Below are positions 1 through 64,000 of a stretch of DNA of 64,000 nucleotides, piece after piece; the stretch's first letter is position 1, and each line of letters starts with the position of its first letter. The translations under genes and the position numbers were made by a program. The stretch comes from a bacterium (lineage in GTDB: Bacteria; Bacillota; Clostridia; Lachnospirales; Lachnospiraceae), in assembly GCA_030535455.1 (NCBI GenBank), contig JAUNJY010000017.1, positions 1 through 64,000 on the forward strand, given 5' to 3'. A model generated the notes under the pieces. The model was given only the letters and a program-made list of their open reading frames with translations, was not told the origin of the DNA and did not search any database.

Positions 1-139
1 TAGCACTTACAACTGTGATATCTTTTTCACTCCCAATAGATACTTTCATCTGTTTGTTCTCATCATTAGTATATGAGAGTTTGAATTGCCCTCCATCAAG
101 AATAAGTTTTATTTTTTTTTCTTTCATCTTTTTCTCCAT
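1..139 (-). CDS. Hypothetical protein, 3' part outside window
   Basis: The 5' part of a minus-strand gene that runs off the left edge; 46 codons are visible (MEKKMKEKKIKLILDGG...). The visible part is lysine-rich and then beta-like; I do not recognise a family. The first ATG at 139 sits only two bases from AGGAG, so the next ATG at 127 may be the true start. A good sigma-A-type promoter lies about 50 to 80 bases upstream. It is transcribed separately from the pilus operon above it, which ends at a terminator near 304 to 332. It does not carry the 36-bp transfer element. Confidence 0.55.
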   Translation of the reverse strand, partial: MEKKMKEKKIKLILDGGQFKLSYTNDENKQMKVSIGSEKDITVVSA

Positions 140-190
140 CGCTCCTTTTTATTGTTTTTAAGATTATTTTCTTTATTTTATTCTGTTTTT

Positions 191-219
191 ATAATATCAC
201 TCCTTTCCCCCTCAGTCAA
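191..219 (-). promoter_or_regulatory. Sigma-A promoter for the gene at 1-139
   Basis: Read on the minus strand: TTGACT, a 17-bp spacer, then TATTAT. This is close to the vegetative consensus with ideal spacing, and about 50 bases from the start codon of the partial gene. Confidence 0.7.
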
Positions 220-303
220 CATACATCCAGAATAAATCCTAAATATTATTCCAATTATCTATTTTTTTATATTAATATTCTATTGCACATATATTGATTA
301 AAC

Positions 304-332
304 AAAAAAGAAGATGTACCACTAAGTACACC
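304..332 (-). terminator. Probable terminator of transfer unit T1
   Basis: On the minus strand a 7-bp stem (GGTGTAC / GTACATC with one G-T pair, 6-base loop) is followed by a T-rich tract. It lies 14 bases after the stop of the CpaB-like gene. Confidence 0.6.
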
Positions 333-345
333 CTCTCATTCTTTC

Positions 346-1086
346 TTACTCCGTCTTCAAATACATCTGCACCCCACCATAACAAATCGCCCTATTAATC
401 TTCTCCACTTCACTTTCCGTCACATACACTGTAAAAGCTGTACCAATCTCACTATCTTCCACAATCTTATTCCCTGAATTATCGTACACCTCCTCAATAT
501 ACACATTGTCAGCCATAAGCACTAACATCTCTGTAGCTGGATCTACTGCATATACATCCACAATATCACCTTTTCTAAGACTACCATTGACACCTCCAAC
601 AAATGATTCCGCTTTTAATGATGTTATCTCGTATCCATTCCGGTACTTATCCATTGCTTCATTCTTCACAGCTAAATCATCCGCCAAAACCATCTGAGCC
701 TTTGACATCGTACTTTCTATGTAGAATCCATCTTTCGATAATTCACCAATTGACTTAATTGCCGTTACCGGAACCGCTGTCATTTCCACCGAAGCAGTCG
801 TAAAATACTTATCAATATCCTCCGCCTTTACATAGGTGTTCGCTTTCACATCTTCCTTCATACAAACAACCGTAGTTTTCAATTCCTCCTGTGCTGTATT
901 TTTCTCAATTGCCACAAATAATACACATACTACAATTGCTGCAAATACGGCTGGAATCACTAATGTCTTCAAAATCGACAATGCTTTAGAATCCTCACCT
1001 TTTACTTTCTTCGCCTTCTTATTTTCTTTCTTTGCTTCCTTTACCATCTGTCTTTTCTGTTCATCTGTTACTTTCTTTTCAAACAT
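346..1086 (-). CDS. CpaB/RcpC-like SAF-domain pilus assembly protein
   Basis: 246 aa. A basic cytoplasmic N-terminus (about residues 1 to 36) precedes one membrane helix (about 37 to 62). A SAF-like segment follows (around 73 to 95: VVCMKEDVKANTYVKAEDI), then a second beta-rich part typical of CpaB/RcpC. In Tad (type IVc) pilus systems CpaB is a periplasmic or cell-wall-side assembly factor; here it would face outward from the single membrane. It is the last gene of unit T1, after the pseudopilins, TadC, TadB and a CpaF ATPase, which supports the call. The start at 1086 has GGGAG upstream. Family assignment comes from domain pattern and context only. Confidence 0.7.
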   Translation of the reverse strand: MFEKKVTDEQKRQMVKEAKKENKKAKKVKGEDSKALSILKTLVIPAVFAAIVVCVLFVAIEKNTAQEELKTTVVCMKEDVKANTYVKAEDIDKYFTTASVEMTAVPVTAIKSIGELSKDGFYIESTMSKAQMVLADDLAVKNEAMDKYRNGYEITSLKAESFVGGVNGSLRKGDIVDVYAVDPATEMLVLMADNVYIEEVYDNSGNKIVEDSEIGTAFTVYVTESEVEKINRAICYGGVQMYLKTE

Positions 1087-1103
1087 ATACGAATGTCTCC
1101 CTT

Positions 1104-1691
1104 CTAATTGTTAATTTCCAAGGTACAGTAAATATCCTTGGTCTTTGTTATATAGCTTTTATCAATAATATTTTGAATATCAAACCTTACTTTTCCATAC
1201 GCTGAAGTCTCTCTTACTACTTCGCCTGTTGGTGCTCGTACCGATCCAACTCGTCCCACACTAGTTCGTTTTGCTCCACCATTTCCTGTATATTCTGTAA
1301 TCATGATATTATTACCTTCTACCTCATAACAGATAAATGTATCAAAACTAAAGTTATAGTAAAATCCACTGGTATCAGCAATTGCATTCGTCATACAGTC
1401 GGTAAAAATATAGTAGGAATTGTCAGTACTCTTAAATCGAATTACAGGTATTCCTGTCCTCTCATACGTCTCAAAATAATAGACATCATCTGCTACTAAA
1501 CTGGCTAGAACTGAATCTGCTAAAGAATCATCAATGTGATGTTGATGCGTCATTAGCTTAGCGACCTGTGCCAGATATAAAGTTAGGATTACCATCACAA
1601 GAACGACTAGGAATAAAAGCACATATCCCACTGCTCCTGTCGCTTTTCTCTTCTGTTTTAATCGTTGTATCACATTGTCTCTCACATCCAT
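1104..1691 (-). CDS. Pseudopilin-like membrane protein of the Tad cluster
   Basis: 195 aa from ATG 1691; an in-frame TTG lies one codon upstream. A short basic leader ending KRKATGAVG is followed by one strongly hydrophobic segment (about residues 20 to 46) and a beta-rich extracellular part. This is the layout of TadE/TadF-like minor pilins, but the glutamate usual after the processing site is absent. The ribosome binding site AAGGTGG overlaps the end of the preceding TadE-like gene. A prepilin peptidase in unit T3 could process it. No specific family is recognised. Confidence 0.55.
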   Translation of the reverse strand: MDVRDNVIQRLKQKRKATGAVGYVLLFLVVLVMVILTLYLAQVAKLMTHQHHIDDSLADSVLASLVADDVYYFETYERTGIPVIRFKSTDNSYYIFTDCMTNAIADTSGFYYNFSFDTFICYEVEGNNIMITEYTGNGGAKRTSVGRVGSVRAPTGEVVRETSAYGKVRFDIQNIIDKSYITKTKDIYCTLEINN

Positions 1692-1706
1692 CAACCAATC
1701 ACCACC

Positions 1707-2123
1707 TTACTGTTTCGCCGTTGACTGCCGGTTAATCGTAATGGAACTAGAATGCGTAGTATACTTTGAAATGCCTCCAGCAAACGCCAAGATATTGTCA
1801 TCATAGGTTCCACTAATACATAGGTAAATACGATCTCCATAATTGACTTCACTGGTTGTAGTTCCACTAAAAGAAATGTTATATAATCCATAACTCTCTA
1901 ATTCTGTTTTTAAACTAGCTTGATCTGTGGAATTCAAATATCCTTCCGTTTCCATAATCAGTAGATACTCTCTTGCTGCCTGCCTCACCCCCCATTTGTC
2001 ATTAATACCTGAGAATACACCAAAAATGATTACTATAAAGGCACATACCACAATCAATTCTAGGAGCATAACTAGCATATTTTCCATAATGGCACCTTTT
2101 CTTTTCTTCGTTATAAAGTTCAA
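1707..2123 (-). CDS. TadE-like pseudopilin
   Basis: 138 aa if translation starts at TTG 2123, eight bases after AGGAGG; a GTG at 2132 overlaps that Shine-Dalgarno and is less likely. The N-terminus has the prepilin pattern: basic KKRKGA, then IMENMLVMLLELIVV. That is a glycine processing site with a glutamate four residues later and a long hydrophobic helix. The remainder is a beta-rich domain. TadE-like proteins are minor pilins needed for Flp/Tad pilus assembly. It lies directly after tadC-like and before a second pseudopilin-like gene. Confidence 0.65.
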   Translation of the reverse strand: MNFITKKRKGAIMENMLVMLLELIVVCAFIVIIFGVFSGINDKWGVRQAAREYLLIMETEGYLNSTDQASLKTELESYGLYNISFSGTTTSEVNYGDRIYLCISGTYDDNILAFAGGISKYTTHSSSITINRQSTAKQ

Positions 2124-2135
2124 CTCTGCCACCTC

Positions 2136-2975
2136 CTAAAATCCAATTTGTAATTGTAACAGTTTGATAATAATGCAATAAAGTATCATCACAAGGATAT
2201 CCATTGCTATAAAGATTACATACATCATTGTCTTATGCTCTAACATGAGGCATCTCTTTTTGTTTACGCTAACCTGTTCTCGTTCAATATTATTCTCTAG
2301 AGTATGAAGTGCTTCATCTACCTGTCCTGTTGACTGTAGCGATTTTATTACTGTGCAAAAGGCGGAAATCTCACCATTTGAAAAACTCATCTCAAGCTCA
2401 TTTAAGCAATCCTCTAAAGACCTCCCTGCATCTAAATCATTTCTTAATCGTAAAAGAGCTGTCTTTAATCTCTTGTTTTCTACTACAATTACCGAATCTT
2501 TTAATGCATCTGCAATATACTGACCACCACGCTTTCCATATAGTACTGATCTACTCATCTCCATAATATCTGGCATCATTTTGTCATTGGATGAACTGTT
2601 CTGAGCTCTTAAGATAATCTCTAAGAAAAACCATCCCATGACTGCCGCAACCATACTCATTGGCTTAGCTAAACTTGTTTTTAATACTCCCTCTGTAATA
2701 AAGAAACATATCATTAAAAATAGACCTGCCATCAGCCCTTTATAGAGATACCACTGACTTACCGTCATCTGATCCTTTAATAAAATACCTGCTCCCATTT
2801 TCTTAAGTCGAATTTGCTTTTGGGCAATGAACTTTGTTATTAAGGAAGAGTCTCTAATCATTTTCATTTTCTTCTTTGCTTCCTCTGCAGGCGATGTTCC
2901 ATGATTCAAATACACGACTCCCTGAACAAGAGAAAACAGTATAATAAATAATAATGCTACTAATAATCCTATCAA
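2136..2975 (-). CDS. TadC-like inner-membrane platform protein (T2SSF family)
   Basis: 279 aa. Hydrophobic segments lie near residues 1 to 22, 78 to 95 and 105 to 122, with a last one at the C-terminus. Between them is the cytoplasmic T2SSF-like part (MPDIMEMSRSVLYGKRGGQYIADAL ... LRNDLDAGRSLEDCLNELE). TadB and TadC form the membrane platform driven by the CpaF/TadA ATPase. The start is TTG (MIGLL) with AAAGGAGG eight bases upstream. It follows the TadB-like gene by 14 bases, the usual B-C order of tad loci. Confidence 0.75.
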   Translation of the reverse strand: MIGLLVALLFIILFSLVQGVVYLNHGTSPAEEAKKKMKMIRDSSLITKFIAQKQIRLKKMGAGILLKDQMTVSQWYLYKGLMAGLFLMICFFITEGVLKTSLAKPMSMVAAVMGWFFLEIILRAQNSSSNDKMMPDIMEMSRSVLYGKRGGQYIADALKDSVIVVENKRLKTALLRLRNDLDAGRSLEDCLNELEMSFSNGEISAFCTVIKSLQSTGQVDEALHTLENNIEREQVSVNKKRCLMLEHKTMMYVIFIAMDILVMILYCIIIKLLQLQIGF

Positions 2976-2989
2976 TCGATCTTCCTCCT

Positions 2990-3943
2990 TTACTTATCTG
3001 TCTTAAACATCTTGATTCCAAACATGAGATACAAGAAACCTGTAATCAAAAGTAACAATTGTCCAAATACGTTTCCAGTTAAGCTTCCCTTTACATCAAT
3101 TGCAAGTCCAGCTCCAATAATCCATACAATAATAACTGCCATAATAGATATCACAATAAGCGTTAACTTCATGGAAAACAAAATGTTCTTTCTGTCCTCT
3201 CTTGCTGATAATCCTGCTGCCACCTGACTCATCATCTGTGCTAGTACCTCTTCATAATTTGCCTGATAATGCATACAGTTCTTTAAGTTCACAATAATCG
3301 TCTGCAATTGTCTGTTATCTACAGACTCCTTCATATAGTCAAACGCTACATCAACATTTCCTGTATTCTCCGCATCTAGCACAAACTTCTCAGCAATCCC
3401 CCTAAGTGGTCCGCTTAACGATGGAATGGTATTCTGCATAATTGAAACAATATCACTGCTCCCTTTTGCATGATTGGATAAGATTGATATGAATATGGCT
3501 GTATTATCTTCAATCTGATTATAGGTCTTTCCTGCCAGTCCAATTGCAATTACATAAAGAACAACGGTCTGTAGCGCAGCTAGAAAAAGTGCTACAAATC
3601 CATTATGAAAAAATACAATTCCCTCAAAGAAACCTGCCATGGAACATACCATCATCATTGCTAAAAATACTTCACCATTTACAAAAGGAAGGATACTTTT
3701 AATTCCACTGGTCAACATCAGTCTATCTAACTTATATAGAATTGAATTAGTTTCAATGGCACCAAATCTCGTTACAAATTCAGATTCTGATAATACCTTC
3801 AAATCCACATTATCCTTATACTTTTTTACGATCTTGCCCCAGACATTGTTTTCTACAAATCTCCTATGTAGTAGAACGATTAATAAAAAAATAAATAAAA
3901 AGATACTTGCCCAAGGAAGCCACATCATTAAATCTTTACTCAT
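2990..3943 (-). CDS. TadB-like inner-membrane platform protein (T2SSF family)
   Basis: 317 aa. There is an N-terminal helix (about 9 to 27), two central helices (about 87 to 130) and C-terminal helices (about 250 to 311). A cytoplasmic T2SSF-type region lies between (ISILSNHAKGSSDIVSIMQNTIPSLSGPLRGIAEKF ... DVAFDYMKESVDNRQLQTIIVNL). Its paralogue is the next gene. It overlaps the lipoprotein gene by 4 bases, so it is translationally coupled, and has GGAGGTGAAG upstream of its ATG. Confidence 0.75.
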   Translation of the reverse strand: MSKDLMMWLPWASIFLFIFLLIVLLHRRFVENNVWGKIVKKYKDNVDLKVLSESEFVTRFGAIETNSILYKLDRLMLTSGIKSILPFVNGEVFLAMMMVCSMAGFFEGIVFFHNGFVALFLAALQTVVLYVIAIGLAGKTYNQIEDNTAIFISILSNHAKGSSDIVSIMQNTIPSLSGPLRGIAEKFVLDAENTGNVDVAFDYMKESVDNRQLQTIIVNLKNCMHYQANYEEVLAQMMSQVAAGLSAREDRKNILFSMKLTLIVISIMAVIIVWIIGAGLAIDVKGSLTGNVFGQLLLLITGFLYLMFGIKMFKTDK

Positions 3944-5046
3944 TTCTTCTTCACCTCCTGTTCTTTCTTTTCTCCACCATCCCGATCTTTATTTCCTGGG
4001 TTATCCACACCTGCATTTATATCCATGTTGACAGTTCCATCATCTCCTGAATCTGAGATATCCTCTATTGGTTTCTGACTATCTGGATTACTTGGATCAT
4101 ATTTTACTGTACCATCTTCGTTATAAAGAATCATTGGATCATTCCAGTCAATTCCCGCATCATATGCTTCTCCATTGTATTTACCTACATCTTTATCTGC
4201 TACATATCGAAATAGTCCTACTCCATTTACAAAGTAATACCCAGATTTAAAATATTCTGGGATCTGGATTGCAATAAAGTTACTATGCATAAACTCATAC
4301 TCGTAACTCACAAAACGTTCCATACTTCCAAAACTGTGAATGTTGGCTTTGAGTGCATAATCCTGATAATACGTACCAGTGTAAAACTCACAAACATAAG
4401 ATTTATCTTTTTCTAATCCAAGAACGGTACCACCATCAGATACTGTACTTTTATCTACTTTATTAGAACCAACCTTATCCAAATACAATTTTGAAATTAG
4501 TTCAATCTCTGCAAGTTGTGCCGCATCTGATTTCATATCAATATAATATTTGTAATCTTCTTTCTCAACATCTGCATAGGTCAAATAATAATGCCCACCT
4601 TGATCGGCTTCCATATTAGATATTCCAATGGTATATCCATAATCTGCAAACCGTTCAAAGACAACAGAACTTGGTACTTCGTTATTCGATACATAGACTA
4701 AGTAGTCTAAACTTGTTACCGTTGGTATCTGACTATCCGTATCTGAATCAATCCAAATACTTCTTGGATATTCGGTTACTTCTTCTAGTTCCTTTTTTCT
4801 GAAATTATAGTCACCGGTAATACAGGTAAAAAACACATTCTCACCCACATCAGATTCTAAATCCTCTTCAATTGTTGCTCCCTCATGATGCCATACATAG
4901 GCTTTTCCACTCTCTAAATCATTGGCATTGGAAAAGCTAGTTGCCTTACCACCAGCTAATCCACTTACCGTTTCAAAGAAACCACATCCACTAAGAGATA
5001 CTGCTATTATTGAAACCATACATAAACTAATCAGTTTCTTTTTCAT
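3940..5046 (-). CDS. Secreted lipoprotein of the Tad/T4SS operon
   Basis: 368 aa. A classic lipoprotein signal peptide (MKKKLISLCMVSIIAVSLSGC) has lipobox LSGC and the acylated cysteine at residue 21. The mature part is acidic and beta-rich, and the last roughly 60 residues are Asp/Gly/Lys-rich and probably disordered. I recognise no family. Its position between the CpaF ATPase and TadB, with overlaps on both sides, suggests a surface-exposed envelope component of the pilus or mating channel. By position it could do the job of the Tad pilotin or channel proteins, but this is inference. Confidence 0.65.
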   Translation of the reverse strand: MKKKLISLCMVSIIAVSLSGCGFFETVSGLAGGKATSFSNANDLESGKAYVWHHEGATIEEDLESDVGENVFFTCITGDYNFRKKELEEVTEYPRSIWIDSDTDSQIPTVTSLDYLVYVSNNEVPSSVVFERFADYGYTIGISNMEADQGGHYYLTYADVEKEDYKYYIDMKSDAAQLAEIELISKLYLDKVGSNKVDKSTVSDGGTVLGLEKDKSYVCEFYTGTYYQDYALKANIHSFGSMERFVSYEYEFMHSNFIAIQIPEYFKSGYYFVNGVGLFRYVADKDVGKYNGEAYDAGIDWNDPMILYNEDGTVKYDPSNPDSQKPIEDISDSGDDGTVNMDINAGVDNPGNKDRDGGEKKEQEVKKK

Positions 5047-6307
5047 CCCTTACTCCTTCCCTTACAAATGGATAAACGCTTTTATATATAAGAGTTTCCG
5101 TTTCCTTATCCCAGCCTGCAATTCGGATAATCTCATCTACACGAAAGTTTCTAAGATGTACTACATACTCAAATCCTTGTAACTGTTTTAATGCATCCCT
5201 TGTAGAATATCCGGTTGCCTGACTAACATAGTCGGCCATCTTGTCAACTGCCATTTCACAACTTTCTCCATGCACCGATGTCCAACATTTATGTCCCGTC
5301 ATTGATGCTTTTGACAAGCCCGCTGCTTCAGATCCTTCCTTTACTTCTCCTACAATTACTCGATCTAAATCAACCAATAATGCAGCCCTTGTCAAATCAC
5401 CAAGTTCATAACTGATTTTGGAATCTCCCGCATTGTTCATTACATGACATGCAAACAGATCTGGATGTACCAAATCAAATAACTCTGCATTCTCCTGACA
5501 GATCATCACGGACTCCTCTTCTGGAATCTCTGCAATCATGGCATTCATTAGTGTTGTCTTCCCACTTGCTCCTTTTCCAGTAAAGAGAATCCCTTTTGAA
5601 GTAATCATTCGATTCATTAACTCGTTAAATGCTTTATTACATTCTGTAAAATGATTCTTTCTAATGTTACGTTCTAGCTTAATTCGTCTGTTACCACTGT
5701 GATGCATGAACATCCCGGCATTCTCTAAGGTTTGTAACGTGTATTTCTCCTTTGGAATCTTTCGGATTGCAACAAGGGGTTGGCCACCATCTACAAGCAG
5801 TCCTGATATGATGGTAATTCGAAGAATGAAATCTTCTTGGGTCGCATCGGTAAATGTCTGTATTGCATTTGCAGTCCCTAGATTAATCTTATTTCTCTCT
5901 AGGAGTTTTGTAACAAATGCTTTATAAGCATTGTTATCTTTAAATGAAGCATGACATGCTCCACGGGATCCATTTCTTTTCACTCTAATATTCTTTGGAC
6001 CATAAAGCTTAATATCAGAAATATCTTTCTCATGGATTAAGCCATCAATGATTCCATATCCCCACAATTCCTTGCGAATGAGATCAATGACATAATCCTT
6101 TTCTTCCTCTGACAACTCCTCTCCCTCTTCATTCTGATACGTAGACAACTGTTCCTTGATTCCATTTAGAATTTTCTCCTGCGTAACATCAAGCCCCTCC
6201 ACATTCTTCTTATTGAGGTTTGCTAAAAGACCCGCTCCTTGCTTTTTATGAAATTCCTCTTCTAATACTTTTGCCAGCTCCATATATGCTGTGTTTTCTT
6301 TATTCAT
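5027..6307 (-). CDS. CpaF/TadA-type secretion ATPase 1
   Basis: 426 aa, the usual CpaF length. The N-terminal domain (about 1 to 200) contains the CpaF-like stretch DLIRKELWGYGIIDGLIHEKDISDIKLYG. The ATPase core has Walker A GKGASGKT at residues 244 to 251, the Asp-box region ENAELFDL, Walker B LLVDLDRVIVGE, and the SMTGHKCWTSVHGES segment typical of VirB11/CpaF enzymes. It would power assembly of the Tad-type pilus with the TadB/TadC genes just downstream. It overlaps both neighbours. A second, divergent CpaF homologue lies in unit T3. Confidence 0.85.
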   Translation of the reverse strand: MNKENTAYMELAKVLEEEFHKKQGAGLLANLNKKNVEGLDVTQEKILNGIKEQLSTYQNEEGEELSEEEKDYVIDLIRKELWGYGIIDGLIHEKDISDIKLYGPKNIRVKRNGSRGACHASFKDNNAYKAFVTKLLERNKINLGTANAIQTFTDATQEDFILRITIISGLLVDGGQPLVAIRKIPKEKYTLQTLENAGMFMHHSGNRRIKLERNIRKNHFTECNKAFNELMNRMITSKGILFTGKGASGKTTLMNAMIAEIPEEESVMICQENAELFDLVHPDLFACHVMNNAGDSKISYELGDLTRAALLVDLDRVIVGEVKEGSEAAGLSKASMTGHKCWTSVHGESCEMAVDKMADYVSQATGYSTRDALKQLQGFEYVVHLRNFRVDEIIRIAGWDKETETLIYKSVYPFVREGVRDEKETD

Positions 6308-6848
6308 CTACTACCTCCATAACTACCTCTGCTCTATGATGAAGGTTATTCTTGTCTTTCACGTTACTATAAATAAATATCGCACCAATACTAATCCCTA
6401 ATACCATTACAAAAATAATCACTTTCACTAGAAGTTTTTTCTGTGCTCTTGGATCCGCCTGTTGTTGCCTTCTTAATGTCATCTCTTCTTCCCTTTTGAT
6501 CTCCAATGCTTTTTCCCTAATTCGTTCTACGTCCTCTGTAGACTCATAAAACAAAGAGGTTGTAGGTTTAAAGAAAAAATAAAACATATACTTTCCATAG
6601 GTCATGTCTTCTGTATAATTACATCCAATAGCCACACCCACTAATAACAATGCTAAAAACAGTACGACACATACTGTTCTTGGTGTTTGATAATACAGTG
6701 GAAGTAACACATTTAATAACACTCCGGCTATCACACATCCCCAAAATGCAATCTTTTGTAATATACTCTGATTCTTAAGTGCATCAATACCAAACAATGC
6801 ATCCGAATCAATCTCCTCTAAATTCACATTTCTGTTCATCTGTGCCAT
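6300..6848 (-). CDS. Small membrane protein of transfer unit T1
   Basis: 182 aa. Two close hydrophobic segments (about 32 to 76) are followed by a charged cytoplasmic stretch (about 95 to 130, rich in Glu and Arg). A third helix lies near 140 to 160, with a short tail. The spacing of a helical pair plus cytoplasmic region resembles VirB3/TrbD- or PrgI-type small T4SS membrane proteins, but no family motif is certain. Context supports a channel role: it follows the VirB6-like gene and overlaps cpaF by 8 bases. GGAGGAGCAAC precedes the ATG. Confidence 0.5.
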   Translation of the reverse strand: MAQMNRNVNLEEIDSDALFGIDALKNQSILQKIAFWGCVIAGVLLNVLLPLYYQTPRTVCVVLFLALLLVGVAIGCNYTEDMTYGKYMFYFFFKPTTSLFYESTEDVERIREKALEIKREEEMTLRRQQQADPRAQKKLLVKVIIFVMVLGISIGAIFIYSNVKDKNNLHHRAEVVMEVVDE

Positions 6849-6866
6849 TGTTGCTCCTCCTTCCCT

Positions 6867-7742
6867 TTAGAACATTCTTGCTATCATTGCGTCTGAGCCT
6901 TTTACTAGTCCACTAATTACAATTGGTGTAATTGCCATCTGCACGGTAATCAGAATACATTTATACACATTGGATGCACTGCTAAGATCAAAATTCACAA
7001 GATTCGTACATAGTGATACCCCTGTCTTTACTGCAATCACCATCAATGCTCCCGAAATACAGAATCCAAAGAAGGTTTTAATATAAGTCAGTAACGATCT
7101 TGAAATATCATGACCTCCTGCTCCAAGTGCAATTGCAATTCCTGCAAACGGTAAAATCATCAATGGTTTTAAGATTCTCTGGAATGCACTACTGATAATG
7201 GAAATACAACTTGCAACCATGATAAATAGTAGTACGATTCCTCCAATCAGGAACAATAATGAACATCCAATCGTGGACCAAAACTTCGATAACCACTCAC
7301 CTGACAATTCAAAGTCTGGTAGTTTCAAACAGTCCTGTATAATCGTTGCCATGTCTCCAGAAACGGATAAGGTGTATCCACTTGTTGCGGTAATCCTAGC
7401 TGTAATACCATCTGCAAATTCCATAATGTATCCCATGACACTCCACATATTTGCTGCTATATACAAAATGATGCAATACCTTAATGCATCCTGTAGAAAT
7501 CTAAGTGCCTGTTGTCCTGGTGGAGCAGATATTACCGACTTATAAATTGCAATAATAAAGAACACAGTTGCAATCGGTACGGTTGCATCGCTAATTGCAT
7601 TATAAATCGTATGAACCGTTGCATACGGTGTTCCACTCCCCGCCATCTTTGGACTTGTCGTAAAAAGCGTCATGGCAATCTTCATTAATTCATTCCAAAT
7701 GGTAAATGCACAGTTATAAAGTGCTTCTACAACTTCTGCCAT
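6867..7742 (-). CDS. VirB6/TrbL-like polytopic channel protein
   Basis: 291 aa with about six hydrophobic segments. A central extracytoplasmic loop (about 110 to 150) precedes a helix pair. A conserved-looking SAFQRILKPLMILPFAGIAIALGAGG segment resembles the core of the VirB6/TrbL/CD1107-region proteins of Gram-positive conjugative elements. VirB6 forms the inner-membrane passage of the T4SS. It lies second in unit T1, just behind the small VirB2-like gene and separated from it by a strong stem-loop. Family call is from topology and context. Confidence 0.6.
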   Translation of the reverse strand: MAEVVEALYNCAFTIWNELMKIAMTLFTTSPKMAGSGTPYATVHTIYNAISDATVPIATVFFIIAIYKSVISAPPGQQALRFLQDALRYCIILYIAANMWSVMGYIMEFADGITARITATSGYTLSVSGDMATIIQDCLKLPDFELSGEWLSKFWSTIGCSLLFLIGGIVLLFIMVASCISIISSAFQRILKPLMILPFAGIAIALGAGGHDISRSLLTYIKTFFGFCISGALMVIAVKTGVSLCTNLVNFDLSSASNVYKCILITVQMAITPIVISGLVKGSDAMIARMF

Positions 7743-7775
7743 AATGACTCCTTTCCTTCGCTACTCGCGTAAATA

Positions 7776-7807
7776 ATCCCGGCTCCAATTGACTTAGGAG
7801 CCGGGAT
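7776..7807 (-). promoter_or_regulatory. GC-rich stem-loop between VirB2-like and VirB6-like genes
   Basis: A perfect 11-bp inverted repeat (ATCCCGGCTCC / GGAGCCGGGAT) with a 10-base loop, not followed by a T-run. It sits right after the first, pilin-like gene of T1. It could act as a partial terminator or an mRNA stabiliser, giving more transcript of the first gene than of the rest. Confidence 0.6.
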
Positions 7808-7812
7808 CCGTT

Positions 7813-8070
7813 CTAGGTTAATGCAGATACAAGTGCACTTAAGCCAATAAGAACACCACCGGCTACAACGGAATAGACTGCCTGATGTTCCCCTTGCTGA
7901 TCCATCTGACGAAATGCCATCGCAAATTTTATACCGCCATATACCAACATAACTGCTCCGATTGCACTTCCTAGTGTAAGAAGAACTGATTTTAAACTTG
8001 TAATTGCTTTCGTATAACTTGCTGCAAGAACTACTGTATTTGTAGCTGTTGCTAATAAGTTTGTTCCCAT
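7813..8070 (-). CDS. VirB2/Maff2-like small membrane (pilin-like) protein
   Basis: 85 aa with two hydrophobic helices (about 28 to 45 and 64 to 82) joined by a short polar loop (AFRQMDQQGEHQ). This is the shape of VirB2/TrbC pilins and of Maff2-family proteins in clostridial conjugative elements. It is the first gene of unit T1. AAAGGAG precedes the ATG and the 36-bp transfer element lies 54 bases upstream. First position plus the downstream stem-loop fit an abundant structural subunit. Confidence 0.6.
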   Translation of the reverse strand: MGTNLLATATNTVVLAASYTKAITSLKSVLLTLGSAIGAVMLVYGGIKFAMAFRQMDQQGEHQAVYSVVAGGVLIGLSALVSALT

Positions 8071-8124
8071 ATTATATTTACTCCTTTCCTTAAGTTGTAA
8101 GGGGACTGTGTTTTCCCTTTCATT

Positions 8125-8160
8125 AAGTACTTGGGGGGTGAAAATGCTGATTGCAAAAAA
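8125..8160 (-). promoter_or_regulatory. Transfer-regulon element, copy 1 (unit T1)
   Basis: One of six copies of a 36-bp element. On the minus strand it reads TTTTTTGCAATCAGCA, an 8-base variable part, then CCCCCCAAGTACTT. It precedes the VirB2-like start codon by 54 bases. Spacing between the TGCAA and AAGTAC blocks is identical in all copies. Confidence 0.75.
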
Positions 8161-8166
8161 GGGCGC

Positions 8167-8195
8167 AAAAAAACCTTCAGAAATTCTGAAGGTTT
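8167..8195 (-). terminator. Terminator of the CBASS-type operon
   Basis: 12-bp arms (AAACCTTCAGAA / TTCTGAAGGTTT) around a single central base, with an uninterrupted T-run on the minus strand. It ends transcription of the S-4TM gene just before the T1 element. Confidence 0.85.
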
Positions 8196-8241
8196 TTATT
8201 TCTTTTGTTCATTTTTCAATTTATGCTAATGTTTATCAAAT

Positions 8242-9108
8242 TTAATTTGTATTGTTCATTGCAGCGCTTCGATGTGCAGTATCTTCATCATTATCTTTAT
8301 ATCTTTCATAAAACCAGTTTGGTATAGCTAAACATGATTTTCGATGATTGTAGATTTTACCTTGAATCTCTTGTAATTCATTCATTGTTTTCGTTGCTGA
8401 AGAATTTAACAGTTCATCACATTCCATTAAGTTCACTACATCATCATTAATCTGAACTACTATTTGAAATAACCACTGAACCATTGGCACAATAAATGCA
8501 AATCTATACAGAAGCATACACGTAGACTCATTTTTAATTACACCTAGTGCTAAAATAGCGACTGTTAAAACCCCAATGATAATAATACAAAATGTTTTAT
8601 AACGCTTTCGCAATGAAACATCCCAATGAAAATTCTCTTTTTGACATAGTAATATCCCCTTTTTCAATTCTACCAATCCTACTGGTGAGGTATACCAATC
8701 TATGAGTTTTTCTCTTTCTCCTGACTTCATATATAATTTTTTTGACTTTTCCATCACGCAATGAGTTACATCTCTCATTTTTCCAAATAATTTTGTATCC
8801 CATTGTATTTGATAAACATATATATCAAAATGTTGTTGAACTTCTGCTGCTAACTTTTTCTCATTTTTTACATAAGCACTTACTCCAAGTGCAATAAACA
8901 TACTAGTAATTGATGCTACATAAGACACTGCGCTTAAAGTCTCATTCTCAATTATCAACTGAACTACAGCCAACACTAATGGAATAAATACAGCAAATAA
9001 TACGCCAATTCCATTAACGCGTTTCACCTCATTATACAACTGCCTCTGTGCAGCCAATAGATTAATAGACCTTTCTTCATTTTGTCTTTCTGTTATACCA
9101 TTTTCCAT
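8242..9108 (-). CDS. S-4TM family predicted pore-forming CBASS effector
   Basis: 288 aa. It shows the S-4TM layout: a short polar N-terminus with a RSINLLAAQRQLYNEVKR helix, and two membrane helices (about 33 to 52 and 59 to 78). A long cytoplasmic helical part follows (about 80 to 165, with KLIDWYTSPVGLVELKKGI), then two more helices (about 172 to 215) and a charged C-terminus. S-4TM proteins are predicted membrane-disrupting effectors found next to nucleotide-signal synthases. It follows the CD-NTase by 12 bases in one operon with GAGGTGAATTA before the ATG, so a nucleotide-triggered membrane effector is the natural reading. Family call from memory of the pattern. Confidence 0.65.
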   Translation of the reverse strand: MENGITERQNEERSINLLAAQRQLYNEVKRVNGIGVLFAVFIPLVLAVVQLIIENETLSAVSYVASITSMFIALGVSAYVKNEKKLAAEVQQHFDIYVYQIQWDTKLFGKMRDVTHCVMEKSKKLYMKSGEREKLIDWYTSPVGLVELKKGILLCQKENFHWDVSLRKRYKTFCIIIIGVLTVAILALGVIKNESTCMLLYRFAFIVPMVQWLFQIVVQINDDVVNLMECDELLNSSATKTMNELQEIQGKIYNHRKSCLAIPNWFYERYKDNDEDTAHRSAAMNNTN

Positions 9109-9120
9109 TAATTCACCTCA

Positions 9121-10110
9121 TCACCCTTCTGTGTACTCGGGAAAGCTGTTTCCTAACACTTCTCCCCACTTCTTAATAGCCTCTTTTTGTTTACCTTCAT
9201 CCTCAAATTTTCTTGCTTCACATGCCTTACTATATGCATTAGTAAGAGCATCACTAATCTTGTTTCTATCTTCTGAACTAAAATTATTCAAATTTCCTTG
9301 AATTCCTTTTGGATCTTCTACATCATATTTTATTGCACTTGATAACTCATTCAATGTATTCTTAAACTCTATGTCAATCCACCAATTCTCTCCAACCTCT
9401 TTTTCGTCATATATATTAAGAATCATACATTCTAGAAGATAAGAACCAATAGTTAATGTTACTTTTCTCTTATTCCAGTACTTTACTAGACGGATAAGGT
9501 TTAATACGTTTCCATTATGCATTTGGTTTATATTACTAGTCCTATCATTATCAATCCGGGGATCTGTTTTTTTCCAATCACCTTTTCCATCTGGTATAAG
9601 GAAAAAATCTTTAGTTGTATAGAAGCAAGGTACAATATCAAAATTCCAAGTATATGACTTCATTTTTAATGTGGCAGCTTCTTGGTTTTTATGCATCTCA
9701 GCTTTGCTATAATCACTTAAATCCGAAAGTTTTGTAACAAATCTATTAATAACTTTTGTGGAATTTAGATGGTCGTTATCAACTGCTGTTAGCCCATTTG
9801 CTTTATCATCCTCGTTACCAATGATATAATAGCAATCCGTGCCTTCTGTATATGTACGAGAACCTTCAGCAAATATACAAAACATTAGATCGATATCGTC
9901 TAGTTCTCGAATTTTTGTCCTTCTTGCAAATGAACCAAATTTTAAATTTTTCTCTTTATAGATACAAAAAAAATCATCATCTCCACTAAATTCATTGATA
10001 TTACTGATGAGATTGTCTCTGCTAGTTCTAGCTTTTACAGTCTTACTCGAATCAAGATTTACCGTATCTTTCATAAACTCTTTAAAAGCATTATCTACAG
10101 TTGTTACCAT
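9121..10110 (-). CDS. CD-NTase (CBASS-type nucleotidyltransferase)
   Basis: 329 aa from ATG 10110, which has GGAGG eight bases upstream; an in-frame GTG at 10125 overlaps that site. Pol-beta-type nucleotidyltransferase motifs are visible: GS at residues 59 to 60 (KFGSFARRTK), the DxD metal pair in DDID (72 to 74), and a third acidic residue in FDIVP (Asp158). An OAS-like C-terminal helical part follows (NLIRLVKYWNKRK ... SYLLECMIL). Such enzymes make cyclic or linear oligonucleotide signals on phage infection. The partner is the S-4TM membrane protein downstream. The operon has its own vegetative promoter and a CIRCE operator. No Cap2/Cap3-type ancillary genes are present, so this would be a minimal (type I-like) CBASS. 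Confidence 0.75.
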   Translation of the reverse strand: MVTTVDNAFKEFMKDTVNLDSSKTVKARTSRDNLISNINEFSGDDDFFCIYKEKNLKFGSFARRTKIRELDDIDLMFCIFAEGSRTYTEGTDCYYIIGNEDDKANGLTAVDNDHLNSTKVINRFVTKLSDLSDYSKAEMHKNQEAATLKMKSYTWNFDIVPCFYTTKDFFLIPDGKGDWKKTDPRIDNDRTSNINQMHNGNVLNLIRLVKYWNKRKVTLTIGSYLLECMILNIYDEKEVGENWWIDIEFKNTLNELSSAIKYDVEDPKGIQGNLNNFSSEDRNKISDALTNAYSKACEARKFEDEGKQKEAIKKWGEVLGNSFPEYTEG

Positions 10111-10132
10111 CTTTTTTACCTCCACTTTTTTG

Positions 10133-10159
10133 TTAGCACTCTCAAATGCTGAGTGCTAA
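10133..10159 (-). promoter_or_regulatory. CIRCE operator (HrcA binding site) upstream of the CBASS operon
   Basis: Perfect TTAGCACTC, nine spacer bases, GAGTGCTAA: the exact canonical CIRCE inverted repeat bound by the heat-shock repressor HrcA, normally found before groES and hrcA operons. It lies 22 bases upstream of the CD-NTase ATG and directly after the -10 box, where a bound repressor would block initiation. Confidence 0.9.
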
Positions 10160-10163
10160 CAAA

Positions 10164-10192
10164 AATATACTCCATTAAGAATTAGTTGTCAA
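10164..10192 (-). promoter_or_regulatory. Sigma-A promoter of the CBASS operon
   Basis: Minus strand TTGACA, 17-bp spacer, TATATT. The expected start point falls inside the CIRCE repeat, the same layout as HrcA-controlled chaperone promoters. Confidence 0.85.
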
Positions 10193-10684
10193 TATAATCT
10201 TCTCGACAATTTATATTGTACTACTCTAAAATATACCTATATTTTATATTTTTTGCATCATATTCTGACATAAGTATAGATACTTCTTCACGAACTCTTC
10301 TTTCTCGCCTCCTTCATAAAATTAAAGTTATATATAGAAAACATCCAAGTACATTTCTTGACTTCCTGCGTTTTCCAGATCAATGACTTTTAAAGTCTCA
10401 AACAATACTTTTGTAGATACTTTATCCTAATACCATTGAGTAGCATTTTACTCTTAATATGCATATTCATATTTCAACTCAATCCTAGTATTTATAGGTA
10501 TTTCTTAATTGAGTGTGAATTTATCAAAAAGTTCAAAATAATTTGTCTTGTATCTCTTTCGTATCAAATTCTAGGACTACCAATCACCTTAGTGGCTTCT
10601 TTTTATAATTCTAGACGACTTCTAATCTACAGAAAAACCTTAATACTAGACACTATAACTTCGGATATGATATCCCCTATCCCC
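10193..10684. other. Non-coding stretch between CBASS promoter and virD4-like stop
   Basis: About 490 AT-rich bases with no convincing gene on either strand. On the minus strand around 10,320 to 10,425 a short open stretch reads like a remnant (STKVLFETLKVIDLENAGSQEMYLDVFY then stop). It could be a decayed gene, possibly debris of the event that brought in the CBASS operon. No clear terminator for unit T2 is seen. Confidence 0.4.
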
Positions 10685-13015
10685 CTACAATATCCTAACA
10701 AAATTCCTAATCTCCTCGACACTACATCCTAACGGGAACATCCCTTTAATTCTTTCTGCCCCATAGTCTGCCATAATAAGCTCATATAAGAACCTAACCT
10801 GAGCTTTCGTGTATCCTGTCTGTAACAGATTCTGCACACACTCGGCACGTAATACGTATCTTTGATGTCCCTCTTTACTTTTGTCGTCTTTGTCTCTGTA
10901 TATTTCAAAATCAATTGCCTCCCTTGAATTCTCATCCAAGTATCTTTCATAATTTTCTTTTAATTTCTTCTGCATCATTTCCGTTAGTTTTAAACTTGTA
11001 ACTGGCTCTTTCATACGACCTTCCAATACTAAATTCTCCACATCATTCTCCGTCAATCGAATAATGGGTGTTCCCTGCTTACGTATCTTTTCAGCTTGAT
11101 CTCTTGCACACTCTCCAGTCATAAAAAAGTTTCCATTCCCTGCTTTGTATTCCTGTCTCTTTCTTCTTGTCTTCTTCGGATCATAAGGATTTGTTTTTCT
11201 GCATAGTAGCTTTACAAATGGAGTCGCTTCCATCCTACACTTCGTCTCATAAAGAGGATCTGCACCTTTAATCACAATGGCACATTCTCCATCTTTTTTC
11301 ATCGCAAAGATATCTTCTGCTGATAACAAACTCTTTTGCATTACATCCTCTGATCTCGAACTCTGCCCATTATAACTCTTTGCATCCGAATCCGATGCCT
11401 TATGAATGGTCTGGGTTCCAAAGTGCTTCGCTAAGTATTCGCAGCTATCCATATCTGGTGCTCCAAGAATATCGATGATCGAACAGTTACCAATCAAATC
11501 CTTGTCCATATCAAACTTCGGGAACTTCCTCTTAAGCTGAATTAAGTTCTGTACAATGATAACGGCACTCATGTTACGAGATCGCATGGTCGAAAGCTTT
11601 TCTACAAACGAATCTGGTAATGTTACATTTGCAAATTCGTCCATCAGATACGTTAAATGGTGTGGCAGTGTTTCATGTAACTTTGGATCAATGGCTGTTA
11701 AGTGGTATAGCTCGTCAAAAAACAAGGAATATACCATACTTGGAATCCAGTCATAATATCTTTTATCCTCACTTGTCACGATGAATAAAATTCTCTTTCC
11801 AGTACTACTATACTCACTCGGTTTTGAATATCCAAAACTATCTGCAATATGGATTTCATCTTCCGATAACAAATCAATCACACACTGTAGCTTCATATAT
11901 CTACAATGTGCATCAAGGGATGCCACAATAGAACTAGTCGTTTCTGCTGCACCGTTATAATACTTCTCAATTGCTACATATCCTGGGAAATCAGATTCAT
12001 GCGTTTTCTTCCACTTTAACTGTGCCTTCTTAGCAATCTCTAGGATTCCTCCTGGTCTGTTATCAATCGATCCATCATTTTTCGTATATACAGTCGTTGC
12101 ATTTAGTAGGTTTACGAACTCCTTCCAATTCTGCTTCTCCTTTGGATAATAGGCATTTATAATATAAATCAAAGATGTTAAGAGTACTTCTGCACTCTGT
12201 TCAAAAAACTGATCATTACCACCTGATTCCTCCTGTGGTGTGGTTGCTTTCATTAAAATTCCAGCAATGGACATAATATCTGACTCATTACGAATGTACG
12301 CAAATGGATTAAAATGAATACTCATTGGCATCCCATCCTCTGATTCTATATTCATGACCATAACTTCATATCCATTGTCTTCAAAATACTGTCCCGTTTG
12401 TTTATACAGCTCCCCCTTTGGATCTGTAACCAGAAAATTCCCACAAAGTTGTGATAACATAGGACGTGCAAGACGAAAGGATTTTCCTGATCCCGGTGGC
12501 CCAACTACTAGCATGTTTAAGTTGGATGTTTTCTCATTATCAATCGATAAATATACACCCTCTGCTAGCCAGTAATTCTTACAATTCACGGTTACTTTCT
12601 TATCAAGTACAGTATCTCCGGTAACGACTTCAATCTCATTTTTCGAATCATGATTGGCAAATAGTTTCGTAAACTCCTTGGCATTCCCCCATTTAGCAAC
12701 ACCATATTCCTGTCCTGCAAAAGGATGTTCAAATCTAGTTGTTATCATGATAAAGAGCAATGAAAATAGCACCCAATACGCAACAATAAAAGCAGGGGTT
12801 GCCGAAGTAACCCCCACTACATAGTGATGTTCTGCAATGATGAAGTTCTGGAAATTATTTAAAAACTCAGAAAGAGTATTGTCTGGTATCCAAACGGCAC
12901 CACAAAGGAATCCAAAATAGACACAAAGCATTGAACCAATACCGTAGCAAAGCAACGTTTCTTTCATCGTCCTAGTATGCTTCTTAATTGTCATGCTACT
13001 TTTTTCTCTTCTCAT
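10685..13015 (-). CDS. VirD4/TraG-type coupling protein (T4CP)
   Basis: 776 aa. Two N-terminal membrane segments (about 19 to 42 and 74 to 93) are followed by the P-loop domain with Walker A GPPGSGKS (172 to 179) and the typical VTDPKGELY. A Walker-B-like segment (HLTYLMDEFANV) and VIIVQNLIQLKRKFP follow. The C-terminal roughly 150 residues are charged. T4CPs recruit the relaxase-DNA complex to the channel. It is the last gene of unit T2, 3 bases after the PcfB-like gene. The start at 13015 has a rather distant AAGGGG; ATG 12994 is the alternative. Confidence 0.9.
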   Translation of the reverse strand: MRREKSSMTIKKHTRTMKETLLCYGIGSMLCVYFGFLCGAVWIPDNTLSEFLNNFQNFIIAEHHYVVGVTSATPAFIVAYWVLFSLLFIMITTRFEHPFAGQEYGVAKWGNAKEFTKLFANHDSKNEIEVVTGDTVLDKKVTVNCKNYWLAEGVYLSIDNEKTSNLNMLVVGPPGSGKSFRLARPMLSQLCGNFLVTDPKGELYKQTGQYFEDNGYEVMVMNIESEDGMPMSIHFNPFAYIRNESDIMSIAGILMKATTPQEESGGNDQFFEQSAEVLLTSLIYIINAYYPKEKQNWKEFVNLLNATTVYTKNDGSIDNRPGGILEIAKKAQLKWKKTHESDFPGYVAIEKYYNGAAETTSSIVASLDAHCRYMKLQCVIDLLSEDEIHIADSFGYSKPSEYSSTGKRILFIVTSEDKRYYDWIPSMVYSLFFDELYHLTAIDPKLHETLPHHLTYLMDEFANVTLPDSFVEKLSTMRSRNMSAVIIVQNLIQLKRKFPKFDMDKDLIGNCSIIDILGAPDMDSCEYLAKHFGTQTIHKASDSDAKSYNGQSSRSEDVMQKSLLSAEDIFAMKKDGECAIVIKGADPLYETKCRMEATPFVKLLCRKTNPYDPKKTRRKRQEYKAGNGNFFMTGECARDQAEKIRKQGTPIIRLTENDVENLVLEGRMKEPVTSLKLTEMMQKKLKENYERYLDENSREAIDFEIYRDKDDKSKEGHQRYVLRAECVQNLLQTGYTKAQVRFLYELIMADYGAERIKGMFPLGCSVEEIRNFVRIL

Positions 13016-13018
13016 ACT

Positions 13019-14476
13019 CTACGCTCTTCCCCTTCCTGTCGTTCTTACCGTTGCCTCCTTCATAGATTCGCCAGCTGATTTTACAATATCCGTACCCAAC
13101 ATATCTTTTGTTAATCCATCTGCTTTCATCACAGAATATGTTGCATCATCTTTAATAAAAACCTTTGCTGTCCTATCATCCATTTCTTGAATCATAACAC
13201 CCTTTACCAATCCTTCTGAAAGTTCCATACACATCACTTCGTCCCCATCAGGCATTAATTTTGCTACTGGAACTGTTACCGTAGAATACAATGTTTCCTC
13301 ATAATCTCTTCGATCAATCACTTCTCTGTTGTGCTCTTTTACTAATTTTTCTGCTTCCTCACTACTATAAGACTTCTCTTCCTCTTTTTGCTCCTCCTCT
13401 TTGGATAGAGCCTTCTTAAAATTTGCTTCTACGTACTCCTGATATCTCTTAAACCGTTCCTCAGACTGTACGACTGCCGTTTTTTGTTCATTTTCAAGAC
13501 CCGCTTCTTTTAACATCTTTGGAATCTGTTTCTTCCATTGTTCCTTACTCATTCCATAATCAGAATAGATCTTTACTTCTGATGTGCCCGGCATTCGCAC
13601 TTTATACTCGGAATAAATGTTACCATGCTTATCCTTATTAAATTCTCGCTTAATCACATGGATCTTATCATCACTTGTAGTCTGACTATAGAACAATTCT
13701 TTACTTTCTGGAATATGATCTTCATCTCTTACTGGCCACATACAATCGTAAGGTGTATATTCTCTTACGATTCCACACACTTCATCTTGCTGCAATGCCT
13801 TTTGTGGATCAGCTTCCAATAACGATCCTTTTCCTTGCTTCAAATACTCTGCAAAATCAATTTCATTATCATGCTCTGCTTTTTCTTTTGATTCCTTTAG
13901 TAGATCCTGATTCTGCGCTTTGGCCTCTAAGAGCATCGTTAACTGTTCCTCTGCTGCTTGTCGTTCCTCTTCTGTGGTTGCATTTGCAACTCTTTCTTTT
14001 GCAGTCACAATTTTCTCATCCAATACTTGATCCTTGTCTTCCTCTACACGAATACGTCGTTCCATAACTGCTTTAATCTGCTCTTTATGTATTCCAACAT
14101 CCTGCGTAGGAACTGCCACTGGTAGATAGTCATCATTTGGATTTAAGTCTGGCATAATACAATATCTGAGACCATACTTCTCACAGTACAGATCAAAATC
14201 AGATTTTTTTACTTCACTTCCATCCTTATTTACCTTTACGACACGCTCCACAAACATCTCCTTTGGAAACTCTAAAATAGGTGGTGTCCCATTGGATATC
14301 TCCTGCATCTTCTTCCAATCACAATTCCCTTCCTTATTCAGATAGTTATTGTGATGATGATCTGCTAGAGCTTTTACTGCGGTTGCCATCATTGCAATCA
14401 TTGACTTCGTTCCTTTAAAAAGGTAATACATCCCCTTATATTCCATTTCTACTACCTGTGCTATTTCATCTGCCAT
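13019..14476 (-). CDS. Conjugation protein, possibly PcfB/DUF3801-like
   Basis: 485 aa, cytoplasmic and highly charged. The N-terminal part (about 1 to 60, EYKGMYYLFKGTKSMIAMMATAVKALADH) resembles the DUF3801/PcfB start of Gram-positive conjugation proteins. A Glu/Lys/Gln-rich coiled-coil stretch (about 130 to 205) and a second charged region (about 340 to 400) follow. PcfB-type proteins sit beside the coupling protein gene, as here, and help deliver the relaxosome. The family call is tentative. The start has GGAGATTGATACA upstream. Confidence 0.4.
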   Translation of the reverse strand: MADEIAQVVEMEYKGMYYLFKGTKSMIAMMATAVKALADHHHNNYLNKEGNCDWKKMQEISNGTPPILEFPKEMFVERVVKVNKDGSEVKKSDFDLYCEKYGLRYCIMPDLNPNDDYLPVAVPTQDVGIHKEQIKAVMERRIRVEEDKDQVLDEKIVTAKERVANATTEEERQAAEEQLTMLLEAKAQNQDLLKESKEKAEHDNEIDFAEYLKQGKGSLLEADPQKALQQDEVCGIVREYTPYDCMWPVRDEDHIPESKELFYSQTTSDDKIHVIKREFNKDKHGNIYSEYKVRMPGTSEVKIYSDYGMSKEQWKKQIPKMLKEAGLENEQKTAVVQSEERFKRYQEYVEANFKKALSKEEEQKEEEKSYSSEEAEKLVKEHNREVIDRRDYEETLYSTVTVPVAKLMPDGDEVMCMELSEGLVKGVMIQEMDDRTAKVFIKDDATYSVMKADGLTKDMLGTDIVKSAGESMKEATVRTTGRGRA

Positions 14477-14506
14477 TGTATCAATCTCCTTTCGTTTTCA
14501 TCTATC

Positions 14507-15718
14507 TTACTTATTAGGCCTACACACCATAATTGCATTCTTTGTTCTTAATGTCTGATATACTACTCCATATTTGGTGTTTAAAGCTTCCACTGCCTTT
14601 CCATTACCAACATAAATTGCTACATGATAGATTCCCATATATCGCCCATTACTGTCTCCTCCATAAAAGATAAGATCTCCGGCTTTTAAATCCATCATAT
14701 CAAGTGCTTTCCCATCATTATTTAACATCCTAGCACCTTCTGCTGCAGTCGGCGGGTAATTGCTTCCATAACTAATATCCACTCCCGCATCTTTCCAACA
14801 ATAATATGCTAAAGAACTACAATCATAGGCACTTCCACTTGTTCTTTGTTCCTGACTATATGGATAACCAACCTTCGATAACGCATATCGAATCACACTT
14901 TCCTGTGTTTCATCACATTCCGATGCTTCTACAATCTCATTAATCTCGTCCTCTGTTAATGCAACATTGGTAAAGGTATCTGATTCTACTGAGAAAATGG
15001 AAAGGAAATTACTAATGGCATTTCCAATATCCGCAATCGGCTTAAGTATAGAATATACAAACATTACAATAATCAAAACAACGGTTGCTACCATCATAAA
15101 AATTGCGATATAAGGTGCTAACAATGCTGCCAGTTTTGCCATCCAACCTTTTACTACTCTCATAGGATTAATAAACTCTACAAATGTTTGCATCAGTCCA
15201 CTAAGGCCATCCTTTAACGCATTCCCTGTAACTTTTTCTCCCACAAGATCATTCGACATATCTTTTTTGGCTTTAAACATCGAAGCAACCGCAGTTTTTG
15301 CTCCTGCTTTCTTTATCTCTTTCGCTTTTTCTTTCTTTATAGTCTTCTTCGTTTCCTTTAATTCCTTTGCCTTCATCTCCTTAGTTTCTTTTCCTTTTGG
15401 AGAATCAAAAGAATCAGAGTGAGAAACACTACTAATTTTCTTCTGTTTTGATGGATGGATTGATTGAATCCCATTAGATAATAATTCCTCTTTCTTTGCT
15501 TTAATCTCACTTAAAATCTGTTTCTTTTCTTTGATATTCCGTTTGTTCTTCTCAGAAGAAAAGCGTGCTGTTTTTTCTACAAACTCATCTACAGAAGCCG
15601 AGGCAGCCTCATTACTATCCGTAGTAAATCTTGCTGCCTCGTCACATATAAATCGTTTCATGTCATTAGCGAATTGTTTTTTCGAACCGAAGCTGGCTTG
15701 ATTACTTTTAAACTCCAT
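14507..15718 (-). CDS. Membrane-anchored NlpC/P60 cell-wall hydrolase (VirB1/CwlT-like)
   Basis: 403 aa from ATG 15718 (GGAGG five bases upstream; an in-frame ATG at 15730 is too early). A long charged Lys-rich cytoplasmic region (about 1 to 190) is followed by one strong membrane helix (about 200 to 228). The C-terminal NlpC/P60 peptidase has the catalytic cysteine in AYDCSSLAYYCW, the histidine in YHVAIYVGNGKAVEA, and the usual DLKAGDLIFYGG. It would open peptidoglycan locally for the mating channel. Unlike Tn916-type CwlT, no lysozyme-like domain is seen. It overlaps the virB4 gene by 11 bases. Confidence 0.8.
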   Translation of the reverse strand: MEFKSNQASFGSKKQFANDMKRFICDEAARFTTDSNEAASASVDEFVEKTARFSSEKNKRNIKEKKQILSEIKAKKEELLSNGIQSIHPSKQKKISSVSHSDSFDSPKGKETKEMKAKELKETKKTIKKEKAKEIKKAGAKTAVASMFKAKKDMSNDLVGEKVTGNALKDGLSGLMQTFVEFINPMRVVKGWMAKLAALLAPYIAIFMMVATVVLIIVMFVYSILKPIADIGNAISNFLSIFSVESDTFTNVALTEDEINEIVEASECDETQESVIRYALSKVGYPYSQEQRTSGSAYDCSSLAYYCWKDAGVDISYGSNYPPTAAEGARMLNNDGKALDMMDLKAGDLIFYGGDSNGRYMGIYHVAIYVGNGKAVEALNTKYGVVYQTLRTKNAIMVCRPNK

Positions 15719-18203
15719 AGCCACCTCCATCTGTATTTACAATTTGATAAATCTCACTCCCCTTATCCATTCGCATATCAAATGGAACCGTTACATTTCC
15801 CATCTTAAGTAATCCAGTACCGGAATCCGCATTATCCACGAAGTTAAACATTGCCGGACTAATACTTGGTAGGAACTGCATTAACTTGTTCTTATCTAAG
15901 GTAGACTGACTAAGCAATGCAAAATACTCTGTATTCGAAAGAATTGCCTGTAGCTTTCCACCATTATCATTATTTAATAAATCGGACATGTTCTGGGTAA
16001 TGCCATTTAGAATACCAGACATTTTTCTAATTTCCTTCCAGAGCTTTAAGATAAAAGATGCTACCTGCTCTACCCCTAACAGTTCATGAAATTCATCAAT
16101 ATACAGATGTGTCCAATGGCTCTTTATTGCATTTTCTTTAATCCGAGTCCTTACCGTCTCCATCATAATTAACATGGATGTAATTCGAAGATTATCCTTT
16201 AGTCCTGACAAATCAAATACGATAAATCGATTGCTAAGATCTACATTGGTTCTATGATTAAACAGATTGAGTGAACCATTCACAAAGATCTCCATTGCGG
16301 TAGCTAAATGAACCGCCAGATTGCTACCTTCATCTAATAACCCCTGATACACATCCTGTAAGGTAGGAGAATAGGCTTTCATCTGTTCTTCATTTGACAT
16401 ACTAGTTGTTCCCATCATATGTACCGCATCTGTTTTCATATAGCCTGGGATGTCAAACTCGCTTTCCTCCTCTACCAATCCATTTAAACGTTTTCTCATG
16501 GAATAATTCTCGGAATACACCTTTTCAATCACACTATCTACAATTCCTTGTTCCTCTGGTAAGATGTCTCTCTTTAAACAACTAGATAGGAGCGAAAGGA
16601 TAAAATCAACCTTATCGGATATGATTTCTCTTAACCTACCATAATCAATCCCACTAAAATCTACATCCATAGGATTTAGATAAAATTCCTTCGTGCTGTC
16701 AAACGATATCACTGTGCCATCCGTTACCTTGGCAAGTCCACCATATTCAGACTGGGGATCGATAATGATAATCTGGTCTTCTACAAAATTGATAAAGGTA
16801 CTGATAATTTCTGTCTTTGCAAATACCGATTTCCCTGATCCTGACTGTCCTAAAATTAATCCGTTATGGTTCTTTAGTTTCTTTTTGTCTGCAAATATAG
16901 CATTCTGACTCAACTGGTTTACTCCGTAATAATTGCCATTCTCATCATTTAATTCTTGAGTCTTAAATGGCATCAACATTGCAAGGCAGGAGGATGATAA
17001 ATTCGCTACTCGCTTAAATTCCTGAATCCCTAATGGCAGTACCGAATTAAGCGCCTCCTTCTGCTTTCCAAAACAAGCTTTTAATTTCACTGACTTTAAA
17101 GAGGCTGCGTTCATCAACTTCTCTTCAATCTGAGCGAGTTCCTGTCGATTCTCTGCTAATATTAAAATCATCATGGTTGTATTAAAATAATGATCGTCAT
17201 TGGTATCTAACTCTTTTGAGAATTGATCTAACTTCTCTTTTTCATTAAGAAGCTTTGCGGAGGCATCTGCTAAATAATCGTTGTTATTACGATTTCTCTG
17301 TTTCTCATTTTCAATCTTCATTCCGACTTTCATGTACTTCGTTGCAATCTCCTGCTTAAACCCAGAGATATCAAGAAGCTCGTTATTTACTGAAATATAG
17401 CTAGTACAATTTACTTTCGTTAATGCTGTGATTAGATCACTCTCTAAGCTTTTCGGATATTCCGTAATAAAGAACACCTTTCCCACCTGTCCATTCATTA
17501 CAAAACTTTCGTTCTCAAAACAGATGTTAGCGGGGGACACAATATTGATCCAATCGTGTTTTTCTTTGATTTCATCTTCCAAAGAAAACTTATACCTTGT
17601 ATTCATTCCAGTATGGGTAAAATCAAAAAGCTGTTGCATTCTCTCATCAATAGATACCGTCTTCATTACAGAACCTTGGATTCCATTTACCCCAACTCCG
17701 ACAAAAGCGGAACGTATTGCACTCTCCATCGAACTAAACATACTCTTTGCATCCATCATATCCTCTGCCTTAATGGTGAGTGTTAGGTAGATTGTCTGAT
17801 ACAAACCTTGTTTTGCAACGCTAACTTTATTCTTGATGACCTTATTAAATGACTTTCGAAGTGGATCATATTTGTTCTTATGCATTCGATATAATATCTT
17901 GTCATGAAACAGTTTCTCATCCACATATTCGTTAGCTACTACATAAGAAAATCTACATGGAATGGTCTTTAATACCTTTGAGAAGTTAATAATAATCTGC
18001 TTCTGCTCCTCATCCGTTACCCCGGCAAAGTTAATGTCACTTAGCATATATAACTTGGAATACCTCTTGTCCGTCAATTCAAAAATGCCACTTTCCTCAA
18101 TACTTACGATAGAGACGACATCTTGCACACTTCGTAATTCCTTGGCAACTGGTACATCACATACCTTTGTCTGTTCATATTTTGATTTTGGCATCTGCAT
18201 CAT
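15708..18203 (-). CDS. VirB4/TrbE-type conjugative ATPase
   Basis: 831 aa from ATG 18203 (GGAGG five bases upstream). The N-terminal domain (about 1 to 400) is related to the preceding gene product. The ATPase domain has Walker A GQSGSGKS at 452 to 459, IIIDPQSEYGGLAK, Walker B THLYIDEFHELL and NGITQNMSDLL. VirB4 is the most conserved T4SS ATPase and powers substrate transfer and pilus or channel assembly. The C-terminus overlaps the NlpC/P60 gene and the N-terminus overlaps the VirB4-N paralogue by 29 bases. Confidence 0.9.
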   Translation of the reverse strand: MMQMPKSKYEQTKVCDVPVAKELRSVQDVVSIVSIEESGIFELTDKRYSKLYMLSDINFAGVTDEEQKQIIINFSKVLKTIPCRFSYVVANEYVDEKLFHDKILYRMHKNKYDPLRKSFNKVIKNKVSVAKQGLYQTIYLTLTIKAEDMMDAKSMFSSMESAIRSAFVGVGVNGIQGSVMKTVSIDERMQQLFDFTHTGMNTRYKFSLEDEIKEKHDWINIVSPANICFENESFVMNGQVGKVFFITEYPKSLESDLITALTKVNCTSYISVNNELLDISGFKQEIATKYMKVGMKIENEKQRNRNNNDYLADASAKLLNEKEKLDQFSKELDTNDDHYFNTTMMILILAENRQELAQIEEKLMNAASLKSVKLKACFGKQKEALNSVLPLGIQEFKRVANLSSSCLAMLMPFKTQELNDENGNYYGVNQLSQNAIFADKKKLKNHNGLILGQSGSGKSVFAKTEIISTFINFVEDQIIIIDPQSEYGGLAKVTDGTVISFDSTKEFYLNPMDVDFSGIDYGRLREIISDKVDFILSLLSSCLKRDILPEEQGIVDSVIEKVYSENYSMRKRLNGLVEEESEFDIPGYMKTDAVHMMGTTSMSNEEQMKAYSPTLQDVYQGLLDEGSNLAVHLATAMEIFVNGSLNLFNHRTNVDLSNRFIVFDLSGLKDNLRITSMLIMMETVRTRIKENAIKSHWTHLYIDEFHELLGVEQVASFILKLWKEIRKMSGILNGITQNMSDLLNNDNGGKLQAILSNTEYFALLSQSTLDKNKLMQFLPSISPAMFNFVDNADSGTGLLKMGNVTVPFDMRMDKGSEIYQIVNTDGGGYGV

Positions 18204-19182
18204 TATCACCTCCAAGCATTCCTCTTATTACCGTTACCTTTGTATTTCTCATCGTTTTTTCATCTAGGAGGCCAAGACTAACAATGCTCTCCATCACTCT
18301 ATTTTGCATATGATATGCCGGTACTAACATCACACCTTCATTTGCATAAAGTGAAACAATGGTCTGTTCCACAATTTTTCTTGCATCATCCGAATCACAA
18401 AGCACTGCAAGAGAGAATGAACTATTGATATATTCTTCCTCTGGATGCGTCGGAATTCTTCTGTTATATCTCTTTTCAATTGCTCTAGTAAAATCGTTCT
18501 GCTCCTCAAGAGATAGCGCATTAAGATCAAAACATAATATACTCTGACATCCTAACTTCCTTAATCGATCCATCAAATCTGCCTTTATCAAAGATGGATA
18601 AGATAACGCAACAAAACACTCCCCGTAACTTCGATTCATTACAAAGGAATCCTCTCTCTCCGTTATCTCTGTAAAACATTCCTTTTTCCAATCCTTTTTT
18701 CCACGTACATAAGAAGCATAGGAAAACCGAATATCATTCAAACAATTACTACTGATTTGATTCATGACTTCATCCACAGACATAACTTTAAGTGACAAAG
18801 TAGTTGCTAAAACCTCTTCGTCACTTTTCATCTGTTGTCTTATTGCTTCATAAATTTCTCCGGTTTCCAAAAGGGTTAAGTGGCAGGTATCCCCGCCACT
18901 CTCTGCTCCTAAGTGCATTGTGATACGAACTCTGCCAGAAAGCTTTCTTAGAATTACCGCAAGATTGCCTACGTCTCCAGTAACTTCAAATACTTTCATC
19001 CAACGATGATTGGTAAGTCGAAACGTCCCTTCTGGATCAAATGAAATGATTCCTAATGAAAGATTTGTTTTCTTACTAACTGGAATCAGCATTTTATTGG
19101 CTTGTTCAATTCGGCGTTTTTTCTCTTTCTCAAGTCTTTTCTCTTCCTTTAAAATGGCTCTTTCGCCTGCACTTTTTTCCAT
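18175..19182 (-). CDS. VirB4 N-terminal-domain paralogue lacking the ATPase
   Basis: 335 aa. After a Lys/Glu-rich helix (1 to 34) the protein follows the VirB4 N-terminal plan (LGIISFDPEGTFRLTNHRWMKVFEVTGD ... SFVMNRSYGECFVALSYPSLIKADLMDRL ... NSSFSLAVLCDSDDARKIVEQ). The neighbour has the matching ESGIFELTDKRYSKLYMLSD ... SFVMNGQVGKVFFITEYPKSLESDLI. It ends before any Walker A. It is a complete gene with GGAGGGCAC before its ATG, not a visible fragment. I infer a structural partner of VirB4 derived by duplication or a split. Confidence 0.65.
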   Translation of the reverse strand: MEKSAGERAILKEEKRLEKEKKRRIEQANKMLIPVSKKTNLSLGIISFDPEGTFRLTNHRWMKVFEVTGDVGNLAVILRKLSGRVRITMHLGAESGGDTCHLTLLETGEIYEAIRQQMKSDEEVLATTLSLKVMSVDEVMNQISSNCLNDIRFSYASYVRGKKDWKKECFTEITEREDSFVMNRSYGECFVALSYPSLIKADLMDRLRKLGCQSILCFDLNALSLEEQNDFTRAIEKRYNRRIPTHPEEEYINSSFSLAVLCDSDDARKIVEQTIVSLYANEGVMLVPAYHMQNRVMESIVSLGLLDEKTMRNTKVTVIRGMLGGDNDADAKIKI

Positions 19183-19191
19183 GTGCCCTCC

Positions 19192-19413
19192 TTATGAATG
19201 GTTGAACCAGTTCTCGATTAACGTACTAATCTTTGTCTGGAAATTAGGAAGCAATGTTCCTGTTGCAAAGATATATAAAAGTCCTGCGATTCCCGCTGCT
19301 ACTGCAATGATGATAAACATTACAATCAGTTGGTCCGAACCTTCACGTTTCTCCATAAGTTTTGCTTTTGCCCCGATCACTGCCATATCAAGTTTCTGCA
19401 TGATATTTTTCAT
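19192..19413 (-). CDS. DUF6133-like small pilin-like protein
   Basis: 73 aa from ATG 19413 (AAGGAG eight bases upstream; an in-frame ATG at 19443 lacks a site). An amphipathic charged N-terminus (1 to 24, EKREGSDQ) is followed by one hydrophobic helix (about 28 to 50) and a short tail (LLPNFQTKISTLIENWF). This matches the small DUF6133-type membrane proteins common in Lachnospiraceae conjugative elements, and resembles a Flp-like pilin in size and layout. It is the first gene of unit T2, nine bases before the VirB4-N gene. Confidence 0.6.
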   Translation of the reverse strand: MKNIMQKLDMAVIGAKAKLMEKREGSDQLIVMFIIIAVAAGIAGLLYIFATGTLLPNFQTKISTLIENWFNHS

Positions 19414-19496
19414 TCGCTGTTTCTCCTTTTCTTTTATTTGCAAGGCTTTCGGCTTTTTTCATCTGTGAATGATGATCTGCTTTTGTGCCTTACATA

Positions 19497-19532
19497 AAGT
19501 ACTTGGGGCTTTAAGAAACTGATTGCAAAAAA
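19497..19532 (-). promoter_or_regulatory. Transfer-regulon element, copy 2 (unit T2)
   Basis: Minus strand TTTTTTGCAATCAG ... GCCCCAAGTACTT, exactly 36 bp as in copy 1. It lies 83 bases before the start of the DUF6133-like gene. Confidence 0.75.
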
Positions 19533-19537
19533 GACAT

Positions 19538-19574
19538 AAAAAAATCCTTCAGAAATTTTTATCTTTCTGAAGGA
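19538..19574 (-). terminator. Terminator of the DUF4297/SMC operon
   Basis: 11-bp stem TCCTTCAGAAA / TTTCTGAAGGA with an 8-base loop and a seven-T tract on the minus strand. Stem sequence and position relative to the 36-bp element are nearly the same as at 8167 to 8195. Confidence 0.85.
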
Positions 19575-19717
19575 CTGTTTGAATTTTATTCTGTTTTTAT
19601 TATGATACCATTCCCAACCCCTGAATCCCCTTGCCCAACTCCCAAGGGGACGAAAATCTATTCTTCTTACAAACAGGCCAGAAGAAAATTTTATTCTGGT
19701 TCTATAATTTTACCCAA

Positions 19718-21454
19718 CTATTTATCTGATGCATCTCTTTTCTTAAGTTCTTCTAACAATAATCCTCTATATACAGCAATATTATCCTTTTCCTTCTGAT
19801 AATCTTCTGTCTGTAGTAATCCTTTTTCCTTTGTAAACGATATTACCTTTCCTTTAATTTTTCTGTCATGAATTGAAGTAGTAGACAATATCAACTGTGA
19901 TTCAACAGGCTGATTCTTAGTTACGTAATCCCATATTGCATCAATCTTAGCCTCCGCTGGTTCTTGTTGGAATATTGCATCCATAACTATAGGTGCACAT
20001 ACGGTTTTAGAATGTTTTACGGCTGCTGAATATATTGCGAATATTTGCGCTAAAATTGCACATGGTAAGTCATTACCTCCACTTGAAAAACTTGGCTTAA
20101 ATTTTTTTAGATCTTTAGAGTCTATATCTGTTACATTCAAACTCTGTAGTGCAACACTTAATCTGGTCAAATAATCTTTCGTAATAAATGTACCTTTTCT
20201 TGAGATCGCTGATTGCCTCTTTGTTATGCTAGCTAACTGTTCATCAACATAAGTATATCTATTTCGAAGTTCTTTTTGTTCATTTTGCATATCTACTAAA
20301 ATACTCTTAGAGCCCTCTGCTACCACAACCTCTTGAAAAGTAACATTTTCTCTTTTTCGATTTAGTATTTCATTTATCTTTTCAATATAATCACTTGATT
20401 CCTTTAACACTTCTGATTGTTGTTGAATTTTCTTCTCTATTTTTTCTTTCTGTACAAAATAGTCCTGAATAACCTTTTCACATTGTTCAACTTCGGAATA
20501 TAAATGAAATTTATTCTCTACATTGTTCTGATGCACAGTTCCGCAAATCGGACATACAATTTCTTTTTCGGTTAATTCATTTTCTACAAAATCTGCATCA
20601 GCCAATAACTCATCATATACTAACTCGGCTGATGAATAGACTTCTTCCAGCTCTTTCATTTCATTGAAGCATTTAATCAATTCATCTTTAATTTCATTTT
20701 TCTTGACTAACTGTGCATTCAATTCATCTGTCAAACTTAATATGTCATCGGCAAAATCCTCTGTATTTAAATTTATATCAAGGTAATCTTTATACTTTTC
20801 TGTATGCTTTTTTATTACAGCCTCATAAGTTTTTAATTGTCTCTTATTATCTTTTTGTTCTCTATCATATTCTATCTTACTATCCAACAAATCATAGTAC
20901 TCTTTTGTTCTTACACCCATATGATATAACAGAATCTCTGATTTCCATGATCCTGAAAAAACATCACCAAAAGAATCCCATGATCCACTCCAGCCTTTAT
21001 CCTGGTCTATATAAAACGGCATAAATATTGCACCTGGATATGCATATACCGCATTTTCATCATCCTTTTTTATCGGCATCTTTAAATAAAACTCAAAAAA
21101 TTCCACATAAAACTTTTTGAGTTCTGAAATAGATGGGAAGAATTTTATTTCCTCACCATACTTAAGTAAAAATGAATCTCTATCTCTATATAGTTCATAT
21201 AAGTCTCCATTATATGTAAACGTTATAATAGTACTTATCTGTAATGAATTCCAGTTTGTTGTATACTTTTTTAATTTAGCACCCAGAGCATGGTATATTG
21301 ATTTCATTACAACTGATTTACCAGTTCTATTTATAGTATCACCCTCTGGATTATCACCTGTAATAACAGTGAGAGTATCATCAAATGTTATTGTTCTGGC
21401 TTCTTCATTTTTTTGTGATATTATTACAAGCTTTTTCAGAATTAATCTTTTCAA
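19718..21454 (-). CDS. Zinc-hook SMC/Rad50-like ATPase of a Lamassu/ABC-3C-like defence pair
   Basis: 578 aa. Walker A is in NRTGKS (about 42 to 47). Coiled-coil arms (about 190 to 290 and 315 to 420) flank a Rad50-type zinc hook CPIC (Cys301, Cys304). An ABC-signature-like FSSGGNDLP and Walker B APIVMDAIFQQEP follow near the C-terminus. SMC-like ATPases of this size pair with DUF4297 nucleases in Lamassu and the wider ABC-3C class, where they sense invading or replicating DNA and unleash the nuclease. The start is TTG at 21454 with AAGGAG eight bases upstream. It lies 87 bases after the nuclease gene. Confidence 0.7.
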   Translation of the reverse strand: MKRLILKKLVIISQKNEEARTITFDDTLTVITGDNPEGDTINRTGKSVVMKSIYHALGAKLKKYTTNWNSLQISTIITFTYNGDLYELYRDRDSFLLKYGEEIKFFPSISELKKFYVEFFEFYLKMPIKKDDENAVYAYPGAIFMPFYIDQDKGWSGSWDSFGDVFSGSWKSEILLYHMGVRTKEYYDLLDSKIEYDREQKDNKRQLKTYEAVIKKHTEKYKDYLDINLNTEDFADDILSLTDELNAQLVKKNEIKDELIKCFNEMKELEEVYSSAELVYDELLADADFVENELTEKEIVCPICGTVHQNNVENKFHLYSEVEQCEKVIQDYFVQKEKIEKKIQQQSEVLKESSDYIEKINEILNRKRENVTFQEVVVAEGSKSILVDMQNEQKELRNRYTYVDEQLASITKRQSAISRKGTFITKDYLTRLSVALQSLNVTDIDSKDLKKFKPSFSSGGNDLPCAILAQIFAIYSAAVKHSKTVCAPIVMDAIFQQEPAEAKIDAIWDYVTKNQPVESQLILSTTSIHDRKIKGKVISFTKEKGLLQTEDYQKEKDNIAVYRGLLLEELKKRDASDK

Positions 21455-21541
21455 TTTTCCCTCTCCTTAAATTTCTAATCACTTTCTTATATGCTATAAA
21501 TTTATTTTCTTCTCTCTTTTCCTCTATTGATCTAAGCTGTT

Positions 21542-22627
21542 TCAATCAAACATCTCCTTTACAATCATTGCATATAAATAGTACCTATTATAAATCAATG
21601 CCTCTGGCTCAATACTCAATTTATTATAGATATATTCCGTCCATTCTTTGCAATTATCGAAATCTTTTTCTCCCATTATGTTTTGAATTTTTTTAACGAT
21701 TTCTTGTAACCCGAGTGCCTCAATATTCATTCTTTCGATCTGATATTTTTTCCACTCTCTATGAATTTTATTAACTTCTAATGGTTTAAATCCATCTGTA
21801 ATTAGACTTAAATGAATCTGATTCCATAAGTCATCAGGCATCTCCACCTTCAACCTGCTAATCCATTGCAGAAATTCAGTTTTTGATATCGCTTTGCTTT
21901 TCATTAACTCTTCAACACATCCAGTTGATTTTTCAACATTATTTATTCTTCTAATTTCACCCAATATTGTATTGTATATTGAACGTGTTCTTTCAATTGT
22001 ACTAGGGATATTCATATCTTCAAGTTTTCTAATCATTCTCCCCATAACGGTATCATCATAGGATACTAAGTCAAGGTCTGCTACATCAAAATAAATTACA
22101 CTTAGACATTCGTCATTACAATTATTCTTCTTATTACAAGCTTTACACATATCAGCCTTTAACTTCTTGATATTAGTATCATTTATCTCATTCAAAGTAA
22201 TTTTACTTCTATTTTTACTTTCGGTATCGTCTTGGAACTTCCCAAAATCAAAACTTTTATTAGAGACTAAATGAATTCCCCTTGTATCATCTTCAAACTT
22301 AACAAATTCATCTATCATCTTTTGAATAATGGACATTTTTTCTGGATACTTACTCCCATTTTTAGTAATAAATGATGATGTAATATATCTACTGTCTTTT
22401 GCATCGGTCTTTATCTGAAAGAACTCTATATATTCTTCATTCTCAAGTCTGTTTAATACAATTACATCATCATGGAATTCCATAAACAATGCAAAATCTA
22501 AATTAGATTCTAATACCTTAAGCATATAATCAAATGCCCAAACTTGTTGAAATGTAAAACGGTTTGAAGAACGTGCTCCTGCATTTTCACGCTCCGGAAC
22601 ACTTAGTAGTTTTTTGGTTAAATCCAT
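21542..22627 (-). CDS. DUF4297 (Cap4-like) dsDNA nuclease, defence effector
   Basis: 361 aa from ATG 22627, preceded by GAGG and an A-rich spacer; an earlier in-frame ATG exists at 22669. The N-terminal 100 residues match the DUF4297/Cap4 restriction-like nuclease: NAGARSSNRFTFQQVWAFDYMLKVLE, then FALFMEFHDDVIVLN and EFFQIKTD carrying the acidic and QxK residues. A cysteine group (CKACNKKNNCNDEC, about 178 to 190) may bind zinc. The C-terminal half is helical and unrecognised, probably the contact to the SMC partner. It is first in a two-gene operon with the ATPase. Confidence 0.7.
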   Translation of the reverse strand: MDLTKKLLSVPERENAGARSSNRFTFQQVWAFDYMLKVLESNLDFALFMEFHDDVIVLNRLENEEYIEFFQIKTDAKDSRYITSSFITKNGSKYPEKMSIIQKMIDEFVKFEDDTRGIHLVSNKSFDFGKFQDDTESKNRSKITLNEINDTNIKKLKADMCKACNKKNNCNDECLSVIYFDVADLDLVSYDDTVMGRMIRKLEDMNIPSTIERTRSIYNTILGEIRRINNVEKSTGCVEELMKSKAISKTEFLQWISRLKVEMPDDLWNQIHLSLITDGFKPLEVNKIHREWKKYQIERMNIEALGLQEIVKKIQNIMGEKDFDNCKEWTEYIYNKLSIEPEALIYNRYYLYAMIVKEMFD

Positions 22628-22781
22628 CTTTTTCCTCTCACCTCCTGATAATCTACATTGTATCATCATCCCCTGTAGATTAAAAGCAGATAAATCTTCT
22701 TATATATACAATTTAAACGCAAAAGCATAGACATAATACATCTCCGCATTACTGTATTGTTTCTAATAACTTTATAAATAA

Positions 22782-22809
22782 GGAACAGTAATCATCTGAC
22801 TACTGTTCC
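22782..22809 (-). terminator. Hairpin ending transfer unit T3
   Basis: 9-bp perfect stem GGAACAGTA / TACTGTTCC with a 10-base loop, directly after the stop at 22815 on the minus strand. The following tract is only moderately T-rich, so efficiency is uncertain. Confidence 0.6.
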
Positions 22810-22814
22810 CTCCC

Positions 22815-23207
22815 TTATCTATGCCTTCTTAGTACATTGACTTGCTCCTGTGATTCTTGCATGTTACCTGGCATCTTACCCACCACTTCCAAATCTGGTA
22901 TCTTCCTATGCAACTCTTTCACAAATTCCATTGCCATTTTATTCTCTATAATATCTTGATAGTAGTGTAATATATCCAGATCCATATATTTTCCTATTAC
23001 TATATCCGTCTCCGAATAATCCTCTGAATGATTTCGATCCTCTATCCGTATACCGATTGCCTTAATACCATGCATTCTTTCTTCTGGTATCCTATTCCAA
23101 ATATGAATTGCTTCTTCTACTGTTCTAATATTCTCATGTGATTCCCCTAGATTATGAAACTCACTGCACTCATTTACGGTTAATGTTACTTTGATTTTAT
23201 GCTCCAT
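22815..23207 (-). CDS. Hypothetical protein, last gene of unit T3
   Basis: 130 aa, soluble and charged, rich in His and Glu. I do not recognise the family. It has a central segment of the type EAIHIWNRIPEERMHGIKAIGIRIED and a basic C-terminus (LRRHR). Such short alpha-beta proteins are common accessory genes of clostridial conjugative elements. It follows the adhesin-like gene by 14 bases. Confidence 0.55.
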   Translation of the reverse strand: MEHKIKVTLTVNECSEFHNLGESHENIRTVEEAIHIWNRIPEERMHGIKAIGIRIEDRNHSEDYSETDIVIGKYMDLDILHYYQDIIENKMAMEFVKELHRKIPDLEVVGKMPGNMQESQEQVNVLRRHR

Positions 23208-23221
23208 TTTATTTTACCTTT

Positions 23222-24910
23222 CTATTTATACGAACTTCTATTAATACTTGTATGAAACCAGCTTAGTAAACTATACTGACTAGTCAGTTTCTTTGTTGTT
23301 CTATTTCCTGCAAAATCCACCACAATAATTTCATAATAACTGGCTCCTTTCTCATCAGCATTTATCTCATATTGCATATCAAAATAACTATGTGTGTTCG
23401 ATATATTAAATACTATTTTAGTACTATCTGAATAAATTACCGTTCTGTTTCCCCCCGAAACACGATACAAGATTACACTTCTAATTCCCGATGTTACATT
23501 CGGACTATTTACACTTCTTGTAGCCTCATCATCTATATGCTGCCTAATAGTATTATCCTGACAATACCCTGATACCGTAACACCATTAATAACCTCCGTT
23601 ACTTCGTTTCCATCTAGTCCAGGTGATGTAACATCATATTTTGTAGTCACTTGAGAACTACTTGTATGCCCTACGTTATCAGTAGCAATAATGTACCAAG
23701 TGTGTATTCCCTCATACTTTGCTGCAACTGTGTATTGTGCTGATGCAGTTCCACTAGCAACTACAGTTCCTGTATCATCCTTTATTACAACAGATGTAAG
23801 ACCCGAACCTGAATACGTTGTTCCACTCAAATAATCGGTTGCTGTAACACTGATTACCGGTGCAACATTGGTCCAATCCGTATTTGTATTCTGCACTCCA
23901 CTTAATACAGAACTGGAATGATCGAGGTAAATCGTTGCTGATGTCTTTGTTGTGGTATTCCCTGCTTTATCTGTAATCGTAAGCTTATAATAAAATACTC
24001 CTTCTGAGTACTCTGTATAACTTCCCGATACACGACTTGTTGTCCCATTGTAAGACCATGTCTTTATGGTGCTCCATGTGCGAGTCACATAAGAATATCT
24101 CTCTAATACTATCGAGGATAAACCTGTCCCTTGATCTTGAGCATTAAATGTTACTGTTCCATTTTCTGCACTCCACTGGTTCGGTGTAGCAACAAAATCG
24201 CCACTACTTGGGGCAGTTTCATCCTTCCAATTTGCCTTCATCGTTACCGTTCCACCATCCTGATCATGAGTATACTTCTGACCTGGATTGTAATCCCCCC
24301 CTATACTAGCAATCCAATATTTAAAGGTATATCCAACCCGGGTTGGCTTCTTATTTGGCAGTGAAAGTTGTTGCCCTTCTGTTTTTTTCTGATCGGCAGG
24401 AGCACCACTTCCTCCATTCGCATTATAATGAACGGTATGTATCTTAGGACGTATTTTCACAGCAGAAACATACGTAAGATACCCTCCCTCTCTTCGCCAG
24501 ATTCCATTTCCACTATCATAGTATCCCAACTCATTAAGTGCAGCTTTTGCATCCGAAACAGATAAATTATAGCCTCCGTTTGCATTCATGGTTGCAATTG
24601 CATTTTCTAAGGAATTGCCTAGCCTTGGATTCTGTGTATTTAATACCGTTTGATCAGAAGGACTAGTAAACGTATGACTAGTGGTATTTCCAAAGGAACT
24701 TAGTGGCCGCAATGTGGTAACTTTTAGTTCAATCGCATCTGCTCCTGCATCATAAATATAGGAAAAGGTATACACATTTGTCCCACCAGTATTTCCTTGA
24801 TCAGTATCACCTGTATCCCCAACTCCATCTGCCAATACTGGAATACTCCACATTATCGACATTGCCATAACCATAAAACAACATAGTAAAAGTTTCTTCA
24901 TAAAACCCAT
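23222..24910 (-). CDS. Secreted surface protein with InlB-type repeat and Ig-like domains
   Basis: 562 aa. A signal peptide (about 1 to 27, cleavage near VLADG) is followed by a beta-rich region. One Listeria-Bacteroides (InlB B) repeat follows at about 155 to 225 (VHYNANGGSGAP ... VGYTFKYW ... VTMKANWK). Then come at least three Ig-like modules, seen as repeated DKAGNTTTK / DNVGHTSS / DFAGNRTTK motifs. There is no LPxTG or C-terminal membrane anchor. It is encoded in a pilus-gene unit (second CpaF, prepilin peptidase), so I infer a pilus-associated or mating-contact adhesin. Confidence 0.75.
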   Translation of the reverse strand: MGFMKKLLLCCFMVMAMSIMWSIPVLADGVGDTGDTDQGNTGGTNVYTFSYIYDAGADAIELKVTTLRPLSSFGNTTSHTFTSPSDQTVLNTQNPRLGNSLENAIATMNANGGYNLSVSDAKAALNELGYYDSGNGIWRREGGYLTYVSAVKIRPKIHTVHYNANGGSGAPADQKKTEGQQLSLPNKKPTRVGYTFKYWIASIGGDYNPGQKYTHDQDGGTVTMKANWKDETAPSSGDFVATPNQWSAENGTVTFNAQDQGTGLSSIVLERYSYVTRTWSTIKTWSYNGTTSRVSGSYTEYSEGVFYYKLTITDKAGNTTTKTSATIYLDHSSSVLSGVQNTNTDWTNVAPVISVTATDYLSGTTYSGSGLTSVVIKDDTGTVVASGTASAQYTVAAKYEGIHTWYIIATDNVGHTSSSQVTTKYDVTSPGLDGNEVTEVINGVTVSGYCQDNTIRQHIDDEATRSVNSPNVTSGIRSVILYRVSGGNRTVIYSDSTKIVFNISNTHSYFDMQYEINADEKGASYYEIIVVDFAGNRTTKKLTSQYSLLSWFHTSINRSSYK

Positions 24911-24911
24911 C

Positions 24912-25676
24912 TTATCCCTCCTCTCTGCTCTCCCAATGATTAATGGCTACCTGTAAGAAAATACTTTGTGTTGCTGTCTGATCCCCTTTTTTGTATTTCG
25001 TAATTGCTGTAAAAGAATCAGGAATCATAACACCTTCTTCATTCTCGGCTATCTGATAATACACCTTAGCTTCCAAAACGTTGTCGTAATCCACACCATC
25101 TAGCATATTATTCAAAACACTACACCGCTCATTAAGTACATAGAGTTTCTGCTTTGTCATTTCATAAGTATTCGTATCAAAAGACACATCATCCAAACTT
25201 CCATCGATTCCATTTTTCAGAAGTAATGCTTCATAGAGTTCCCAGCCATTTTTATTGGTATAGGCAAGATCAAAGGCCTCTTCAAAAGTCCTACTCTCAA
25301 TTTTTTCATCTTGAAATCCTTTCCCTAAAAGTGCATTAGAGTAATCAACCGTCACATCCTGCCCATTACCTATATCAAGATCAGCAACAACATATGTATC
25401 ATAATTCGTATTAGATTTTCCATCCGACTCTTCCACGGTTGTTCGTACTACTTTTTCTACCGTTACATATTCTGCATTTTCAAACGCGACTTTCCCCTCT
25501 TCCGAAATTACTCCAATCAACATTTCATCCTTGCTGATGTCCGTGTCCACTGTTTGCTTCACCTTCTCCCTCCTACTACATGTTGTTAATTCACCGTTAT
25601 TGAATTTCCACACAACTATAATAGCTGTTGCAATAACGATTGGAATTGTAATCATTACTATATTGTTCCTTGTCAT
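24912..25676 (-). CDS. Single-pass membrane protein of unit T3
   Basis: 254 aa. One N-terminal membrane helix (about 5 to 24) is followed by an extracytoplasmic, acidic, mixed alpha-beta part. I recognise no family. The anchor-plus-external-domain shape and the position directly before the adhesin gene (one base apart) suggest an assembly factor or pilus-anchoring protein of the transfer apparatus. The start has AAGGATGAGAGC upstream. Confidence 0.5.
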   Translation of the reverse strand: MTRNNIVMITIPIVIATAIIVVWKFNNGELTTCSRREKVKQTVDTDISKDEMLIGVISEEGKVAFENAEYVTVEKVVRTTVEESDGKSNTNYDTYVVADLDIGNGQDVTVDYSNALLGKGFQDEKIESRTFEEAFDLAYTNKNGWELYEALLLKNGIDGSLDDVSFDTNTYEMTKQKLYVLNERCSVLNNMLDGVDYDNVLEAKVYYQIAENEEGVMIPDSFTAITKYKKGDQTATQSIFLQVAINHWESREEG

Positions 25677-25693
25677 GCTCTCATCCTTTCCTA

Positions 25694-25759
25694 CTAACTT
25701 TCTCCGGTTACCATTACGATTCCTCTAACTATAATTACAATAAACGCTACACCCACCAT
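25694..25759 (-). CDS. Possible 21-aa single-helix membrane peptide
   Basis: A 21-codon open frame (MVGVAFIVIIVRGIVMVTGES) begins with ATG six bases after AGGTGA. It lies 10 bases downstream of the 549-aa gene and 17 bases upstream of the next start codon. It fills most of the only gap in the unit. Nearly all residues are hydrophobic, so it could be a true micro-membrane protein. There is no homology evidence. Confidence 0.35.
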   Translation of the reverse strand: MVGVAFIVIIVRGIVMVTGES

Positions 25760-25769
25760 TTTTCTTCAC

Positions 25770-27419
25770 CTACTGATTCATCTCTTCTTTGTAAAATATA
25801 TCTGCTCCATTGCTACGAAATCCAAGTCTTTTGATACAAGCCTCTTTCGTAGAATAATCATATAATGCTTGTCTAATGTTAGTTCCCGCATATAATGCTT
25901 CATCTACAATTTCTTTGTCCTGATTTAAGATTTGAATTACAATCTGCATCAGTCCTTGATTTACTCCTACAGGATATGCTGGGATTCCAAATGTCTGTGG
26001 CAAACATCCCACTCCACCATAAGGTAGTACAGGCGCTACGGTCTCGATCTGTGTTTTCTGTTCTTTCTTATCCAAGTGCTCTTCACAAATGTCTTTCGTA
26101 TTAAACGCTCTAATTTGATTAACTAATTTCTGTACTTCTTCTTTTGCCTGTTCATATACCATGTGATGACGAATAATCAACTCCAGATCCTCCAGATACC
26201 CTTCACTCTTATCGTGAATAATATTTGTAATTACAGTCTCTTCCTCATCCCCACATTCTAAATCGTAACTCTCCATATAACTCTGATATTGGTCTGCTAA
26301 CATTAGTGCCCTATAATACGCTTCTTTTTCTTCTTTCTCTAATTCAAACATTCGTATAACCAACCTGTTATAATATGTCTTAAATTGGAGATATTCTTGT
26401 ACTGTTAGTGTCACACCAATATGCGTCTGAAAACAATGGGATACAAAATCAAAGTACATCCAAAGTCCTTCTTTTTCCTTCTCCGTAAATCGTTTCAATA
26501 CATACTGCTCCGTTAACAACTCGACTGACATAAACTGTAGAAACTCTTCACTTGCTTCCGTCAGCTCTAGCAGTGACTGATCATGATTATCATAGGATGT
26601 CTTTCCAACATTTTTGATTGATCCAAAATAGATATTGTTTCTCCTCTTAAGTAACGAATATTCCGGCATATCTTTACAAGGAATCATTTCTGTAAATGTA
26701 AGACTCTTATCATAAAAAGGGATTTCCACACACTTCGTCTTGGATTGTTCCTTCTGCACATTTATTAATCGTTCGTCTACTATTCTCTTTTCCCTTGCCT
26801 TAGTAATTCTCTTGACTATACGATCTATTACCTTTGAGAATTTAAATCTTCGCTCCTCCATTTCCTTCCTAGATGACCTAGTTTTCTTCTTTATTGATAC
26901 TGAACTACTCTCTTCAACTGGATATTCTTCCTCTATTACAGGCATACGTTCAATCAGTTTCTCTAGTCGTTCCACTTCTGTATGAAGTGCTCCAAGTAAT
27001 GCTCTGTTCTTTATTAATACCAGTTCGATTTTCTCTTTCTGATACTCATCGGCAGTCATAGAATTGACCTCAGTAAGATGAATGATATTATTCACTTTCG
27101 TTGCCAGTGCCTTATATTCCTTAATTAGCTCACGATACGATCTTGGATTAAACTCTGTTTCCCTTCTCTCCACCAGAACCTTTATTCTTATATAAGAAAT
27201 GGTAGCCTCTGTTAGCTTAGCGATAGAGACACCATCTTTTACAGCAAATATCCCATTATATTTTATAAGTTCTAGTTGTAGATCACATTTACTCATTCTT
27301 CTTTGTAGAATAAGAAGAGTATCACTATCCTTAACCAACGCACGCTCTCCTGGAACAAAATTCATCACTGCTGCCAGTTGTGGTATCATCTTTTCTAATA
27401 TTGTAATTTCTTCGTTCAT
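25770..27419 (-). CDS. Large cytoplasmic protein of unit T3, unrecognised
   Basis: 549 aa from ATG 27419 (GGAGG eight bases upstream), overlapping the prepilin peptidase stop by 4 bases. It is mostly alpha-helical with charged, coiled-coil-like stretches (about 100 to 165 and 360 to 440) and a basic patch KKKTRSSRKEMEERR near 180. There is no membrane segment and no nucleotide-binding motif. It may be an accessory of the second CpaF ATPase or a relaxosome or pilus factor. Function cannot be stated. Confidence 0.5.
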   Translation of the reverse strand: MNEEITILEKMIPQLAAVMNFVPGERALVKDSDTLLILQRRMSKCDLQLELIKYNGIFAVKDGVSIAKLTEATISYIRIKVLVERRETEFNPRSYRELIKEYKALATKVNNIIHLTEVNSMTADEYQKEKIELVLIKNRALLGALHTEVERLEKLIERMPVIEEEYPVEESSSVSIKKKTRSSRKEMEERRFKFSKVIDRIVKRITKAREKRIVDERLINVQKEQSKTKCVEIPFYDKSLTFTEMIPCKDMPEYSLLKRRNNIYFGSIKNVGKTSYDNHDQSLLELTEASEEFLQFMSVELLTEQYVLKRFTEKEKEGLWMYFDFVSHCFQTHIGVTLTVQEYLQFKTYYNRLVIRMFELEKEEKEAYYRALMLADQYQSYMESYDLECGDEEETVITNIIHDKSEGYLEDLELIIRHHMVYEQAKEEVQKLVNQIRAFNTKDICEEHLDKKEQKTQIETVAPVLPYGGVGCLPQTFGIPAYPVGVNQGLMQIVIQILNQDKEIVDEALYAGTNIRQALYDYSTKEACIKRLGFRSNGADIFYKEEMNQ

Positions 27420-27901
27420 TCCATTCCCCTCCAACAGATTCCTTGCAGCATCAAACAGATCATTACAAGTGTAATACCTGGTACAACTGCAATTTCTCCA
27501 TTCAACTTCACTTCCTTATGTCTTATCTTGTTTTCTATGAAACCAATTGCCATGGATAACATGAGTCCAAAGCATAGATAAACGCATTCTCGAATTGCTA
27601 ATGCATATCCACTTACTGCATGAACGGAGTACAAACATAGATTAGAAAAGAGCAGAAATACATCACTATCTCCTCTCCCCCATAAATTGCACTGATTAAA
27701 TATCACATAAATCACAAGATGAATACTCCAAAATATTATAAGGAAACTAGCCGACCACGCATTAGAAAGAAGAAGATATGCGCTCCAGATCAGATGCAAT
27801 ACAATGATAGGAAAAGTGAAAATCATTCGTTCTCTTATATCCTGTCTTGCTAATAACACAAGAACTATGGTTGTTACCAACGTTAATAGCAATCCTATCA
27901 T
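27416..27901 (-). CDS. Prepilin peptidase, CpaA/TadV-like (A24 family)
   Basis: 161 aa with about six hydrophobic segments. The two aspartates of the A24 aspartic peptidases are in place: one after the first helix (ARQDIRERMI) and one in the GxGD motif (WGRGDSDVFLL). The short form without an N-methylation domain is typical of TadV/CpaA. It would cleave the leaders of the pseudopilins in unit T1 and possibly the pilin-like protein of T2. It overlaps the cpaF gene by 4 bases. Confidence 0.75.
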   Translation of the reverse strand: MIGLLLTLVTTIVLVLLARQDIRERMIFTFPIIVLHLIWSAYLLLSNAWSASFLIIFWSIHLVIYVIFNQCNLWGRGDSDVFLLFSNLCLYSVHAVSGYALAIRECVYLCFGLMLSMAIGFIENKIRHKEVKLNGEIAVVPGITLVMICLMLQGICWRGME

Positions 27902-29148
27902 TTTACCTTCTCCCCCTGCTTTCTATAGATTTCTGAAAAGATCAGCTTCTCTTCCTTTGCATCCCATCCATCAATTTCTACAATTTCATCAATAGCGAAG
28001 CGGCTCATATGAATCAATACAAACGGCATACAGGTCAGCATTTCTTCTAACGTTTCCATTGGATAATCAGATACATACCTTGCACACTGCGCCAATCTAG
28101 TAACCGAACTTCTTGCATCATTTGAATGGATTGTCCCAAAGAATCTTGCACCTGTACTCATAGCGGTTGTAAACACATGAAGTGCCTCACCACCCTTAAT
28201 TTCTCCAATTACAAAATTATCAATATCCTGTAATAGACCAAGCCTTAATTCATCCTCTAAAGAGAAATCCACCATTGCTTCATTCTTCCGAACCGTCATA
28301 GTATGTTCAAACTGTATCTGCGGATGAATATTGGAATACAACTCATCCGATTCCTGTGACACTAGAATGGATTCAGTAAATGGAATCACATCTAGCATGT
28401 TATTTAATAACGTTGATTTACCCGATCCACCTCGTCCTGAAATTAAGAATCCATAACCGGACACGATTCTATCTACTAAATACTCCATAATCTCATCATC
28501 TAGCATCTTATTTTCCTTAAGATACTCCCAAGTGAGTTTCTCTTTTGGCATCTTACGAATGTGAATGTTGTTCTTTTCCGTGGATGTAATACATGCATGC
28601 TGCACATCAATTCTTAAGTAGAATGCATCCACGCCTTTGCGATCGGTACAATGTCCTAATGCATATTCCTCTTCTCGTCCAAGTCTTTGTATTCGATGGA
28701 TTCTCTCATACCAGGTCTTGTAATCTTCTTCATTAAAGAACTTCACATCTGCTACATACCTCTCACCATTGGCCTTCACCACAATATGATCAAAGGACAG
28801 CACCTTAATATCAGAAACATCTTTTGCAAGAATAAGCGGTGTCAAAACATAATAACCAAACACACACTGTTGAAACATTTCTAATACTTGTTTCTTCTCT
28901 TCCACGCCACTATTTGGATAGGAATACTCAATAAATTCTTTTGCCCGGTTCATAAGCATAATAAAATCCTGCTCGGTACCAACGATGCATTTTGTAATCA
29001 AAGCGGGATTCAAATCACATACGTTTGCCTTTAGCTGTAAAAATTTCTCGTTGATTTCTCTCTGCTTATATATGGATTCCGTATGATATATTCTAGAGTA
29101 TGTAACAAGCTTTCCATCCGATTTCTTTTCATACTTCAGTCTACGCAT
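27898..29148 (-). CDS. CpaF/TadA-type secretion ATPase 2
   Basis: 416 aa. The CpaF plan matches ATPase 1: VLTPLILAKDVSDIKVLSFDHI in the N-domain, Walker A GRGGSGKS at 238 to 245, Asp box SQESDELYSNIHPQIQ, Walker B DIDNFVIGEIKGGEA, and TGARFFGTIHSNDARSSV. It is clearly diverged from ATPase 1, so this is not a recent duplication. First gene of unit T3; AGGAGG lies nine bases from the ATG and the 36-bp element ends only 18 bases upstream. One of the two ATPases may serve the T4SS as a VirB11 equivalent. Confidence 0.85.
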   Translation of the reverse strand: MRRLKYEKKSDGKLVTYSRIYHTESIYKQREINEKFLQLKANVCDLNPALITKCIVGTEQDFIMLMNRAKEFIEYSYPNSGVEEKKQVLEMFQQCVFGYYVLTPLILAKDVSDIKVLSFDHIVVKANGERYVADVKFFNEEDYKTWYERIHRIQRLGREEEYALGHCTDRKGVDAFYLRIDVQHACITSTEKNNIHIRKMPKEKLTWEYLKENKMLDDEIMEYLVDRIVSGYGFLISGRGGSGKSTLLNNMLDVIPFTESILVSQESDELYSNIHPQIQFEHTMTVRKNEAMVDFSLEDELRLGLLQDIDNFVIGEIKGGEALHVFTTAMSTGARFFGTIHSNDARSSVTRLAQCARYVSDYPMETLEEMLTCMPFVLIHMSRFAIDEIVEIDGWDAKEEKLIFSEIYRKQGEKVK

Positions 29149-29166
29149 TTTTTTTCACCTCCTACT

Positions 29167-29202
29167 ATGTACTTGGGGTATAAAACTGCTATTTGCAAAA
29201 AT
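29167..29202 (-). promoter_or_regulatory. Transfer-regulon element, copy 3 (unit T3)
   Basis: Minus strand ATTTTTGCAAATAGCA ... ATACCCCAAGTACAT. It abuts the relaxase stop codon and leaves only 18 bases, including the AGGAGG, before the CpaF-2 ATG. Any transcript start must therefore fall at its 3' edge. Confidence 0.75.
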
Positions 29203-31007
29203 CAAAGTATATTTCCTCGTGAATTTTTCTTACTTATCTTACAATCCCGTAACTCATATTCTTTTGCTAGATTAAAGGTTGCTTCTTGAAACGTCTTGGC
29301 ATCCATATCTTTAGATGAAATTTCCTTTCGTTTCGTGTTGTCTGCTCCTAACACTGTAACGGTTGTTACAATGGATGTTTTTTCGTCCATCAATTCTGGT
29401 GTTGTGATTACTCGAATCGTAATATCATTTACACCTCTCGCTGTAATGTATCGAATATCCGAAGTGAGCACATTGTACTCTCTGGCATTACGAAGTGCTT
29501 CACTATGCCCAACTGCTTTATAGAAAGAAAGGCCTTCTTGCTTGACATTAAATCTTCCTTCTGATACATAATTCTTAATTGCTCGATATTGTGCCGATAA
29601 TTCTGCTTCCTGCGCTTTTGCATATAACAGCTGATTCTTTTGATCGATCATAAAATCTGCAACTTCCTCCACCGTCTTTCCATATAATTTTTCTAACCGT
29701 TCTGACAGTTCCTTATATTTCTTAAAATCATCCAAGTATTCGGTTCTTCCATATGCATCATATAAATAGGCACGAAGCATATACTGTTTCATCTCTTCAT
29801 AAATAGCTATAATTGGCTTATATTCACTCATATTTTTTCGTATGGACTTTTTCTCGATTGCTAACTGTTTTCTTTGTTTTAAGATTTCCTCCATTGCAGT
29901 AGTTGTACTATCTGTACCATGAGAATAATAGTGAACAGTTTCAAATACATAAGCGACTTGATTTAACTGTTTTGACATACTCTGAATTGCCCAATTGTCT
30001 TTATAAGATTCCTCCCATGGATTACGCTTTAATTTAATTAATCGAATTGCTTCTACCTTTTCTTGGGCAGACATCTTCTTATAGTTCTTCATCTTCACGG
30101 GAATAAAGTTCATCATTTCACGCTCAGGTAGATAATGCGAATGACTCCCTATGGACTTCCATACAAGTGGTTCCATCTTTGTTGCAATTCTTCTTACGAT
30201 TCCATTTATCGTATAATTTTCTCCCAATGTGCCCGTTCTAATTGCCTTTGGCATCCCTTCCATCTGCACAGAAATATTCTTTCCTACATTCACCGTCAGT
30301 TCTTTCGATCTAAGATAAGCGATACAGGATGCAATATCATCTGTCTGCGCTATGGCATCATCGATCATTTCTCGTAACCATATCTTTCTTGTTGGAAAGG
30401 GCACTACATCCTTCTTTGGTGTCTGCGACCAAGTACTATTTGGTGTAAATCCGTATTGCTCCGCCAGACCATTTAATGTAGGTTCAAAGACTTTCTTCAT
30501 AAAGTTATGATCCATATGAATCTTCTTTCCATCCATTCCTACTGTATTTAGAATAAAATGAATGTGTAGATTCTCTGTATTCGTATGGACGGCATACACT
30601 ACTTGATTTTCTGGGAATACCTGTTTCATCAAATCATCTAATAATAGCATTAACTTTCCAGCATTTTTAGGATCCGACTCTGCTTCATCTAGTGATATCA
30701 CTCCGTGGGTCGCAACTCTCCCATCCAATTTTCCATAAAACTCTTTTACTTGCATCATCTCATTGGTTGCATTCTGAAATTCACTAATATGTCTGGTCCC
30801 GATATATAATCCCTGTACCGTTTTAATCTCATTGGCAACATAACTAAGTTCATTGCTAATCTGATTTACAGTCGTTAGTCCTAGTGTTACTCCTACCTTT
30901 TCAGGATTTTCAATATAATCAATGGAACTACTAATCTGTGCGCTAGCAGATCTCGTTCCAGATCCAACACTTACATTCCATATTTTCGCTACTATTCCCT
31001 GTGCCAT
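29202..31007 (-). CDS. MobP/MobA-like conjugative relaxase
   Basis: 601 aa from ATG 31007 (GGAAAGGAAG upstream). The N-terminal relaxase domain has the histidine triad H141...H148-x-H150 in HTNTENLHIHFILNTV. N-terminal tyrosines Y31, Y56 and Y68 are candidates for the nicking residue. The C-terminal part (about 320 to 600) is charged and helical. Relaxases nick oriT and pilot the strand through the channel. It is the last gene of unit T4, after two SpoVG-like genes; the MobC-like partner is in unit T6. Confidence 0.85.
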   Translation of the reverse strand: MAQGIVAKIWNVSVGSGTRSASAQISSSIDYIENPEKVGVTLGLTTVNQISNELSYVANEIKTVQGLYIGTRHISEFQNATNEMMQVKEFYGKLDGRVATHGVISLDEAESDPKNAGKLMLLLDDLMKQVFPENQVVYAVHTNTENLHIHFILNTVGMDGKKIHMDHNFMKKVFEPTLNGLAEQYGFTPNSTWSQTPKKDVVPFPTRKIWLREMIDDAIAQTDDIASCIAYLRSKELTVNVGKNISVQMEGMPKAIRTGTLGENYTINGIVRRIATKMEPLVWKSIGSHSHYLPEREMMNFIPVKMKNYKKMSAQEKVEAIRLIKLKRNPWEESYKDNWAIQSMSKQLNQVAYVFETVHYYSHGTDSTTTAMEEILKQRKQLAIEKKSIRKNMSEYKPIIAIYEEMKQYMLRAYLYDAYGRTEYLDDFKKYKELSERLEKLYGKTVEEVADFMIDQKNQLLYAKAQEAELSAQYRAIKNYVSEGRFNVKQEGLSFYKAVGHSEALRNAREYNVLTSDIRYITARGVNDITIRVITTPELMDEKTSIVTTVTVLGADNTKRKEISSKDMDAKTFQEATFNLAKEYELRDCKISKKNSRGNIL

Positions 31008-31097
31008 ATTTCTTCCTTTCCCCTCCAAATACAGCAATAGCCGCCCATAAAAGGACGGCTACCACTTTATATAAAAAGGAGGATTGATACGATAATT

Positions 31098-31361
31098 TTA
31101 CTGACTACCTAGTTTTTCATACTCTTCAAGAACCCTGATTGCTATATCCTCTCTGAGCCCGCGATCCATAGGAAAACATACATCCTTATATTCACCACGG
31201 CTGTTTTGTCTAGAAGGATAACCGATAAATTGATTTCCTTCCTTTGTCTTTAATACTCTTATTCCACATACCACAAAGTCACCATCTAATGTGATGCTCC
31301 CATAGGCTAAACAACTATCCTCGCTTGGCGCCTTTGTGAGTCTTACTTCTGTTACTTGCAT
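31098..31361 (-). CDS. SpoVG-family protein 1
   Basis: 87 aa covering the whole SpoVG fold (MQVTEVRLTKA ... LDGDFVVCGIRVLKTKEGNQFIGYPSRQ ... DVCFPMDRGLREDIAIRVLEEYE). SpoVG proteins bind nucleic acid and act as global regulators. A paralogue lies 12 bases upstream. AAGGAG precedes the ATG. A weak hairpin (about 31042 to 31063) separates it from the relaxase gene. Confidence 0.85.
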   Translation of the reverse strand: MQVTEVRLTKAPSEDSCLAYGSITLDGDFVVCGIRVLKTKEGNQFIGYPSRQNSRGEYKDVCFPMDRGLREDIAIRVLEEYEKLGSQ

Positions 31362-31373
31362 TGTACACTCTCC

Positions 31374-31715
31374 TTATCTACTTCTACCTTTCTTCGGAGC
31401 AGGTGCAGCTTCACTCTCTCCTTCTGTTTGGATCTGTTCTTGATTCTGATCCTGTTTTTCCACTTGCTGTTTATATTCATCAATAATGGCACCAGTAATT
31501 GCCCCATATAACTCCTTACTTAAAGGAAATGCAATATCCTCATAAGAACCATCTGCTTTTTCCCTAGAAGGAAATGCCACAAAATTATGACCGTTCTTAT
31601 CTTCCATTACCCGTACTCCACGAACTGCAAATGCTCCATCTAAGGAAAAACTTCCAATTGCTTTTACTGCATTCTCTGTCTTTAACATATTTAATCTTAC
31701 TTCTGTTACCTGCAT
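31374..31715 (-). CDS. SpoVG-family protein 2
   Basis: 113 aa. It has the same SpoVG core as its neighbour (MQVTEVRLNML ... LDGAFAVRGVRVMEDKNGHNFVAFPSREK ... DIAFPLSKELYGAITGAIIDEYK) plus a Gln/Glu-rich tail ending in basic KKGRSR. The two are similar but clearly diverged, so the pair is old. Element-borne SpoVG proteins may tune expression of the element or the host; I infer this from the family only. Confidence 0.85.
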   Translation of the reverse strand: MQVTEVRLNMLKTENAVKAIGSFSLDGAFAVRGVRVMEDKNGHNFVAFPSREKADGSYEDIAFPLSKELYGAITGAIIDEYKQQVEKQDQNQEQIQTEGESEAAPAPKKGRSR

Positions 31716-31724
31716 GCTATTCTC

Positions 31725-32759
31725 CTATCTATGATGGCGAGGACGATTGCCCTCTACGTTAGTTTCTGCTCCTTCGTAATTTTGCGCATTCTCTGATACC
31801 TTAGCTTCAATTTGTGCCATTGTAGTATCTGCAAGGGAAATGGTCCTCTCTTTTGCATTATAAATGTATACATGATCGGATAATAATTCATCCTCTGGCA
31901 CCTGTGAACCATTCACCTCCTGCACCATTTCTGCAAGTGATTCAGGTGTTTCCATATCGGTAGACACTGCAATGCACTCATGGATAGATGAGGGTAAAAT
32001 AAATAGATCGGTTCCCATTTGTTCTGCCAATCCAGATAGCGCATCCTCATAGAACATTGCTGCTGCTCCATTGATTTTTGATGTATTGGAGATTACATAC
32101 ATCTGCTGATTCATTGGCATTTCTTCAAACATTGCCTCTGCCATATCCGCTGGCATGCCTTCGCCTGAAAACATTTCTTTCATAATCTCATTCATCGACT
32201 GAATGGTAATTGGAAGCTTTTCTTTTGAGTTTTGCATAGCTACATCATGGATTTCATCTTCTGTCACTCCCCAATAGTTCATGTGCTCATTCTTAATAGC
32301 AATCGTTGCAATCCCATCATGATCTGAACGAACTATAACTTTGTAAATTAAAGATAAATCTTCTCGATTTTGATGCGGCATGTTCGCTAGCATAGATCGA
32401 TTTCTTTCCGTATTTACTGCAACCATAATGATCTTATCTTTTACACAATCAAACTCTTTAAAATCTTCTGCAATTGTTCCAAACTCAATTGGTGGATTCA
32501 TATTCTCTACTGCAACTCTTGCAATTTCAACCATAAGGTTGTCTAATCTAGCACTCTCTTGATATTTTTGAAAGTACCCCTCCATATAAATTGTTGGTGC
32601 AATAGTTGACTCTGCATTATAAACATTCATTGCATGAAGTGTTTTCCCATTATTCTTCTGAATCTGATTGAGATCAATTGTTACATCTCTGTATTTCTCT
32701 GGTAGTACGCTTTTCAAATTCATTTGCACGTACTCTTGAAATTCCTGTAGATTAAACAT
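31725..32759 (-). CDS. DUF5688-like protein
   Basis: 344 aa, soluble. The pattern MFNLQEFQEYVQMNLKSVLPEKY ... GKTLHAMNVYNAESTIAPTIYMEGYFQKYQ ... SLIYKVIVRSDHDGIATIAIKNEHMNYWGVTEDEIHDVAMQNSKE is that of DUF5688 proteins. These are common accessory genes near relaxase and ArdC genes in Clostridia mobile elements. Biochemical role unknown. It is second in unit T4 and its start overlaps the end of the 43-aa gene. Confidence 0.6.
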   Translation of the reverse strand: MFNLQEFQEYVQMNLKSVLPEKYRDVTIDLNQIQKNNGKTLHAMNVYNAESTIAPTIYMEGYFQKYQESARLDNLMVEIARVAVENMNPPIEFGTIAEDFKEFDCVKDKIIMVAVNTERNRSMLANMPHQNREDLSLIYKVIVRSDHDGIATIAIKNEHMNYWGVTEDEIHDVAMQNSKEKLPITIQSMNEIMKEMFSGEGMPADMAEAMFEEMPMNQQMYVISNTSKINGAAAMFYEDALSGLAEQMGTDLFILPSSIHECIAVSTDMETPESLAEMVQEVNGSQVPEDELLSDHVYIYNAKERTISLADTTMAQIEAKVSENAQNYEGAETNVEGNRPRHHR

Positions 32760-32883
32760 GCTTTTTATTCTCCTCTCTTTTCTTTTTCATAGCTGCAAAT
32801 GCCACATCATAAGCAAGTAAAGCAGCTACTTTATCTTCCCTCATCTCATTTGCAATCGTGATTTCATTTGATCGATAATCCAT
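32752..32883 (-). CDS. Small 43-aa protein, first gene of unit T4
   Basis: MDYRSNEITIANEMREDKVAALLAYDVAFAAMKKKREENKKHV: mostly helical with a basic C-terminus. GGAAAGGGG lies before its ATG and the 36-bp element is 47 bases upstream. Its stop overlaps the ATG of the DUF5688 gene, so the two are probably coupled. This start position makes T4 fit the same spacing as the other units. No family recognised. Confidence 0.6.
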   Translation of the reverse strand: MDYRSNEITIANEMREDKVAALLAYDVAFAAMKKKREENKKHV

Positions 32884-32930
32884 TGTTTCTTCCCCTTTCC
32901 ATTTATTTATTGAACTGTAATCCTTACACC

Positions 32931-32966
32931 TAGTACTTGGGGTATAAAATTGCTGTTTGCAAATAA
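32931..32966 (-). promoter_or_regulatory. Transfer-regulon element, copy 4 (unit T4)
   Basis: Minus strand TTATTTGCAAACAGCA ... ATACCCCAAGTACTA. It lies 10 bases after the ArdC stop and 47 bases before the 43-aa gene. Confidence 0.75.
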
Positions 32967-32975
32967 GTTCCTGAA

Positions 32976-33908
32976 TTATCTTGATTTCTTTCTTTGACCT
33001 GAAGACTGTGTCTCTTCCTGTTCCCTCTTTTTTATCAGTGCCTGCTCAAGATTATCTGAGATTTTATCTGCAGTCAATTTAATTAGCTCCAGATTTTCCT
33101 TTAGTTCCGTAACCTCACGGTCTTTACTCCATCCAGAAATATAACCAAAAGAATACTCTGACGTATCTAGATTTAGCATCTGGCTAACCCAATACGCCAC
33201 ACTTTCTGCCATCACTTCTTTGCTTTCTCGATCCCATTTATCCTCTTTCCCTCCGTGTCCAAGTTCTGCATGGGCAATCTCATGTATTAGTGTTTTAATT
33301 GTCTGTAGCTCTGGCATATTGGCTTTCACAACAATACATTGATTGCTTGGACTAAAATATCCATTGGCCCCACCATCAACAGATTCAAAGGATACTGGCA
33401 CTGGACTAATTGATATCAATGCCTCCTTTATCTGTTCATATCCCTCAACTCCATTTTCCAATAAATTAACCAGCGTTGGTAGTGGTTCTCCTGTTGTCTG
33501 TCCCACATCAAATACATATGCTGGTCGAAATGCTTGGAATTCTCTTTGAACTTTCTCTGTCTTCTGATTCCCCTGCGCATCGAGCACTGGATGACTATTC
33601 TGGTCATATACTAGTTCCTCGACATTTGCCTTATACTTCACTGGTGCTATAATCATAATTCCATGCTCATTGCGATTTACTACACGGTTAAAATCAGTTT
33701 GCCACTTCCGATAGCCACAAACAAATGATGCATCTGGACACTGGGATACGATCAAAATACAGTTATTGATGCTATACGATGGAAATTTAGACATTGTATC
33801 TATATAGTCCTTATATTTTTCAGACTCAAAGATATCTCGAACCCCATTCTCTAACCTCTGTTGTATCTCACTCATCTTTTCTTCTCGACTAACTCTTGTT
33901 TTACTCAA
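32976..33908 (-). CDS. ArdC-like antirestriction protein with zincin domain
   Basis: 310 aa. The N-terminal ArdC-type ssDNA-binding part (about 10 to 95: RDIFESEKYKDYIDTMSKFPSYSINNCILIVSQCPDA ... GYRKWQ) is followed by a metallopeptidase-like part with HEIAH (209 to 213) and a downstream glutamate region (EVMAESVAYWVSQML). ArdC proteins protect incoming single-stranded DNA from restriction in the new host. The start is probably TTG 33908; ATG 33875 is possible. It forms unit T5 alone. Confidence 0.75.
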   Translation of the reverse strand: MSKTRVSREEKMSEIQQRLENGVRDIFESEKYKDYIDTMSKFPSYSINNCILIVSQCPDASFVCGYRKWQTDFNRVVNRNEHGIMIIAPVKYKANVEELVYDQNSHPVLDAQGNQKTEKVQREFQAFRPAYVFDVGQTTGEPLPTLVNLLENGVEGYEQIKEALISISPVPVSFESVDGGANGYFSPSNQCIVVKANMPELQTIKTLIHEIAHAELGHGGKEDKWDRESKEVMAESVAYWVSQMLNLDTSEYSFGYISGWSKDREVTELKENLELIKLTADKISDNLEQALIKKREQEETQSSGQRKKSR

Positions 33909-33957
33909 ACCCTACTTCTCCCCTTTCTCAAAGATTTATAGACAGTTCGTCTATATA

Positions 33958-33993
33958 GGGTACTTGGGGGCTAATAATGCTGATTGTAAAAAA
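33958..33993 (-). promoter_or_regulatory. Transfer-regulon element, copy 5 (unit T5)
   Basis: Minus strand TTTTTTACAATCAGCA ... AGCCCCCAAGTACCC. It lies 49 bases before the ArdC start. Its T-tract directly continues the T-run of the terminator at 33998 to 34019. Confidence 0.75.
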
Positions 33994-34019
33994 ATAGCCC
34001 AGGGACTTATTTCCCTGGG
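33991..34019 (-). terminator. Terminator of transfer unit T6
   Basis: 8-bp stem CCCAGGGA / TCCCTGGG with a 6-base loop, followed on the minus strand by CTATTTTTTT. It lies just after the RadC stop. Confidence 0.85.
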
Positions 34020-34025
34020 ACTCTC

Positions 34026-34619
34026 TTATCTGTGATTATGTCTACGTTGTATTGCCATATGTTCTTCTTGTACTGCGCTTTCTTGTTGTGACTCATTATC
34101 CTGCTCAGATTCTGCCACTGCTAATCTTTTGAATTCTATCTTCTTATAATCTGTTTCCATTGCATTACGTGTAAAATGCAATACATCCTTTTCTTTAAAA
34201 CTAAAATAAGATTGGTTATCTCCACCTACAATAATATGATCAATTAGTGGAATCCCTAATAATTCACATGTTTTCAACATACGATCTGTCATCGTTGTAT
34301 CACACTTGCTCGGTTGCAAATTCCCAGAAGGATGATTATGAACAATAATCATAGATGTCGCATTGGATAGTATAGTACTCTTCAATATTTCTCTTGGATG
34401 TGCAATTGTTTCATTCACAGCACCCATACTTACAAAATTACAATTGATTGGAATACCGTCTGTTCGAAGATTAATCACACATATCACTTCTCGATCTAGT
34501 TCACACATATGCTCTCCTAAAAGTTGCACCGCATCTTCCGGACTACGAATCGGCTTATCACTAAAAAAAGGTGTATCCTTAATTAGTCTCACTGAGACAA
34601 CACTCATCTGTTTCTCCAA
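34026..34619 (-). CDS. RadC-family JAB/MPN domain protein
   Basis: 197 aa: a single RadC-type JAMM domain with HNHPSG at 94 to 99 and the following acidic residue (SKCD, Asp107), then a charged tail. RadC-like proteins are common cargo of mobile elements; their activity is not settled. The start is TTG 34619 with AGGAG six bases upstream. It is the last gene of T6 and overlaps the 47-aa small gene. Confidence 0.8.
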   Translation of the reverse strand: MEKQMSVVSVRLIKDTPFFSDKPIRSPEDAVQLLGEHMCELDREVICVINLRTDGIPINCNFVSMGAVNETIAHPREILKSTILSNATSMIIVHNHPSGNLQPSKCDTTMTDRMLKTCELLGIPLIDHIIVGGDNQSYFSFKEKDVLHFTRNAMETDYKKIEFKRLAVAESEQDNESQQESAVQEEHMAIQRRHNHR

Positions 34620-34722
34620 AATGTTCTCCTCCCTCCTTTCGCTCCACTCGTATAAGAAATTCTCCTTCCTGCGAGTTCATAAACTTAAATAGTCCCTTTA
34701 AATCAAATTCTTTCTCTTCCAT
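34579..34722 (-). CDS. Probable small 47-aa protein of unit T6
   Basis: A 47-codon frame (MEEKEFDLKGLFKFMNSQEG ... RVERKEGGEHFGETDECC) fills the gap between the MobC-like gene and RadC and overlaps the RadC start by 41 bases. Its codons look like real coding sequence through the gap and the overlap carries the RadC ribosome binding site. Only a weak GAGG lies upstream. Family not recognised. Confidence 0.45.
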   Translation of the reverse strand: MEEKEFDLKGLFKFMNSQEGEFLIRVERKEGGEHFGETDECCLSETN

Positions 34723-34736
34723 TTGTTGTACCACAA

Positions 34737-34759
34737 CCTCTAGTCAAGTTGACCAGAAG
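34737..34759. repeat. 23-bp palindrome, copy C
   Basis: CCTCTAGTCAA, G, TTGACCAGAAG; overlaps the last codons and stop of the MobC-like gene. It is related to the palindromes at 36848 and 43936 (consensus arms CTTCTGGTCAA / TTGACCAGAAG). Confidence 0.65.
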
Positions 34760-35051
34760 TTCCTCTCTTCAAAAATACTGCCTTCAATTCTTCGATTGAT
34801 GTATAAACAGCTAATGTATCCTCTAATGATAATGACTCTTTCAAAGCTATCACTCGAAGATGTAAATTGATTTGGGCTAACTGCTTCACTAATTCCTTAT
34901 ACTTGATAGATGGATTGAGAACCTTTGTCTGCCCTGAAATTACATAACGAATATATTGTGATCGATTCATACCTAGCTCTTCCCGAAGCATATCTAACTT
35001 CTGAACATCTTCCTCCGAAAGTGATAAGAACAGTCGCTTATTACTTGCCAT
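34740..35051 (-). CDS. MobC-like ribbon-helix-helix relaxosome protein
   Basis: 103 aa from ATG 35051 (GGGAG upstream). The N-terminal ribbon-helix-helix is NKRLFLSLSEEDVQKLDMLREELGMNRSQYIRYVISG. A helical C-terminus (LVKQLAQINLHLRVIALKE) is typical of MobC accessory proteins, which help the relaxase open oriT. It overlaps the 485-aa gene by 11 bases. Confidence 0.7.
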   Translation of the reverse strand: MASNKRLFLSLSEEDVQKLDMLREELGMNRSQYIRYVISGQTKVLNPSIKYKELVKQLAQINLHLRVIALKESLSLEDTLAVYTSIEELKAVFLKRGTSGQLD

Positions 35052-36498
35052 CCTTTTCACTCTCCCTTTCTGTAAAATCATCTAGTATATCTCCGTCATT
35101 AATTGGAGTATGAACATCTATCTGGTACTCTTTCTCAACCTCATGAATCCTTGTCTTTGCATCATTGAAATATTCATTATCTAATTCTCTTATGCCTACA
35201 TCTGTTACGACCATTTTATTATCTGGATGATTTTCTTCAAAAGAGGCCGCTCGTACAGTGGAAAGTGACTTTTCTAATTGGATTGCCGCCTCTCCATACG
35301 CATTCGTTAGCAACGCATTCCGAAACTTCATCAATTCATCAACTGGCATCATTTGAAATCTACAAGGAATGCCATGATACTCTGCAATGACATACCAGTC
35401 ACCCGCTATTAATTCCTTTGCTGCTTCTCGTTTCATACGTGCTTCGCTAGCTTTACATGCCTGTCTTAAGAATCCTCTAACATTCTCATAGTTGTTATAA
35501 TCCTTTGGGTGTTCCAATAATGTAATTACAAAATTAGCATCGATACAATGATCCCCGGCAAAGTTCAAAAGGTCTTCCATTTCCGTTCCGTGATATTCAT
35601 GCCACCCTGCATATAATGAAAGTTTCATCTGATTGCTCATATTCTGGTCCTGTAAAATCATTTGTATAGATTGCTTACGATTCTCCTGAATATCTTGCTC
35701 TGTCTTCTTACCTTGGAGAAGATGCTTTACGTCCTTTGCCCTATGCTCAAAAAATTTACTTTTACACAGAATTTCAGCTACTCGTTTACAATATGATTTT
35801 GTTGTTAGAGCGACTTTAGATATTGCAACATTCTGATAGAACGATTGTCTTTCTCCACCACATTTACTTAGTAGATTAGGGCACTCTAAAAGTTTTGATG
35901 GTTTGTCTAAAAAGAAATCTCTCTGAAATACTTCTTCTGGTTTAGATTCCAAAGATGATAAAACAACAATCTTTTTATCCATCTCGGTAAGAATTGACTT
36001 TGATACGTCCTCTTGAATTAACCTTTGTAACCTTACTATCACATCATTCTTATCTCGTAACTGTTCTTGTAGTTCCTTTTGCTTTGCTATGAATTCGTTC
36101 TTTTGATTAGATAATTCCTTTTTCAGATTTTTCACTACCGGAGATTCCACGCCATCAATTGCTGGAATGCGCGCATCCTTTTCTCTTCTACCTTTTGGCA
36201 TCGGCATAGGTCCTGAAAATAGAATAGCTACATCTGTGCCAAGTGCCTTACAAAGATCTTCGATAAAACTTCTTACTTGCAGTTCATCAATCGTCGCTTT
36301 GTCATTCTGAATCTTTATCATAGGTAAGTCACCACTAAATGCCTTATCCAAGTAGTTTTTAATTGTACTATCTGATGGTCTTGTTTTCTCTTCTTTCCAT
36401 TCCTTCCGAATATCATCCCTAGCTTTGGGTTCTATTCCGATACTTCGATAGACTCTTGCATATGTTTGAAGACATTTTACTATTTCCGTATACAACAT
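35041..36498 (-). CDS. Coiled-coil protein, first gene of unit T6, unrecognised
   Basis: 485 aa from ATG 36498 (AAGGAG about 10 bases upstream; an in-frame ATG at 36528 overlaps the 36-bp element edge). The N-terminal part (about 1 to 75) looks like a small helical DNA-binding region (RDDIRKEWKEEKTRPSDSTIKNYLDKAF). A coiled coil follows (about 120 to 170), then a long helical part. There is no enzymatic motif. Translational overlap with the MobC-like gene, and the repeat-rich region just upstream, point to a relaxosome or oriT-binding role. Confidence 0.5.
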   Translation of the reverse strand: MLYTEIVKCLQTYARVYRSIGIEPKARDDIRKEWKEEKTRPSDSTIKNYLDKAFSGDLPMIKIQNDKATIDELQVRSFIEDLCKALGTDVAILFSGPMPMPKGRREKDARIPAIDGVESPVVKNLKKELSNQKNEFIAKQKELQEQLRDKNDVIVRLQRLIQEDVSKSILTEMDKKIVVLSSLESKPEEVFQRDFFLDKPSKLLECPNLLSKCGGERQSFYQNVAISKVALTTKSYCKRVAEILCKSKFFEHRAKDVKHLLQGKKTEQDIQENRKQSIQMILQDQNMSNQMKLSLYAGWHEYHGTEMEDLLNFAGDHCIDANFVITLLEHPKDYNNYENVRGFLRQACKASEARMKREAAKELIAGDWYVIAEYHGIPCRFQMMPVDELMKFRNALLTNAYGEAAIQLEKSLSTVRAASFEENHPDNKMVVTDVGIRELDNEYFNDAKTRIHEVEKEYQIDVHTPINDGDILDDFTERESEKDGK

Positions 36499-36529
36499 AA
36501 ATACAACGCTCCTTTCCTCTGTCCTCAAT

Positions 36530-36565
36530 AAGTACTTGGGGCTTATAAATGCTGATTGCAGAAAA
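36530..36565 (-). promoter_or_regulatory. Transfer-regulon element, copy 6 (unit T6)
   Basis: Minus strand TTTTCTGCAATCAGCA ... AAGCCCCAAGTACTT. It lies 31 bases before ATG 36498. Confidence 0.75.
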
Positions 36566-36847
36566 TAACGATAAACTCAATCCACAAATTCGTTACGGGT
36601 ATTTAGTTGCAGTAATATTATTTTGATTAGGGAAAAAAGATCTGTACAAATCATTTACGGGTTATAAATCTCGTATTTCTGGGCTACCAACGAACTTGTG
36701 GAATCCACAACTAAATTGAGGATACTAGAATAAGAAAGAATAACAGGATACGCTTAAAGTTGCATAGCAATTTACGCAAAAGAATTCCACACTTCTATGT
36801 CGTGCGCTGTAGGGTATCCACACAATACCCAATTTTAATCTTCACTA

Positions 36848-36870
36848 CCTCTGGTCAATTTGACTAGAAG
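36848..36870. repeat. 23-bp palindrome, copy A
   Basis: CCTCTGGTCAA, T, TTGACTAGAAG; the arms match the consensus CTTCTGGTCAA / TTGACCAGAAG with a few changes. Confidence 0.65.
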
Positions 36871-36905
36871 TAAACCTTGTCCTATATGTTGACAGCATGA
36901 ACCTA

Positions 36906-36995
36906 CAGCCGTGCTGAAAGGCAATAAGAAAGGCCCTGATTCCTATCTAAATAGAAACCAGAGCCTTTCGCTCTTGGGTTAGCTTAGCATGGCTG
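36906..36995. repeat. Nested inverted repeats
   Basis: Outer arms CAGCCGTGCTGA (36906) and TTAGCATGGCTG (36984). Inside them is a 19-bp hairpin at 36928 to 36969 (GAAAGGCCCTGATTCCTAT / ATAGAAACCAGAGCCTTTC, 16 of 19 paired, 4-base loop). It could be a structured RNA, a two-way terminator or part of oriT. Confidence 0.6.
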
Positions 36996-37079
36996 CACCT
37001 ACTGTAAACATATTAAAAACCATTACCATTTTTTCACTTCCTATGATATATTATTCTTAAATGCAAAGGAGGAGTATTT

Positions 37080-38306
37080 ATGTCTATACTAAATCAACCA
37101 TTTCAAGGACAACTAGGTGATATACTTATTGAGAAACTAGATTCTAATTTTAAATCAATCACAATTTTTTCTGCTTTTGCAAAAAATAGTGGTGTATTAC
37201 GATTAAAGTCTGCTCTTGAAAAATTCAAGGAAAATGGGGGTAAGATCACCGCTTTTATCGGTATTGATCTTGATGGGACCTCTTATGAAGCACTATTAAA
37301 CCTATTTTCTCTATGTGATAATTTATATGTTATACATTCTGAAAATCCATCCACAACCTATCATAGTAAAATATATTTATTAGAGAATGATACATCCGCA
37401 TGGTGTGCAATTGGGTCAAATAACTTAACTGGTGGTGGGTTATGGACTAATTTTGAAAGTTGTTCATTGCTAGAATATGATTTATCTTCACAAAAAAGTG
37501 AACTTGATAATATTTATTCTGTAATTGATAAATATACAGATCCAAGTTATATATGCTCAACTCAGATTAGTTCAATTGATGACATCGACATATTACTCGA
37601 TGCAAATTATATATCAAAAGAAGTCACTCAAAAAATATCAACCATAAAGCGAAGACTTGATCAGACAGAACAACGAAAGAAAAATCGTTTATTCGGATCT
37701 GAGAAAATTTCCATACCTACAATGATTTCTTTTGAAAAGCGACGTAAACCATTTACTACACCTTCAGAACCCCCTGTAGACTTTACAATACGTCCCTCAA
37801 ATATACCTGCTTTTACAAATGAGCAGTTCTGGTTTGAAATGCGTAAATCAACAGGTGGCTCTCGTAATATTTTAGATTTATCAATGTTAGGGCAAATTGA
37901 GTCCGGCTCTGTTATAGGAACACCATATGAATATACTGATTCTACTCATATGTATGGTGGTGTAAAATTCTTTGAAATTGACCCAAACGAAACAAGCCGT
38001 GAGAAGAACATAACTATCAACTACCACGGAATAGATTACTATCCATCAACCATTAAGTTTACCCCTAATAATGGAAGTTGGCGTATTCAACTTAAGGGCG
38101 CTCCAAATGATGGAACAGACGAATTATCCAAATATGGAAATAAAGGAGATTTTGTTCATAAAATTCTTGTTTTTGAAAAAATTAATCCTGATTATTATGT
38201 CCTCTCCTTACTGGATGAAAGTGAACTGGAAAATATTAAATCCATAAGCCGTGTTTGGGGTAGAAATGGCAGTAACTCCTCTTCCAAAGCTTATGGCATG
38301 CTCTAA
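37080..38306 (+). CDS. PLD-family nuclease, probable restriction endonuclease
   Basis: 408 aa, the only plus-strand gene of the element. The N-terminal phospholipase-D-like nuclease domain has H95-x-K97 (TYHSKIYLLEND) followed by GSNNLTGGG (112 to 120), as in the BfiI/NgoFVII class of restriction enzymes. Only one HKD half is present, so it would act as a dimer. The C-terminal part (about 230 to 405) is probably the DNA-recognition domain. GGAGG precedes the ATG. It converges on two N6-methyltransferase genes and shares a two-way terminator with them, so I infer one restriction-modification cassette. Confidence 0.65.
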   Translation: MSILNQPFQGQLGDILIEKLDSNFKSITIFSAFAKNSGVLRLKSALEKFKENGGKITAFIGIDLDGTSYEALLNLFSLCDNLYVIHSENPSTTYHSKIYLLENDTSAWCAIGSNNLTGGGLWTNFESCSLLEYDLSSQKSELDNIYSVIDKYTDPSYICSTQISSIDDIDILLDANYISKEVTQKISTIKRRLDQTEQRKKNRLFGSEKISIPTMISFEKRRKPFTTPSEPPVDFTIRPSNIPAFTNEQFWFEMRKSTGGSRNILDLSMLGQIESGSVIGTPYEYTDSTHMYGGVKFFEIDPNETSREKNITINYHGIDYYPSTIKFTPNNGSWRIQLKGAPNDGTDELSKYGNKGDFVHKILVFEKINPDYYVLSLLDESELENIKSISRVWGRNGSNSSSKAYGML

Positions 38307-38329
38307 AACATATTAGTAATATCTAAAAG

Positions 38330-38366
38330 AGAAGTAGAAAAATGTTAGAACCATTTTTCTACTTCT
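38330..38366. terminator. Bidirectional terminator between PLD nuclease and methyltransferase
   Basis: A perfect 15-bp inverted repeat AGAAGTAGAAAAATG / CATTTTTCTACTTCT with a 7-base loop between the convergent 3' ends. It overlaps the last codons of the methyltransferase gene. Confidence 0.75.
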
Positions 38367-40597
38367 TCTACTGTATAGAACTTACCAAAAGTCTTTGCAA
38401 TTTTTATAAGTTCCGTCTTACCCATCCCATATAACATTGCTATCAGAATATCTATCTCCGCTATAATCTGCTTTCTTTCCTTACTTACATGAATTTCATA
38501 CCATTCAATTTCTCTAAAGGCGTCTCTTACTCTATCATCGTTCTTATATAAAGCATAAAGTCTTGAATTTATATGCTCATTTATAGAAGCATCAATTTCA
38601 CCAAAAACAATTCTTTTGGAAAAATCTTTGTCCTCTGGTACTGGAATCTGCTTTATAATAGTTTGTGTAAGATCCAGCCCTGCCATTTTTAAACGAACAA
38701 TATAATCAAAGACTATGGAATTAAATAGTGCCAAAATATGCATCATTTTTACCTTATCTTCTATTTGAAGTATTTGAATGGACTGACATGTTGGAATTAA
38801 TGGTAACATTGTAGCCAACATGGTTCTTCTATTCGTCGCAGAGGTCAAACTTCTCCATGTAATAATATAATCCTCTTTAAAGTTCTTTGATATTTTTCTC
38901 CAAATTTCCTCCTCTATATAATAGCGAGCCTCTGGATACTCTTGACCTTCAATATCTTCTATCTGTCGTGCTGTTGCTTTACTTTTATACTTTTCTGTTT
39001 CAGTCATTCCATTAAAAGTTGCATATTTCGCTGTATATAATTCTATAAATTTCCCTTCATAAATAGGTGCATATCCACTTTCTCTATGTGTAATAATGTG
39101 ATTTGAATGATTAGTCAAATGTACCAACCTGCCAAATTTACATTCCTCATATACATCGCCAAATATTTTATTGCTATTATATACATCTATAAGAAATTGT
39201 AGTTCTTCATTATTTTTTATATTAGGAATCATACCCGTATCTGGATTAATTAAATTAATAGTTTCATACGGTAATACAATTTTTTGTTTATCATAAAAGC
39301 CTGCATATTCATCCAAATCTAAAGCAAGTTTCATTGTGTCTTCATTATTAATTCTTAAGTATATAACAGAAAATTCTTCTCTTGAGTCAATATAAAAGAT
39401 TTTTTTTCGATTAGTAAACATATATAGTTCGTATAAATACTGCCGTTCAGTTATACTCTTCATAAATTCACTATAAACAGGCATCTTCACTAAAGAAGAT
39501 TTTACAATTAACCCTGAAATCCCCTTCTCACTTAGCATATTTATAGAGAATTCTGTAAATAGAGCATACGTATTCAATTCACCACAATTTGTATTCTTAA
39601 AATATAAATTCTTTTTTATATGTTTCTTGGCCAAATCATAATCAGTAAGAATAGATGTATAAAATTCTCTATTTTCTTGGGTAATATTCTTTAATAAATT
39701 AGTTCTATCAAGCTTTGATTCAATTTTTTCATTTACAACGTAATGTTGTAAAAACTTTTTCTCTTCGAATCTTATTTTTTCCCATGGTGGATTTCCCACA
39801 ACAATATCAAATTTTTCTAAGATACTGATGCCCATTTTATAATTGTAGAATTTACCCTCTGATGCTGTTTTGAATACTTCTAAAATATCAATTTTCTCAT
39901 TCTCACATAACAATGGATTACCTAATCTTATATTGATTAGATTCCCTCTATTTTTGCAACAACTAACTAGACGTGCTCTTGTAATCATTATTGCAATTGG
40001 ATCTACATCAACCCCATATAAAACAGTTTTAATATTTTTTTCCATGCAGTATTGATATGCCGCCACTAAGAATGCCCCACCTCCACACGAAAAATCTACG
40101 ACTCGTAATTCTTCAGTATTCTTTTCGCTGAAAGTCAAATAATCATCAATACTCTTTTTTACCACCTCATATGCAAAATCTTCTTGCGTGTAATATGAAC
40201 CTAATATGTCTCTACTATTTTTTCCTCCTGCGAAGACTATTCTGTTATTCTCTATCATATAGTCAACTGAAAGATACTCCTGATATATTTCATTCACATC
40301 GTATTTTTCTGTGTGCTTAACAATTTCAATAATGTCATTAACTAAAGAATTTACTCCAGGTAAATTAAATAAGAAATTTAAGATTTCTATATCTTCTAAT
40401 CCATTTTCTAAAGCACTTTCCTTAATACTTTCTAACGATTTCTCTATATCATTTAGTGTCACTACCAAAAATGCTATATAAGAAGAGTATAGATAATTCT
40501 GTCTTATACTTTTCCAACTATTCATGTCACTATAATCTGTCATGTATTCACAAATTATATTTCGTAATTTATTTATCATATTTTTGTATTTCTCCAT
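38345..40597 (-). CDS. N6-adenine DNA methyltransferase (gamma-class) B
   Basis: 750 aa. An N-terminal helical region is followed by motif I DFSCGGGAFLVAAY (168 to 181) and the catalytic motif IV NPPW (269 to 272, VVGNPPWEKIRF). The long C-terminal half resembles the target-recognition part of HsdM/type IIG-like enzymes (ATARQIEDIEGQEYPEARYYI, then ITWRSLTSATNRRTMLATMLP, the usual late motif). No nuclease motif is visible. It overlaps methyltransferase A by 29 bases. ATG 40579 is an alternative start. Confidence 0.75.
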   Translation of the reverse strand: MEKYKNMINKLRNIICEYMTDYSDMNSWKSIRQNYLYSSYIAFLVVTLNDIEKSLESIKESALENGLEDIEILNFLFNLPGVNSLVNDIIEIVKHTEKYDVNEIYQEYLSVDYMIENNRIVFAGGKNSRDILGSYYTQEDFAYEVVKKSIDDYLTFSEKNTEELRVVDFSCGGGAFLVAAYQYCMEKNIKTVLYGVDVDPIAIMITRARLVSCCKNRGNLINIRLGNPLLCENEKIDILEVFKTASEGKFYNYKMGISILEKFDIVVGNPPWEKIRFEEKKFLQHYVVNEKIESKLDRTNLLKNITQENREFYTSILTDYDLAKKHIKKNLYFKNTNCGELNTYALFTEFSINMLSEKGISGLIVKSSLVKMPVYSEFMKSITERQYLYELYMFTNRKKIFYIDSREEFSVIYLRINNEDTMKLALDLDEYAGFYDKQKIVLPYETINLINPDTGMIPNIKNNEELQFLIDVYNSNKIFGDVYEECKFGRLVHLTNHSNHIITHRESGYAPIYEGKFIELYTAKYATFNGMTETEKYKSKATARQIEDIEGQEYPEARYYIEEEIWRKISKNFKEDYIITWRSLTSATNRRTMLATMLPLIPTCQSIQILQIEDKVKMMHILALFNSIVFDYIVRLKMAGLDLTQTIIKQIPVPEDKDFSKRIVFGEIDASINEHINSRLYALYKNDDRVRDAFREIEWYEIHVSKERKQIIAEIDILIAMLYGMGKTELIKIAKTFGKFYTVEEVEKWF

Positions 40598-43268
40598 CCT
40601 TAATTAGTAAAAACGGAATTCCTTTAAAAATACCCGTATGAATCTTAATAAACTTTTCAATAATCCAGTTTTCTGAATCAATACTTAATCCAAATCGCTT
40701 ATTAAGTTCATCTACTGCTTCTTCAATTTTAACCCTATCTCTTAATACACCCGTATTAACATTGTAATTAAATAATCTCAAAATTGTATTATGAAGAAGT
40801 AAATCTCCATATTTTGATAATGTTTTTTCCATAATAAATGGATTTTCAGTAACTCTCTTGACAATCAGCTCAGGACTAACATGTAAATCTTTCGAAATAA
40901 ACTCTAAAATCCCATCACTTCCTAGTGAATTTTTTGATGCTCTTGTTCTCTTGAGCATACATGCCATATCGGTAAGTTTATCTATATATTGGTCAAGTTT
41001 TCTTAAATCAATATCTTGACTACCTTTTATTTTATAGGCACATGTTCCAACTTGCACATCCAATTGTGTTTTTTCTTCCTTTGTCAAATCATATTCTGCT
41101 AAAATATACTCATCACATTGATTTTCTATTTCTAGTTTTAATAACTCATTTGTAAGATCACTTCTAAAAATTTCCCAAGCTTGCTTTTCCACAGTTCCGT
41201 TTAGTTTTTCTAAACTTTCTGCAGAATACTCTACATTATTAGGTCTATACTGTAGAAAACTTTTTTTCAAATCAACGCATAACTTGGCATTTCTCTCCAA
41301 TATAACCGATGTGTAAATAGATTCTCTAATAGGTATTTGTCCTATATACCCTGCTGCAATAGTCAATTTCGGCGATATTGTCCTTACATAATTTGCAGCT
41401 AAACGAGAATTTAAAAAAGCCAAATGTGCATACTCGCTCCCATTGATAACTCGAATCCCTGGTCCTGATGCAATAAATATTTGATTTTTCAACAATACCC
41501 GTACATTTAATCCAGCTGTACCGGTATCGCTAAAAACCATCTGTGTCATATTAAAATACTTTGCATTTCTAAGTGCAGAACCTTTCTGTGCTTTTATATA
41601 CTCTCCATCATTTCCCCATTTTACTACACTATCATTTAATCCTTCCCATCTGCAATAGCCCCCACCATTACTAACAAGTATCCATTCCTTTTCATTAAAA
41701 TGCTCCCAAAAATATGCCACTAATTCTTTTGCATTACCCGTTGATGTTCCTTGCATAGGAACAGCAACCTCTTTATATAGCTCTTTACTTTCTTCAATCT
41801 TTTTCCTAGCGCTCTTTTTAGCGAAATCAAAACCATTGATTCCATCTATATCATTTTGTGATATCATGATGTATTCTTTATGGTTACCTTCAAGAATATT
41901 TATTTTATCTGATAGAGATTCTGTCGTAAGATTTAGAACTCTTATTTTGTTATTTAGTATCTTTCCATTAATTCTTTTTTCGAAAATCAATAACGAAACA
42001 TTGGATTTCTCACCACTCAAATCATAAAATGCCCCCGAACCAAGATTGGCTATATTGTGAAAAATATATTCACTTACAAGTTTAGCCCTTATTTTAGAAA
42101 AAGTCTTTAGGTGCATCCATGCATTTTGTGAAACTATGCCACATTTCCCATTAGGAGCTAACATTTCATAAATTGCTTCAAAAAAAGAAACACACGTATC
42201 GCAATTTGATAATGGATAATTTGCTTTCAGAAATCTTTTCTGTTCATCAAGCATCCCTTTAATTGTTGCAAACGGTGGATTTGTAAGAATCATTTCAGCA
42301 TTCCCCAATGCTATATTCTGTTTAACAAGCTCGCCCGTGATAATATTTTTAACTAATCTATTATCTTTTGCCAATGAACCTTTAACCCTGTCTTTTTCAA
42401 ACGAACAAAATATATTTGGGGTAATCTTATCCCATATATCAAAAGATACTTTACATTTACGTCGGTTTAATATTGATATAGCTCTTATTCTAATATTGAC
42501 TACAGCTATTTTTGTAATTTCTTTATCAATATCATATCCATATAATTGCTTAGCCTTTTCAATAACATACTCCTCTATATTTACGATCGCGGAATCACCA
42601 CACAATGATTCATAACATTCTACTAAAAAATTTCCACCACCTGAGCATGGATCAAGAATTTTTCTTGCATTAGCTATATCTCCAATATTATCAACAAGAT
42701 ATTGGATCATATACTTTTCCGTGAAGAACTGAGTCTGACTATAGTCATTTGGTGCAATTATTTTATTTAAATACTGATACGCCCATGAAACTATATTGTC
42801 AATCTCCGAATTATCTGCATAAGAATACAAATATTCTTCAACCAATGATACTATGGCATTATCCAGAATAAATTTTTCCTCTTCTCCCTTAATATCTTTA
42901 TAAATCCTTTTATATATTGTATATCTATCTTCAGAATCGTGTAAATATTGTTTACACAACGTACCTGCTAAAATTGTCAATACATATGCTTTCTTGGATT
43001 CTTCTGATAGCCCTATTTCATCACATTTCTTATATAATACTTTTAAAAGTTTTTTCAGATCACGTCTTACAGCCGAAAAAACTTTTTGTTCTTCTTTTAC
43101 AGGATTTTTTGTTCTTCCATCGACAGGCCTTTCTGTATCCTCTGGAACCACCCACATATTTCCTATCATCTTTGCTCCACTAATTCGACCTTCACGACAT
43201 AACACTTGAATCCGTCTCTTACTAATATTCCATATATTTGATACATCCTGTACTGAAAGATATTCCAT
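40569..43268 (-). CDS. N6-adenine DNA methyltransferase (gamma-class) A with N-terminal HTH
   Basis: 899 aa. Residues 1 to 42 form a MerR/excisionase-like helix-turn-helix (YLSVQDVSNIWNISKRRIQVLCREGRISGAKMIGNMWVVPED). A helical region is followed by motif I DPCSGGGNFLVECY (about 206) and motif IV NPPF (330 to 333). A target-recognition-type C-terminal part follows. Such HTH-methylase fusions occur in phase- or context-regulated restriction systems. It is first of a two-gene operon with its own promoter. Together with B it could methylate the two strands of an asymmetric site. Confidence 0.75.
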   Translation of the reverse strand: MEYLSVQDVSNIWNISKRRIQVLCREGRISGAKMIGNMWVVPEDTERPVDGRTKNPVKEEQKVFSAVRRDLKKLLKVLYKKCDEIGLSEESKKAYVLTILAGTLCKQYLHDSEDRYTIYKRIYKDIKGEEEKFILDNAIVSLVEEYLYSYADNSEIDNIVSWAYQYLNKIIAPNDYSQTQFFTEKYMIQYLVDNIGDIANARKILDPCSGGGNFLVECYESLCGDSAIVNIEEYVIEKAKQLYGYDIDKEITKIAVVNIRIRAISILNRRKCKVSFDIWDKITPNIFCSFEKDRVKGSLAKDNRLVKNIITGELVKQNIALGNAEMILTNPPFATIKGMLDEQKRFLKANYPLSNCDTCVSFFEAIYEMLAPNGKCGIVSQNAWMHLKTFSKIRAKLVSEYIFHNIANLGSGAFYDLSGEKSNVSLLIFEKRINGKILNNKIRVLNLTTESLSDKINILEGNHKEYIMISQNDIDGINGFDFAKKSARKKIEESKELYKEVAVPMQGTSTGNAKELVAYFWEHFNEKEWILVSNGGGYCRWEGLNDSVVKWGNDGEYIKAQKGSALRNAKYFNMTQMVFSDTGTAGLNVRVLLKNQIFIASGPGIRVINGSEYAHLAFLNSRLAANYVRTISPKLTIAAGYIGQIPIRESIYTSVILERNAKLCVDLKKSFLQYRPNNVEYSAESLEKLNGTVEKQAWEIFRSDLTNELLKLEIENQCDEYILAEYDLTKEEKTQLDVQVGTCAYKIKGSQDIDLRKLDQYIDKLTDMACMLKRTRASKNSLGSDGILEFISKDLHVSPELIVKRVTENPFIMEKTLSKYGDLLLHNTILRLFNYNVNTGVLRDRVKIEEAVDELNKRFGLSIDSENWIIEKFIKIHTGIFKGIPFLLIKDGEIQKYDK

Positions 43269-43304
43269 TTCTTTTCTCCTCTAATTATAATTAACACACT
43301 ATAT

Positions 43305-43333
43305 ATATTAGTCTCAAATGCGAATTTTATCAA
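43305..43333 (-). promoter_or_regulatory. Sigma-A promoter of the methyltransferase operon
   Basis: Minus strand TTGATA, 17-bp spacer, TAATAT, about 35 bases before the start codon; AGAGGAG precedes the ATG. Confidence 0.7.
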
Positions 43334-43359
43334 GCATTTTCTCATCTTCCCTTTTTTAT

Positions 43360-43396
43360 AAAAAAAGAGCAAAAGATATTATTATACTTTCACTCT
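43360..43396 (-). terminator. Terminator of the 139-aa membrane protein gene
   Basis: 10-bp stem with two G-U pairs (AGAGTGAAAG / CTTTTGCTCT, 11-base loop) and a run of seven T on the minus strand, 11 bases after the stop. Confidence 0.7.
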
Positions 43397-43406
43397 TCTA
43401 ATCTGA

Positions 43407-43826
43407 TTATTCCTCAACTCTCCGTACTCTCGGCCCTTGCTTCTTCTTCCCTTCCAACCAAGGCACCATAGCATTCGCAAACACCGCCAACTCCATAAAT
43501 CCAAAGCCCACTGCTATAATCACCTTAACAATTATCCTCGCCACATCATTTCCTATGTAATCTGCAAATACCCAGAACAGCCCCGTAAAAATAATCACTC
43601 CCGCAATACAAGGAACTGCCGCTATAATCGGTATATAACTTAAAGCACAATACAGCACTACAAACGCTGCACATATTCCCAACGTCATCCACCAACTAGC
43701 ATCTGAGAACAACTTCTGATGTAATGGGATACTCCATACAATCGCTGGTATTATATTTAATAATGGCATCTTATAATTCTTTTCATAAGAGCTTGTCTTA
43801 TGCTCTTCCACAATGTACTTTGCCAT
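43407..43826 (-). CDS. Small polytopic membrane protein
   Basis: 139 aa with four hydrophobic segments (about 22 to 36, 45 to 64, 67 to 88 and 97 to 118) and a basic C-terminus (EGKKKQGPRVRRVEE). I recognise no family. It is a single-gene unit with its own promoter between the restriction cassette and the rep gene and lacks the 36-bp element. It could be backbone or cargo. Confidence 0.55.
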   Translation of the reverse strand: MAKYIVEEHKTSSYEKNYKMPLLNIIPAIVWSIPLHQKLFSDASWWMTLGICAAFVVLYCALSYIPIIAAVPCIAGVIIFTGLFWVFADYIGNDVARIIVKVIIAVGFGFMELAVFANAMVPWLEGKKKQGPRVRRVEE

Positions 43827-43850
43827 AACAAATCCCTCACCTTCATCTAT

Positions 43851-43879
43851 ATCATACCTATAATTTTAACTTACTACAA
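43851..43879 (-). promoter_or_regulatory. Promoter of the 139-aa membrane protein gene
   Basis: Minus strand TTGTAG, 17-bp spacer, TATGAT, about 25 bases before the ATG, which is preceded by AAGGTGAGG. Confidence 0.55.
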
Positions 43880-43935
43880 TTCCTTTTTACTTGCCTACAT
43901 CTACTTCAAATCGGATTCAATCAATGATGAAAACA

Positions 43936-43958
43936 CTTCTGGCCAAGTTGACCAGAAG
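43936..43958. repeat. 23-bp palindrome, copy B (best copy)
   Basis: CTTCTGGCCAA, G, TTGACCAGAAG: 10 of 11 arm positions pair. A further half-site CTTCTGGTCA lies at 44050 to 44059 over the rep stop codon. Confidence 0.75.
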
Positions 43959-43982
43959 TAGTTTTATTTACGCGAACAACGA

Positions 43983-44010
43983 GCCAAAGTCATGTTAGCA
44001 TGACCTTGGC
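43983..44010. repeat. 12-bp stem-loop downstream of rep
   Basis: GCCAAAGTCATG, loop TTAG, CATGACCTTGGC (11 of 12 paired). There is no T-run on the minus strand, so it is not a clear terminator. It lies between the best 23-bp palindrome and the rep stop, and shares the string TTAGCATG with the hairpin at 36984. Confidence 0.6.
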
Positions 44011-44056
44011 GACTGTCGCGATAACCAGAGAAATCCGCAAAGCGTGTTTCTTCTGG

Positions 44057-45061
44057 TCACTCCATCCCATACATATCATGGTTTACCTCAGCAGTAAAAT
44101 AATGATTAATGGTATTTGGTGCATTATAAAGTGCGGTAATGAGATAAGCCTTTATATTTGAAACCTTCGTAGTATTCTTCTCCATACATCCAATCACATA
44201 CTGTAGATGAGTTGTATTTAATTTTAAGAACCTACTCTTCACAAGACTGTACGGATAATTCTCTCCCGCAATCCGAACGGTCTTTCTTGGCACACAAACC
44301 ACATCACAAATCAATTGATACAGTTCATCATACATATCACGATCTCTCCACTCATAATTAGACATCATAATATCATACTCGATATTTTCTCTTATAAGTT
44401 CCATGTATCCCTCGGTCTGATCCACCTCCTCCATCTGTTGATAAGATTGACTGATAGGATTCTTATTACTCCATTTATTATTAGTCTCTATATTATTCGG
44501 GTGTAATAATTCCCCCGGTTCTGTAGTAGTTTCTACCCCAGTTCCATCACAAAAACTTCTCTGGCGAGAATTATTCACTGGTGCAACTTCTTCACTGGTT
44601 CCATTTTCGCACTGGTGCACTTTCTTCACCGGTTCCATAACTTCACCTGTGTCTTTATTCTCCTGGTGAACTTCTTTCACTGGTGTTTTATGTGCACTGG
44701 TCTTATCCTCAGAGACAAAGTTCTTCACATAAATTACATTAGCCACACCTGTCTGCTTTACGATATCAATTAACCCGATAGTTTCCAGTTCTTTTAATAA
44801 TACACCCGCAGTTTTCTTACTTACATTCAAATCCTCTTCAATATTATTAAGAGAATACTTGATGAAGACCTTATTGTCCTCATCAAGCCATCCTCTTCTC
44901 TTAGAAAGAGACATACGATCTAGCATGAGACCATAGAGAAGCTTCGCATTATTTGATAAATTCTTAAACCGTTCCTCTGTGATCAAAGCCTTTGGTAATC
45001 GATAAAAGGTAAACTGCTCTGACTCTCTTCCATAGTAAAAATCAAGCTCTAACTTCTCCAC
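44057..45061 (-). CDS. RepA_N-type replication initiator with DUF6017-like C-terminus
   Basis: 334 aa from GTG 45061, which overlaps the parB stop (TAGTG) and has AAAGGGGG nine bases upstream; an ATG at 45088 lacks a good site. The N-terminal RepA_N winged-helix region is plain (DFYYGRESEQFTFYRLPKALITEERFKNLSNNAKLLYGLMLDRMSLSKRRGWLDEDNKVFI). The linker (about 125 to 190) holds PVKEVHQ/PVKKVHQ-type repeats. The C-terminal region resembles DUF6017 (YDELYQLICDVVCVPRKTVRIAGENYP). The linker DNA is an iteron array, the expected origin position for this family. Confidence 0.85.
   Translation of the reverse strand: MEKLELDFYYGRESEQFTFYRLPKALITEERFKNLSNNAKLLYGLMLDRMSLSKRRGWLDEDNKVFIKYSLNNIEEDLNVSKKTAGVLLKELETIGLIDIVKQTGVANVIYVKNFVSEDKTSAHKTPVKEVHQENKDTGEVMEPVKKVHQCENGTSEEVAPVNNSRQRSFCDGTGVETTTEPGELLHPNNIETNNKWSNKNPISQSYQQMEEVDQTEGYMELIRENIEYDIMMSNYEWRDRDMYDELYQLICDVVCVPRKTVRIAGENYPYSLVKSRFLKLNTTHLQYVIGCMEKNTTKVSNIKAYLITALYNAPNTINHYFTAEVNHDMYGME
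44576..44701. repeat. Iteron array inside rep, candidate oriV
   Basis: Eight units begin with CACTGGT or a close variant (CACCGGT, CACCTGT, TCCTGGT) at 44576, 44593, 44610, 44627, 44644, 44661, 44678 and 44695, a constant 17-bp step. A weak ninth (CTCTGGC) fits at 44559. Units 1-2 and 3-4 also match as 29-bp blocks (26 of 29). RepA_N replicons carry their origin iterons inside rep. Confidence 0.8.
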
Positions 45062-45957
45062 TAATTCTGGCCCCCTTTCTCTTTCCATTCCTCTAATAAT
45101 TTCACAATAATACTCTCAATATCTTCATTGCTCATCGTTGGTTCAAAGTACGAATCCAACCGTTTCTGATTAAAAACAACTTTACGAATGGTTGCCTTCT
45201 TATAACTCAAAATTTCTCTTAGCCACTGTTCATTGAACAGTCCTTCTTTCACTGCGTTCTTAATTCGAGCAGACTGCTCCATAGTAACGAACATATTACT
45301 TTCAACCATAACACGATACACGATTTCCTGTTGCTCGTCTGATAAGAATGCCAAATCAACCCCTTGTGATATTCCAAGCTTCTTTGTATCAATACATTCC
45401 AGTAAATCCTCTGACAAATTAGATAAATAGATTAGTCTTTGTATTGTCTTACAACTTTCTCCTGCTAGATTACTCATTTCCTGCAAGGATAATCCACCTG
45501 TTGACCCTTGATGTTTCATTGCATCGTATTTCATACGATATGCTTTTGCTTTCTCACTAATTGAGATATCCTCTCTTTGTATGTTCGAATCTACCATAAT
45601 TACAGTAGATTCATCATCATTACAAACCTTTACCATCACAGGCATTGTCTCTAATCCTGCCAGGGTTGCGGCATGATGTCTGCGATGTCCTGAAATCAAT
45701 TCATAGCCACCCTCTGCACGAACTCTTACAATGGCTGGAACTAGGATTCCATACTGTTTTACACTCTCAATCATCTCTTCCATTTTCTCATCATCTAAGA
45801 CCTTAAACGGATGATTCTTAAATGGATGAAGTTCTGTAAGCGCCACATCTATAATCTGTTCCGCCTGAGATTGTACGATTGCCACGTTCTCGTCTACTCC
45901 AAACATATCCTCATAGGTTGATAGCTTGATTTTCTCTCCAAGATTTCTTTTACTCAT
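45061..45957 (-). CDS. parB: ParB-family partition protein
   Basis: 298 aa from ATG 45957 (AAAGGAGG nine bases upstream, overlapping the parA stop). The N-terminal ParB/Srx nuclease-like fold is typical (ALTELHPFKNHPFKVLDDEKMEEMIESVKQYGILVPAIVRV, then ELISGHRRHHAA). A central HTH follows (LSLQEMSNLAGESCKTIQRLIYL). It would bind parS-like sites and work with ParA to segregate the extrachromosomal form. Its site is unknown; the 23-bp palindrome is a candidate. Confidence 0.9.
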   Translation of the reverse strand: MSKRNLGEKIKLSTYEDMFGVDENVAIVQSQAEQIIDVALTELHPFKNHPFKVLDDEKMEEMIESVKQYGILVPAIVRVRAEGGYELISGHRRHHAATLAGLETMPVMVKVCNDDESTVIMVDSNIQREDISISEKAKAYRMKYDAMKHQGSTGGLSLQEMSNLAGESCKTIQRLIYLSNLSEDLLECIDTKKLGISQGVDLAFLSDEQQEIVYRVMVESNMFVTMEQSARIKNAVKEGLFNEQWLREILSYKKATIRKVVFNQKRLDSYFEPTMSNEDIESIIVKLLEEWKEKGGQN

Positions 45958-46732
45958 GACTAACAACCTCCTTTGTCAATTCTTCATATGCTAATGCTAC
46001 TTTTCCTTTTCCATCATGCTGATAAATACTCACGCCTTCTGCTGGTGTTTCCGCCGCCCTAACTGACATTGGAATTACATTTTCAAAAATATGAATACTG
46101 CTACCATACACATCATATAGTACCTCTGTAATTTCATTAGCATAATTGGTTCTGTAATCTACCATCGTAAGAAGAATTCCCATTATATGAAGCTTAGGAT
46201 TCATCTTTCTCTTTACTCTGCTGATTGTTTTAAGTAATTGCTGCAATCCTTTGATTGGCAAATACGCTGCCTGTACTGGAATAATAATCTCATCTGCCGC
46301 AACAAGCGCATTAAGTGTTAACTGTCCAAGGTTTGGCGAACAATCTACGATTATATAATCATAACGATCACTCACCATTTCGATATACTCTTTTAATACT
46401 GTTTCACTGCTCATAATTCCAATGAGAGATGTTTCCACACCCGATAATTCAATGTTTGCAGGCATTAAGTCAATTCCCTCTTTGTGATGAAGAATTCCTG
46501 CATCAAGGTCAAACTCTTCCTCATTCAATACCCACTCCATAATCTTTGCTAACGTAATATCAAGTTCATCTGGCTGCTGATATCCCAACGATTCTGTTAG
46601 GGAACCTTGTGGATCGTTATCAATAACTAACACTCTCTTGCCTGCCCTAGCAAGTCCAACTCCTACATTTACCGTAGTGGTAGTCTTTGCAACTCCACCT
46701 TTTTGATTTGCACATATAATCACTTTACACAT
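45950..46732 (-). CDS. parA: ParA-family partition ATPase
   Basis: 260 aa, Soj/ParA type without an N-terminal HTH. Deviant Walker A KGGVAKTTT near residue 11, DNDPQGSLTESLG, and DYIIVDCSPNLGQLTLNALVAADEIIIPVQ are all present. It forms an operon with parB and rep. Its ribosome binding site (GGAGGAC) lies in the end of the 58-aa gene. Confidence 0.9.
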   Translation of the reverse strand: MCKVIICANQKGGVAKTTTTVNVGVGLARAGKRVLVIDNDPQGSLTESLGYQQPDELDITLAKIMEWVLNEEEFDLDAGILHHKEGIDLMPANIELSGVETSLIGIMSSETVLKEYIEMVSDRYDYIIVDCSPNLGQLTLNALVAADEIIIPVQAAYLPIKGLQQLLKTISRVKRKMNPKLHIMGILLTMVDYRTNYANEITEVLYDVYGSSIHIFENVIPMSVRAAETPAEGVSIYQHDGKGKVALAYEELTKEVVSHE

Positions 46733-46734
46733 TT

Positions 46735-46911
46735 TTAGTCCTCCAACTTTTCTACTTTTCGAATTTCAACATACATTCTGTAATATTGATTGGTACCTTT
46801 ATTTGAAAATACATCTGAACTCTGGATTACTTCGATTTCCGGTTGATGCCCCAACCAGTCGCAAAACCAGTTAAGATCATACTTTTTTCCTTGTAGTCTA
46901 AGCTTTAGCAT
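46735..46911 (-). CDS. Small DUF3970-like protein (58 aa)
   Basis: 58 aa (MLKLRLQGKKYDLNWFCDWLG ... NQYYRMYVEIRKVEKLED), a short alpha-beta protein matching my memory of DUF3970. Its ATG overlaps the end of the upstream gene by 14 bases and has GAGGAG before it. Its stop lies just before parA. All three are clearly one operon. Function unknown. Confidence 0.6.
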   Translation of the reverse strand: MLKLRLQGKKYDLNWFCDWLGHQPEIEVIQSSDVFSNKGTNQYYRMYVEIRKVEKLED

Positions 46912-47356
46912 ATAACTCCTCCCACTCTACCTGAAAACAGTATTCTGGATATCGAATCTTGATTGCTTCCCAAAAATATCTTGCATATCCTGAACAGAAG
47001 ATATCTTCTACGGTATACATTCTACATTCTGACAACTGCTCGTCATGATCCCTGTAATCATCTACACTTGGAACTCCATTGCAATAAAGATTAAATGCCA
47101 TTCGAATAACCTTAGCACTTCCACTGGTAATCCATCCATTCGTTAAACATTCCGTATTGACGCATCCCGTTTCAAAATTATAGATTTGTCTTACATGTTT
47201 TCTTGTATCCTCACTAATTCCCAAACAATAAACCAATGCCTTATGATACACATCTTGGTATCTGCATTTTAGTATCCATTTCTCATAGAACTTCTGGTGA
47301 CTATCATTTTTGAAAATGATTCTTTCATTCTTTGCACTTAACGCTGTGTTTTTCAT
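46898..47356 (-). CDS. DUF6075-like protein, first gene of the rep operon
   Basis: 152 aa. The pattern IIFKNDSHQKFYEKWILKCRYQDVYHKALVYCLGISEDTRKHVRQIYNFETGCVN ... GWITSGSAKVIRMAFNLY is that of DUF6075, a small family seen in Clostridia next to parA on mobile elements. Soluble, function unknown. AAAGGAAACC precedes the ATG. It marks the last gene of the element on this side. Confidence 0.6.
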   Translation of the reverse strand: MKNTALSAKNERIIFKNDSHQKFYEKWILKCRYQDVYHKALVYCLGISEDTRKHVRQIYNFETGCVNTECLTNGWITSGSAKVIRMAFNLYCNGVPSVDDYRDHDEQLSECRMYTVEDIFCSGYARYFWEAIKIRYPEYCFQVEWEELYAKA

Positions 47357-47613
47357 TTTTTGGTTTCCTTTCTTTGAATCTATTTACGTGTTACATTTCC
47401 ATATCGCATTTGAAAATGTGGATAAAAAAAGGACCCTTCTCTAGAATTTCTTCTAAAGAAAAGTCCTCATTTTTATAATAATTTATCCTGTAAAGTTCAA
47501 AGCAATCCGTCACATGAGACCATATTTCTTCATCTCAAATTACGAATTTGTTGTAGTAAGCGTTGTAGTGAGCACCTACTAGAACTTCTGAAACCCTTGA
47601 TTTTACTGCATTC
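47357..47613. other. Junction between mobile element and lysS
   Basis: 257 bases with no gene. It holds the lysS terminator (47424 to 47467), the unmapped promoter of the rep operon, and a tandem direct repeat TTGTAGTAAGC / TTGTAGTGAGC at about 47530 to 47555. The right attachment site is probably here, but without the left end in the window it cannot be fixed. No tRNA gene is seen. Confidence 0.45.
47424..47467 (-). terminator. Terminator of lysS
   Basis: Long hairpin on the minus strand (AGGACTTTTCTTTAGAA / TTCTAGAGAAGGGTCCT) ending in a run of seven T. Confidence 0.8.
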
Positions 47614-49110
47614 TTACTTGTCTAAGCTTTTCATCGTTGGGAATAATAATACGTCACGGATTGCAGCTGAATCAGTAAGTAACATAACCATACGGTCGAT
47701 ACCGATACCAATACCGCCTGTAGGTGGCATACCATATTCTAATGCATTGATGAAGTCATCATCACAGTGTTGAGCTTCGTCATTACCGTTAGCAAATTGT
47801 TCTTCCTGTGCTAAGAAACGTTCTTTTTGATCGATTGGATCATTTAATTCAGAGTAAGCGTTAGCCATTTCTCTACCATAGATGAATAATTCGAAACGTT
47901 CTGTGTAAGCAGGATTTTCTGGTTTTTTCTTTGTTAATGGAGAAATCTCGATTGGATGATCCATTACAAATGTTGGTTGAAGTAATTTTTCTTCACAGAA
48001 TTCTTCGAAGAATAATGCTAAGATTTCACCTTTAGAGTGTCTTTCTTCGAACTCTACGTGATGTTCTTTTGCAAGAGCCTTAGCTTCTTCATCAGTTGTG
48101 ATTGTATCAAAATCAACACCAGCATATTTTTTAACTGCATCTACCATTGTGATACGTTCAAATGGTTGAGAGAAGTCAATTTCAACACCAGCATAGCTGA
48201 TCTTAGTTGTACCTAAAACTTTTGTACAAACATGTTTGTATAAGTCTTCAGTAAGATCCATCATGCCGTTGTAATCTGTGTATGCTTGGTATAATTCTAA
48301 TAATGTGAATTCAGGATTGTGACGAACGCTTAAGCCTTCGTTACGGAATACACGACCGATTTCGTATACTCTTTCTAAACCACCAACGATTAATCTCTTA
48401 AGGTATAATTCAAGAGAGATACGTAATTTAAGATCTTGATCTAACGCATTGTGGTGAGTTAAGAATGGACGTGCTTCTGCTCCACCAGCGTTTCCTACTA
48501 ATACTGGAGTTTCAACTTCCATGAAGTCTTGTCCATCTAAGTAGTTACGGATTTCACGAAGAATTGCAGATCTCTTAATAAATGTATCCTTAACTTCTGG
48601 GTTAACGATTAAGTCAACGTAACGTTGTCTGTAACGCATGTCTGTATCTTTTAAACCATGGTATTTTTCAGGTAAGATTTGAAGACTCTTAGATAATAAT
48701 TCAACTTTAGAAGCGTGAATAGAATATTCACCTGTCTTAGTTGTGAAAACTTCACCTGTGATTGCTACGATATCACCGATATCCATTTTCTTAAAATCTT
48801 TGTATTCGTCTTCTCCGATGCAATCTCTTGCTACATAACTTTGCATGTTGCCGTCACGGTCAGCAACGTTACAGAAACTTGCTTTACCCATAACACGCTT
48901 AGACATCATACGTCCAGCGATTGTTACTGTCTTACCTTCGTAATCAGCATAGTTTTCTTTGATATCAGCTGTATGACAAGTTACATCACATTTTGTAATT
49001 TGGAATGGATCTTTTCCATTAGCTTGTAAGTCCGCTAATTTTTCACGTCTTACTTTAAGTAATTGATTAAGATCTTGTTCTTGGTTCTTTTGGTTCTTAT
49101 TTTCAGCCAC
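47614..49110 (-). CDS. lysS: Lysyl-tRNA synthetase (class II)
   Basis: 498 aa. An N-terminal OB-fold anticodon-binding domain (about 60 to 150: [26 protein letters not shown]) is followed by the class II core. Motif 2 is [23 protein letters not shown] and motif 3 is [17 protein letters not shown]. It charges tRNA-Lys in the cytoplasm. The start codon is GTG 49110 with GGAGAG upstream. It follows greA by 159 bases and is probably co-transcribed from the promoter at 49873. Confidence 0.97.
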
Positions 49111-49269
49111 TTCAAATCTCTCCTTCGTTTATGTATCCTAACTTTGTAGGCTTACATATCATATTTTCACTTCCTAATTATGATTATTACCAAATTTAGG
49201 AATTTTATCTCGATAATATAGCTGATCTTGTCTTGCAAAATCAGCTATACTTAGTTAATTCTTATTAGT

Positions 49270-49752
49270 TTAGTTAGAACGTTGGATTTCAAGCACTTTG
49301 TATTGAATTACACCTGCTTGTGTTTCAACGTCAACTGTTTGACCAACTTTTGCTCCAAGTAAAGCTTGGCCTACTGGGGATTCGTTAGAAATCTTTCCTT
49401 GTAAGCTGTTAGCTTCTGTGGAACCAACGATTTTATATTCTAATTCTTCATCAAATTCTATATCATAAATCTTAACGCTACAACCAATATTGATTGTGTT
49501 GATGTCTACATCGTCTTCATCAACTACTTCAGCATTTTTAAGGATTTTTTCGATTTCTTCGATTCTAAGTTCGATATCTCTTTGTTCATCTTTTGCTGCA
49601 TCGTATTCAGCATTTTCAGATAAATCCCCTTGCTCTCTAGCTTCTTTAATCTTTTGAGCTACTTCTTTACGTGTATTAACTTTAAGTTCGTGTAACTCTT
49701 CTTCTAACTTAATAAGTCCTTTATATGTTAGTATGTTCTTCTTATCTGCCAT
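49270..49752 (-). CDS. greA: Transcription elongation factor GreA
   Basis: 160 aa, full length. The N-terminal coiled coil has the expected acidic tip region (EAREQGDLSENAEYDAAKDEQ) and the C-terminal domain has SPVGQALLGAKVGQTVDV. GreA stimulates transcript cleavage by backtracked RNA polymerase. GGAGGTTGG precedes the ATG. The gene order greA-lysS is frequent in Clostridia. A 9-bp hairpin (ATAGCTGAT / ATCAGCTAT) lies in the gap before lysS. Confidence 0.97.
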   Translation of the reverse strand: MADKKNILTYKGLIKLEEELHELKVNTRKEVAQKIKEAREQGDLSENAEYDAAKDEQRDIELRIEEIEKILKNAEVVDEDDVDINTINIGCSVKIYDIEFDEELEYKIVGSTEANSLQGKISNESPVGQALLGAKVGQTVDVETQAGVIQYKVLEIQRSN

Positions 49753-49872
49753 CTAAACCCAACCTCCAACTTATATGGTTTTTTTCATGCCGCCTATGTC
49801 TTATTATATAGTCATCTTGCGGTAATTTTAGTGCATTCTATGACACTACGTATCTACATATACATTCTAAGT

Positions 49873-49901
49873 ATTATATCCTACGCGTTAAGTGTTGTCA
49901 A
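49873..49901 (-). promoter_or_regulatory. Consensus promoter of greA-lysS
   Basis: Minus strand TTGACA, 17-bp spacer, TATAAT: both hexamers perfect. The leader to the greA ATG would be about 115 bases. Confidence 0.9.
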
Positions 49902-50000
49902 CAACTGTAATCAATTTAAGCCTTAATTCTAACAACATTCTAATGATTTTAAATCATGTTATAGAATATCATCTTTTGTACAAATTTATACATGGTTTTT

Positions 50001-51971
50001 TTATGCAAAACTAAAGAATTTCCAAATAAATAGCAAGTAAATGTACAAGGCTATTAATGCATATACCATTCCGTAAAGAACCATCTTAATCATTTTTGGC
50101 TTTTCTTTACCATAACAGTACATGAAATAGAATAGGGATAGGATAATAGCAATGCTTAATCCGTAATTGCCCATGGTATTCCAATAGAAATCCTTTGATG
50201 CCAAAAGGGTTGTCTCTAATAACTCTGTAATCTGTGTCACGGAGTTTAATACTAAGCCTACAAATAGGAACGTAGAGATACGGAACGCTCCTTTTGGAGT
50301 ATTTAAGATTGGTTTTTTGTGTATCATATCAATTGCAGTTAAAACAAGGTTTGTGGAGAACATGATGGCGCATAATACACCTGCTAGCATGATTACTAAA
50401 ATAGCTAAACTTAAGTTGGACTGCGCGCTTGTGCTGCTATCTACTACAAACTCTCCTGCTCCTGTGCAGCCATAGCTCCATTTTGTGATTTCCCCTTTTT
50501 CATCGTGTCCAAAGTATATGTTCTTTGCTACTGTTTCTGTCAGGATACTTTCTTGCTCTGCATTGGTAGTACCTGCATATTCAAATACATATGGCTTTAC
50601 TTGTTTATATTTCTTATTGTCAAGTACAATGGTATTGTCATCACCCTTTGTAAAGCTGCTGCAGTTTCCAAAGTATCCAACAAACTGTAATACATTATTA
50701 TAAGCTCGTTTAGATCCTGTAAATGATAGATTTGTAAAGTCATCTAAGGATGGACTTGTCACAGGTTCACCTTGGGTCACTGTCACTTTTTGATTTTCAT
50801 CAATAAGCAATAAATTCATCAATCCATACATGAATTCTGAAGAAACGGAGGAATTACATAAGACTCCTACACCAAAATTACTGTCCGGAACAATGGTCAT
50901 CATACTGGAGTATCCATTGCTTGTACCTTCATGGTAATATGCCGTCATCTTGTCTGATGGATATTCATAAAATCCAATGCCTTGTCCTCTTGCATTTTCA
51001 TTAATGGAATAAGTCTTTTCAAACATTTTCTTAATAGTATCCGCTTTTAACAGCTTGCTATCCTCGTCCTTTGGCTGTATATATGCTTGAATAAACTTGG
51101 CAAAATCATTTCCATTGGTTACTGCTGCACCAGATGGATACAGGTTGGAATACATATATTCTACTTGTCTGAATTCGCCACCGTTTCCAAGGCCATAAGG
51201 AACTGCTTTCTTATTGTTGATGGCAGGTACATTTTTTGTATTTGCCAACATAGTCGTAGATGTCATGCCCACCTTTTCAAAAATGTTCTGTTGTACATAG
51301 GTGGAGAATTCCATTCCTGTAACACATTCCACAATATATCCTGCAAGTGCAGAGCAATAAGAGGAACCTGTCATTACCTCGCCTGGAGCATAAATCTGTT
51401 GCGGCATGGTGGAAAGCAATGCTGCCTTCAACGTAAGATCTAAGTCATCAGTATCGGACACTGCAATATCAAATCCGGTCTCTTCAAACCCTGCAGTATT
51501 ATTGATAAGATGCATCATTGTTATAGGTGTATCTGAAATCAGCTTGCCTTCTAATTCTTTTGAAAACTCTTCTGGCAAATAAGTAAAGATATTGGCCTGA
51601 AGATCAATGTTTCCTGCTTCTACCTGCTGCATGACTGCTGTATACGTATACATCTTGGTCAGTGAACCGAGTTCAAATGTGGTCTCCTCTGTACTAATCG
51701 GAGTCTCTTCTTCTAAGTTACTGTCACCATACGCTTTTTCTAATACTACTTTATTGTCTTTTACTGCAACTACGACTGCTCCTGAAACCGTATCTCCTAT
51801 GTAACTTTCCATATAGGAGTCCACTTTTCCTTGAACTTCATTTATTGGAATGTTCGACGGTGTCTTTCCAGTACTTGAGTCCTTTGCTGCATAAACTGTT
51901 CCTTGAAACATGGAAGTTGCAAGTGCTACTCCAAGTATGAACGAACAACATCGTTTCTTGATTTTTCTCAT
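50001..51971 (-). CDS. Secreted beta-lactamase-family serine hydrolase with C-terminal membrane helices
   Basis: 656 aa from ATG 51971 (AAGGAG upstream). A signal peptide (about 1 to 28) is followed by the class C-like hydrolase domain. SxxK is in ELGSLTKM, and the second motif region is GSSYCSALAGYIVE. GYSSMMTIVPDSNFGVGVL and YHEGTSNGYSS form the distal part. A lipocalin-like stretch follows, then four C-terminal membrane helices (about 520 to 650). This architecture is seen in penicillin-binding-protein-like esterases or peptidases of Bacillota. It is not good evidence of antibiotic resistance. Confidence 0.8.
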   Translation of the reverse strand: MRKIKKRCCSFILGVALATSMFQGTVYAAKDSSTGKTPSNIPINEVQGKVDSYMESYIGDTVSGAVVVAVKDNKVVLEKAYGDSNLEEETPISTEETTFELGSLTKMYTYTAVMQQVEAGNIDLQANIFTYLPEEFSKELEGKLISDTPITMMHLINNTAGFEETGFDIAVSDTDDLDLTLKAALLSTMPQQIYAPGEVMTGSSYCSALAGYIVECVTGMEFSTYVQQNIFEKVGMTSTTMLANTKNVPAINNKKAVPYGLGNGGEFRQVEYMYSNLYPSGAAVTNGNDFAKFIQAYIQPKDEDSKLLKADTIKKMFEKTYSINENARGQGIGFYEYPSDKMTAYYHEGTSNGYSSMMTIVPDSNFGVGVLCNSSVSSEFMYGLMNLLLIDENQKVTVTQGEPVTSPSLDDFTNLSFTGSKRAYNNVLQFVGYFGNCSSFTKGDDNTIVLDNKKYKQVKPYVFEYAGTTNAEQESILTETVAKNIYFGHDEKGEITKWSYGCTGAGEFVVDSSTSAQSNLSLAILVIMLAGVLCAIMFSTNLVLTAIDMIHKKPILNTPKGAFRISTFLFVGLVLNSVTQITELLETTLLASKDFYWNTMGNYGLSIAIILSLFYFMYCYGKEKPKMIKMVLYGMVYALIALYIYLLFIWKFFSFA

Positions 51972-52150
51972 TCGATTTCTCCTTAATCTATGTAATACAA
52001 ACAATATTTTATCAATTTCACCAAAATATTGCAACTTAAAAAGGTGCTATGGAAAGCTTCTCCAAGAGATATATCTTATGGCTATAAGAAGTTTTTCTAC
52101 CATTCCATAAATGCCTGTCTATTCAAGTATTTACAACCTTTTTATAAAAC

Positions 52151-52184
52151 AAAAAGACACCTCCAAAATCCATCTGGAAGTGCC
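52151..52184 (-). terminator. Terminator of the sugar transferase gene
   Basis: 10-bp stem (GGCACTTCCA / TGGAGGTGTC with G-U pairs) and a five-T tract on the minus strand, about 40 bases after the stop. Confidence 0.75.
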
Positions 52185-52222
52185 ATTTTTATATAAGTTT
52201 ATAGTTATTTAATATTTGCGGG

Positions 52223-53587
52223 TTACTTCTTCTTGCTAGCCGTCTTTTGATTACTGTCTACGCCCTCTGCAACTTCTTTTTGGAAGATGATCTTAAAGGT
52301 CATGATCAGTAGCTTAATGTCTAACCATAAGGAATAGTTCATAATATAAGTCATGTCTAATTTAAGCTTGTCATATGGTGTCGTACTATACTTGCCATAT
52401 ACTTGTGCATAGCCTGTTAAGCCTGCTTTTACTTTAAGACGATAATTGAACTCTGGAATTTCATTCAAATACTCTTTGGCAATCTCCGGACGTTCTGGTC
52501 TTGGACCAACAAAGGACATATCACCTTTTAGGATATTGAATAACTGTGGAATTTCATCAAAATGGATGTTTCTAAGGAAACGGCCAACTGGTGTGATACG
52601 GTCATCGTTTTTCTTCGCTAATCTTGCCCCATGCTTTTCAGAGTCCACACACATGCTTCGGAATTTAATAATTCTAAAAACCTGTCCATCAATTGTCAGA
52701 CGGTCTTGGTGATAGAATACCGGACCACCATCATAACATTTGATTAACAATGCACTTAATAGCATAAATGGTGAAAAGATCACTAATGCAATTAAGGAGA
52801 ACGTAATATCCATAATACGTTTTCCAAATTGATGTTCAATGGATAAACCATGATTACGGGATAATATTAACGGTGTATCGAACAGATGCATACTGTCCCC
52901 GCCTCGGATCATGATATCCGATATCTTAGGTGTAACGTACGTACGAATGGAATTATCAAAACAATATTTAAGGATGACGTTACGTACCTGAGAAGGCACA
53001 TCGCAGATAACCACTGCTTCATAGTGAGTTACTTCTTCCTTAATACGTTCAATTCCTGCTGAAATATTGATACTCGCACAAATGTTATATTTATCTTTTC
53101 GTGTATTAATCTTACTAATTAAATCTCTTGGTGAATATTTACCATATACAACGATCATTTGTCTTGGAGGATAGAGTTTCTGTATCATCTTCCTTACTGC
53201 AAATGTCCATGCGATAATTAATATAAAGTCTACAAATGTCAACTTAATAAGTGGCATCGCTGAGGCATAGTTATGAGTTACCAATACTACTAATAAATAC
53301 GCTACGATATTACTTATCAGAATAGATAATACATTTGACAATACGACATCCAGATTACGTAGATATCCAATCTTAAAACCGCCAAATGTCTGTGTTAACA
53401 ATAGTATAACCAATGCATAGATACCAATAACAGCCCAGTGTCCTCTGCGCCATAATGAGTATGCATTACCAATAGGAAGACTGTATTTTGTGTACCAAAT
53501 GTATGCAAATAACGCAACTTCTGTTGCAACGATTATAACGCTTGCAAAAAAATGTATTAATCTTTTAAATTTTTCTCTTTGATTCAT
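52223..53587 (-). CDS. Polyprenyl-phosphate sugar-1-phosphate transferase (WbaP/WcaJ-like)
   Basis: 454 aa. Four N-terminal helices (about 10 to 125) are followed by a Rossmann-like middle part. A membrane hairpin and the catalytic bac_transf domain follow (KRIMDITFSLIALVIFSPF ... GGPVFYHQDRL ... FRIIKFRSMCVDSE ... DEIPQLFNILKGDMSFVGPRPERPE ... KAGLTGYAQVYGKYS). It attaches the first sugar phosphate to undecaprenyl phosphate, the committed step of a surface polysaccharide. It has its own promoter and is transcribed away from the plus-strand GT2 gene. Confidence 0.9.
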   Translation of the reverse strand: MNQREKFKRLIHFFASVIIVATEVALFAYIWYTKYSLPIGNAYSLWRRGHWAVIGIYALVILLLTQTFGGFKIGYLRNLDVVLSNVLSILISNIVAYLLVVLVTHNYASAMPLIKLTFVDFILIIAWTFAVRKMIQKLYPPRQMIVVYGKYSPRDLISKINTRKDKYNICASINISAGIERIKEEVTHYEAVVICDVPSQVRNVILKYCFDNSIRTYVTPKISDIMIRGGDSMHLFDTPLILSRNHGLSIEHQFGKRIMDITFSLIALVIFSPFMLLSALLIKCYDGGPVFYHQDRLTIDGQVFRIIKFRSMCVDSEKHGARLAKKNDDRITPVGRFLRNIHFDEIPQLFNILKGDMSFVGPRPERPEIAKEYLNEIPEFNYRLKVKAGLTGYAQVYGKYSTTPYDKLKLDMTYIMNYSLWLDIKLLIMTFKIIFQKEVAEGVDSNQKTASKKK

Positions 53588-53911
53588 TTGACTCCCTACT
53601 TTACTTGTTCATTAATGTTTATTCTTGAAATAAATGCCATCTATGTAGGCCTTAGTTATTATAGCACTACCAACATAAAATGACAATTGTAATCTTTTTT
53701 TTAGTATATGCAACAACTCAAGTTCAATCCATTGTATACTTTTTACTTCTATTTTATCGCAAAACTATGACTTTTCTGTGTTCATCCATATTTTCAAACC
53801 ACTTACCATTTACATAAAAATTGATTTATGCTAAGATACAAATACAATTAAGACGCAAACATAATTACTATGAAATCAATTATATTTTGATATAAATGGG
53901 GGCAAATATAT
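53588..53911. other. Divergent intergenic region
   Basis: 324 bases between the sugar transferase (minus) and the GT2 gene (plus). It contains the promoter at 53658 to 53686 and AT-rich DNA upstream of the GT2 gene. A TATAAA lies just before GGGGGC and the GT2 start. No small gene is seen. Confidence 0.5.
53658..53686 (-). promoter_or_regulatory. Promoter of the sugar transferase gene
   Basis: Minus strand TTGTCA, 17-bp spacer, TATAAT. Confidence 0.8.
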
Positions 53912-54664
53912 ATGAATACACCGTTAGTATCCGTAATCATGCCAGCTTATAATGCCGAAAAGTATATTGAACGCGCAATTGAATCGGTTCTTTTACAAAC
54001 TGATATTACCTATGAGCTTATCATCATTATCGATGGTGCAAATGACAATACCATTGCTCTTCTTAACCAGTATAAAGACAATGATGCCATTACCATCATT
54101 CAAAATGAACGTAATATTGGTGTTGCCGCTTCCAGAAACAAAGGAATTGCCATGGCAAAAGGTACCTATATTGCATTTTTAGATACTGACGACTGGTGGA
54201 CTGCTGATAAATTAAAAAAACAAGTCGAACTTATCCAGGAAAAACATTGTGTATTAACCTATACGGCAAGAGAAATTTTTGATGACAGTGGTCGTCCAAC
54301 CGGGAATATCATTCCTGTCCGTGAGGAAATCAGCTATGAAGCATTGGTGAAGCACAATATCATCAACTGTAGTTCTGTACTTATGGAAACTGCTGTTGCC
54401 AGAGAGTTCTATATGGAACATGACGATAGCCATGAAGACTACCTGATGTGGTTAAAGGTCTTGAAGAAATATAAGATTGCATACGGCATCAACGAGCCGC
54501 TTTTAAAATATCGACTTAGTACCAATGGAAAAAGCCGTAATAAATTAAAATCGGCAAAGATGACTTATAAAGTACATCGTTACTTAGGGACAAACCCAGT
54601 GAAGTCATTTATGTATATGTCAAGCCAGCTTGCGCAAGCAGGTCTGAAATACCTTAAAATATAA
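53912..54664 (+). CDS. GT2-family glycosyltransferase
   Basis: 250 aa, GT-A fold. MNTPLVSVIMPAYNAEKYIERAIESVLLQT starts the nucleotide-sugar site. GVAASRNKGIAMAKGTYIAFLDTDDWW contains the metal-binding DxD. HEDYLMWLKVLK supplies the ED catalytic-type motif. It probably adds a sugar to the lipid-linked polymer. GGGGGC lies 9 bases from the ATG. It is the only plus-strand gene in the surface polymer locus and is followed by several hairpins. Confidence 0.9.
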   Translation: MNTPLVSVIMPAYNAEKYIERAIESVLLQTDITYELIIIIDGANDNTIALLNQYKDNDAITIIQNERNIGVAASRNKGIAMAKGTYIAFLDTDDWWTADKLKKQVELIQEKHCVLTYTAREIFDDSGRPTGNIIPVREEISYEALVKHNIINCSSVLMETAVAREFYMEHDDSHEDYLMWLKVLKKYKIAYGINEPLLKYRLSTNGKSRNKLKSAKMTYKVHRYLGTNPVKSFMYMSSQLAQAGLKYLKI

Positions 54665-54667
54665 AAA

Positions 54668-54687
54668 GTGTTTTGCTTGCAAAACAC
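54668..54687. terminator. Hairpin after the GT2 gene
   Basis: GTGTTTTGC, TT, GCAAAACAC: perfect 9-bp arms just after the GT2 stop, without a T-run. Confidence 0.55.
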
Positions 54688-54743
54688 GACTCACCGAACG
54701 CGATCACGAAGTGATAAACTCCTTTCGCGTAAGTGCGCATCTT

Positions 54744-54771
54744 GGCTTTCTGGTTTTTAGAAAGCCTTTTT
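54744..54771 (+). terminator. Rho-independent terminator of the GT2 gene
   Basis: GGCTTTCT / AGAAAGCC with a 7-base loop followed by five T. A further imperfect hairpin (about 54769 to 54814, arms TCATTGA / TCAATGA) follows. Confidence 0.75.
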
Positions 54772-54819
54772 CATTGATAGGAGGCTTCTTAAAGAGAAGT
54801 TTCCTCGTCAATGAAAAAA

Positions 54820-54851
54820 GAGGCTTTAGCTGTACGATCAGCTAAAGCCTC
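54820..54851. terminator. Bidirectional terminator between GT2 and beta-helix genes
   Basis: Perfect 13-bp arms GAGGCTTTAGCTG / CAGCTAAAGCCTC with A-run before and T-run after, so it works on both strands. It ends the minus-strand polymer operon. Confidence 0.85.
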
Positions 54852-54854
54852 TTT

Positions 54855-56441
54855 TTATGTTGTCTTATCTTTGATTTTCTGATTAATAGTTCCTTCAAAA
54901 CGGTTGCCTATCAGCTTCGTCTTTCTTGAATCTTTAATAAAGATGCCTATGTTGGCGCTCTTAATGGTATTATTCTTTAGCTGATTATTATCTGCCCGCT
55001 CTTCTATTGCAATTCCTGTTCCAGCCGTCTCAGCAATCAGATTACCTTCAATCCGGTTATCCCTGCTGCGATTTCCTACATAAATACCGTCATACAGACT
55101 ATCACTAATCTGATTTTCCATCACACTTCCCTGACTGGACATTACCATCTCAATAGCCCGCTCAGTAAAACGAATGTGGTTACTCTCTATCCTTGCTTCC
55201 TTTGATTTATTCAGATAAATGCCGCCTCTATAGGACTTCTGGTCGTTACCACTAATCTGGTTTCTAATCACCTGTACTTTTGGAGCATGGAGCAGATGAA
55301 TTGCATTTTTCTTTGCATTGATTATTATATTATCTGTGATTGCCAGATTAGCAATTGGTCGCTTTTCTGATCCTGTTACACAGATTGCATTTCCAAACTT
55401 TTTATCCTTTCCGGTATAAACCGTATGGATCTGATTATGGTCAATTACAATGGAATAATCTTGGTCCATCGGTGGTTTTTCCTGTTCGACTCCGCTGTTT
55501 GGAAAATGAAAAGACGTCTTATCGTCATCCATATTTTCAGAGTTTTCAGTACAAGTATAGACTTCCATACCTATACCTGCTCGCTCTATTACATTTCCGG
55601 TAATCGTCACATTTTTATAATTATAGCAGCGAATGGCTGCTGCCTCGATATTGGTAAACATATTGTCTTTGATTACGATATTTTCATTATACATGCCACG
55701 CACTGCAGAGTGGCTTCCTACTCCCGCCGGCACATTGTAAAACTTGCAGTTACTCACTATGATGTTTTTACATGGTGCATCATCATAACAAATCTGCTTC
55801 TTTGAACTTTCCACTACAGGAACCATATGTCTGCTATGCACCAAGTCCAGATGAAGGGCTTCTTTGGTAGTACCATATACACAGTAACTGGAAAAGGTAC
55901 AACGATCTACAATTGCATGGTCCACGCCTGCAAGAGTGAGAAGATGTCCTGCCATAATATTCTTTATGGTCAGGTCTCTGACTTCGACATTCTTTGCATG
56001 GATAAATCGAAATGTCTCATCACTCTTTTTTTCTGTAATTCCTGCACCGCCATCCCATAAACCGCCGATAATCTTTATATTTGCCGCATAGTTTTGCCCC
56101 TTTTCCCGATCATATAGGTAGTTTCTCACCATTGGACCTTTTTGATGTTTCTTTATTATTTTACAGTCCCTTGCAACCAATATGGTGTCTGAATATATGA
56201 CCAGATCATCGGTCAGCTCATAAGTTCCTTCCTTGAGCGTTACTTCAAGCTGTTTCTTTCCTGTTTCCTTTAATGTCTTTGCCTGGTCTAGTGCCTTTTG
56301 TATCTCATTGGCACGGCTTCCTGCAGGAAGTGAAACCTTTACCACTTCCTGCTCATTTGCTGCCTGTCCTTTTACAGGAAAAACTGCTAGTAACACAACA
56401 AAAACATTTAAGACCAGTCCTAGTATGCTTTTTCGTTTCAT
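54855..56441 (-). CDS. Secreted right-handed parallel beta-helix protein
   Basis: 528 aa from ATG 56441; an in-frame TTG at 56468 is possible. A signal peptide (MKRKSILGLVLNVFVVLLAVFPVKGQA) is followed by an N-terminal cap with KVSLPAGSRANEIQKALDQAK. Many beta-helix turns follow, seen as N-x-I/V patterns (NKSKEARIESNHIRF, NRSRDNRIEGNLIAETAGTG, NNTIKSANIGIF). Such folds are typical of carbohydrate-binding, lyase or epimerase proteins. It may act on the polymer at the cell surface. No catalytic residues are assigned. Confidence 0.8.
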   Translation of the reverse strand: MKRKSILGLVLNVFVVLLAVFPVKGQAANEQEVVKVSLPAGSRANEIQKALDQAKTLKETGKKQLEVTLKEGTYELTDDLVIYSDTILVARDCKIIKKHQKGPMVRNYLYDREKGQNYAANIKIIGGLWDGGAGITEKKSDETFRFIHAKNVEVRDLTIKNIMAGHLLTLAGVDHAIVDRCTFSSYCVYGTTKEALHLDLVHSRHMVPVVESSKKQICYDDAPCKNIIVSNCKFYNVPAGVGSHSAVRGMYNENIVIKDNMFTNIEAAAIRCYNYKNVTITGNVIERAGIGMEVYTCTENSENMDDDKTSFHFPNSGVEQEKPPMDQDYSIVIDHNQIHTVYTGKDKKFGNAICVTGSEKRPIANLAITDNIIINAKKNAIHLLHAPKVQVIRNQISGNDQKSYRGGIYLNKSKEARIESNHIRFTERAIEMVMSSQGSVMENQISDSLYDGIYVGNRSRDNRIEGNLIAETAGTGIAIEERADNNQLKNNTIKSANIGIFIKDSRKTKLIGNRFEGTINQKIKDKTT

Positions 56442-56476
56442 GTTCCGCCTTCGCCTCACGTAGTTCAAATAAATAG

Positions 56477-57607
56477 TCAGGTAATATGAAAGGCTGTCAG
56501 CACTTGCTTACAAAAGTCTCCATCCTTAAATTCATTTACCAAATCATTGATCTTATGTCTTTGGCTTCGATACAGATCCGGTCCTTGTGAAGCATTGCGT
56601 ATGAAGTTCTTAAGCTCAATCATATTATGGATCTGCTGCCCTGGCATATAAATCGATGGGTTCTCAAAAATATATCCTCTTATCTTTTCGTACATCTTCT
56701 GATCATCTACGGTAAATCCGATCGGACGGTCCACCAGCAGATAATCAAAATAGACAGAAGAATAGTCTGTAATCAATGCATCGGATACTGACAGTATCTC
56801 ATAAAGAGAGATGTCTTTTACCTCTTCTTCCCTTAGTATCACAATATTTGAATAGGTGTATTCATACGGTTTTGTTATTTTTTGAAGTGGATGAATTTTG
56901 ATCAGGATAAATGCATCCAAGGCCTTTACATAATCGTTTAACCGCTCCATTCCTCCATTTTCAAGCATTTCTAAAAACATTCCTTTCTGCTCATAATCAT
57001 CTCCCAGATCTCGAAAGGTAGGAAGCCATACAATCATCTTCTTGGCCCCATGACAGATCTTTCGTAAATTGCTTCCTTTCTTAAAAAGCCAGTCACACCT
57101 TGGCTGGCCAAGACACATTACCTGGTCTTCTGTACAGCCAAATACTTTTGGCATGATACCTGCAAACAGCTTGCTTGTTGCTAACACATAAGAAAAATAG
57201 TTATAGTTTACCTTCTCACAGCCTGCCTCCAGATTGCCAATCTTTTTTAAAGGCATGCCATGCCATAAGTTCACAACACACTGCCCTTTTCCAGGATAAA
57301 TCGGATACTTTCCAAAACTGTAAAATGCATACTTGGATCGTAAGAAATAAAGGATACCAAGCTTGTTTCCCACTACCTTTACTCCTTTTGGAGCATTGTC
57401 TTTATACTCATCGTACGTATTCAGGCTTAATACGATTCGATATCTTCTATGGTATCCCTGTTCCACCATATACTCATAGAGTGCTCTTGCATTATCTGAA
57501 AAACGTAGATTGGAATAGAAAAAGATCTGTTCTTTTCTCTTTGGAATGATGCGATTAAGCCAGCTAAGAGGCTGAAAGCATCTGACTAACAACTCCTTTT
57601 TATTCAT
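56477..57607 (-). CDS. CDP-glycerol glycerophosphotransferase family protein (TagB/TagF-like) 1
   Basis: 376 aa from ATG 57607 (GGAGGGCGACA upstream). Family motifs: VVNLWHGMPLKKIGN (catalytic histidine), LGQPRCDWLF, IVWLPTFRD, FILIKIHPLQK, and SDALITDYSSVYFDYLLVDRPI. These enzymes transfer glycerol phosphate, or a related polyol phosphate, from a CDP donor to a growing polymer on the inner membrane face. One of three in this locus. Confidence 0.85.
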   Translation of the reverse strand: MNKKELLVRCFQPLSWLNRIIPKRKEQIFFYSNLRFSDNARALYEYMVEQGYHRRYRIVLSLNTYDEYKDNAPKGVKVVGNKLGILYFLRSKYAFYSFGKYPIYPGKGQCVVNLWHGMPLKKIGNLEAGCEKVNYNYFSYVLATSKLFAGIMPKVFGCTEDQVMCLGQPRCDWLFKKGSNLRKICHGAKKMIVWLPTFRDLGDDYEQKGMFLEMLENGGMERLNDYVKALDAFILIKIHPLQKITKPYEYTYSNIVILREEEVKDISLYEILSVSDALITDYSSVYFDYLLVDRPIGFTVDDQKMYEKIRGYIFENPSIYMPGQQIHNMIELKNFIRNASQGPDLYRSQRHKINDLVNEFKDGDFCKQVLTAFHIT

Positions 57608-57631
57608 TGTCGCCCTCCAAAGATCAAGCAC

Positions 57632-58456
57632 TTATACCGAAACCATCTTCAAAATTTCATACATCTCTTTTACATTATTTAATGTAATCGTAGGTTTTAC
57701 TGAAGAATTCTCAATCTCTTCTATGGTAGCCTCTCCTGTCAATACACATACCGTAGTCACTCCTGCATTTTCACCGCAGGCAATATCCGTATATAGGCGA
57801 TCTCCAATTACCACTGTCTCTTCTTTACTGCATCCATGTAACTCCATAGACAGCTCTACCATGGTTGGTCTTGGTTTTCCAATGTAAATCGGTTCTTTCT
57901 TGGTCACATCCCGTAGCACATTGCAGATGGAACCACAATCCGGAATATATCCAAATGCGGTTGGACAGCAGAGATCCGGATTCGTCGCAATAAATGGGAT
58001 ATCCGTTGTATACAATAAACGGCAGGCATTGGTCCATTTTTCATAGGTCAGCTCTGTATCATAACCAACCAATAATACCTCTGCCTCATCCGGCCCTACC
58101 AATTCCACATGGCCATTTCTTAATTCTTCTTGAAATGATTTGGTTCCAATCACATATACCTTTTTATCCTCATACTCTTCCCTAAGGTATAATACTGTTG
58201 CCTGCGCTGATGTAAGGAAGCTGTTTACATCTGCCTCGATCCCCATTCCATGAACTTTCTTTATATAATCATCCACTGATTTTGAAGAATTGTTGGTGAT
58301 AAACATATACGTTCCGCCACGTTCCTCAATCTGCTGCAGTAGTTCAATTGCCCCATCAAATAGCTGGTTGTCATAATTGATTGTCCCATCCATATCGAAT
58401 AGAAACAGTTTCTTATTTTGTAGTTCATTGGTGCTTCTTCCAAATACATCGTTCAT
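57632..58456 (-). CDS. HAD-IIA family phosphatase (NagD-like)
   Basis: 274 aa. HAD motif I FLFDMDGTINYDN, motif II YMFITNNSSKS, motif III IGKPRPTMVE, and motif IV VIGDRLYTDIACG. The cap region includes EVLLVGYDTELTYEKW. NagD-like enzymes dephosphorylate small sugar or polyol phosphates. Between glycerophosphotransferases and near a glycerol-phosphate dehydrogenase and a nucleotidyltransferase, it probably acts on a triose or glycerol phosphate used for the CDP-polyol donor. Confidence 0.85.
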   Translation of the reverse strand: MNDVFGRSTNELQNKKLFLFDMDGTINYDNQLFDGAIELLQQIEERGGTYMFITNNSSKSVDDYIKKVHGMGIEADVNSFLTSAQATVLYLREEYEDKKVYVIGTKSFQEELRNGHVELVGPDEAEVLLVGYDTELTYEKWTNACRLLYTTDIPFIATNPDLCCPTAFGYIPDCGSICNVLRDVTKKEPIYIGKPRPTMVELSMELHGCSKEETVVIGDRLYTDIACGENAGVTTVCVLTGEATIEEIENSSVKPTITLNNVKEMYEILKMVSV

Positions 58457-58492
58457 ATCTTTTTTCCTTTCTCTTTCTGTTTATCCTTTGTC

Positions 58493-60694
58493 TCATTGAA
58501 ACAGTTCCCTAACCAGCCGTCTTGTGGACTGCCCATCCTCTAACGAACAGTATTTATCGTAAAACGCCTGATACTTCTGTTTATACTGCTGGCTTATTCT
58601 ATCTAGCTCTCTGACTGCCTGTATTACTTGATCCTCTGTCGTTACGATTGGCCCTGGCAGTTCTTTCTCAATATCAATATAAAACCCTCGTAACTGTTCT
58701 CGATATTGCTCTAAGTCATACATATAAAAGATCATCGGCCGTTTTAAGTTTGCAAAGTCAAAAGCTACAGAAGAATAATCTGAAATCATTACATCCGATA
58801 TCAGATATAACTCGCTAATATCCTCATACTTGCTGGCATCGATCACAAAATCCTCTACTCCCCTTAAGTCCATTGAATCTGCAATCAGATAATGGGTCCT
58901 TATAAGCAGAACAAAGTCATTTCCTAAAATGCCTTTTAGCTTCTTAAAATCAAATGGGTTCTTATACTTATATTCTCCCAGCTGATAATATGCGTTATCC
59001 CGAAATGTCGGCGCATATAAAATCACTTTCTTATTTTCCGGTATCCGTAGCAGTGCTTTTGTCTTCTTTACTTTTTCAACCTTATTTATATGCAGTATAT
59101 CATTTCTAGGATATCCCGTCTCCAATATTTTATTTTCGAATAAGAAACAACGTTTGAATATGGCGGTACAGTAGGCATTGGGAGATACAAGATAGTTCCA
59201 CTCCCTGGACTGCTTGTATGCCGTCTTCTTATAATTCTTATCGGGGCCTGTGACTTCTTCCTGATCAAACATAATCCGCTTCATGGGAATTCCATGCCAT
59301 GTCTGACAAAAGACTTGGTCCTCTTTCACATGCATAAACACAGGCTGACGCATATTGTATACAAAATACTTGGAAACTGCCAGATAGTATGCATAACGGA
59401 TGCTAAAACGTTTCACTTTGATAGCCTTAAATGGCAGCTTCTTTTTTGTGTCACGAAATACCCAGATGCATTTATACTTTTTAGGATACTCCTGTTCCAG
59501 ATACTCAAATACATATTTAGGACTGTCTGAATAGCTCCGCCCAAGAAAGCTTTCAAACACTACATAGCTTTCTCTCACCTTAAAACGGTAGAACAGATGC
59601 AGGTACAGCTCTTTGCACAATACGCTCCTTTTATGGACTGCCGCTATTATCTTATTACAGGCAATATGCCTGGTCATGATCCGAACTGCTTTGTTTGGCT
59701 TTCCATTTCTTATTGCTGCTAACACTTTTCTTTTATATCCATGCACTGTTTTCTCTACATTTTCACTTGCCTGAAGCAGCTGTTCCTGAACACAGAAAAA
59801 TCTATACTTCCATTGCTCACTTCCCTGATCTTTTCGTAAATGAGGCGCAAAGGTCGTCAGTACATATTCCACAAATAATTGCTCTAAATATTGTTGCTGC
59901 AGCTGTCCCTTGGCCAACCTGATGGCTGTCTTATAGGCCATAATATACTGATCAAACCTGTCTTTCGATTGAATCTGGCTTAAGGATGGATCCTGAATTG
60001 GATCATTATGTACACGCTTACAATATGTGCAGTTACAAATCTGGCGAAATGTAGACAGCTTTGCAATCACCTGCACTACAAATGTAAGATCACAATAGAA
60101 TGTACTATCTTCCTCAAATGCGATATAGTTTGCTTCTAGAAAGCTTCGCCTAAATAAAATATTTAATGCCGATACATTTTTTAACTGCTCTTTTTCCTTA
60201 ATCAGTACGTAGGCTGCATTCTCCTTTGAAGAGCACACTGTCACTTGCTCTGCTAAAGAGTTTACTTCTGCTTCCCTTAGTCCAAAATATGTATTCCTGC
60301 CGACCCTGACCTTCTTTGTCTGAAAAGAAATCACCTGCTGTTTTCCCTTGATAGCTGATAGATAAACAGAAACTGCGCCCCTTTCTAAATAATCATCGTC
60401 ATCTAGAAATAGCACATATTCTCCCTTTGCCTTTTTTAATCCACAATTTCTTGCTGCTGCCACACCTGTCTTATGAGACAGCCTTATTTCTTCAATAGGA
60501 AGCCTTGTCTTCATAGTTTGAATGACTTCTTTCAGGGGCTCCACTTCTTTTATAAATTGCTCAATATGATCCTCTACCAGAATAATCTGGATTTCCTTTT
60601 TCTCTTGGCCATTTATTTCTTCTGCAAGACTGCTTAAGCAATCCTTTAAAAAATGTCTGCTTTTTGAAACACAGACTATAATGCTGATTTTCAT
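58493..60694 (-). CDS. Fused GT2 glycosyltransferase and CDP-glycerol glycerophosphotransferase
   Basis: 733 aa in two domains. Residues about 1 to 230 form a GT2 domain (MKISIIVCVSKSRHFLKDCL ... GVAAARNCGLKKAKGEYVLFLDDDDYLERGA). Residues about 370 to 733 form a TagF-like domain (FCQTWHGIPMKRI, ETGYPRNDIL, LYAPTFRDNAY, LLIRTHYLIADS, SDVMISDYSSVAFDF). The fusion would add a sugar and a glycerol phosphate as one repeating step. GGAGGC precedes the ATG. Confidence 0.88.
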   Translation of the reverse strand: MKISIIVCVSKSRHFLKDCLSSLAEEINGQEKKEIQIILVEDHIEQFIKEVEPLKEVIQTMKTRLPIEEIRLSHKTGVAAARNCGLKKAKGEYVLFLDDDDYLERGAVSVYLSAIKGKQQVISFQTKKVRVGRNTYFGLREAEVNSLAEQVTVCSSKENAAYVLIKEKEQLKNVSALNILFRRSFLEANYIAFEEDSTFYCDLTFVVQVIAKLSTFRQICNCTYCKRVHNDPIQDPSLSQIQSKDRFDQYIMAYKTAIRLAKGQLQQQYLEQLFVEYVLTTFAPHLRKDQGSEQWKYRFFCVQEQLLQASENVEKTVHGYKRKVLAAIRNGKPNKAVRIMTRHIACNKIIAAVHKRSVLCKELYLHLFYRFKVRESYVVFESFLGRSYSDSPKYVFEYLEQEYPKKYKCIWVFRDTKKKLPFKAIKVKRFSIRYAYYLAVSKYFVYNMRQPVFMHVKEDQVFCQTWHGIPMKRIMFDQEEVTGPDKNYKKTAYKQSREWNYLVSPNAYCTAIFKRCFLFENKILETGYPRNDILHINKVEKVKKTKALLRIPENKKVILYAPTFRDNAYYQLGEYKYKNPFDFKKLKGILGNDFVLLIRTHYLIADSMDLRGVEDFVIDASKYEDISELYLISDVMISDYSSVAFDFANLKRPMIFYMYDLEQYREQLRGFYIDIEKELPGPIVTTEDQVIQAVRELDRISQQYKQKYQAFYDKYCSLEDGQSTRRLVRELFQ

Positions 60695-60711
60695 AAGGCA
60701 TGCCTCCGACT

Positions 60712-61416
60712 CTATACAAACAGCTTTTGTGCCGCCTTTAAATCTTCCATATTATCAATTTCAAGCCATCTTCCCTTAAGCGGGCAGGCATAAAACTCAG
60801 ATACCTTCAACGTATCATTTAATGCAATCTCACTCCACATGGAGTATTTTTTCTTCTTCTCAATATAGTCCCGGCAGGTGGAGAAGAATTGACGTCCTGC
60901 CTGTACGCCAAATTTATATACATCGATGGATGTGCCAAATGCCTTTTCCCTTGGAATTTCCTTGGAGATTTCCACAAGGCGCCCTTCAGCTTCTGCCACT
61001 TTCATGCTTTCCTCCATATAAGTACCAACATCTGTTACAATGGCATTCTCCTGCTTCTCATTTACCAATGCCTTTAACACGCTGGAATCAAAAAATACAT
61101 CTGCATTCATCATAAGGAAAGGATACCCTTCCATTTCTCCTCGGGCAATATATGCCGAATACATATTATTGGTGGTAGCATAGTTCTTGCTTTCTACCAC
61201 TTTTACCATTGGATACCTACGCTCTACCGCATGACGTAACAGGTCTCCTAGATAGCCACAGATCACAGTAATGTCCGTAATGTCATTTTCTAATAAATTA
61301 TCAATCTGTTTAAATAAGATTGGAGTGCCATTGACAGGCACCATGGATTTAGGGCATTTATTGGTGATTGGTGTAAGCCTGCTGCCAAACCCCGCTGCCA
61401 GAATTAATGCTTTCAT
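60712..61416 (-). CDS. Sugar/polyol-phosphate nucleotidyltransferase (LicC-like)
   Basis: 234 aa from ATG 61416 (GAGGAGG upstream). It opens with the nucleotidyltransferase signature MKALILAAGFGSRLTPITNKCPKSMVPVNGTPI. NADVFFDSSVLKAL gives the metal-binding aspartate and ends with GRWLEIDNMEDLKAAQKLF. LicC-type members activate phosphocholine or a polyol phosphate with CTP. In this locus the likely product is a CDP-activated glycerol. The start overlaps the end of the dehydrogenase gene by 59 bases. Confidence 0.85.
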   Translation of the reverse strand: MKALILAAGFGSRLTPITNKCPKSMVPVNGTPILFKQIDNLLENDITDITVICGYLGDLLRHAVERRYPMVKVVESKNYATTNNMYSAYIARGEMEGYPFLMMNADVFFDSSVLKALVNEKQENAIVTDVGTYMEESMKVAEAEGRLVEISKEIPREKAFGTSIDVYKFGVQAGRQFFSTCRDYIEKKKKYSMWSEIALNDTLKVSEFYACPLKGRWLEIDNMEDLKAAQKLFV

Positions 61417-62470
61417 AGTTTTCCTCCTCAACCATATCATAAATCCGTTCTAGTCTGTCTCTTGTTAATTTCACTTCATTTAGAATGGTATATCGGTCTT
61501 TTCTCGTATCTTTTGCAAATAGCCAGGCATTTACGAATACCTCTTTCGTAATTCCCCATTTCATAGGCTGTATGGAGATTTCATAAGACTTTAAATAATC
61601 TAACAGAAGCTGATGGTCCCGATTTTGTAATATGCTGGCCACCACGCTTCCCAATGCCACTGCCATGCCATGAGAAATCTGAATATTCTTATAATTCTCA
61701 TCAAGCGAATGACTAAATAGATGTTCCGAACCACTGCATGGTCTGGAGTTTCCTGCTATCTCCATGGCAATTCCGCTAAGTACCAAGGACTCCGACATGC
61801 TCTTTATAAAAGGTTTGCTCCTTAATGACTTTTCCCGGTTATAATACAGGGAACTAAAAGAGATATCCGACAGCATATAGGCAAAATCATCTACCTGCTT
61901 TCCTCGCCTCTTCTGGTCCAGGCGCCAGTCAAATAATGCCGTATAATTGCTTAAGGTATCTCCAATTCCCGATTTTAACATATCCAGTGGAGCCTCTGCT
62001 ATAATATCGATATCCACTATGACTCCTGCCGGTATCCTGCATCCAAAAGACTTTCGCTTTCCATCCTCAATACTCAGTACGGCGATTGGGGATGCCAGTC
62101 CATCATTGCTTAATGAAGTTGGAATACTAAAAAACGTCTTCTTAGCAATATAGGATGCATACTTTGTGGTGTCCAGGACCTTTCCTCCTCCAAACCCTAT
62201 TACGACTTCAATATTGTGGATTGCAATATACTTTCCAAGCTCCACTGCATCATAATAGGAGCCTTGGTCAATCAAATAAATCTTACTCTTCAAGAACTTC
62301 CCTGCCAGCTCCTCCATCTTCTTTTTGTACAATCTATATATCACATTATCTGAAACAATAATCGCCGGCTGTTTATGTGCATCGGTTACACACTCCTCAA
62401 TAATAGTATCTACTTCATTAATTGCCTGCTCTTTGACACGCATGCATAATGGCAGATCAAACTGTTTCAT
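61358..62470 (-). CDS. Glycerol-1-phosphate dehydrogenase family protein (AraM/EgsA-like)
   Basis: 370 aa, iron/zinc-type dehydrogenase fold. NAD(P) site GFGGGKVLDTTKY, then FFSIPTSLSNDGLASPIAVL as in EgsA. Metal-binding residues lie in SGIGDTLSNYTALFDW, SGSEHLFSHSLD and ISHGMAVALG. EgsA/AraM reduces dihydroxyacetone phosphate to sn-glycerol-1-phosphate, the mirror image of the usual bacterial G3P. Its clustering with a phosphatase, a nucleotidyltransferase and glycerophosphotransferases suggests supply of an unusual glycerol donor. Confidence 0.85.
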   Translation of the reverse strand: MKQFDLPLCMRVKEQAINEVDTIIEECVTDAHKQPAIIVSDNVIYRLYKKKMEELAGKFLKSKIYLIDQGSYYDAVELGKYIAIHNIEVVIGFGGGKVLDTTKYASYIAKKTFFSIPTSLSNDGLASPIAVLSIEDGKRKSFGCRIPAGVIVDIDIIAEAPLDMLKSGIGDTLSNYTALFDWRLDQKRRGKQVDDFAYMLSDISFSSLYYNREKSLRSKPFIKSMSESLVLSGIAMEIAGNSRPCSGSEHLFSHSLDENYKNIQISHGMAVALGSVVASILQNRDHQLLLDYLKSYEISIQPMKWGITKEVFVNAWLFAKDTRKDRYTILNEVKLTRDRLERIYDMVEEENYESINSGSGVWQQAYTNHQ

Positions 62471-62488
62471 ACTGTCTCGCTCCCAATT

Positions 62489-63739
62489 TCATTGATGAAA
62501 GATTTCTTTTAAAATAATCTCGCTTGTATTTGGACCATTTAACCGATTATGTGTCTCATTAAATTGCTGGTATCGATCATCCATCTGAAATTCCTTGATC
62601 TCTTTAATTGCCTGAATCAAATCATCTTCCTTGGTCACCGGAGCTGTTGGAAGCTCTTCAAACTCTAGATAAAAATCTCTTAGATTTGTCTTATACTCCT
62701 CTAAATCATACATATATAATACAATTGGTTTTTCAAGAATTGCGTAATCAAACATTATACTGGAGTAATCGGTAACAAGCAGATCACTTGCCATATAAAG
62801 TTCATTAATGTCCTCATAGTCAGAGACATCTATAATAAAATCCTTAAATTCTTCAAAATCAAATTTACTCTTGATTAGATAATGTGCCCGAAATAATAGA
62901 ATATAGTCTTCTTTCAGCTGTTCTCGTAATCGACTAAAATCAAGTCCCAGCCTGATTGTATTTCCAACTCCGATCATATACTGATTTTCACGGTAGGTTG
63001 GACAATACAAAATTGCCTGCTTCTCTTTCGGTATATGCAAAGCCTCCCTAATCGCCTCCCGGTCTGCCTCGGTATATCGATATAAGGAATCATTCCTTGG
63101 ATATCCCTTTTCAATAAAGATATCTTGTTTATTCAGTTCCTTTAAGTGATAGGCGCTGGTCAGCTTTTCGGTACAGTATCTGGACGGACTGATAAGATAC
63201 GTATAATCCTTGGCCGCCTTTGTATATTGATGACGCAAAGACCTGGTGCTCACTGTCCGATCTTTATAATCTGCAATATCATATCCAAGCCGCTTTAATG
63301 GAACTCCATGCCAACATTGGACATAGACTTGTCCCTCACGCTTCTTAATTTCCTGAGGCAATCGATAATTTGTAATAAAGTACTTTGCCCTTGCATAGCA
63401 ATCATAATATTCCTTGCTTCGATACTTCACCACTCTTGTGTTGTCATTTTGCTGAAGATCTAAGTACTTCTCTGGCTGTCGAAAGCACCATACAAGTCCA
63501 TACCTGCCGTATTCCTCCTTATTCTTTACCATGGCCAGGTACAATGCTTTAGGATTTCCCGCATAGGAGCGGCCGCCAAATGCCTCGAACATGACTAGCT
63601 TTTCATCCAGACATTTTACCTTATGGCTTCTCTTCCAAAACTTTAGCTTTCGTTTTTCCAATATTCCTGCAACGATCATCTTTCGTAAAAGTTTACAATG
63701 ATCCGCCACCTTTAGGATGGCCTTTTTTAGCTTTCTCAT
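62489..63739 (-). CDS. CDP-glycerol glycerophosphotransferase family protein 2
   Basis: 416 aa, similar to the TagF-like half of the fused enzyme. Motifs: MFEAFGGRSYAGNPKALY, VQCWHGVPLKRLGYD, EKGYPRNDSLY, AILYCPTYRENQY, LLFRAHYLIKSKFD, and SDLLVTDYSSIMFDYAILEKPIVLYMYDLEEY. A basic N-terminus (1 to 40) probably binds the membrane. It lies 18 bases from the dehydrogenase gene, the same operon. Confidence 0.88.
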   Translation of the reverse strand: MRKLKKAILKVADHCKLLRKMIVAGILEKRKLKFWKRSHKVKCLDEKLVMFEAFGGRSYAGNPKALYLAMVKNKEEYGRYGLVWCFRQPEKYLDLQQNDNTRVVKYRSKEYYDCYARAKYFITNYRLPQEIKKREGQVYVQCWHGVPLKRLGYDIADYKDRTVSTRSLRHQYTKAAKDYTYLISPSRYCTEKLTSAYHLKELNKQDIFIEKGYPRNDSLYRYTEADREAIREALHIPKEKQAILYCPTYRENQYMIGVGNTIRLGLDFSRLREQLKEDYILLFRAHYLIKSKFDFEEFKDFIIDVSDYEDINELYMASDLLVTDYSSIMFDYAILEKPIVLYMYDLEEYKTNLRDFYLEFEELPTAPVTKEDDLIQAIKEIKEFQMDDRYQQFNETHNRLNGPNTSEIILKEIFHQ

Positions 63740-63772
63740 ATGGCTTCCTTATCACTTCATTTTCTATATAAG

Positions 63773-64000
63773 TTATGTCAGTAGTTTTCTCATCTCCTGC
63801 TTTCTACCACATAAATACTCCTCAGCCGTCATAAACGGCATTTTCTCAAAGGTGTCAGTTGCTTCTCCATGAAGATAGTCTAAAAATGTCTCCACATCCT
63901 CTTTTCCCTCAAGTCGTATATATGGCTTATTGTGCAGTTGTGATAAATATCTGATTTTCTTACTTTCTTCTCCTATTACTACCAGCGTGTCCATAAGACT
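63773..64000 (-). CDS. C-terminal part of a gene cut by the window edge
   Basis: At least 73 codons, open to the right edge. An in-frame ATG at 63994 is visible, but there is no ribosome binding site in view, so the true start is probably outside. The visible part is MDTLVVIGEESKKIRYLSQL ... EYLCGRKQEMRKLLT. I do not recognise it. It ends 33 bases before the next glycerophosphotransferase gene and is therefore probably part of the same operon. Confidence 0.5.
   Translation of the reverse strand, partial: SLMDTLVVIGEESKKIRYLSQLHNKPYIRLEGKEDVETFLDYLHGEATDTFEKMPFMTAEEYLCGRKQEMRKLLT

What the first reader, a model, noticed from the sequence alone, without database searches (positions are those of the whole stretch)
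8242..10192. CBASS-type operon under a perfect CIRCE/HrcA heat-shock operator
The CD-NTase/S-4TM operon has TTGACA-17-TATATT followed at once by TTAGCACTC-N9-GAGTGCTAA, the exact HrcA operator, with no chaperone gene nearby. HrcA repression depends on free GroEL; unfolded protein load relieves it. Many phages burden GroEL during capsid folding. I infer a two-step alarm: proteotoxic stress or infection induces the defence genes, then the nucleotide signal fires the membrane effector. I am not aware of a described CBASS controlled by CIRCE.
Basis: partly seen in the sequence, partly recalled or inferred. Interest (0 to 1): 0.92.

Follow-up and report, generated by a model that had tools for sequence, protein, structure and literature searches.

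The report
Heat-shock operator on phage-defence operon
A two-gene bacterial immune system related to human cGAS sits behind the exact DNA switch that normally controls heat-shock chaperones, and at least one unrelated immune operon of the same kind carries that switch too, which suggests that protein-folding stress may arm immunity in these bacteria.

Summary
A perfect CIRCE (HrcA operator) lies at 10133-10159, between a consensus promoter and a type I CBASS operon (CD-NTase plus S-4TM effector) inside an ICE. It is not a chance hybrid: among 88 loci with related CD-NTases, 5 carry CIRCE (0-2 mismatches) at the same promoter position and 83 have at least 6 mismatches. In the clade of four that holds the window's cyclase, operator arms are 94% identical, spacer and flanks far less. 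An unrelated, complete type II CBASS (G111) has a 1-mismatch CIRCE 20 bp before its start; a third CD-NTase lineage (G331) has a degenerate one (provisional).

HrcA was found in all 12 hosts tested; in the window's own MAG it is not found, but a contig ends inside dnaK, so hrcA probably lies in an assembly gap. Of 48 other CIRCE sites examined in those hosts, 44 precede chaperone or protease genes. No paper in the searched library holds both HrcA and CBASS.

Most likely host HrcA represses these operons and proteotoxic stress derepresses them. That phage infection is the trigger is inferred, and two phage studies whose passages I read do not support it. Novelty: a new regulatory variant of CBASS.

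The parts
10187..10192 (-). -35 box TTGACA of the CBASS promoter
   Evidence: read directly
10164..10169 (-). -10 box TATATT, 17 bp spacing
   Evidence: read directly
10133..10159 (-). perfect CIRCE (HrcA operator), 4 nt downstream of the -10 box
   Evidence: arms conserved in related operons
9121..10125 (-). CD-NTase (oligonucleotide cyclase); likely ATG start at 10110-10108
   Evidence: PF18144; PADLOC PDLC00802; G58, S59, D71, D73, D157 invariant in alignment A1 of six sequences
8242..9108 (-). S-4TM membrane effector
   Evidence: PF18159 E 9e-68; PADLOC 4TM PDLC00715
10685..13015 (-). context: VirD4/TraG coupling protein of the ICE, upstream neighbour
   Evidence: PF02534
7813..8070 (-). 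context: small membrane protein, downstream neighbour in the conjugation module
   Evidence: ORF; PF20535 match below the cut-off

Best explanation
A mobile type I CBASS operon whose promoter is held by the host's heat-shock repressor HrcA. While GroEL is free, HrcA sits on CIRCE at the start of transcription and keeps the cyclase and membrane effector low. When unfolded proteins occupy GroEL, HrcA loses activity and the operon is transcribed together with groESL, htpG, hsp20 and lon. CBASS proteins accumulate, and the cyclase still needs its own infection cue to make nucleotide and fire the effector. Shown by sequence: operator, promoter geometry, conservation, recurrence, and HrcA in the hosts of relatives. 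Inferred: HrcA binding, induction, and any benefit against phage.
For: Perfect site in the right promoter position. CIRCE at 0-2 mismatches in 5 of 88 related loci, the other 83 at 6 or more in up to 500 bp upstream. None of 5220 shuffled upstream sequences (60 sets of 87) is below 4 mismatches; the reversed motif never below 6. All four rows of the window's clade have it; their arms are 94% identical, spacer 24%, flanks 41-43%, aligned without gaps. The label needs at least three changes on the tree, gains or losses. L026 and its sister L027 share the operon, but the best local alignment of their upstream DNA starts at the right end of L026's CIRCE, i.e. the promoters differ. Unrelated type II CBASS with a 1-mismatch CIRCE in a host whose other five sites precede hrcA, groESL, htpG, hsp20 and a ClpB-like gene. 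Third lineage with a 3-mismatch site after TTGACT. HrcA in 12 of 12 hosts and 3 of 3 other genomes of the genus. Own hrcA probably in an assembly gap. HrcA repression depends on GroELS (PMC3842655).
Against: No binding or expression data. CIRCE is absent from most related operons: 83 of 88 loci, and the five homologs (one of which, L017, appears to be L073 again). Close relatives without it exist (L063 69%, broken; L027 68%; L028/L029 65%; Fusobacterium plasmid 63%). The host's own hrcA was not seen. Two published phage studies did not show induction of groE or HrcA targets.
Confidence: 0.82

Rival explanations
1. HrcA does bind, but CIRCE is only a convenient host repressor site that keeps a toxic effector low; induction by stress is a side effect without a role in immunity (a narrower reading of the same control).
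For: Abortive pathways must be tightly regulated (PMC13373217 introduction). Two phage studies show no groE/HrcA-regulon induction.
Against: Many repressor sites could do this, yet the same stress operator stands before at least two unrelated CBASS cyclases. Derepression by stress is inherent in HrcA control.
Confidence: 0.3
2. CIRCE acts mainly as a stem-loop in the 5' leader of the mRNA (stability or translation), not as an operator.
For: It lies in the expected transcribed leader, and an inverted repeat can form a hairpin (not folded here).
Against: The arms keep the exact letters (94% identity in the clade) rather than only complementarity, and the spacer varies freely. HrcA is present in the 12 hosts tested.
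Confidence: 0.07
3. Chance hybrid promoter, or promoter captured from a host chaperone gene by an insertion, without function.
For: Cargo of mobile elements can land beside host promoters; L026 and L027 differ just upstream of the operon.
Against: Local alignment of the window promoter with six host CIRCE promoters covers little beyond CIRCE. Six S-4TM operons in different surroundings share it. Arm conservation and shuffle controls.
Confidence: 0.03

Closest known systems
CBASS type I with S-4TM effector
   Same: cyclase and 4TM effector in one two-gene operon, here on a mobile element
   Different: expression placed under the host class I heat-shock operator; no regulator gene of its own
HrcA/CIRCE class I heat-shock regulon
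   Same: exact consensus operator in a promoter region, as described for groE and dnaK operons in PMC3842655 (passages)
   Different: the target is an immune operon on a mobile element, not a chaperone
CapH/CapP, CapW/BrxR and CapK/CapS control of CBASS and other immune operons
   Same: transcriptional repression of an immune operon, relieved by a stress signal (PMC13373217, abstract and introduction)
   Different: those regulators are encoded beside the operon and answer to DNA damage; here the repressor would be a host chromosomal protein and the stress proteotoxic
Type II CBASS (cyclase, E1-E2, JAB, 2TM effector) of genome G111
   Same: also carries CIRCE directly upstream of the cyclase
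   Different: cyclase without significant BLAST similarity to the window's, different effector and accessory genes; 1 mismatch in the operator

Membership tests
CBASS type I | CD-NTase with intact active-site motif | tested here: met
   PF18144 and PDLC00802; G58, S59, D71, D73 and D157 invariant in six aligned sequences, the window's included; the roles of these residues are recalled
CBASS type I | effector gene in the same operon, no Cap2/Cap3 | tested here: met
   S-4TM ORF starts 12 bp downstream; the neighbours are conjugation-module genes
CBASS type I | nucleotide synthesis and phage protection | not testable with these tools
   no experiment
HrcA/CIRCE regulon | TTAGCACTC-N9-GAGTGCTAA operator | tested here: met
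   0 mismatches
HrcA/CIRCE regulon | operator in the start region of a sigma-A-type promoter | tested here: met
   TTGACA-17-TATATT, operator 4 nt later, read by eye; no transcript start known
HrcA/CIRCE regulon | host encodes HrcA | tested here: inconclusive
   none in the own MAG, but a contig ends inside dnaK, so hrcA probably lies in a gap; present in 3 of 3 other genomes of the genus and 12 of 12 hosts of relatives
HrcA/CIRCE regulon | HrcA binding and heat induction | not testable with these tools
   needs EMSA, ChIP or RNA data
CapH/CapP, CapW, CapK/CapS regulated CBASS | regulator gene beside the operon | tested here: not met
   between the operon and the VirD4 gene only a 98-aa TTG-start ORF on the other strand overlaps, and the downstream neighbour is a conjugation-module ORF

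The most novel reading that the evidence does not exclude
Protein-folding stress is a general arming signal for cGAS-like immunity in HrcA-bearing Bacillota. Mobile CBASS operons of several types have separately put themselves under HrcA/CIRCE, so that chaperonin titration during infection raises cyclase and effector levels before the nucleotide signal fires.
Probability: 0.4. Interest if true: 0.92.

Novelty: new variant of a known kind. Interest (0 to 1): 0.82.

Why it matters
The CBASS transcriptional regulators named in the introduction I read are encoded next to the operon and answer to DNA damage. Here an immune system appears to be wired into the core heat-shock regulon of its host by a 27-bp site alone, in at least two unrelated CBASS lineages. 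It would link proteostasis to immunity, predicts temperature- and chaperonin-dependent phage resistance, and can be tested directly with HrcA and a reporter.

Tried and rejected
Copying of the promoter from a host chaperone gene: local alignment of the window promoter with six host CIRCE promoters gave little beyond CIRCE itself. True loss of hrcA in the host: thought unlikely, since a contig ends inside dnaK and the next strong match of the G001 region starts near the start of another contig, beyond hrcA. CIRCE census of viral contigs: 104 stretches; by my reading of translations many downstream ORFs are groES-, hsp20- or htpG-like and none looked like CBASS, but I did not annotate them all; two unknown proteins gave no PADLOC match. 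Viral relatives of the G111 cyclase by a single-protein scan: none. Three Bacillota plasmid relatives of the G111 cyclase (L347-L349): no CIRCE at up to 4 mismatches. Rfam search of the window at gathering thresholds: nothing. No structure prediction was run.

Rows dropped or not examined: one search used two short peptide patterns, found 108 relatives and kept 80; the 28 weaker were not examined. The tree used 86 of 90 sequences; L063, L066, L110 and L111 were left out (open frame under 250 aa from the match start). One search used 87 of 88 upstream regions. Some loci have little upstream DNA (for example L035, L110). Of 52 non-CBASS CIRCE sites in the 12 hosts, 48 were examined; of the other 4, one lies beside an hrcA hit.

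Full report
Observation. The window has a perfect 27-bp CIRCE at 10133-10159, its only such site at up to 3 mismatches, with 0.04 expected from shuffles. On the minus strand the order is TTGACA, 17 bp, TATATT, 4 nt, CIRCE, GGAGG, ATG. The genes are a CD-NTase (PF18144 E 7e-14; PADLOC cyclase PDLC00802 E 2.3e-132) and an S-4TM effector (PF18159 E 9e-68; PADLOC 4TM). The nearest solved CD-NTases by sequence are 6p8u and 6p82 (E about 2e-14). The pair lies among conjugation genes of an ICE: VirD4-type coupling protein, secretion ATPase and TraG-like ATPase.

Does the host have HrcA? A Pfam search found no HrcA in the window's 126-contig MAG (93.6% complete) but found it in 3 of 3 other genomes of the genus. 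In the single-contig relative G001 the genes run hrcA, grpE, dnaK, dnaJ (read from translations). An 18-kb query of that region matches the MAG's contig C99 up to its last base, where the query position is inside dnaK; the next strong match is contig C88 from base 145, at a query position beyond hrcA; five weaker matches lie on other contigs. hrcA therefore probably falls into an assembly gap. The MAG has 8 CIRCE sites at up to 3 mismatches, against 1 for the reversed pattern. One is the CBASS site; six precede groESL (twice), htpG, hsp20 (twice) and lon; the one with 3 mismatches looks like noise (gene names are my reading of the translations, lon also by Pfam).

Is the operator conserved? 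An alignment of six CD-NTases was used to scan 84,980 species genomes (108 relatives, best 80 kept) and viral contigs (8). Of these 88 loci, 5 carry a CIRCE that starts 53-87 bp before the matched start: L034, L025 and L030 with 0 mismatches, L024 and L026 with 2; the other 83 have 6 or more in up to 500 bp upstream. Five further homologs (two plasmids, a phage contig, two genomes of which L017 appears to be L073 again) have none. Over up to 200 bp upstream of 87 loci, 60 sets of dinucleotide shuffles (5220 sequences) never gave fewer than 4 mismatches, and the reversed motif never fewer than 6. In the six CIRCE-bearing S-4TM operons a sigma-A-like promoter precedes the site, read by eye. In the supported clade of four that holds the window's cyclase, all four have CIRCE; their arms are 94% identical, the spacer 24%, the 45 bp upstream 43% and the 25 bp downstream 41%. 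The flanks were compared without gaps, so their identity is a low estimate. This is the footprint expected of a protein operator under selection.

How was it acquired? On a maximum-likelihood tree of 86 CD-NTases the CIRCE label needs at least three changes, which may be gains or losses. The bearers are a clade of four Clostridia (window, L024, L025, L034), L026, and Paenibacillus silagei L030. L026 and its sister L027 share the operon, but the best local alignment of their upstream DNA starts at the right end of L026's CIRCE, so one of them changed promoters. L027 and the Fusobacterium plasmid have AAA_21 and RloB genes directly upstream in the same direction, so there CBASS probably rides on another defence operon's promoter. 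The neighbours of the CIRCE-bearing operons differ from those in the window; only distant matches to other window genes were seen (ParA/ParB-like in L034, one ORF in L024, a glycosyltransferase in L026). The two genes with their operator look like the travelling unit.

A second and third lineage. SMODS surveys of 391 genomes of the class and 397 of the family, overlapping draws, gave 39 distinct loci besides the window, some below the family cut-off and one (L341) apparently L073 again. L318 in G111 (99% complete) has a 1-mismatch CIRCE 20 bp before the start of an unrelated CD-NTase. The operon is a complete type II CBASS: cyclase PDLC00795, E1-E2 PDLC00831, JAB PDLC00896, 2TM effector PDLC00672. 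G111 has 6 CIRCE sites; the other five precede hrcA, groESL, htpG, hsp20 and a ClpB-like gene. L339 in G331, on a 3.3-kb contig, has a 3-mismatch site with an intact right arm, after TTGACT, before another cyclase (PDLC00774) followed by an E2-like gene; this one is provisional. The other 37 have 5 or more mismatches. By BLAST the window cyclase has no significant similarity to either of these two, which are 25% identical to each other.

Is CBASS unusual in the HrcA regulon? HrcA is present in 12 of 12 hosts of CIRCE-positive and CIRCE-negative relatives. They hold 57 CIRCE sites at up to 2 mismatches, 5 of them the CBASS sites. Of the 52 others, 48 were examined: 40 lie before hrcA, groES, htpG, hsp20 or lon by BLAST (31; eight more and L258, whose groES lies 360 bp away), 4 before a ClpB-type gene by Pfam, 3 lie near contig ends and are unassigned, and 1 (2 mismatches) precedes a LysR-type gene. 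No other defence gene was seen among them.

Mechanism. HrcA repression depends on available GroELS and is relieved by non-native proteins; the regulon also answers to acid, bile and salt stress (PMC3842655, passages). By that logic the CBASS operon is repressed in unstressed cells and induced with the chaperones. Whether phage infection does this is open. In Lactococcus infected by sk1, dnaK and grpE rose but groES/groEL2 were repressed by 5 minutes (PMC10986495, passages). In the Campylobacter phage carrier state the HrcA and HspR regulons were repressed (PMC4534711, passages). A broader reading, that CBASS is armed by any proteotoxic stress, fits the sequence evidence equally well.

Literature. 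Full-text searches of 5.39 million open papers gave 0 papers with both HrcA and CBASS, HrcA and CD-NTase, or HrcA and 'anti-phage defence'. A search for two of CIRCE, HrcA and CBASS gave 97, of which I saw 20, none with CBASS. The CBASS transcription regulators I found named are CapH/CapP, CapW and CapK/CapS, DNA-damage responsive and locally encoded (PMC13373217, abstract and introduction). Subscription papers and preprints are not in the library, so absence there is not shown.

Verdict. A real, selected and recurrent HrcA operator in front of CBASS. HrcA control is very likely; stress induction follows from it; the immune benefit and the phage trigger remain to be shown.

Noticed in passing
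window 19718-22669 (-): Lamassu-like pair on the same ICE: LmuB (PDLC00249, E 6.9e-127) and LmuA (PDLC00238, E 1.6e-63); no CIRCE there.
   Followed up: partly
window 37080-43268: Weakly nuclease-like ORF and two large methylases (Type IIG- and PglX-like PADLOC matches), so the ICE looks like a defence island.
   Followed up: partly
L007:6734-6760, L010:7541-7567 and several hsp20/clpB sites: A frequent 1-mismatch CIRCE form, TTAGCACTCnnnnnTTGACAGTGCTAA, holds a -35-like TTGACA inside the operator, so HrcA would cover the -35 rather than the start site.
   Followed up: no
L127:7174-7200, L149:4003-4029, L130, L173, L177, L194, L148 (viral contigs): Exact CIRCE on viral contigs before small unknown proteins, some with two or three copies in a row (L148: three at 49-bp spacing); others before phage hsp20- or groES-like genes.
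   Followed up: partly
L027:2531-4492, L021:3953-5937: CIRCE-less relatives carry AAA_21 and RloB genes directly upstream of CBASS in the same direction: a possible composite defence operon.
   Followed up: partly
L026:3-1068: An AAA ATPase gene (AbiLi/PtuA-like PADLOC matches) points away from CBASS; the CIRCE between them could control both.
   Followed up: no
L063:6001-6963: The CD-NTase reading frame is interrupted in this Hungatella locus, which also lacks CIRCE.
   Followed up: no
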